In this document: positions 1 to 25,844 of the stretch, piece by piece | Layout of the letters: every line of letters starts with the position of its first letter | Numbering within the stretch: position 1 is the first letter of the stretch | IMG/VR virus record: IMGVR_UViG_3300020394_000877 | Span: 1-25,844 of that record | Reading direction: 5' to 3' (one strand) | Length of the DNA: 25,844 nucleotides | From: a virus | Translations under genes and position numbers: made by a program | The notes under the pieces: model-generated | Seen by the model: only the letters and a program-made list of their open reading frames with translations | Told to the model about the DNA's origin: nothing | Databases searched by the model: none

Positions 1-184
1 TTGCACGTTGGTTTGCTTGGTCCTGATTGTACCTTGCAATGTCATATTTAGCCGCAAGTCCAAGATTGAACTGACGTTGCTCTTCAGCCGCCGCTCTTTG
101 CTTGGCTTCTTTCTGTTTTTCAGCGGCATCCAACTGACCAGCTAACAGACCGAGGTTGCCGAGTGTTGTCATAAATCTAGACAT
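1..184 (-). CDS. Virion protein, N-terminal part (runs off the window)
   Basis: This frame starts at an ATG at 184, one base after the stop of the upstream gene, and stays open to the window edge, so only about 61 residues are visible. It begins MSRFMTTLGNLGLLAGQLDA and continues into a charged, Ala/Gln/Glu/Lys-rich stretch that looks like a coiled coil. No family is recognised. Its place as the next leftward gene after two Gly/Ala-rich putative virion proteins suggests another internal or ejection-type virion protein. That rests on operon position only. Confidence 0.6.
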   Translation of the reverse strand, partial: MSRFMTTLGNLGLLAGQLDAAEKQKEAKQRAAAEEQRQFNLGLAAKYDIARYNQDQANQRA

Positions 185-185
185 G

Positions 186-1661
186 TTAAGACCCTACGCT
201 TGCGACTGCGCCTTTCGAGGCTAATGAGAATGGATTAGATTGACTTGCCATAAGTCTTGCCTGTGCGTCTGCTGGACCCAGACCCAAATTCAAGTTCTTG
301 AACTGGTTGTTCTGGTATTGCTGAAGAGCTTGCATCGCATCCATTGGTAGCTTGGATTGTATCTCAGCAAACTTTGCATCTAGTGAAGTGATACCTTCTG
401 TAGCAATTGTGCTATTGGTGAGACCTCTAGCGGCCATAGAACTAACCCAGTTAGCTTTCGCATCAGCGTACTGTTGGTTCAATTCATTCTGACGCTGGGT
501 GGTGTACTCAGACATAAAGGTTTGGCCGAAGTCAGAGTTAGGGTCAGTCTGCGCCCGAACACGGGCAACCTCTTCCGCATAGAGACGTGCGGCTTGCTCT
601 TGTGGGCTTTCAGCAAATGCCGTAATTAAAGCCGAGCCTACAGAAAGTGCTTGCATTGGGTCATCCATAGCTTTCTGTGCAATGTTATCCATCACACCTT
701 TGAAGCTAAAGCCACTGCCTTCAGTGTTTTGTTTTACCCAATCAGCGGCTGATTGCATCAAACCATTCTCACCAATCACGACTTGCTGACCATTAACCAT
801 GAAGGATGGAACACTTTTACCGCCAGCGGTAACCATCACTTGATTACTATTTGCGGCCATTTGATTACCAGCACCGCTAAATACGGAGCCGCCGGGCGTA
901 GACATATTCGCGCCGCCGCCTGTGCCTACCACCGATTGATTTGCCGTCAATATGTCAGCATTGCTCATACTAGGTGTTTGATTAGTACCTGAAGCCATCT
1001 GGTCAAAGCTAACTTGACCGCTTGGACCTTTGGGAAGACCGCCACCGGTGTTTACTGCGCCGCTGACATTTGCAAACTGCGTGGCGTTAGTATTTGTATT
1101 CTGCACACCAAAATCCGGCTGGAACCCACCGCTAAACTTTCGGGGGCTTTCCTTGAGATATTGCTGTATATCAGCATCACTCATACCGGCCTGACGCATT
1201 GCATCTAAATCACCAGCTATATTTAAGTTCTTTTGGCTTTCGTAAGCATAGTTTGGAATGCTTGAGCGGTTAGCAAAATTATATGCTTGTGCTTGGTCTG
1301 TGAAAGACTGAGGTCCACCACCAGTTATGGATGTGTCTGCAATACTAGGCCGTGGTGTGGGTCCTGTAATAGACGATTGCTTACCACCCCCAAAAATACT
1401 TTTGTAGGTATCTTGGAAGGTGCCAACTTTACCCATACCTTGTGCTAGGCCATAACCACCAAGACCAGCTTGTAATGCGCCCGAAACGCCACCGGCTGAC
1501 AAGCCAGAAGCGACATTCAAACCGCCTAGACCTGTTGTCAGTGCGTTACCATACTTCATGCCATCGAAAGCACCCATACCAGCAAGACCGCTACCTATAG
1601 CTAGGCCAGCCCGTACTTCGTCCTTTCCAAGGAAGTTTCTAATTTTCTTAAAGATGCTCAT
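186..1661 (-). CDS. Putative internal virion / tail-associated protein
   Basis: A 491-residue protein with a basic start (MSIFKKIRNFLGK). A long low-complexity Gly/Ala/Ser segment with weakly hydrophobic glycine-rich repeats spans residues ~17-75, and an Asn/Gln/Gly-rich middle follows. The C-terminal third (~355-460) is charged, Gln-rich and probably helical. Glycine-rich hydrophobic stretches plus a helical end recall DNA-ejection proteins of short-tailed phages, but no signature motif is present and no specific family is claimed. It lies two bases downstream of the 1664 gene and one base upstream of the next frame, so it is surely cotranscribed with the structural operon. Confidence 0.7.
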   Translation of the reverse strand: MSIFKKIRNFLGKDEVRAGLAIGSGLAGMGAFDGMKYGNALTTGLGGLNVASGLSAGGVSGALQAGLGGYGLAQGMGKVGTFQDTYKSIFGGGKQSSITGPTPRPSIADTSITGGGPQSFTDQAQAYNFANRSSIPNYAYESQKNLNIAGDLDAMRQAGMSDADIQQYLKESPRKFSGGFQPDFGVQNTNTNATQFANVSGAVNTGGGLPKGPSGQVSFDQMASGTNQTPSMSNADILTANQSVVGTGGGANMSTPGGSVFSGAGNQMAANSNQVMVTAGGKSVPSFMVNGQQVVIGENGLMQSAADWVKQNTEGSGFSFKGVMDNIAQKAMDDPMQALSVGSALITAFAESPQEQAARLYAEEVARVRAQTDPNSDFGQTFMSEYTTQRQNELNQQYADAKANWVSSMAARGLTNSTIATEGITSLDAKFAEIQSKLPMDAMQALQQYQNNQFKNLNLGLGPADAQARLMASQSNPFSLASKGAVASVGS

Positions 1662-1663
1662 GG

Positions 1664-3328
1664 CTATCTACCTCTATTCTGCTGAATTCTTCCAGACCTA
1701 CCGCGACCTTTACCTCCACCTAAACCTGATACATTCAACTCATCAGACATAGCGAGAAACGGGAAATCATTTGTAGTTACGCCGTACACATCTGACCCCG
1801 GCAAACGCTTGCGGCGTAGCAAGCCTGTTGCGGCGGTGTCTGGTATCAAACTCCGATTATTAATTGGCTGAGATATGTTTTGTGGTGCGGTCACGCCGCC
1901 TGTATTATCATCACCGCCTGTGTCGTCCGTAAACATAGAACGGTTACGAGCTTTACTATCAGAAAGCTGTGGCAAGAACCGGTTTATATCTACTCCGGCA
2001 TAATCTAGACCGGTAATACCAAGACTAAGAGGCACACCCAACACTTCACCAACTGTGCCAAAGATACTCGCAGTGTCTTTGTCTAACTGAGCATTTCTTA
2101 AACTATTGGCTGTGCCGCCTAAACCTAGTGCTGTGGAAAATGCGCCAGCCGGTGCAAAGAAACTAAACGCTTTACCTATATCACTTCCAAGGAAACCTCT
2201 GCCGCCACCTTCAACCATAAAAGAACCGGTTTCTGGGTTGTAATCTACAATTTGTTGATTACGAACTACGCCCTGACCGCCTAATAACTGGTCGGGTCTG
2301 CCTAACTTAATATCTGGATTTGCCGCTAGAAGTTCTGAAAAGGCGAGTGTTTGTGCGCCTTTGGTCATGTTTCCTATGTTAGGGACCCCATACTTTTCGC
2401 CGAGTTCCTTCAATTGGTCTTGAGTTACCAAAGCAAAGTTACCGGCTTCGCTGGCTGTCAAACCTAAGTTCTCAGATTTAAACGCTTGTTCTTTACCGCC
2501 TTCGCCTGAATAGAACCTACTAAAATCTTGAGTTACAGTATTGTCACCGCGTCTGTCCAGACGTTCTTGAAGATTTTGCTGACGCTGACTTCGCTCAAGG
2601 GTCTGTGAAGGTATCTCACCAAACTCCACATCGCCTGTCACGCCGCTTTCAAACGCCTCGTTTGCAAAACCCTCGGCTTGTGCGCTAGAGGTACCGGACA
2701 CGCCGCCACCTGTTAATGTTCCTGTTGTCCTATCAAAAGACCGCTTGGCCGATGTAGGTGCTGTGTACCCAGCCTGACCAATGACTTGCTGTGTAACGCC
2801 TTGGATAATAGAACCAACGGTATTGCCTTGGTTAGCGGTGCCACTTTCTGCTGAAGCTGTAGGGTCTATGCCTGTGTTTAGGAATTGTGAAATCTGTGAT
2901 TGAGTTGCGCCTTGTTCAGCCATAGTCCGGGCATAGTCTACCTCTGATGTGGTAGCGTTCTGTAATGCTCCATAGTTACCGCCGGGTTGACCTGAACCAG
3001 CACTCGATGTCCAACCGATTGCCGCGTCATCCGCTGTAGAACCTGTTTTGGAAACACCATTTACGCCAAAGGTAGTGCCGCCAGACGAACCGCTATTGTC
3101 ATCATTCCCGCTGTCACTAGAGCCTCCGGAACTAAAGTTATTGTTGTTACCGGTACTAAACTCACCACTATCTCCAACACCATAGGGGTCCTCAACACTA
3201 GAGCTACTACCACCGCCGCCGCCGCCGTCACTACTAAAACAAAATATCTTGGATTGAATAGGGTCCAGCACATCAACACAGTCTGTCAATGTGATACCAT
3301 CTCTATAAGGATTTATCTTTTGTAACAT
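1664..3328 (-). CDS. Putative virion structural protein with Gly/Ser-rich N-terminus
   Basis: About 554 residues from the ATG at 3328. A TTG two codons upstream is possible, but the ATG is preferred. The start overlaps the end of the acyltransferase-like gene by 26 bases. Residues ~35-85 are almost pure Gly/Ser/Asn/Asp, a flexible linker or disordered region. The centre is Gln/Gly/Ala-rich. Near residues 380-450 there is a weakly hydrophobic Gly/Ala/Leu/Phe segment that could touch a membrane. The C-terminus ends in a basic Gly/Arg tail (GGGKGRGRSGRIQQNRGR). A role as an internal or ejection protein is inferred from composition and position; no domain is recognised. Confidence 0.7.
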   Translation of the reverse strand: MLQKINPYRDGITLTDCVDVLDPIQSKIFCFSSDGGGGGGSSSSVEDPYGVGDSGEFSTGNNNNFSSGGSSDSGNDDNSGSSGGTTFGVNGVSKTGSTADDAAIGWTSSAGSGQPGGNYGALQNATTSEVDYARTMAEQGATQSQISQFLNTGIDPTASAESGTANQGNTVGSIIQGVTQQVIGQAGYTAPTSAKRSFDRTTGTLTGGGVSGTSSAQAEGFANEAFESGVTGDVEFGEIPSQTLERSQRQQNLQERLDRRGDNTVTQDFSRFYSGEGGKEQAFKSENLGLTASEAGNFALVTQDQLKELGEKYGVPNIGNMTKGAQTLAFSELLAANPDIKLGRPDQLLGGQGVVRNQQIVDYNPETGSFMVEGGGRGFLGSDIGKAFSFFAPAGAFSTALGLGGTANSLRNAQLDKDTASIFGTVGEVLGVPLSLGITGLDYAGVDINRFLPQLSDSKARNRSMFTDDTGGDDNTGGVTAPQNISQPINNRSLIPDTAATGLLRRKRLPGSDVYGVTTNDFPFLAMSDELNVSGLGGGKGRGRSGRIQQNRGR

Positions 3329-3773
3329 GCTCAAACGCCATACCTAACTTACGTATAGAACCATCTGGATATCTTCGGACCCAGTAAGCCCTATCTGTAT
3401 TGAAGCTGGGAGCAATCGGTGTAAGATACTCTCGTACCCATCTACCAAGTGTTCCAACATCTCCGTATGGCGCAATTAAATCCATTATGTATATCCGCTC
3501 TCCGCTCTTCCAGTCCGCTGGCTGTAGTTTGCGTGTACGGTTTAAAAATGAATTTTCAGCCTCGTAAGACAAAAAAGCCCAACTTATAAACCCAATGACC
3601 TTGCCGTCCCTGTAGAACAGTCGTGCTTGGTCCATCTCCATCGGCACAATAAACAGACGTTGTATGTCTTTTATGTACCAGTTTCTGTGCAATTCAGAGC
3701 GGAGACAAAGCTCTGTAATGTCACCTAATACTACATCATTTTTTATCTCTAGGCTAGACATAGACATAGACAT
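3303..3773 (-). CDS. HlyC-like (RTX toxin-activating) lysine acyltransferase homologue
   Basis: A 156-residue protein, close to the ~170 residues of HlyC-family acyltransferases, which move a fatty acyl group from acyl-ACP to internal lysines of RTX toxins. The family pattern is visible: LHRNWYIKDIQRLFIVP, then a Q-A-R-L-F-Y-R-D-G strand, SWAFLSYEAE, DWKSGERIYIMDLIAPYGD. His29 and Asp98 sit 69 residues apart, the same spacing as catalytic His23 and Asp92 of E. coli HlyC. The start region is odd: three in-frame ATGTCT hexamers give MSMSMSS, with no convincing Shine-Dalgarno upstream. The gene lies between a tail-like protein gene and a Gly-rich virion protein gene. The substrate in a phage is unknown; a virion protein is one possibility. 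Confidence 0.8.
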   Translation of the reverse strand: MSMSMSSLEIKNDVVLGDITELCLRSELHRNWYIKDIQRLFIVPMEMDQARLFYRDGKVIGFISWAFLSYEAENSFLNRTRKLQPADWKSGERIYIMDLIAPYGDVGTLGRWVREYLTPIAPSFNTDRAYWVRRYPDGSIRKLGMAFEHVTKDKSL

Positions 3774-3775
3774 AA

Positions 3776-5350
3776 TTATTTAATGTCAACCACTAATGCA
3801 AAGTCTAGAATTCTTAAATCACCAACCACACTGTAACCACTTGAACTGGATGTTGTGCTAAACTGCAAAGAGATAGCTTTGGCTCTGTGTGGAATCGGAA
3901 TATCAATTGGTCTGGTCTGGTCACCACTAATACCGGTGGTTGGCGCAAAGCTATCTGCTTCAGGACGGACTGTTGTAGACTGTAAGTTATTATTGTCTTG
4001 GTCAAAGACTGTGACTGTAAAGTCGGCAGTGCCTACTGCTCTAATGATAAGACGCTTAAACATCTTATACTGGTCTGGTGTATTCAAACTTAACAGCGGT
4101 GTACGGATACTCATATCAGCACTGCTCGGCTTAGAAGCTCTGGTTAAATCTTGACCATCACCTGTACCATTGCCCCATGTGCCAACTTGTAATGCAGAAA
4201 TTTGTGAACTTGTATCTGGCCTCGCAAAGAAAGATGCACATGAAATGTTTGTTGTAGGTGAAAAAGAAAAAGACCTAAAACCGCCGCGACCAACGCCGGG
4301 TTCATAAGTAAATGTCAAACGGTCAAATGTTTCAGATGGTGTGGGACCACCGATGTCACGCGGAAAGAAAACATGGTATTGCCCCAGTTCACCATCCCAA
4401 ACAGCATGGGGTTCTTGTCTTTCACCTGTGGTTGGGCAAGCCTGTACGGCTTCCTGAAACTTATCCTGTATCTCTCTAGATAACATAATTGTTTCAAGTG
4501 TAAGTCCTGAAGCCGCACGTCTCAGACTGTGAATACCAAAACGACTACAGAAGAATACATCTGTGCCTACGTTTACCGCTGTGTTTCTTCCGAAGATACC
4601 GATTGGCACTCTGAAATCTCTGGCGATTTGCCACTGGTTGATGTTGGTATCCGCAAGATACACCAGAGTTTCATTCTGACCGAAGACAACCAGTTTGTCC
4701 CCTTCAAGAACCGCCAAACCTTTAATGACATCATTACTGGAAAACTGGTTCTTAACGTCCAGTATGAGGCCGTCTGTGGCGGCAGGAGTTGTACCGCTCG
4801 TTGTATTAGTACGCCAATCATCAAAACTATCCTGTACACTAATGTGGATTTCCGTGGGTTTATTGGGTATCCCTGCGACAGCCAGTCTGTTTAATATGTT
4901 GACGGCATGACCCCCGTCTGGGTAACGACCAAGAGAACTTGCGTTAGTTGTGGTAGCACTTTGCCAAGCAGTCCCGTCCCAATACCTTGGAACGTGTCCT
5001 TCCATAAAAGAAAACTGTTTCTGGTCAAAGTTAACAATACTTATTGGAGTAATGGCCGCTGTAGTAGCGAGAAACATGTTGCTAAAAATAACATTGTTAG
5101 GGGCGCGGCCATCAATATTTGTGCCGTCATATTCATATTTAATTACAGCATCAGAGCCGTAATGAGCAATATTGTATATCTCACCACTGCCCTGACCAGT
5201 ATTATCAACGCCGGGTCCTCTTATAATCTGGCCACGAAAATCTACATATGCGCCATCCAGTTCAACAAAGAACCTCTCAGACATATTTGTAGGACTGGTT
5301 ACTGTATCCAGACCAATAAAACGATTATAAGGAAATAAACGCCTAGCCAT
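3776..5350 (-). CDS. Tail / packaged-DNA stabilisation-like protein (P22 gp10-type position)
   Basis: A 524-residue beta-rich protein with many short strands and Gly/Asn/Thr turns. A region around residues 225-285 reads VVFGQNETLVYLADTNINQW and then FFCSRFGIHSLRR. Such propeller-like strand repeats occur in P22 gp10-type stabilisation proteins and related podoviral tail hubs. It follows the adaptor-like gene, as gp10 follows gp4 in P22. The stop and the upstream partner's geometry are tight: this ATG shares one base with the TAA of the 5350-6021 gene. The gp10 assignment rests on position and general character rather than a decisive motif. Confidence 0.62.
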   Translation of the reverse strand: MARRLFPYNRFIGLDTVTSPTNMSERFFVELDGAYVDFRGQIIRGPGVDNTGQGSGEIYNIAHYGSDAVIKYEYDGTNIDGRAPNNVIFSNMFLATTAAITPISIVNFDQKQFSFMEGHVPRYWDGTAWQSATTTNASSLGRYPDGGHAVNILNRLAVAGIPNKPTEIHISVQDSFDDWRTNTTSGTTPAATDGLILDVKNQFSSNDVIKGLAVLEGDKLVVFGQNETLVYLADTNINQWQIARDFRVPIGIFGRNTAVNVGTDVFFCSRFGIHSLRRAASGLTLETIMLSREIQDKFQEAVQACPTTGERQEPHAVWDGELGQYHVFFPRDIGGPTPSETFDRLTFTYEPGVGRGGFRSFSFSPTTNISCASFFARPDTSSQISALQVGTWGNGTGDGQDLTRASKPSSADMSIRTPLLSLNTPDQYKMFKRLIIRAVGTADFTVTVFDQDNNNLQSTTVRPEADSFAPTTGISGDQTRPIDIPIPHRAKAISLQFSTTSSSSGYSVVGDLRILDFALVVDIK

Positions 5351-6021
5351 TAGGTATACTCGTTAATCTCAACCTCTAGATTTCCTTGAATATTAATCAC
5401 GGAACCTAACCAGTTGTTTAATGTGTTCAGATAAATAGAGTTCTTTAACTGTATTAAACCGGTGTTATTAGTATCAATGTCATCTACGGCGTAATATGCT
5501 TTCAAACCCTCAATAAGAACTTCATCATCAATGGGTCTGGTGTTGGTAATTGCTTGATATCGTTTCAGCCTCACCTTGTATGGGTGTGATACAACCACGT
5601 TTGAGACCGTGGTATCTGCTTCATCAGCCATCAGATAAGTCCCACTCACGGTGGAACCCCCTGAAGTTTTTGGTTTGACAACAAAAGAATACAAGTCTGA
5701 ACCACTATGACCGGCACCCGCTACCTTAACAGGTGTGTATGTACCAAATGTAACGGTGCCAGAAGCTATAGTGAGTTCATTAGAACCGGCTGTCATAGAA
5801 CCTGTTTGGTCATCATATGAATTGTCTAGCAAGTCTAGAAAGGTTGGATGTCTATTGATGTCTGCAACAATACGGTTTGCGTAGTTCAGAAACTTCTTTT
5901 CTTCCAATGCCCTCAAGACGGCGGGGCTGGCCTCACCATTTTCTTTGAGCATGTCATCAACTAACTCAGAGAGTGTTGAGAATTGACCTGTGCCGGAACC
6001 AGAGGGATTGAAACTTGACAT
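5350..6021 (-). CDS. Head-tail adaptor-like protein
   Basis: A 223-residue protein. The helical N-terminal half (TLSELVDDMLKENG, then ALEEKKFLNYANRIVADIN) resembles connector/adaptor proteins that dock under the portal. A beta-rich insert (~70-140) with Gly/Ser/Thr turns and a helical C-terminal part containing AYYAVDDIDTNNTG follow. It lies two genes downstream of the major capsid gene and directly upstream of the large tail-like gene, with a TAATG stop/start overlap that implies translational coupling. The role is inferred from gene order and secondary-structure character. Confidence 0.6.
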   Translation of the reverse strand: MSSFNPSGSGTGQFSTLSELVDDMLKENGEASPAVLRALEEKKFLNYANRIVADINRHPTFLDLLDNSYDDQTGSMTAGSNELTIASGTVTFGTYTPVKVAGAGHSGSDLYSFVVKPKTSGGSTVSGTYLMADEADTTVSNVVVSHPYKVRLKRYQAITNTRPIDDEVLIEGLKAYYAVDDIDTNNTGLIQLKNSIYLNTLNNWLGSVINIQGNLEVEINEYT

Positions 6022-6022
6022 G

Positions 6023-6448
6023 TTAACCTACCACTACTTCTTGGATGCGTCCCTGTCTGAAAAATACATGCTTGCGAAGGTAGTCTGCGACATCAGGTTC
6101 TACGGCGGCTTTGCCTTGCTCAAACCTAATCTTATGGGGACCGGCATCTACATCTATGCTGGAACGTCCGTTAAACTGAAAAAATATCAAATCTTTATTT
6201 GATTTTTTGGCTTCCTGAAGTTCAACCAGCTTTGGGTCATCTTTCATAGAAACCATTTTCCCATCAACTGTGATCGCATCCTTTTCCATGAAGATGTGGT
6301 TTTTGCGATATAAATGGTGTCGCTCAACTTGTTCAGCCAGTTTCGGGTCCACTGCGAGTACACCGCCTTCAAACTTATATACTTTGCCGTCTATGCTTAT
6401 CTCCATATTTGGACGCTTCGCATAAAACTTTACTTTCTTCGCTGGCAT
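6023..6448 (-). CDS. Capsid-region protein with an internal duplication
   Basis: A 141-residue protein made of two related halves. Residues ~6-54 and ~88-138 both follow the pattern F..., I-x-(I/V)-D, K-x-FE-x-G, A-V-(D/E)-P-x-(L/V)-A, then L/V...H...R-x, joined by a Lys/Asp-rich linker. The start ATG has a good upstream AGGAGA. It sits between the major capsid gene, from which it is separated by a terminator, and the adaptor gene. Small duplicated domains here could be decoration or head-completion proteins. No known family is recognised. Confidence 0.72.
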   Translation of the reverse strand: MPAKKVKFYAKRPNMEISIDGKVYKFEGGVLAVDPKLAEQVERHHLYRKNHIFMEKDAITVDGKMVSMKDDPKLVELQEAKKSNKDLIFFQFNGRSSIDVDAGPHKIRFEQGKAAVEPDVADYLRKHVFFRQGRIQEVVVG

Positions 6449-6466
6449 TACTGTCTCCTGTCTAAG

Positions 6467-6506
6467 TAAAAGAACCGCCTACAGAATAATCTCTATAGGC
6501 GGTTCT
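6467..6506 (-). terminator. Rho-independent terminator after the major capsid gene
   Basis: Read leftward, arms 6492-6506 and 6471-6485 form a 15-bp stem with one G-U pair and a 6-base loop, followed by UUUU. It lies 32 bases past the capsid stop. It probably attenuates transcription so that capsid message is favoured over the tail genes. Confidence 0.85.
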
Positions 6507-6537
6507 GTCTAGATTTTACTGTTAATCCGTGTCTGGA

Positions 6538-7713
6538 TTAAGAGGTTGCATTCCAGCCAGTGATGACAGCGTGTGTCTTTTCTTGCAGAATTTCTAGACC
6601 GGATTCGGTCAGGTATTCATCAATCACGCCATCTACGCCGTTACCCTGACGGTCCTTCAAAAGCTGTGTATCATCTACATAGCGATAGCGAAGGTCCTTA
6701 GTGTCAAGGATGATTGCGTCTTTTTCAGCACCCGGAATTTGACGGAACATTGGGTGAGTTTTCACCTGAAGTGTTCCAGCAAAAGTATTATAGGTGGTGA
6801 ACATCACACCGTAGGCATCGCCAGTACCAGTGGAATTAATCTGGTAGCGGTTCTTTGCCAGCTTCTGGAGATGGTCTGCTACCTTCCAACCACAGAGCAT
6901 TAGCTTTTCGGAAGAACCGAAAGCAAAGGCTTTTTCTGCGAGGAACGCATCAAACTCAGCTTCAGTAAGCACGCCAGCGTTTGCGTTTGCGGCGGCATCT
7001 TCTACGTTAGTAGTGATGGAGTTCATCAGGCCGTCTGTGTAACGCTCTGGGCGACCAGCAGAACCGGTGATGATGTCCTTCTTGCCAAACAGCATCGCAC
7101 GTTCCATACCAACCATATGCTCCTTCAGAGCATCGCGAGACTTCTCAAGGTACTGGTCACCAGTACGGAAGTTCGTGTGCATCGCAGTACGTGTGATGCT
7201 GTATGGAGTACGGAAAATTTGGCAGAAGTTCTCAGTGCTTGCGGCATCGTATGAGATGCTGTCTGGAACGTCCGCGCCTTCAGCGTTGGCATTACCAATC
7301 ATAAAGAAGATATCATTGGCAGTAATTGAAGCACCAGTACCACCGTTACCCACACCGCGAGTTACGGTCAGAGTAGTGGTTGATGGCTTTGCAGTTACTT
7401 TGACAACCTCACCAGTTGTGAAGTTTCTCATCAGCATACCAATACGAATGAAAGTTAAATCAGCCGCAGAAGTTGCAGTCAGAGTAGTAGCAGAAGCAGA
7501 GCCTGTGCCAGAGTGGGTGAAACGGAAATCCGGTAGGTCCTTACGGAAGTTGTGGAATTCCGGGTCATCAGTTGCTTCGGAAGGAAGCATCGAAAGAATT
7601 GCCGTCAGCGGGGCCGAACCATTCGGCTCCAGCATCAGGTACTTCTCACGATAATTTTCAGGGCGATGGTCAGCGGCAAAAGAGCCGGTGCCACGCATAC
7701 CGAGAGTAGCCAT
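6538..7713 (-). CDS. Major capsid protein (SU10/DUF5309-like, HK97 fold)
   Basis: A 391-residue protein, typical of HK97-fold major capsid proteins. Features of the SU10-like family are seen: an N-terminal segment ending in a loop with a small beta insert (~65-140, Thr/Gly-rich), then the spine-helix-like region TGDQYLEKSRDALKEHMVGM, ERAMLFGKK and a C-terminal domain with GWKVADHLQKLAKNRYQI. It is flanked by the scaffold gene and a capsid-region protein, and a strong terminator follows. It stands alone behind a 272-base untranslated stretch that carries a hexamer inverted repeat, so it may have its own promoter or mRNA leader. Confidence 0.85.
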   Translation of the reverse strand: MATLGMRGTGSFAADHRPENYREKYLMLEPNGSAPLTAILSMLPSEATDDPEFHNFRKDLPDFRFTHSGTGSASATTLTATSAADLTFIRIGMLMRNFTTGEVVKVTAKPSTTTLTVTRGVGNGGTGASITANDIFFMIGNANAEGADVPDSISYDAASTENFCQIFRTPYSITRTAMHTNFRTGDQYLEKSRDALKEHMVGMERAMLFGKKDIITGSAGRPERYTDGLMNSITTNVEDAAANANAGVLTEAEFDAFLAEKAFAFGSSEKLMLCGWKVADHLQKLAKNRYQINSTGTGDAYGVMFTTYNTFAGTLQVKTHPMFRQIPGAEKDAIILDTKDLRYRYVDDTQLLKDRQGNGVDGVIDEYLTESGLEILQEKTHAVITGWNATS

Positions 7714-7985
7714 AATTATTACCTCATATAGCCAGAGTTAAAAGGGGTTCGCCTCTCTGAAAGCTCCGTCTAGTCATTGTTCAGCTAGTTTCCTTTTGGT
7801 CTTGGCCTACACAACGCCATTTGGTTGGCATTCATCAAAGTCAACTACATAATAATATAGACATAGACACAAATCAACTGTTTATGTCTATGTCTATGTC
7901 TGTTCTGTGATAGGTGATTTGTAAGGTACTCGTCTTCTTCTGTTTCTAAGACGCTTAAAATCAAACCACCTACGCTTTCGCACTT
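7714..7985. other. Non-coding leader between scaffold and capsid genes
   Basis: This 272-base gap is the longest in the late operon. It holds only very short frames (16-17 codons) without convincing ribosome-binding sites, plus the inverted hexamer repeat listed separately. It may act as a leader or promoter region for the capsid gene. No clear -35/-10 pair could be assigned. Confidence 0.5.
7857..7902. repeat. Inverted AGACAY hexamer array upstream of the capsid gene
   Basis: Two AGACAY hexamers (7859-7870) face three ATGTCT hexamers (7884-7901). Bases 7857-7869 and 7885-7897 are a perfect 13-bp inverted repeat with a 15-base spacer. It could be an operator or an RNA hairpin. It uses the same hexamer that recurs near gene starts elsewhere in the window. 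Confidence 0.75.
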
Positions 7986-9125
7986 CTAGAGAAGGTCAAG
8001 CATTTGGTCATTAAAGCTACGAGAAGGTGCGGCTTGACCCGGCTCGTCTGAACCACGACTTGCTACAGTCTCACCACCGGCTCTCGCAATATCTTTTTCA
8101 ACCTGTTGCTTCATTTGAGCTTGTTCAGCCGCGTTACGACTACCGCTGGCTATAGCGTGATAGTCACGAATAGACTTATCAATAGCTGATGGATTAGTAG
8201 CAATCGCATTCTTATATCCGGGGAAAGTCTGCTCTTGCATCTCTACCCAAGAGATATAATCATTGAAAGTCTGTTCATCATCTATGCCAAGTTCCTGTGC
8301 GGTAGCAGATGCTTGAGCGTCAACAAGAGTTTGCTGTGATTGCATAGCCGCTTGCTGTTGTTGTTGCTTGAACATGCTGACATCTTCCATCAAGGTCGGC
8401 AGTACGGTAGCCGCTTGCTCAATAGCCGCAGAATATTTGAAGATGTTTGCCATTGATTTGAAAGCCGCATCTGTTGGCTGTAGACCATTCTCTTCAAAAA
8501 ATTCTTGGGCCGCTTGTGTGGCTTGCTCATCAGACTGCACATTTCTCTGCATTACGCGGGGGTCTGACTTGGCTTCAGCTACGGCGGGGCTTTCGGCTGG
8601 TGCCTCGGACTGGCCCTGCTGTGCTTGAAGCATTTGCAACATACCTTCACCCATAGCATTAGCTATTTGATTTGGGTCTGTAATACCGGTTTGCTCTTGC
8701 ACACGTCTAGCAAGTTCCATGATTGGGCCATACTTGCTGTCCATGCTCTTGAACTGCTGAAGCATAGTGATAGCTTTTTCTTCAGGGATTTCCTCTTCCT
8801 GACCGCGATACTTAATCTTGAGCATTCTAGAAATAGTATCAGCTTCTACATCACCCATGTCTTGAGCGTTTGCATCACCGGCCTCTGCGCCAGCCCTTGG
8901 GTCTGGGTTATTTGTCACTTCAAAATCAAAATCTACAGGCATTCTATCGTTGGCCTGTAGTCTTTCTGCCGCTGAGAAACCTGTCTTATCAGGGTTTGCC
9001 TCTGCGTCTGTCTGCGGAGTAGGGGCGTTTGCTGGGGGATTTGCCGCCTTTGCAGGGTCAGTGATTGCCCCAGAGCCGGGGTTCTTCTGTGCGGTTACTT
9101 CCGCTTCTGTCATATTCTCAGCCAT
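7986..9125 (-). CDS. Scaffold-like protein
   Basis: A 379-residue, acidic, Gln/Ala/Glu-rich protein between the portal region and the capsid gene, where scaffolds are encoded. The N-terminus (~1-75) is Pro/Ala/Asn-rich and probably disordered. Residues ~95-175 and ~215-360 look helical, including a FKQQQQQAAMQSQQ stretch suited to a coiled coil. The end is short and charged. P22 gp8 is ~300 residues, so this is somewhat longer. The start overlaps the preceding gene by 8 bases (ATGGCTGA). The call rests on position and composition, since scaffold sequences are poorly conserved. Confidence 0.72.
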   Translation of the reverse strand: MAENMTEAEVTAQKNPGSGAITDPAKAANPPANAPTPQTDAEANPDKTGFSAAERLQANDRMPVDFDFEVTNNPDPRAGAEAGDANAQDMGDVEADTISRMLKIKYRGQEEEIPEEKAITMLQQFKSMDSKYGPIMELARRVQEQTGITDPNQIANAMGEGMLQMLQAQQGQSEAPAESPAVAEAKSDPRVMQRNVQSDEQATQAAQEFFEENGLQPTDAAFKSMANIFKYSAAIEQAATVLPTLMEDVSMFKQQQQQAAMQSQQTLVDAQASATAQELGIDDEQTFNDYISWVEMQEQTFPGYKNAIATNPSAIDKSIRDYHAIASGSRNAAEQAQMKQQVEKDIARAGGETVASRGSDEPGQAAPSRSFNDQMLDLL

Positions 9126-9387
9126 CTTTTTCTAACCTTTCGATTTCCTCTTGCGTTTGGGCTTCCTGTATCATTCGTTCTGGAAGTTCCAATGCAGTGC
9201 GGAATGCTGACATCAATGAAGCACATACCCGTAACTGGTCGGCTTCTGCCGATGCGTTACTGATAAGTGCCAACTCAACCCTTGTGTACTCGTCCTGTAA
9301 ACGAGACCTGTAAGCCTCCCAAAAGAAATTGTCTTTTAACTTTTCAAAACCTTTGGAAAGTTCTTCACTCTTAACGTCCTTTGCCAA
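9118..9387 (-). CDS. Small helical protein of the capsid operon (TTG start)
   Basis: An 89-residue, mostly helical and charged protein (KGFEKLKDNFFWEAYRSRLQ, then TRVELALISNASAEADQLRV). The best start is a TTG at 9387, eight bases after a strong AGAGGA; no ATG fits. The start lies inside the end of the small basic gene at 9371-9529, and the stop overlaps the scaffold start. It may be a scaffold accessory or head-assembly factor. No family is recognised. Confidence 0.65.
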   Translation of the reverse strand: MAKDVKSEELSKGFEKLKDNFFWEAYRSRLQDEYTRVELALISNASAEADQLRVCASLMSAFRTALELPERMIQEAQTQEEIERLEKDG

Positions 9388-9529
9388 TTTTTATCCTCTG
9401 TCTTTTTCTGCGTCTGACTACGGGTACTTCACAACAACAGGTGCGTGTCTTACGCACACGTCTGTAACTTTCTGGTCGGTTCTCAGAGTTGCCAGATATG
9501 CTTGAAGTCATGCCTGAATACGCTCTCAT
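9371..9529 (-). CDS. Tiny basic, cysteine-containing protein coupled to the portal gene
   Basis: A 52-codon frame whose ATG overlaps the portal stop codon as ATGA and which runs to a TAA at 9371-9373. It fills the whole gap to the next gene and overlaps that gene's TTG start by 17 bases. The product starts MRAYSGMTSS, has three adjacent cysteines (TRTCCCEVP) and ends in the very basic VRRRKRQRIKIGKGR. The basic tail suggests nucleic-acid binding. The ATGA junction and exact tiling argue that it is real, but there is no homology evidence. Confidence 0.5.
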   Translation of the reverse strand: MRAYSGMTSSISGNSENRPESYRRVRKTRTCCCEVPVVRRRKRQRIKIGKGR

Positions 9530-11685
9530 GATACTCTCGGCGTAATTGGTTGAGGCTGATTAGGAACCACACCCGGCTGACCCATCTCTTGAGCGGCTTG
9601 CCCCATTGGCACCAAGTTACCGGCCTGAAGCTGTTGCATAATCTGTTCATCTGGCATTACCTCACCGGGTTGCTTTTTCCAATTCTCTACATCAGTAAAG
9701 CCAAAGCTCTCAATCAGCCGCTCTACAAACATATCCATGTCATAGTTCTGAGCGGCTCCTGTCTCAGACAGCACACGTATAGAACGGATTAGGTTCTCTG
9801 AATTTTCTTCTGGAGACTGAGGAAGTGTGCCGTCCACGACTACATAATCAAAGTCACCCAGTATATCTCCACGGCTGTACTTAGTATCACCTGATGGATT
9901 ATCTGCGGTACTTTCTTCTGGGATAGAGACCATACCGCCATCAACCTCAAAGAACTGAAGGTTTGAAATCATCTGACGCACCAAAGGTCTAATGGTAGTG
10001 CTAGACAGTAAACGTGCTTGCATACCGAGCCTCTGTTGTCCGAGAGCAGTCAGACGTGCAATCTCTGTTGCTGTGCGCTGTGTTTCGGCCTGAATGCCTT
10101 GCGCTGTGTCAGAGGCGGCGGCAACTCGTTGCATCAGTTGTCCCGCAGTATCCAAATCTTGCCAGTAGTTCCGCGTTGCATCAGGAACCTGTAAGGGTAA
10201 GATAGCATCGCCGGGGTTGGCACCGGGTAGTGTTCTAACTAATCTTGCGGCGTTAGGGTCTAGGATATCCTTAATATTCACACGGTTGGGGTCAACAACT
10301 AAGCGGTTCTGTACAATACTCTGAACATTCTCAACACGGGTACGAAGGAGCCAATCCTGATACCGTTGCAAAGGCATAAGTAAATCATATAGAGAAGACG
10401 CAAAGGTTTTGTGTGCATCATACTGACCTTCACCGTGAATAATAGGAATGCTATCGTGTGGGTAAGGTGAAGCGTCAAACTGAACCACCACGTTTTCATC
10501 CACCACAACAATGCGATACAGACCAAACGGTGCTGGAATATCCAAACGGCGTGGGTCCATGTAAACATAAAGAGTGTTGAGAACGTGTGCGGTTCCAAGG
10601 CCAAAATAGTTCTTATAATCTGTTCCGTAATTACCGGGGAGCGTAGGGTCCACACTCTGGTCACGGATGGTGTCTTTCAAGAACTGATTAGCTGACCAAG
10701 CAAGTGAAGGTCTGGCATCCACAATCCTATCCAGATTGTCATAATGCCCACGTCTATAAAGAGCCGTTAAGCTGGCCCAAGTTCTATATCCAATAAAGTC
10801 TGCCTCATGTCTGTTTTGTGCAGTGACACGGGGGTCAGGGAAATAAGACCAAGGGTCAATATTGACAGGTACATTACCGTCCTTGCCATAGAAGTTTGCG
10901 ACAGGTGCCATACCATAACGGTTGTTGTCCAAGAAGATTTGGTACAACCGCTGTTCATACCCAACACGCCGCATGTTGTGGTGAAGCCGCTGTTCAAGAA
11001 TCCTTGCGGATTTGCGGCTAGTGTCTCGGCTTGTTGGTTCAATTCGGAATGGGGGTGCGCCACCGAAAATGGCTAAGTTGTATGTACATATAGTATCACT
11101 TATTGACCTTGAGTATGGCGTTTTAATCTGGTCAATAATTCTGCCGCCAGAATAGCTTTGTCTGCTTTTTCGCTTGCTTTCATCAATAATACGTGAAGGT
11201 ACATACATATCATGAGTAACTTCCGCGTCCTTCCAGTAATCATACCTCTTGGACATACGGTCATAACTCAAATCAAAATGAGCATGTACATAATCTATAA
11301 TTTTCTTTTCTGTTTCTTTATCCAGAAACTTAGCCGCATTTTCGCGTTCAACCAAAGCACTACCAACGAAATCCGCGCCAGTCGGTATCTCTGAAGATAC
11401 CACCACAGCGGATTCCCGAACATCGGCCATGCTCTCCACCTTGTCAGGTTCTGGATTAGCCAGTCTATCATACTCGGCGGCAACCACTGCATCATTCACC
11501 ATGTCCCTACGAATATCGTTACGTACATTTTGAATTGCCTCTACCGGGTCTACTTTTGGTCCTAAGTCATTTGGACCGGCTTCTTGCATACGTCTGGTGG
11601 CAACATTGTCCGAGATAGTGTCTGTGTTTTGTACAAGTGAATTGACCCCGGACTGGTCGCCCTTACCACTGTTATCGTGTGCCAT
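9526..11685 (-). CDS. Portal protein
   Basis: A 719-residue protein, very close to the 725 residues of the P22 portal, located downstream of the terminase genes and upstream of the scaffold and capsid genes. The N-terminal ~130 residues are charged. The core has portal-like features: KSARILEQRLHHNMRRVGYE, then FPDPRVTAQNRHEADFIGYR and a DLLMPLQRYQDWLLRTRVEN helix. A long helix near residues 515-575 with TATEIARLTALGQQRLGMQA is typical of the inner channel region. A Gln/Pro-rich tail follows. It forms the dodecameric ring through which DNA is packaged and ejected. It is coupled by ATGA overlap to the tiny downstream gene. Confidence 0.85.
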   Translation of the reverse strand: MAHDNSGKGDQSGVNSLVQNTDTISDNVATRRMQEAGPNDLGPKVDPVEAIQNVRNDIRRDMVNDAVVAAEYDRLANPEPDKVESMADVRESAVVVSSEIPTGADFVGSALVERENAAKFLDKETEKKIIDYVHAHFDLSYDRMSKRYDYWKDAEVTHDMYVPSRIIDESKRKSRQSYSGGRIIDQIKTPYSRSISDTICTYNLAIFGGAPPFRIEPTSRDTSRKSARILEQRLHHNMRRVGYEQRLYQIFLDNNRYGMAPVANFYGKDGNVPVNIDPWSYFPDPRVTAQNRHEADFIGYRTWASLTALYRRGHYDNLDRIVDARPSLAWSANQFLKDTIRDQSVDPTLPGNYGTDYKNYFGLGTAHVLNTLYVYMDPRRLDIPAPFGLYRIVVVDENVVVQFDASPYPHDSIPIIHGEGQYDAHKTFASSLYDLLMPLQRYQDWLLRTRVENVQSIVQNRLVVDPNRVNIKDILDPNAARLVRTLPGANPGDAILPLQVPDATRNYWQDLDTAGQLMQRVAAASDTAQGIQAETQRTATEIARLTALGQQRLGMQARLLSSTTIRPLVRQMISNLQFFEVDGGMVSIPEESTADNPSGDTKYSRGDILGDFDYVVVDGTLPQSPEENSENLIRSIRVLSETGAAQNYDMDMFVERLIESFGFTDVENWKKQPGEVMPDEQIMQQLQAGNLVPMGQAAQEMGQPGVVPNQPQPITPRVS

Positions 11686-11687
11686 GT

Positions 11688-11816
11688 CTAAACCTTTAAA
11701 TTTCTGCGAGGGGCAAAATGTGTCTGGTCACTCTTCGCCATAATAGCCAAGCCTTGCTTCACTTTACCTTTTGGTTTTACCTTTGGGCGCACAGGCTGTT
11801 TGATATTCTTCTTCAT
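11688..11816 (-). CDS. 42-residue basic protein between two late genes
   Basis: The ATG at 11816 overlaps the TGA of the upstream 42-residue gene (ATGA), and the frame ends in TAG two bases before the portal start. The product begins MKKNIKQPVRPKVKPKGKVK and continues with QGLAIMAKSDQTHFAPRRN, a basic, Pro/Lys-rich small protein. Exact tiling between neighbours and a coupled start support coding. The function is unknown; the charge suggests DNA or RNA contact. Confidence 0.6.
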   Translation of the reverse strand: MKKNIKQPVRPKVKPKGKVKQGLAIMAKSDQTHFAPRRNLKV

Positions 11817-11941
11817 GCTCTCTTCTTCTTTTTCTTTGCCTTTTTCTTGCCTCTATTAAGAACATCAAAATCTGCTTTAGTGATTTTATTGCGAGGCGGA
11901 GCTATCCGAGCGAGTTTCTTTTGTTTGGCAGTATAGGGCAT
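11813..11941 (-). CDS. 42-residue lysine-rich protein
   Basis: A small gene with a good GGAG seven bases before the ATG. The product (MPYTAKQKKLARIAPPRNKI, then TKADFDVLNRGKKKAKKKKK and RA) ends in a near-pure lysine tail. Short proteins with 'PYTAKQKKLAR' and a 'KITKADFxxL' core are common beside phage portal genes, but their role is unknown to me. Its Shine-Dalgarno can be folded into a hairpin (see 11950-11996). It is followed directly by an ATGA-coupled second tiny gene. Confidence 0.72.
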   Translation of the reverse strand: MPYTAKQKKLARIAPPRNKITKADFDVLNRGKKKAKKKKKRA

Positions 11942-11949
11942 AATTATCT

Positions 11950-11996
11950 CCAGACACAGACATAGACACGATATTACAATAAAATAATGTGTCTGG
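11950..11996 (-). promoter_or_regulatory. Hairpin able to mask the Shine-Dalgarno of the 11813-11941 gene
   Basis: In the leftward message CCAGACACA (from 11996-11988) can pair with TGTGTCTGG (from 11958-11950), nine bases with no mismatch. The second arm directly abuts the GGAG that starts the next gene. Between the arms lie GTGTCT/ATGTCT/GTGTCT hexamers (11952-11969 on the plus strand). This could tune translation between the terminase and the small basic proteins. Confidence 0.5.
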
Positions 11997-12005
11997 CTAG
12001 TATTA

Positions 12006-13313
12006 TCAAAGCTCTCCAACACCTCGGACATTATTCAAGTCCACATCTGCAAAGGCTTGTGCCGTCATCATTGGCATAGCGGAAGCGGCTAAGAATAAAG
12101 CCGTCACAGTATCATCATGAAAACCACGGGGAGCTTCATATCTAATTCTGCCGGTGGGGGTTATATTATAGGTGTAGGCTTCTAACTCAGCCCACATTGT
12201 TGAGGTGTCGTGACTGGGGTCCAAACTCTGACCGGGCAAAGGTATCTGTACACAACCTTCTTCTATGAGAAGCATAAGGTTCTGTACCATCTGGGTCTTC
12301 CTATCGTTAGTAAACTTGACCGGCTCAATCACCAGCCCCTTACTTACAAGGTTTTCATAGATAGGGTCACCTACTCCCGTAGCATCCATTACCACTTTGC
12401 CCCTGTATCTGGAGCAAAAATGTTCTATGCGCTGGCTTATAATAGACCAATCAAGCTGGTTAAACCTGTCATATCCAATAACATTGTTGGAATTGTCTAT
12501 GGCTACCAGACATGTGAAGTCTGTATGCTTCGCCAAGTCTATGCCTACGCGGCAATTGTCTGCCTGTGGGATAAGTTCAAGTCCATCACTTCTAGACCGC
12601 ATCTGGTCTAAGCCCCTGAAGACGGCACCGCCGGTATCGAGAAACTCAGCCTCAAACTCTTGTTTGAACATGTCGGCTGGCAGTTCATCCTTCAGCCGGT
12701 CCAGTTCTTCTGGTGGTATGAAGGGGTTCGTCTTGGTGGGAAACCGGTAACTCTTCCACGGATTTGGCTTACCGTCTTCTGTCTCTGGCTGAAGTCCGCG
12801 TAAAAAGAACTTATGAAAAGCATTTTTACCTTTGGGCGTTCCCATAATCCAAGCCCAACCCGCTCGGTCAAGTAACATCGCCGCCACAGGGCCTGACCAA
12901 ACTTCATCTAGGTCGGATATAAAGCCAGCCTCATTGAGAATAACACCGTCATACTGGCCACCGCGTAGGTTATCAGGCTGGTCGGCAGAGAAGAACGTAA
13001 CCTTATCGCCGTTTATCAGCCGAACTTCCATAGGTGGTGTTTCAACCACTTTCTTAATCAGACCGCCACTCTCGGCAAAAGCGCGGAACACGCGGAAACT
13101 TTCTTTACCCTGCGGATTATAGACCGGGTTTAGCCAAGCATACATCTTCCCGCCGCGTGTGCTGGAGTGTGTGAGGCTATGAGAAAGTATTTTGATAGAA
13201 GCTAGGTGGTCTTTGCCCCAACGTCTGCCGCATACCATAGTAATAAAGCGGTGAGGGTCCTCTAACACTAGCTGTTGAGTGTGATGTGCCTCAAAGGTTA
13301 TTTCAGTTGTCAT
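12006..13313 (-). CDS. terL: Terminase large subunit
   Basis: A 435-residue packaging motor with ATPase and nuclease halves. The Walker A-like motif is GRRWGKD at residues 29-35, where most terminases have GKT or GKS. The Walker B-like strand is GVILNEA with Asn127-Glu128 in place of the usual Asp-Glu. The nuclease half shows the expected acidic clusters: RVGIDLAKHTDFTCLVAI, KVVMDATGVGDPIYENL and, near the end, the FHDDTVTALFLA motif. It overlaps the small-subunit candidate by 11 bases. The overall identity is clear; the two ATPase deviations are unusual. Confidence 0.92.
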   Translation of the reverse strand: MTTEITFEAHHTQQLVLEDPHRFITMVCGRRWGKDHLASIKILSHSLTHSSTRGGKMYAWLNPVYNPQGKESFRVFRAFAESGGLIKKVVETPPMEVRLINGDKVTFFSADQPDNLRGGQYDGVILNEAGFISDLDEVWSGPVAAMLLDRAGWAWIMGTPKGKNAFHKFFLRGLQPETEDGKPNPWKSYRFPTKTNPFIPPEELDRLKDELPADMFKQEFEAEFLDTGGAVFRGLDQMRSRSDGLELIPQADNCRVGIDLAKHTDFTCLVAIDNSNNVIGYDRFNQLDWSIISQRIEHFCSRYRGKVVMDATGVGDPIYENLVSKGLVIEPVKFTNDRKTQMVQNLMLLIEEGCVQIPLPGQSLDPSHDTSTMWAELEAYTYNITPTGRIRYEAPRGFHDDTVTALFLAASAMPMMTAQAFADVDLNNVRGVGEL

Positions 13314-13818
13314 CGTGGTCCACTATATCCGGGCGATTAAACGAAATAGTATTTACTTTCTCTGCCTGACCCCGGCGCACACCATCTACGGATGACGTTA
13401 TGTTCTCCAAATCCACATTAGGTCCGGTTTGGTTAATAGTTATGGCCACTTTACCGGACCCAAACTGGTTCTGTTCTCCCGACATTGTGACCGGGGCCTG
13501 ATTAGGTAAGCCCTTCTGTAGTATTAGCTTGAATAATTGTAGCTGACCGTCCGTCATAGCGACTTCTTCAGGCAACATAAGCTGTACCGTGCCGTTAGAA
13601 CCGTATACCCGCTCTGGATTCGCCGTCATAAACTTGACCAGCTTGTCGGCAACCTCTGGTAAATGCTGATATATGCGGTCTATGAACTGTCTTTGGTTGC
13701 CAAGAAAGGTTGGATGCTGGAGCATCATGTCCTCTTTCTCAATCAAAGCTAGTTCTTGCTCCAACTCCACCGCGTTACGTAGGTGTTTAGGAACCGGTTT
13801 ATCTATTCTTCGCGCCAT
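13303..13818 (-). CDS. Putative terminase small subunit
   Basis: A 171-residue protein encoded immediately upstream of the large terminase, at the head of the leftward operon. The N-terminal half is helical and charged (HLRNAVELEQELALIEKEDM, then FIDRIYQHLPEVADKLVKFM). The C-terminal half is Asn/Gln/Ser-rich. The position and helical N-terminus fit a DNA-recognition small subunit. No defined HTH can be read with confidence, so the call depends mainly on location. An AGGGG lies ~12 bases before the start. Confidence 0.62.
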   Translation of the reverse strand: MARRIDKPVPKHLRNAVELEQELALIEKEDMMLQHPTFLGNQRQFIDRIYQHLPEVADKLVKFMTANPERVYGSNGTVQLMLPEEVAMTDGQLQLFKLILQKGLPNQAPVTMSGEQNQFGSGKVAITINQTGPNVDLENITSSVDGVRRGQAEKVNTISFNRPDIVDHDDN

Positions 13819-14298
13819 ATATCTAGACCCCTGTCATCATTATAATAAAAATAAAAAAATAATCACTATTTTTCAAGTAATCTTTCCAAGCCCTCAAAAA
13901 CTCATGCATGAGGTTCACACGCACACGCAGATTTTTTGGAACCGAATCCGGGGGTCCGACAGTGTCTTGGCACAGTGGGCCGTGGGCGGTCAAATTGACG
14001 GCGCAACGGTCTGGCAGACCGGCGGGTGTCAAACAAAATGTCAGGCGTTCTGCGGGTTACAGCCTGTCTAAATTCAGACTGTGTCCGTCAATGTGTCCGT
14101 CAGTCTGTCTGTCTGCGTGTCTAGGGCCTGTCAGCCTGTCTGGGGGCCGGACTGTGGCGGTTTACCGGTCCAAGCGGGGCATTTCGGACTGCGCGGGTGG
14201 CGCATCCAACATTCGTTGATGTAATGGTGAAAGGTGCATGTTTTGAAGAAAATTAACTTTTTTTGCACTTTTCATCATTTAAATGTTGATAATGTCTG
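13819..14298. promoter_or_regulatory. Divergent non-coding region, GTCTG/CAGAC-rich, between late and plus-strand operons
   Basis: No credible gene is visible. Next to the terminase start the sequence is AT-rich, with a TATAAT-like box on the minus strand (~13841-13846) suited to late transcription. CTCATGCATGAG at 13901-13912 is a perfect 12-bp palindrome. GTCAA-A-TTGAC (13989-13999) and CGGTCTG-G-CAGACCG (14007-14021) are further dyads. From ~13940 to ~14200 the region is GC-rich, with a repeated GTGTCCGTCA (14081-14090, 14093-14102) and a run of CTGTC/GTCTG units to ~14142. Packaging site, operator cluster and promoter region are all possible. Confidence 0.55.
14223..14279 (+). other. Long RNA hairpin upstream of the plus-strand operon
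   Basis: Bases 14223-14238 and 14264-14279 pair over 16 bp, with two G-U pairs when read as plus-strand RNA, around a 25-base AU-rich loop. The G-U pairs favour an RNA structure on the plus strand. It sits 20 bases before a rho-independent terminator, so the two together could be the 3' end of a small RNA or an attenuator. Confidence 0.55.
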
Positions 14299-14334
14299 TG
14301 TCTGCCCCCATATTAGGGGGGACAGGAATTTTTT
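14299..14334 (+). terminator. Rho-independent terminator in front of the cobS-like operon
   Basis: TGTC-tg-CCCCC (14299-14309), a 6-base loop and GGGGG-GACA (14316-14324) make a GC-rich stem with a two-base bulge, followed by GGAA and six T. It ends plus-strand transcripts begun further left, insulating the operon or acting as an attenuator. Confidence 0.7.
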
Positions 14335-14523
14335 GGAGATTTTTCAGCACCTACAGGACACCGGCCTTGCAAGCCAACCCGCTCACACCCCTCGCACCTT
14401 ATTGGACGAGCTTTGATAGCAACAAATAAAATGGCACTAGACCATGCTTATGCTGACAGGGGACAACGCAACCGAAAGGTAAAGTGATAGTGAGACTTCC
14501 AGACTGGGTTATGTCTGGCCATA
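14335..14523 (+). promoter_or_regulatory. Probable promoter and leader of the plus-strand operon
   Basis: This stretch between the terminator and the first ribozyme should hold the operon promoter. The best candidate is weak: TTGGAC (~14403) with AATAAA 17 bases later. CCAGAC/GTCTGG (14499-14504, 14513-14518) forms a hairpin with an 8-base loop just before the ribozyme, the counterpart of hairpins before the other two ribozymes. Confidence 0.4.
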
Positions 14524-14576
14524 GCTGATAGCGGGATGTGTGTCCCGCCTGATGATTGCGAAAGCATGAAATCAGC
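14524..14576 (+). ncRNA. Hammerhead ribozyme 1, type III, upstream of the cobS-like gene
   Basis: All conserved elements are present in order. Stem III is GCTGAT (14524-14529) with ATCAGC (14571-14576). A530 is the cleavage-site base (AUA triplet; cut predicted after 14530). Stem I is GCGGGA (14531-14536), loop TGTGTG, TCCCGC (14543-14548). The core CTGATGA is 14549-14555. Stem II is TTGC-GAAA-GCAT (14556-14567), three Watson-Crick pairs plus a U-U at the core-proximal position. GAA (14568-14570) plus A571, paired with U529, completes the core. The UGUG-type loop on stem I and the GNRA loop on stem II recall the loop pair of the tobacco ringspot satellite hammerhead. The U-U instead of G-C at 10.1/11.1 is atypical. 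The Shine-Dalgarno of the cobS-like gene follows 22 bases later. Confidence 0.9.
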
Positions 14577-14579
14577 AAC

Positions 14580-14590
14580 AGACACAGACA
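14580..14590 (+). repeat. AGACAC tract between ribozyme 1 and the Shine-Dalgarno
   Basis: AGACACAGACA follows the ribozyme and precedes AGGAG (14599-14603). It is a CA-rich, probably unstructured tract of the kind repeated before most plus-strand genes here. Confidence 0.75.
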
Positions 14591-14610
14591 GCATGGACAG
14601 GAGTGACAAC

Positions 14611-16098
14611 ATGCATAATTTCAAACTTACAGCGCAACAGCGCACTGCACTGCTCACAGATATGCGGGCAAAAATGAAACAACAGCCACACATTCTGGGC
14701 GAAAGTTTCAAACTACACTTGGCCAGCAAAGCTGAGATAATTGAGGCGGCTAGTAAACTGGGCTTAGATGCGGCCAGTTATGGTACGCCAGCCGGTGTAA
14801 CTGCACCGCGCACAACAAAGCCCAAGCCTGTACAGGCACAGCCAATTGCAAAGGCTGAAGTTGTTTCAGACATGGGTGACTGGGCTAAGTCTTCTGGTCT
14901 GGAAGAACAGGCAGACAGCATTCTGCAACAGCCTTATGCTGACCTACGGGGCAGTTTGATGCAGATGCTGTCAGAAAAGACAGACCTTCAGGCTAAACTG
15001 GCCAGCCGCCCAGCAGATAATGTGGTGGCCATGCCTGTTGCATCTGCACCGGCTATTGAGGTGCCGGATGTCAATGAACATGTCCAGCATGTTGAAGAGA
15101 CCGGCACAGTGAAGGCTGGCAAAATCTTTCGCGGTCTGAATGTAGACTGGGATATCCCTGTCTACAATGACACCCGCGCACCGGCTGTTGACCCAAATTA
15201 TGTGCCGGACCCAAAGCTGGCCCATGCTTTTCTTTCGGTTGCCAGACGTGCGGTGCCTTTGCCTATGCTGTTCTTTGGACCAGCCGGTACTGGTAAATCA
15301 TCTCTGCCCCGTTACTTTGCGGGACAGACAGGGCGGTCATTCTGGAACATCACTGTTTCTGATGACACAACAGTTGATGATTTCTTTGGCGGGTTCCAAG
15401 TGAGGGGCGGCACCACATACTGGTCTGATGGCCTACTGCTTAAAGCAGTCAGACAGCCCCGCGCTGTTATCCTGATTGATGAAGTAAGCAGGGCGCGGCC
15501 TGATGTACTGGTGGCCCTCAATGGTATCCTACAGGACCGCGAATATATCGTGCCTCAGACTGGTGAAAGTATCGCAGTTGCTGAAGGTGTCCAGATTATG
15601 CTGGCAGACAACACCAACGGGCGGGGTGATGCATCTGGCCTGTATGCCGGTGCAAAGCAGATGGATAGCAGTTTGCTGTCTCGCTGTGCAATCAAACTGC
15701 ACTTTGGCTACCCTTCAAAATCTCAGGAAAGTCGGGTATTGCGTCAGCGGTCAAATGCACCAAAGGCGTTCTGTGACAGTCTGGTAGACTTTATGTCTAT
15801 CTGCCGTAAAGCGCATGACAGGGGTGAGGCCCCAACCCTGACAGTTTCACTGCGGGAAAGTACCAACATTGCCCTGATGGTAATGGATGGCATGGACCCG
15901 TCAGAGGTTGTGCATTGGGTGATTGGTAATGCGCTGGAAGCGGTAGACCAAGAGACACTGACCCAGTTGTTCAACACCAATGTCAATCCTGATGAATGGG
16001 CGGCACTGGCCAGAGGTGAGACATGGACACCACCGGCTGATGAGGGTGATGCTGAAAAGCAGACTGACGGTGATGAGGATGAAATGCCTTTCAACTAA
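14611..16098 (+). CDS. MoxR/CobS-like AAA+ ATPase
   Basis: A 495-residue protein. The ATG at 14611 is chosen because AGGAG lies seven bases upstream; longer in-frame starts would run through the ribozyme. The N-terminal ~200 residues are helical with an Ala/Pro/Lys-rich linker. The AAA+ core has Walker A GPAGTGKS (223-230) and Walker B VILIDE (ending D290-E291), then ALNGILQDRE, a sensor-1-like LADNTNGRGD and SSLLSRCAIKLHF. This is the MoxR/CobS pattern, including the long insert after Walker B. MoxR-type ATPases act as hexameric remodelling motors with a VWA-domain partner, and the next gene encodes one. A cobaltochelatase role is unlikely since no CobN or cobalamin genes are seen. The C-terminus is acidic. 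Confidence 0.88.
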   Translation: MHNFKLTAQQRTALLTDMRAKMKQQPHILGESFKLHLASKAEIIEAASKLGLDAASYGTPAGVTAPRTTKPKPVQAQPIAKAEVVSDMGDWAKSSGLEEQADSILQQPYADLRGSLMQMLSEKTDLQAKLASRPADNVVAMPVASAPAIEVPDVNEHVQHVEETGTVKAGKIFRGLNVDWDIPVYNDTRAPAVDPNYVPDPKLAHAFLSVARRAVPLPMLFFGPAGTGKSSLPRYFAGQTGRSFWNITVSDDTTVDDFFGGFQVRGGTTYWSDGLLLKAVRQPRAVILIDEVSRARPDVLVALNGILQDREYIVPQTGESIAVAEGVQIMLADNTNGRGDASGLYAGAKQMDSSLLSRCAIKLHFGYPSKSQESRVLRQRSNAPKAFCDSLVDFMSICRKAHDRGEAPTLTVSLRESTNIALMVMDGMDPSEVVHWVIGNALEAVDQETLTQLFNTNVNPDEWAALARGETWTPPADEGDAEKQTDGDEDEMPFN

Positions 16099-16103
16099 AA
16101 ATC

Positions 16104-16132
16104 TGGCGGGGGCGGTTTTACTGCCCCTGCCA
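16104..16132 (+). other. Stable hairpin after the cobS-like gene
   Basis: Arms 16104-16113 and 16123-16132 pair over 10 bp with one G-U, around a 9-base loop, six bases past the stop. There is no U tract, so it is probably not a terminator. After cleavage at ribozyme 2 it would sit at the 3' end of the cobS-like mRNA and could shield it from exonucleases. Confidence 0.7.
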
Positions 16133-16133
16133 A

Positions 16134-16189
16134 TCTCTGATAGTCGGATGTGATCCGGCCTGATGATTGGGAAACCATGAAATCAGAGA
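16134..16189 (+). ncRNA. Hammerhead ribozyme 2, type III, between cobS-like and cobT-like genes
   Basis: Stem III is TCTCTGAT (16134-16141) with ATCAGAGA (16182-16189), 8 bp. A142 is the cleavage base (AUA; cut predicted after 16142). Stem I is GTCGGA (16143-16148), loop TGTGA, TCCGGC (16154-16159), with one G-U. CTGATGA is 16160-16166. Stem II is TTGG-GAAA-CCAT (16167-16178). GAA is 16179-16181, and A182 pairs with U141. Compared with ribozyme 1, stem II changes a C-G to a G-C pair, stem III is longer by different paired bases and stem I differs at several pairs, while all core bases are kept. That is compensatory change under selection for the fold. Confidence 0.93.
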
Positions 16190-16204
16190 CACAGACACAG
16201 ACAG
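16187..16204 (+). repeat. Three AGACAC/AGACAG hexamers before the cobT-like gene
   Basis: AGACAC, AGACAC and AGACAG run directly into AGGAG. The first hexamer overlaps the last bases of ribozyme stem III, so ribozyme and tract form one compact cassette. Confidence 0.85.
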
Positions 16205-16216
16205 GAGCAACTAGAT

Positions 16217-18190
16217 ATGTCTTATATCATTGCACAAGATTTAACCCACGCAGTAGACACTGCAATACAGACAAGCCTGAGACACTTGCCCGACTTTGGT
16301 AAAGTTGAATGTCAGGTTACTTGGCACGGTGGTGTCACGGCAGGGACCAACTGGTCTCTCAATGATACTGAGGACGGCAAATACCTACGCAGTCGTATCA
16401 ATATGCCTACTCTGCCAGCTACAGCATCTGTCACCAGATATGAGGCTGACACCATGACAGGCTTCGCCATCCATGAGATGGGCCATAATATCTGCACAGA
16501 TTTAGATGTCTGGAAAGAGGCATGCCGTAAAGGCAAAGAATATGCCCAGATATTAAATGCTTTTGAAGACCCACGCATGGAACTGGACTTGGTGTCACGG
16601 GGCCGTTTCGCTGGTGCCAGAAAATATTTAGAATTACTGACAGAATACTGTGTCAGTCATTCTAGACAAAATGGCTGGCACCCTGCTAATCCACGGTCTC
16701 TGTCATTCAGCATCAACACACTGGCTTATGTAGAGATGTGCGGCTATGAAGTGCCGTCTGCGGATGGCCTGTTGGATGAGGCTGGCCCGTTGGCCCCACA
16801 CATTCGCATGTGGGCCGACAAGTTGAAGCTGTGTAAAACAACAGCGGATGCATGGGCTTTGACACAAGAATTTGTGGACTACTACCCACAGCAACAGGAA
16901 GAGCCAGACGGTCAGCCAGATGTTGGTGAAGGTCAGGAAGGTGACCGGCCAGACACAGACAATCAGACCATGTCTTCTGATGTTACTGAAACACCGGATG
17001 CTGACAGTGCAGAAGCTGATGCAGATGCAGAGGCTGATGCTGATGCTGATGCAGAGGGTGATGCACAAGGTGCAACAGACACTGATGAGGCTGATGATGC
17101 TGAACAGCAGACACCCGATGCCCAGTCACCTGTCAAAGGTTTTAGTCCTGATGCCGGTGATGGCAGTGTCGTAGATGACATCAACCCTCTGGACCAGATG
17201 GATGCAGAACGTGATGTGCGGCCTATGGCTGACAATATTACAGACCGCAATCCAGATGCCCGTGGTCTAAAAGTGGTAGACATAGCGCGGAATTCTCAAC
17301 TGTCTCTGGAAGGTGGTTCCATCAAGTCCGGTAAGACACGGGCCAAGCAGATACGGGCAGACTTACCCCGCTCAGTAGGTGCGGCAAAGCAACGTATAAC
17401 ACGACTGTTAACCAACCCAGACAGACGGGGCGAATTGCGGAACCGTGACAAGGGACGTTTGGACAGGGGCCGTTTACACCGCCTGTCTAGCAATTCCAAT
17501 AATGTCTTTAACAAGACATGGAAGCGGTCAGGTTATCGGACAGCCGTTGGTATCATGGTGGACAATTCATCATCCATGCGCGGCTCAGACAACCATGATG
17601 CAGTCAAGCTGGCTTTTGTGTTGGGTGATGCTATGTCAGCGGCCAACATCAAGTTCTCTGTCTCATCGTTTCCTAGTGTCCAAGTCTCAGCCAGTCGTAA
17701 CACTGACTTTAAAACTGAATACACACAAGGTCATGATACGAATGGTATAGGCTGGGACCTAGCTGAAATGGGTATGAGACCCACGTATGAGACTGGTGGC
17801 CGTATTAGACCAGACACCGATGACAGCACAACACTTAAGCCGTTCAACATGCCTTGGTCTAAGTCCGACTACAATGTGACTACCCTATGGGGTAACACTG
17901 GTGGCGGTACACCCATGACTGAGGCTCTCATGACTATGGCATCACAGATGCGCGACTTGGATGAAGATAAGAAAGTTATATTCATCCTGACAGACGGTGG
18001 TGCCGGTGGTCCAGACCTTGAGCAGATGGTCAAGCTGGCTAACCAGTGGGGCATCAAAGTTGTCGGACTTGAGGTGGCACATTACGGGTCACGTAAAGAG
18101 TTTGCCGACTGCTTGAACGCAAACATCTGGGGCCGCACTGTCCATGAAATTCTGATGGACTTGGACAAGCTGGCTGATGAACTTGCCTAA
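16217..18190 (+). CDS. CobT-like VWA protein with a zinc-peptidase-like motif
   Basis: A 657-residue protein; AGGAG lies ten bases before the ATG. The N-terminal domain has His-Glu-Met-Gly-His at 86-90 (HExxH), followed by NAFEDPRMELD, the layout of CobT-type N-terminal domains. Residues ~225-300 are an acidic low-complexity linker of Asp/Ala/Glu repeats. The C-terminal VWA domain has a complete MIDAS: D449-x-S451-x-S453, T565 and D593 (LTDGG). Together with the upstream MoxR-type ATPase it makes a CobS/CobT-like motor-adaptor pair. In cobaltochelatase such pairs drive metal insertion with CobN; in other MoxR-VWA systems they remodel proteins. The presence of HExxH raises possible proteolysis, but CobT relatives may use it only structurally. 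Confidence 0.87.
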   Translation: MSYIIAQDLTHAVDTAIQTSLRHLPDFGKVECQVTWHGGVTAGTNWSLNDTEDGKYLRSRINMPTLPATASVTRYEADTMTGFAIHEMGHNICTDLDVWKEACRKGKEYAQILNAFEDPRMELDLVSRGRFAGARKYLELLTEYCVSHSRQNGWHPANPRSLSFSINTLAYVEMCGYEVPSADGLLDEAGPLAPHIRMWADKLKLCKTTADAWALTQEFVDYYPQQQEEPDGQPDVGEGQEGDRPDTDNQTMSSDVTETPDADSAEADADAEADADADAEGDAQGATDTDEADDAEQQTPDAQSPVKGFSPDAGDGSVVDDINPLDQMDAERDVRPMADNITDRNPDARGLKVVDIARNSQLSLEGGSIKSGKTRAKQIRADLPRSVGAAKQRITRLLTNPDRRGELRNRDKGRLDRGRLHRLSSNSNNVFNKTWKRSGYRTAVGIMVDNSSSMRGSDNHDAVKLAFVLGDAMSAANIKFSVSSFPSVQVSASRNTDFKTEYTQGHDTNGIGWDLAEMGMRPTYETGGRIRPDTDDSTTLKPFNMPWSKSDYNVTTLWGNTGGGTPMTEALMTMASQMRDLDEDKKVIFILTDGGAGGPDLEQMVKLANQWGIKVVGLEVAHYGSRKEFADCLNANIWGRTVHEILMDLDKLADELA

Positions 18191-18199
18191 ACTTAACAC

Positions 18200-18225
18200 G
18201 GGGTCACCGCTTCGGTGGTGGCCCC
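18200..18225 (+). other. Stable hairpin after the cobT-like gene
   Basis: GGGG (18200-18203) with CCCC (18222-18225), plus an inner CACCG-CTT-CGGTG (18205-18217), form a bulged GC-rich stem nine bases past the stop. No U tract follows. It matches the hairpin found just before each of the other two ribozymes. Confidence 0.65.
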
Positions 18226-18226
18226 A

Positions 18227-18276
18227 GCCACCTGATGAGGCCCGATGGTCTGGGCCGAAACGCATAGCGTAGTGGT
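18227..18276 (+). ncRNA. Hammerhead ribozyme 3, type I, after the cobT-like gene
   Basis: Stem I is GCCAC (18227-18231) with GTGGT (18272-18276), the last pair G-U. CTGATGA is 18232-18238. Stem II is GGCCC (18239-18243), an 8-base loop and GGGCC (18252-18256), with the canonical G-C at 10.1/11.1. GAA is 18257-18259. A260 pairs with U270, and stem III is a minimal CGC-ATA-GCG (18261-18269). A271 is the cleavage base (GUA; cut predicted after 18271). A very short stem III and opening at stem I are typical of type I hammerheads in bacteria and phages. It is not a copy of ribozymes 1 and 2: the strand order and stem sequences differ. Confidence 0.92.
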
Positions 18277-18284
18277 AGACCCAC

Positions 18285-18300
18285 AGACACAGACACAGAC
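18285..18300 (+). repeat. AGACAC tract after ribozyme 3
   Basis: AGACACAGACACAGAC leads into GAGAGG, the Shine-Dalgarno of the next gene. It is the third instance of the ribozyme - AGACAC tract - Shine-Dalgarno - start order. Confidence 0.85.
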
Positions 18301-18313
18301 GAGAGGTAATACA

Positions 18314-18502
18314 ATGTCTAAATTTACAGCGAGAGTAGAAGTTGTCGGACCTGTTTACAGGGACGTGATTGTTTTCGGAGACAGTCAAGCCGAACTGGTA
18401 GCAATGGCCCAGAGTGAATGGGCGCGATTAGTAGGTGGCCAAGTTGGCAACGCCCAAGCCACACAAATGGAAATTCTGGAGAAGGAAACAAACAATGACT
18501 AA
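18314..18502 (+). CDS. Small protein after ribozyme 3
   Basis: A 62-residue protein starting at the ATG at 18314, after GAGAGG. Upstream in-frame codons run through the ribozyme and are rejected. The sequence MSKFTARVEVVGPVYRDVIV, then FGDSQAELVAMAQSEWARLV, looks like a beta hairpin followed by a helix, a compact alpha/beta fold. The last bases overlap the next start (ATGACTAA). No family is recognised. Confidence 0.75.
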   Translation: MSKFTARVEVVGPVYRDVIVFGDSQAELVAMAQSEWARLVGGQVGNAQATQMEILEKETNND

Positions 18503-18716
18503 CGTAAACAAACCGGCTGAACTGTACACCGTATCAGGTGTCACACTTTATGAACATCCGCTGTATGGCAGTGATGTTCCCGTACTGGTTAAGGTTGGCC
18601 TTAACTACTATGACACTTCGTTCTATGACCCAGACCAAGGTGATATGGAATATGTAATAGACATGATTAATGAAATCAAAATAGGAGCAGGGAACCATGA
18701 GCCAGTCAAATTCTAA
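18495..18716 (+). CDS. Small acidic protein of unknown function
   Basis: A 73-residue protein beginning MTNVNKPAELYTVSGVTLYE; the ATG at 18495 overlaps the upstream stop by eight bases. GAAGGAAA precedes the start. It contains YYDTSFYDPDQGDMEYVIDM, a Tyr/Asp-rich segment followed by an amphipathic helix. The 3' end overlaps the next gene by 20 bases. No family is recognised. Confidence 0.75.
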   Translation: MTNVNKPAELYTVSGVTLYEHPLYGSDVPVLVKVGLNYYDTSFYDPDQGDMEYVIDMINEIKIGAGNHEPVKF

Positions 18717-19281
18717 TCCGGTTAAAGTCCAATTGGTGGGACACTTTCCCTATCGGGCTAAGACAGACGGGCGGTCAAGTAAGTTTCCAAAAGGAACTAA
18801 TGTGGTTGTCCTCTGGCAAGGCACCACAAACTATGGTGAAACTGTGCGTGTCGTTGATGAAGATGAGTTCCTCAAGTGTATTGATGACCAACACAGGCCC
18901 ATACCACGCTCTGTTTTTCTAAACCCAGACAGAATAAAAGAGGTCTTGGGATGGGGTGGTGCCTTACAAAACATAGACTGGTATAAGCAACATCTCATAG
19001 AGATGGGTTTGTTAAACGATGGGACAGATGGAAACAATCCTGTTTTGTTTTATGGCAAAATCAAAAATGAAACAGACAAGGCAATCCTGATAGACTTGGC
19101 TGATTTAATTGAGCCGGAGTGGTTTGCTAAATCTACCATCGTTCAACGTGGTAAGCTGACAGACCGTGACCAGCATGGTTTTGAAGCCCCGCTCTGGCTT
19201 TTGAAAAAGAAGGTGGGCGAGGTCAAGGCCAAGATGTTTGCGGACAGTCGCAGAGCGATAGAGAAGAGGCTAGTGACATGA
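18697..19281 (+). CDS. Hypothetical protein of 194 residues
   Basis: Starts at ATG 18697 after AGGAGCAGGG. The N-terminal half is beta-rich (VVVLWQGTTNYGETVRVVDE). The middle has helical stretches with WYKQHLIEMGLL, then NPVLFYGKIKNETDKAILID and EPEWFAKSTI, followed by a basic Lys/Arg-rich C-terminus. No known domain is recognised. The stop overlaps the next start as ATGA, implying translational coupling with the HTH protein. Confidence 0.75.
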   Translation: MSQSNSNPVKVQLVGHFPYRAKTDGRSSKFPKGTNVVVLWQGTTNYGETVRVVDEDEFLKCIDDQHRPIPRSVFLNPDRIKEVLGWGGALQNIDWYKQHLIEMGLLNDGTDGNNPVLFYGKIKNETDKAILIDLADLIEPEWFAKSTIVQRGKLTDRDQHGFEAPLWLLKKKVGEVKAKMFADSRRAIEKRLVT

Positions 19282-19700
19282 CAGTAGCCCCTTCAGTACC
19301 GGAAGCATTGCTTCGTAAAAGGTTTGCAAAGAAGCGAAAGCCGATGGGGTGGGTAGACCACTTCCCAATTGAAGACCCTAGACAGACACAGAACACTCTG
19401 TCACCGGCTCAGTTGCGGATAAGTTTACTGGCCTTAGACATGGAACCGGCAGAGTTACGTGCATTGTTTGGCGTGACCAACCAGACCATGAAGAACTGGT
19501 CTTCGGGCAGAACACCACTGCCCAAAGGCATCGCTGATTATCTCAGGCTCAAAGTTGCACAGCGTATCCGCGCACTGTCTATCGGAACGGGTACGCCTGT
19601 GTCTCTTGAAGAAGATTTGCCAGACAAGGTTCCCACAATGAAAGCCTTGGCGGCAATTGATGAGATACTCAAAACACTTCGTGCATATCTCAGTGCATAG
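19278..19700 (+). CDS. HTH (Xre/Cro-type) DNA-binding protein
   Basis: A 140-residue protein with a basic N-terminus (LLRKRFAKKRKPMGW) and a helix-turn-helix at ~45-85: AQLRISLLALDMEPAELRAL, FGVTNQTMKNWSSGRTPLPK. The Q/S-x3-NW layout is typical of Cro/XRE-like readers that recognise short dyads. It could regulate this operon or recognise the phage's repeated dyads. The ATGA overlap ties its translation to the gene before it. Confidence 0.78.
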   Translation: MTVAPSVPEALLRKRFAKKRKPMGWVDHFPIEDPRQTQNTLSPAQLRISLLALDMEPAELRALFGVTNQTMKNWSSGRTPLPKGIADYLRLKVAQRIRALSIGTGTPVSLEEDLPDKVPTMKALAAIDEILKTLRAYLSA

Positions 19701-19716
19701 GGAGGCAGACACAGAC

Positions 19717-20301
19717 ATGACAGACACAATCACTTTGTATCACGGTACATCTGACCTGTACCTCAATGACATTCTTGAACACGGCCTTAAATGTCGGGGC
19801 AAGAGAAAGTCCAACTGGAAGGGTCACCCATCTGCACCGGACAGGGTTTACCTCACCAGCGCATACGCTGTACATTTTGCACAAGCGGCGTGTGAGCGCG
19901 GCGGTAAACCTCTTCTGCTTCAAGTTGAGGTAGACACGGACAGACTGGTGCCGGATGAGGATGTTCTAGCACAGACAGAATTTGAAGACATGCCAGATTT
20001 GAAAGGTAAAAGTCTCAAATTCAAAACGTCTTTCTGGAAGAAAAGGACACATGAACTTGGGCATCTAGCCCAGTGGTCTTTGGACAGGCTTGGAACTGTC
20101 GCTCATATGGGTGCAATTCCAGCCTATGACATTCTGAACTGGCTTGTTCTTGATGACCACCACCCTGTCTTTGGATATCATGACCCAACCATAACGGTGA
20201 TGAACTATAAGATTTTAGGTGAGGCGTACAATCAATCGTTAGCTGAAATCGTATCCAGTCAAGGTAAGTCTGGACACAACCCATACGACTTTATTGGATG
20301 A
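19717..20301 (+). CDS. ADP-ribosyltransferase-fold protein
   Basis: A 194-residue protein starting at ATG 19717. GGAGG lies 11 bases upstream, separated from the start by the AGACACAGACAT tract itself. The N-terminal half has the ART-fold signature of PARP/Tpt1-like enzymes: LYHGTSDLYLNDILEHGLK (His9), then RVYLTSAYAVHFAQAA (Tyr45) and LLLQVEVDTDRLVPDED. Such enzymes move ADP-ribose from NAD+ to protein, RNA or DNA, or remove a 2'-phosphate from RNA. A third catalytic residue cannot be placed by eye. Phages use ARTs to reprogram host proteins. It is the last gene before a strong terminator. Confidence 0.68.
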   Translation: MTDTITLYHGTSDLYLNDILEHGLKCRGKRKSNWKGHPSAPDRVYLTSAYAVHFAQAACERGGKPLLLQVEVDTDRLVPDEDVLAQTEFEDMPDLKGKSLKFKTSFWKKRTHELGHLAQWSLDRLGTVAHMGAIPAYDILNWLVLDDHHPVFGYHDPTITVMNYKILGEAYNQSLAEIVSSQGKSGHNPYDFIG

Positions 20302-20306
20302 TTAAA

Positions 20307-20339
20307 GGGCGGTATCCTTCGGGGTGCCGCCCTTTTTTT
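20307..20339 (+). terminator. Strong rho-independent terminator of the plus-strand operon
   Basis: An 11-bp stem (20307-20317 with 20322-20332, two G-U pairs) is closed by a UUCG tetraloop and followed by seven T. It lies five bases past the stop. On the minus strand the hairpin is followed by only three T, so it may weakly stop the facing leftward transcript too. Confidence 0.95.
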
Positions 20340-20343
20340 GTGC

Positions 20344-20565
20344 CTAGTTTACGGGTGTGCCTTGCATGTCTATGTGGAACCCGCAGTCAGCACATGTGAT
20401 ACCGGAACATTCCATGTCTACGTCTGCGTCTGGATTGGCAGACAGTGTCGAGCCTGTGTCTGGGTCCATGACTACGTTCCAGTTGACACTCTCACATTCG
20501 GGACAGCCCATGAGATACCGTCTTTTCATGGAACCAAAATCTACTCTGACAATTTCACCGGACAT
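20344..20565 (-). CDS. Small zinc-ribbon protein
   Basis: A 73-residue protein with two CxxC knuckles, CPEC near residue 21 and CADC near residue 58, a zinc-ribbon layout. The start ATG at 20565 shares one base with the TGA of the resolvase gene (TGATG), giving translational coupling. Zinc ribbons of this size often bind nucleic acid or a protein partner. A role with the resolvase is inferred from coupling only. Confidence 0.72.
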   Translation of the reverse strand: MSGEIVRVDFGSMKRRYLMGCPECESVNWNVVMDPDTGSTLSANPDADVDMECSGITCADCGFHIDMQGTPVN

Positions 20566-21023
20566 CAAGACACCTCATCTATTACACACATAAGGACAGA
20601 CAGCGCATCGCTTTCGTCATCATTCGCCACATGCACATCAGGAAACTGACTGGTGACCACCAATCGGACTTTGTCTTTCTTCGCAATGCCGGACCCTGCA
20701 ACATGCTTCTTCACTGTGGTCACGCCGATTCCTCGGTATGGAATCGCCATCTCTTCACAGACAGACATCAAGACACCGCGCAGTTCCCCATATATCTGAG
20801 CCGCGTATGTCGCGCTGTGTCTCTCAACATTCTCAAAGGCCAGTTCAGTCACCGGACCTATTGCTTCAAAAAGTTTTTCGAGTTCGCGTCTGAGAGTTAA
20901 TGCTCTCATACCACCGCCCATCATTCGGGCCTTGCTCGTATCTATAGAAGTGACTGACACTTCATCACCGGACTTCCACGCAACACCACAGTGTGTCCCG
21001 ATGTCCACGCCTACTATTGTCAT
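20565..21023 (-). CDS. RuvC-like Holliday-junction resolvase
   Basis: A 152-residue RNase H-fold nuclease. GVDIGTHCGVA places Asp7 on strand 1. Glu64 lies in LAFENV, and Asp136/Asp139 lie in NDDESDALSV. E. coli RuvC uses D7, E66, D138 and D141, so all four metal-binding acids match with near-identical spacing. HSATYAAQIYGELRGVL and IAKKDKVR are also family features. It likely resolves branched replication or recombination intermediates before packaging. GGGGA is its ribosome-binding site. Confidence 0.88.
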   Translation of the reverse strand: MTIVGVDIGTHCGVAWKSGDEVSVTSIDTSKARMMGGGMRALTLRRELEKLFEAIGPVTELAFENVERHSATYAAQIYGELRGVLMSVCEEMAIPYRGIGVTTVKKHVAGSGIAKKDKVRLVVTSQFPDVHVANDDESDALSVLMCVIDEVS

Positions 21024-21054
21024 TATTATATTCCCCGACTGTGTCTATGTCTAA

Positions 21055-21083
21055 ACAGTAGACATGTCTAGTGTCTATGTCAA
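21055..21083 (-). promoter_or_regulatory. Promoter of the resolvase gene with overlapping dyad
   Basis: On the minus strand TTGACA (21083-21078) is followed after exactly 17 bases by TACTGT (21060-21055). The spacer/-10 area contains TAGACATGTCTA (21059-21070), a perfect 12-bp palindrome built from two TAGACA half-sites, a likely operator. Confidence 0.6.
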
Positions 21084-21119
21084 ACTACACAGTTTGTCAC
21101 TCTGTACTGCTGAATCAAC

Positions 21120-21474
21120 ATGATGACGATGATGACGATAAAACCGCACAAAATTACCTGTCATACTTTTTTCTCTTGTTTGTTCTGTATTTGTTCTTAT
21201 AATAAGACACTCACGCATTAAATCATAAATATATCGTCATCATCGTCATCATCTAGCATGACATCTGGTAAACACTAGACATTACAGGCGGTTACGTGAT
21301 GACAATAAGCACCGGTTTATCGTCATCTTATCGTCATCAACCGTCATCAAAACAGACTTTGTACACCGGATATGATGACGAATGATGACGATGGATGACG
21401 GTTGATGACGATAAAAAACACAAGAACATTGAAAGGGGGCTTGCGTTATGTTATTACACCATTAAAATGACGAT
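21120..21474. repeat. Iteron-rich region: candidate replication origin
   Basis: About 13 copies of GATGACGAT or close variants occur in both orientations: 21122-21139 (x2), 21233-21250 (x2), 21298, 21319-21348 (x3), 21374-21412 (x4) and 21466. Two perfect 21-bp inverted pairs are formed, 21120-21140 with 21232-21252 (91-base gap) and 21328-21348 with 21394-21414 (45-base gap). The first encloses a very AT-rich stretch, a possible unwinding element. The region is non-coding and flanked by replication and recombination genes. It could also be an operator array for a divergent promoter. Confidence 0.8.
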
Positions 21475-21505
21475 ATAATAATAATGACAGAAGGGACACA
21501 GACAG

Positions 21506-22054
21506 ATGGACAATATAGAAAAAGAATTACGCACAATGTACGGCATCGAACAGGCCAAGCATCAGATTAAACTTTATCAGGGCCGCAGAACCCGCATGGA
21601 TACCCCCATCCAGCGATATTTTAATTCAACTGCCCTCAGAAATACTTTCGCAAGGCAGATGTTTATAGCGGCTAATGTAAAGTCGCTTTATACAAAGCAA
21701 GCAATCGCAGAAGAGTTAGGCATAAGCTGGCAAGCCGCGCACACGATGGTCGAAGAATGTAAGGCCAGCGGCTGGGTAGAAGTTGATAGGAACGGTAAAT
21801 GCCCAACATATAAAGCCAGCGATTCCCTTGTCGAGGCCCACTTCTTTTATATTGATTTCCATATCCAGACCGTCAACCAAACCGGCACACGATATTTTAT
21901 TAATGCGCTGGACGAATACAGACGCGGCAAATCTAAAGCCGGTTTAGATTGTGAAAGCATCACACCATCCTTAGATTATTCACCAGACACAGACAAACAA
22001 ACAGGAAAGCACGTAAAGACAAATGTCAGATTTTTACGAACAGCAGAGCGATGA
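21506..22054 (+). CDS. Winged-helix-like DNA-binding protein
   Basis: A 182-residue protein starting after AAGGG-(GACACAGACAG). Residues ~55-105 form an HTH with a probable wing: YTKQAIAEELGISWQAAHTM, VEECKASGWVEVDRNGK. The rest is mixed and hydrophilic, with a Lys/Asp-rich tail. It is encoded directly beside the iteron region and could be its binding protein, as an initiator or repressor. That is inference from position. Its end overlaps the next frame by 32 bases. Confidence 0.72.
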   Translation: MDNIEKELRTMYGIEQAKHQIKLYQGRRTRMDTPIQRYFNSTALRNTFARQMFIAANVKSLYTKQAIAEELGISWQAAHTMVEECKASGWVEVDRNGKCPTYKASDSLVEAHFFYIDFHIQTVNQTGTRYFINALDEYRRGKSKAGLDCESITPSLDYSPDTDKQTGKHVKTNVRFLRTAER

Positions 22055-22214
22055 AGTACTAAGCATTAAAGGTGACGCAGATTGGCCAATGGCCCCGCCT
22101 GTTACCTTTGATTGTCCAACCTGTGAGGGTACGGGTTTCATAATGCGTGACACAAATACATGGTCACCTATACACTGCCCAACCTGTACCCCACAAAATG
22201 AAAAGCCCCAGTGA
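22023..22214 (+). CDS. Small zinc-finger protein (DnaJ-like CxxCxGxG)
   Basis: A 63-residue protein with CPTCEGTGFI and a second CPTC, the two knuckles of a DnaJ-type zinc module. It begins inside the 3' end of the winged-helix gene. Its stop codon lies inside the loop of the terminator at 22202-22227. The role is unknown. Confidence 0.68.
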   Translation: MSDFYEQQSDEVLSIKGDADWPMAPPVTFDCPTCEGTGFIMRDTNTWSPIHCPTCTPQNEKPQ

Positions 22215-22227
22215 GGGGCTTTGTTTT
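22202..22227 (+). terminator. Terminator overlapping the end of the zinc-finger gene
   Basis: AAAGCCCC (22202-22209) and GGGGCTTT (22215-22222) form an 8-bp stem with a 5-base loop that contains the TGA stop, then GTTTT. Reading is ended within the coding tail. Confidence 0.85.
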
Positions 22228-22279
22228 CTTCCGGTTATATATTTTCTTGCTTTTAACGACACGCTGACGCCACAGTCTG

Positions 22280-22480
22280 TCAGAAAGAACCCGCGCTACG
22301 GGTGAGCCTCTGCCAGATTTTATCTTGTTCTTCATCGGACAATCTCCTTATAGGTCTGCGACACGCACCACATAAAACCTCTTTGCTGTTATGATATACA
22401 CGCCCTCTTGTCAGTGCGCCACAGAAATCACAGACAACATGACCACATGAATGTGTGTGAAAAGGTTTATAGTTTGTCAT
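22280..22480 (-). CDS. Small zinc-binding protein
   Basis: A 66-residue protein from ATG 22480; an ATG at 22498 is also possible and neither has a strong Shine-Dalgarno. Cysteine/histidine groups THSCGHVVCDFCG and LCGACRRP give a two-knuckle zinc site, and the C-terminus is a charged helix. It overlaps the upstream gene by 14 bases and is the last gene of the primase-helicase operon. Function unknown. Confidence 0.65.
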   Translation of the reverse strand: MTNYKPFHTHSCGHVVCDFCGALTRGRVYHNSKEVLCGACRRPIRRLSDEEQDKIWQRLTRSAGSF

Positions 22481-22652
22481 TTTTTGCAAGCCATTCATCT
22501 ACTGCGTCTCTAATCAGACTAGCCGCGCTGATATGTTTGGCCCCGTCTTTACGTGCTTCATGCGCTATCTTCTTCAACTGGTTTAGTTGGCCCACTTTCA
22601 TAAGCGCATTGTATGTCATCGTAGGTTCACCAATTGTGTTTGGTCTTGGCAT
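22467..22652 (-). CDS. Small ribbon-helix-helix-like protein
   Basis: A 61-residue protein. The second half (QLNQLKKIAHEARKDGAKHI, SAASLIRDAVDEWLAKN) fits the two helices of a CopG/Arc-like ribbon-helix-helix, with an N-terminal strand near TMTYNAL. Its ATG shares a base with the helicase stop (TGATG). It may be a repressor of its own operon. Confidence in the fold is moderate. Confidence 0.65.
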   Translation of the reverse strand: MPRPNTIGEPTMTYNALMKVGQLNQLKKIAHEARKDGAKHISAASLIRDAVDEWLAKNDKL

Positions 22653-24178
22653 CACACGCTCCCTAAACCAGTATTGATGTTGGCTTCTTTGAGTTTGGTC
22701 TGGTCTGTCTTGTGATACTGGTCATCAAGAGACCAGCCAGCATCCAGCCATGTCTTGCCCTTGTCAGTGAAGTGCAAGCTGAACCGCGCTCTGATTGTAC
22801 CGCGCTGAACCCTGCCAGTTGTGCTGTTGGGCGCGAATTCAGACAGTCTGCGAGACAACCACTGCGGTGATGTCTTTGTCTGTAAGGCATGGTCTCTACT
22901 AAACTGGGTAGACAGGAAGCCTCTGTATGCAGACACAACGTCTGTCATTTTGACAGCACAGTTGCTGTTTGCTTTGACTAGTGCTTCTTCTAGGAACACA
23001 CGCAACGGGTCTTGCTCTGCTTTGATTTCGTCTTGCTTGGCAATCAGACTTGGCGGCACATCAAAGTAGCCGCGTGTCTTCAGTGCCTTGAGCCTAGACA
23101 CTAGCCTCTGTAGAATGCCAGACAGTTCTGCATCCAGTCGGTCTTTCAGACTGTGGTCCTCTGCGTTGTAATCAATCACTGTATCCATCGGGACAAACAG
23201 TGTGCGGTCATAGACAGCATCACTGGTATCATCAATCTTTGGCAGAGAGTTACCGGCCAGTCCGACTGTCAAGTTGAGACGGCCCTCAAACGGTTTCTCA
23301 AACTTTACTTTGATAGACAGCGGCTCGTTTGTGATGATGCGCTTGATGATGCTGTCATTCATCACGGTGCCGACTTTGATTTCATCAGACAGCCAGACAG
23401 CTTTGCCCATCAGTGCTTGTGCGCCGAAGCCGTTTAGTTCCTGTAAGTCGATGGCTGTTGCCAGCTTCTCACCAAATATCTGGCGCGGCACATCCAAGAT
23501 GGTAGACTTGCCGGTCCTGCGCTCTCCATACAAGAACAAACATTTAGACATGGCACGGGGCCGTCTATGTCTATATAGACATGAAGACATCCATTCTTCT
23601 AACAACACAATCACCCGGTCCCGGTCCGCCGGGTCGATGTGCGCCATCAGATTCTTGACGGTGTTGTCCCAGACAGGGCAATCAGCTTGGTCATTCCACT
23701 CTGCCGCCAGCACGTTGTCTTCACGCAGATACCAGTTCTTCTGTACAGACACAGTCTGAAATGTCTCAAGACAGAAAGCGACATTGTTAGAGCAGATGAT
23801 TACGTTGCCGTGTTGTCCCCAGTCCACATCATCTACATACACTCTGACCTTCACGCCAGACAGAACTTCAGTTCTCAGGTTCCGGTTCGGCACAATACCA
23901 ATCAGGTTACGGAACCATTGGTCTATCTCGCTCTCTACAAACAGCGCATCTTTCACACGCCAGATGCCAACGGCTGGGTCAAAGGTGTACCATTTGTCCT
24001 GAGTGTGTAGTATGTCTGCGCTGTTCTGCCTGAAGTGTAGGACCATTGCATCAATAGCCGCACCTACGATGTCAGACATGCGGGGTTGACGTCCAGCCGC
24101 TTGCGCTGTCTGCACATGATTGATAATGCGCTGTGTTGGGTCTGCTGGGTTAGGCGCGAGACTAGATTGGTTCTGCAT
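22652..24178 (-). CDS. SF3 replicative helicase (D5/P4 alpha-type)
   Basis: A 508-residue protein. The ATG at 24178 has GGGAG eight bases upstream and is preferred to a TTG nine codons earlier. The N-terminal ~180 residues form a D5_N-like region. The SF3 core has Walker A GERRTGKST (218-226), Walker B AVWLSDE and the C-box LAGNSLPKIDDTSDAVYDRT, as in P4-type viral primase-helicases. It should unwind the replication fork. It follows the primase gene with a 17-base overlap, so primase and helicase are separate proteins that would work together. Confidence 0.9.
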   Translation of the reverse strand: MQNQSSLAPNPADPTQRIINHVQTAQAAGRQPRMSDIVGAAIDAMVLHFRQNSADILHTQDKWYTFDPAVGIWRVKDALFVESEIDQWFRNLIGIVPNRNLRTEVLSGVKVRVYVDDVDWGQHGNVIICSNNVAFCLETFQTVSVQKNWYLREDNVLAAEWNDQADCPVWDNTVKNLMAHIDPADRDRVIVLLEEWMSSCLYRHRRPRAMSKCLFLYGERRTGKSTILDVPRQIFGEKLATAIDLQELNGFGAQALMGKAVWLSDEIKVGTVMNDSIIKRIITNEPLSIKVKFEKPFEGRLNLTVGLAGNSLPKIDDTSDAVYDRTLFVPMDTVIDYNAEDHSLKDRLDAELSGILQRLVSRLKALKTRGYFDVPPSLIAKQDEIKAEQDPLRVFLEEALVKANSNCAVKMTDVVSAYRGFLSTQFSRDHALQTKTSPQWLSRRLSEFAPNSTTGRVQRGTIRARFSLHFTDKGKTWLDAGWSLDDQYHKTDQTKLKEANINTGLGSV

Positions 24179-25046
24179 GTTCGCGCTCCCATATTCTTGA
24201 GACAATACTTTGGACTTCTATGAGCGGCAGTGTGCAACCGTAGTCCATGAGTGTTCTGATTTGTGTCTTTGGATTGATGTCATTGCGTGACCAGTAACCG
24301 GCCAGCTTCACAACACAATTGTTTCTGCCGCCATATTCATTAGCTGAACCCGACACAGATAGATTGTTGATCACACGTTCCCAGTCTTGGCTGGTCATAC
24401 CCATGCGGACATTGCTGGTCAGAAAACCAACCACCTTTTCATAAGGGTCCTGATTTGCAAGGGCCATATCTTCTAATTCATACAGTGAATATTCTTGCCA
24501 AGGCTCTACGTGTGCTACCCTTGACTGGACAGGCGGGTTATACTTCCAGTTGATTGTGTAGGGTAGGCGAAGCAGACTGGCGATGTGGGTAGGCGCAGGG
24601 TCTCCAAGTAAGACTTGAGACAACTGCTTCATTACAATCTCAGCTTTCTGAAACTGTACAGCATCACGCACCGGCTCTTTCAAACGCCAGTAAACATGCA
24701 AGCCGCCACCGCTATGTACTATATATGTAGGCTTGTAATCGTTGACTATATAATCCAGCCGGTCTACGTCCGCGCCGTCAATGTCCACCCATATATGTGT
24801 GAGTTCTAAAACATCAGTCTTCCGACAGGTCGTACTCTCTGGGTCCAGCCGCGCTTGCCTCATATATATGCCGCGCTTTTCTTTAGTCTGTTCTGCTATC
24901 CATTCAAACAAGCTGTCTGCACTGCGGCCATTGGCGCGATACATCACCCGCTTGTCACCCAGTGCCTCAAAACTAAGGACCCCGCACGTTTTGTTTTGGT
25001 GCAAGGTAGATAAAAATTCTGCGATTGTGTGTCTGTCCTCTACCAT
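24162..25046 (-). CDS. Archaeo-eukaryotic-type DNA primase (AEP/PriCT)
   Basis: A 294-residue protein. AEP catalytic motifs are visible: WVDIDG (Asp88, Asp90), the SGGGLHVYW motif with His117 (112-120), and LLRLPYTINWK (158-168), the third signature of plasmid/phage AEPs. The C-terminal part (GGRNNCVVKLAGYWSRNDIN, then a helical end) resembles a PriCT domain. It should make primers at the origin and supply the SF3 helicase encoded just downstream. AGGA precedes the ATG. It heads a leftward operon whose upstream region holds ATGTCTGTGTCT (25072-25083). Confidence 0.88.
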   Translation of the reverse strand: MVEDRHTIAEFLSTLHQNKTCGVLSFEALGDKRVMYRANGRSADSLFEWIAEQTKEKRGIYMRQARLDPESTTCRKTDVLELTHIWVDIDGADVDRLDYIVNDYKPTYIVHSGGGLHVYWRLKEPVRDAVQFQKAEIVMKQLSQVLLGDPAPTHIASLLRLPYTINWKYNPPVQSRVAHVEPWQEYSLYELEDMALANQDPYEKVVGFLTSNVRMGMTSQDWERVINNLSVSGSANEYGGRNNCVVKLAGYWSRNDINPKTQIRTLMDYGCTLPLIEVQSIVSRIWEREHAEPI

Positions 25047-25354
25047 CTTATTCCTATTATACTGTCATTGTATGTCTGTGTCTTGCACGAATATGATTTA
25101 ACAGAATCGCGTTGTCAACATGCCATAGTCAGTTTCAAGAAGATGTGTTGTAATCTGGAGTAGGCCACATAATATTGTGGTTTAGGGGGCTTCCTCCCTT
25201 ACCCCCGTCCTGTCAGTCTGTCTAAGTGGGCAAGGTGTTTCGGCATCTTGCCCATCTTTTTTAGAAATTAATTTACATTAAAGTGTTGACACAACAGACA
25301 CCAAGCCCCATTGTAATGTTACCAGACAAAACAGACAAATGAACAGACGGACAA
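25047..25354. promoter_or_regulatory. Divergent non-coding region between primase and SNF2-helicase genes
   Basis: A 308-base gap with no gene. It contains AGACACAGACAT (minus-strand sense, 25083-25072), CCACA-TAATAT-TGTGG (a 5-bp dyad at ~25169), a GGGGG/CCCCC stem (~25185-25206), the terminator at 25228, then TTGACA (25286-25291), which has no good -10 at 17 bases. It probably holds divergent promoters and a structured leader. Confidence 0.5.
25228..25262 (+). terminator. Rho-independent terminator upstream of the SNF2-helicase gene
   Basis: GGGCAAGGTG (25228-25237) and CATCTTGCCC (25244-25253) pair over 10 bp with one G-U and a 6-base loop, followed by ATC and six T. No plus-strand gene precedes it within 3 kb, so it either ends a small RNA or acts as a leader attenuator. 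Confidence 0.85.
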
Positions 25355-25844
25355 ATGACACAGACTTTACAGGTTTCTTTGGAACCAAACCTACAATTGG
25401 TTCTACGCCCCACCAATCCCATACCAGCATTGGCCGATATACTTGGCCGCATTCCACAGTGTGCTTACAAGCCAGCCCAACGTAGCTGGGTTGTAAATAT
25501 AGGACGCATGGAAGCTGAAGTTGGGATGAGCGTGTACGACATCATTGCGAATGACGTAAAGCCTACGCTTGAGGACCAAGGATATTCAGTAAAGTTTAAC
25601 CAACAGGTTAGTCTACATGCCCGTTCTCTCGCTGATGTTTTAAAGTCCCAGACAGATGATTTTCATTCTCGCATATGTGTTGGATGGGAAAACAGTCTGT
25701 CATCTTTGGGTGTGGCTCCATATAAACATCAGCTTGACGCTGTCCATTTTTGGCTGGACAACCAAGGGCGCGGTATCTTTGGCCATGAGATGGGTACAGG
25801 CAAAACTATCTCTGCCATTCTTGCCATCCGCGCCCTTGGACTTT
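25355..25844 (+). CDS. SNF2-family helicase, N-terminal part (runs off the window)
   Basis: An open frame from the ATG at 25355 to the window edge, 163 residues visible. The N-terminal region (LRPTNPIPALADILGRIPQC, then KPAQRSWVV) resembles the HARP-like module of SMARCAL1-type annealing helicases. Near the end YKHQLDAVHFWL and then FGHEMGTGKTISAILAI give the Q-like motif and the Walker A of SNF2/SF2 enzymes. It likely remodels or anneals DNA during replication. A competing ATG at 25339 is in another frame. Confidence 0.85.
   Translation, partial: MTQTLQVSLEPNLQLVLRPTNPIPALADILGRIPQCAYKPAQRSWVVNIGRMEAEVGMSVYDIIANDVKPTLEDQGYSVKFNQQVSLHARSLADVLKSQTDDFHSRICVGWENSLSSLGVAPYKHQLDAVHFWLDNQGRGIFGHEMGTGKTISAILAIRALGL

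Follow-up and report, generated by a model that had tools for sequence, protein, structure and literature searches.

Why does a phage operon carry hammerhead ribozymes before, between and after its genes? We addressed this question in a marine phage represented by a 25.8-kb IMG/VR virus record, all of which (25,844 nt) was analyzed and is referred to here as the window. In the window, structural genes for terminase, portal and major head protein run leftward and an operon runs rightward; a search of the window for tRNA or tmRNA returned none. The first operon gene (14611..16098, + strand) encodes a MoxR/CobS-like AAA+ ATPase of 495 aa, with Walker A (GPAGTGKS) and Walker B (ILIDE) motifs. It matches Pfam AAA_5 (2e-23) and, when the longer ORF 14536-16095 is used, phrog_249 (3e-45). 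Adjoining this AAA_5 ATPase is the gene (16217..18190, +) for a CobT-like VWA protein of 657 aa, with an HExxH metallopeptidase motif at aa 86 and a MIDAS-type VWA domain (DNSSS at aa 449). It matches phrog_1576 (1.5e-14) and, weakly, CobT_C/VWA. A small third gene (18314..18502, +; 62 aa) has no assigned function.

We applied a strict hammerhead descriptor, comprising the core, three stems and a UH cut, to the window. Two type III ribozymes and one type I were found, all on the operon (+) strand, and no other; three matches compare with a chance expectation of 0.0 per type, obtained with the same descriptor on both strands of 200 dinucleotide shuffles of the window. Hammerhead 1 (type III; 14524..14576 or, more narrowly, 14525–14575) lies before the MoxR gene, with an AUA cleavage triplet and a predicted cut at 14530/14531. 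Hammerhead 2 (type III; 16135..16188 or, more narrowly, 16137–16186) lies between the MoxR and HExxH/VWA genes and has a predicted cut at 16142/16143. Hammerhead 3 (type I; 18228..18275) follows the HExxH/VWA gene, with a GUA triplet and a predicted cut at 18271/18272. A first-pass annotation had placed three hammerheads here, each following a gene or leader and preceding the next Shine–Dalgarno, with new 5' ends at 14531, 16143 and 18272; our analysis agrees on all of these points.

All three sites have the CUGANGA (CTGATGA in the DNA) and GAAA core, A15.1–U16.1, UH at the cut, and three helices in circularly permuted I/III order. At sites 1 and 2, the type III fold is the minimum-free-energy structure (–20.9 and –19.4 kcal/mol, respectively), and 2/200 shuffles fold as well. 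Site 3, when folded alone, forms stems II and III, but pairing with upstream sequence competes with its 4-bp stem I. Stem II base pair 10.1–11.1 is U-U at sites 1 and 2. This is the commonest state in viral type III ribozymes (78/138) and the best tolerated mismatch, with activity below that of G-C (PMC3088659). Loop I UGUG and loop II RAAA are conserved across 186 type III sequences, compatible with a tertiary contact between the loops of stems I and II. From established hammerhead chemistry, we infer that the mRNA would cut itself into pieces beginning with 5'-OH.

The first-pass annotation had proposed a scan with the Rfam hammerhead models as a check. At the gathering score, neither RF00008 nor RF00163 gave a match in the window; relaxed thresholds gave one mis-registered 21-bit Hammerhead_3 match, at site 3. 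But the hammerhead of phage PaP3, published in 2011, is also missed by Rfam, as are the other phage hammerheads tested, none of which passed the cut-off. Because the PaP3 ribozyme fails too, we attribute the miss to low model sensitivity and discarded it as evidence against the window hammerheads. The gathering cut-off lacks sensitivity for phage hammerheads, and passing it is no defining trait. By contrast, covariance models built from unrelated phages, with the window and its relatives excluded, recovered site 1 (E 5.7e-21), site 2 (E 7.3e-17) and site 3 (E 1.5e-10), showing homology to independently found hammerheads. Other matches to these models in the window were a weak type III-model match overlapping site 3 (E 0.054) and matches with E of 0.56 or worse.

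Covariation in the stems was strong. Among 35 distinct type III sequences, picked by a descriptor requiring pairing, 96% of pair cells held standard pairs versus 60% in shuffled data, and 13/15 stem pairs had changes on both sides. Since these sequences were chosen for pairing, a raw pattern scan specifying only loop and core letters is the fairer test. With no pairing demanded, 170/170 distinct viral matches paired at the three inner positions of stem II, and 143 of the 170 were complete type III hammerheads.

Related phages, where the first-pass annotation had proposed to look, have the same arrangement. In five close relatives (L001–L004 and L010), none of the three junctions has lost its ribozyme, and the fragments L005–L007 retain them wherever the junction is covered. 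Hammerhead 3, for example, is conserved in L001–L005, L007 and L010. The stems in these relatives, including those of hammerhead 1, show compensatory changes. In L016, a more distant phage whose MoxR is 41% identical, the order is hammerhead, 102 aa, 120 aa, hammerhead, MoxR, hammerhead, VWA, hammerhead.

Each junction in the window is built in the same order: stop codon (or leader), a GC hairpin lacking a U tract, hammerhead, (CACAGA)n leader, Shine–Dalgarno and ATG. The hairpin just 5' of hammerhead 1 (CCAGAC..GTCTGG; 14499..14518, +) is predicted to cap the leader fragment at its 3' end; in L001 and L004, an unrelated and stronger hairpin occupies this position. Between the MoxR stop codon and hammerhead 2 is a strong hairpin (16104..16132, +; –25.9 kcal/mol), predicted to cap the MoxR mRNA at its 3' end; this hairpin shows compensatory changes in L007 (GGTAGGGGC..GCCCCTACC). 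Another strong hairpin (18200..18225, +; –22.3 kcal/mol) lies between the VWA stop codon and hammerhead 3; in L010 it carries a compensatory change, and in L007 a different hairpin takes its place. At these junctions, then, structure is preserved and sequence varies. A fourth hairpin, GUGG-UAGAC-CCAC (18272..18284, +; –4.6 kcal/mol), sits at the predicted 5'-OH end left by hammerhead 3. Folding indicates that it can form only after that cut, as it re-pairs a stem I strand. Intrinsic terminators were considered for the upstream hairpins and rejected, since there is no U tract and none was called at the three window sites.

Downstream of the ribozymes, a leader of the ACAGACACAGACA type with a Shine–Dalgarno precedes the MoxR gene (14583..14604, +), and (CACAGA)n leaders with a Shine–Dalgarno precede the VWA gene (16190..16207, +) and the third gene (18282..18308, +). 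Repeats of the CACAGACA type are seen before several window genes (at 14583, 16190, 18282, 19710 and 21497), including genes that have no hammerhead, and possibly represent a shared unstructured leader. A different feature was seen in other phage gene leaders (L287–L363), where a small hairpin holds the Shine–Dalgarno in its loop while the stem varies (AATTCTTGGAGGAATT and AATACTTGGAGGTATT are examples). Such hairpins were found at 47% of 129 starts, versus 19% in shuffled controls.

The MoxR–VWA context, taken in the first-pass annotation as a local detail, turned out to be a recurring, conserved association. A ribozyme search blind to gene content kept returning MoxR–VWA operons divided by hammerheads. 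Most multi-hammerhead loci obtained from the ribozyme pattern alone carry another MoxR-type ATPase (phrog_1297) together with a DUF2201 protein (metallopeptidase plus VWA-like). The typical order is hammerhead I, MoxR, hammerhead III, a 325-aa gene of no assigned function, hammerhead III, DUF2201, hammerhead III. In the reverse, ribozyme-blind search, the phrog_1297-type MoxR family gave 80 loci (54–100% identity to the query). Strict hammerheads were present in 80/80 loci, 223 in total on the operon strand, although many of the contigs are related and these are not independent events; the opposite strand and shuffled copies of these 80 loci each gave 0. The restriction to the operon strand and the absence from shuffles point to a role at the RNA level. 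Position was also specific to type, with type I directly upstream of MoxR in 58/58 cases and type III directly downstream in 60/61.

This association does not extend to all phage CobS-like genes. General dependence on hammerheads was rejected, as only 1/32 of the distant genes had one directly upstream. Because these distant CobS-like MoxR genes lack them, we regard the hammerheads as a property of certain phage lineages. At the junction of the 325-aa gene and DUF2201, the effect of a ribozyme module on spacing can be compared directly: without it, the genes are tightly spaced or overlapping (median 22 nt), whereas with it the gap is ∼137 nt. It is as if coupled expression had been traded for uncoupled expression. 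Both MoxR partners, that of the window (16217–18190; HEMGH/DNSSS) and the DUF2201 proteins of A5 (HEASH/DTSGS), join an HExxH motif to a VWA-type domain. This likeness suggests that different phages form complexes of the same kind.

Larger arrays were also seen. The most extreme one found, in L131 (record G002, 22.5 kb), packs 14 hammerheads into 6.6 kb (2017–8605), 12 of type I and 2 of type III, with one at nearly every junction among ∼15 small genes and an ATG ∼18 nt after each. Record G003 (L122) has 15 hammerheads on one strand. In L172, a Parcubacteria MAG contig (JANLIU010000041.1), ten type III hammerheads lie within 4 kb (2476–6527) with little coding sequence between them; a GC hairpin precedes each, and repeated structured non-coding stretches separate them. 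The locus resembles a series of non-coding RNAs delimited by ribozymes. Pattern matches in bacterial genomes (L155–L271) come largely from Patescibacteria/CPR assemblies.

Single hammerheads occur in cultured phages, which makes them usable experimentally: type I in Methylophilales phage MEP301 (L284, 704–751) and Cellulophaga phage phi18:3 (L285, 21906–21956, – strand), and the already known type III ribozyme of PaP3 (L286, 45418–45468, – strand). The hammerhead of PaP3-like Pseudomonas phages (Bruynoghevirus) shares 88% identity with site 1 over 43 nt. Unlike site 1, it has no MoxR–VWA context; it precedes a leftward block of genes, ahead of the first of them, and is the only one in its genome by this descriptor.

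We then asked where hammerheads and hairpins lie relative to genes across viral loci. A gene begins within the next 60 nt after 74% of type III and 87% of type I hammerheads, versus 9% for random positions, and the ribozymes are almost never inside genes. The extra hairpin tends to sit on the side that the ribozyme leaves uncovered, upstream for type III and downstream for type I. For the 40 nt 5' of the ribozyme, unusually strong structure (z < –2) was seen in 64% of type III and 25% of type I cases (p=3e-7 between types) and in 29% of hammerhead-free junctions of the same phages, though the phages are related, so that this and the other hairpin statistics lack full independence. In 99/148 cases, no more than 1 nt separates the upstream hairpin from the type III ribozyme that follows it, and only 8 have a T-rich spacer. 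In the ribozyme-blind MoxR set, upstream hairpins were found in 41% for type III versus 18% (p=0.017), and downstream hairpins in 55% after type I versus 18% after type III (p=0.001). In type I leaders before MoxR, unrelated sequences form a hairpin ∼4–5 nt from the predicted new 5' end.

This rule is not universal, since the long type I arrays of L131 and L122 mostly lack the 5' hairpin. Arrays of this kind account for the marginal result (p=0.05) when all type I ribozymes were pooled in a simple test of the downstream hairpin; the effect holds in the MoxR set. Hairpins of at least 7 bp at the 5'-OH end, when counted, were not clearly more frequent than in shuffles (21/31 versus 48%), so the claim for type I 5' ends draws on folding energy and the listed structures.

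How do these operons relate to known systems? The first-pass annotation was wrong to regard sets of hammerheads dividing phage genes as unheard of. The general idea is not new, because Perreault 2011 described multiple type I and III hammerheads flanking single prophage genes and proposed processing into gene-length mRNAs (PMC3088659). One such array, the triple array at ardA of Agrobacterium tumefaciens, cleaves in vitro and in E. coli (PMC3088659). As in the window, the clustered prophage hammerheads include several on one strand and transcript that flank individual genes, and they too have U-U at 10.1–11.1. But the gene identities in those arrays were stated not to be constant, whereas here the MoxR–VWA operon recurs. 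The phages studied here differ also in that each ribozyme type has its own positions, the end hairpins go with the type, and arrays reach 14–15 ribozymes. New, then, are the conserved MoxR–VWA link, the end-hairpin rule and the size of these arrays. Ribozyme, MoxR and phage were not found jointly in the literature searched. An earlier mention of MoxR is possible in Weinberg 2015, which reportedly lists ribozyme-associated genes.

A second comparison is with the RNase III sites of phage T7 (mentioned in PMC6993053), which act in intercistronic processing. They likewise cut polycistronic phage RNA between genes and leave a folded, stabilizing 3' end on the upstream mRNA. There, a host protein cuts and the product has a 5'-phosphate, whereas in the window we predict an RNA self-cut that leaves a 5'-OH. 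We take RNase III as an analogue only.

The best explanation for the arrangement is probably autonomous intercistronic processing, with predicted cleavage yielding separate, end-capped messages. The leader, MoxR, VWA and downstream genes would be transcribed as one RNA. We infer this from strand and spacing, and a promoter between genes is possible. Each hammerhead would cut itself between two cistrons, giving separate mRNAs. In the type III case, the ribozyme would remain on the downstream piece, with stem I as a 5'-terminal hairpin behind the 5'-OH, and the upstream piece would have its 3' end capped by the separate GC hairpin directly 5' of the ribozyme. In the type I case, the ribozyme would remain on the upstream piece, the stem III hairpin closing its 3' end, and in MoxR–VWA lineages an extra hairpin would form at the new 5'-OH end. 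Hairpin placement thus matches the ends expected to be bare, since type III would leave the upstream RNA, and type I the downstream RNA, without a closing hairpin.

Such cutting would need no host enzymes or nucleases, and hammerhead arrays are known to cleave in E. coli (PMC3088659). Both kinds of end may favor stability. 5'-OH ends are a poor substrate for the 5'-monophosphate-dependent mode of RNase E, a mode that a 5' stem-loop blocks in ompA, and E. coli seems to have no kinase acting on hammerhead-made ends (PMC4191395). A folded 3' end generated by RNase III processing stabilizes mRNA (PMC6993053). The most likely benefit is that each cistron would have its own half-life and leader, allowing the AAA+ ATPase and its VWA partner to be made in unequal amounts, which we consider a plausible gain.

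Could the ribozymes instead serve as leader insulators, the cut trimming every 5' UTR to a short standard form in which the Shine–Dalgarno is accessible, and cistron separation being a side effect? The RiboJ insulator (Lou 2012, Clifton 2018, per PMC6993053) has this layout, a hammerhead and then a hairpin before the ribosome binding site, as seen for the type I phage modules. The predicted post-cut leaders are short and uniform, as in L131 with its ATG ∼18 nt after the ribozyme, and hammerhead 1 of the window lies in a leader with no operon gene upstream. However, RiboJ is synthetic, single and confined to a 5' leader, whereas the phage modules are natural and repeated and, for type III, include an extra hairpin upstream. 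Insulation leaves unexplained both these hairpins abutting type III ribozymes and the replacement of overlapping-gene junctions by ribozyme modules, and we judge it unlikely as the main role. Regulated switching, in which a ligand, Mg2+, a protein or passing ribosomes would control cleavage and so set the expression of each gene, has a natural precedent in the self-cleavage of glmS, and the U-U base of stem II, by weakening the core, could make a hammerhead tunable. Yet no conserved aptamer-like domain adjoins the ribozymes, and the flanking hairpin sequences differ between relatives; regulation of this kind seems quite improbable.

Two further possibilities have still less in their favor. Hammerheads produce ends that are chemically right for ligation, and eukaryotic hammerhead elements make circular RNAs, so the pieces, with 2',3'-cyclic phosphate and 5'-OH, might be rejoined by an RtcB-like enzyme into circular or spliced RNAs. 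But Perreault 2011 sought spliced or circular products and found none (PMC3088659), and RtcB is absent from the seven phage records searched, including the window; as these records may be partial, its absence argues only weakly against re-ligation. We consider this very unlikely. The ribozymes might also be relics or spreading elements with no current role at these junctions, in keeping with their presence at many different genes and the gain and loss of junctions. The strict core, the compensatory changes at orthologous sites, the 0 matches on the opposite strand and the 80/80 presence in the MoxR set all speak against this, making it highly improbable.

These data show that one kind of phage operon, encoding a MoxR ATPase and an HExxH/VWA protein, is repeatedly divided by hammerheads, and that standard RNA databases miss hundreds of such ribozymes. 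They also provide a testable rule, in that the end left bare by each ribozyme type predicts the place of the extra hairpin, and a source of natural insulator parts in the form of hammerhead modules. A 2017 review called the role of prokaryotic hammerheads, those of bacteria and phages, an open question (PMC6155905). We tentatively suggest that phage MoxR–VWA operons may form a class of ribozyme-punctuated operons, in which conserved junctions carry hammerheads with a hairpin on the uncovered side of each. Their cuts would yield capped single-gene mRNAs and so set the ATPase:VWA ratio, and some phages would extend the scheme to a whole gene block with 14–15 ribozymes. If true, phage hammerheads would have a general function for the first time.
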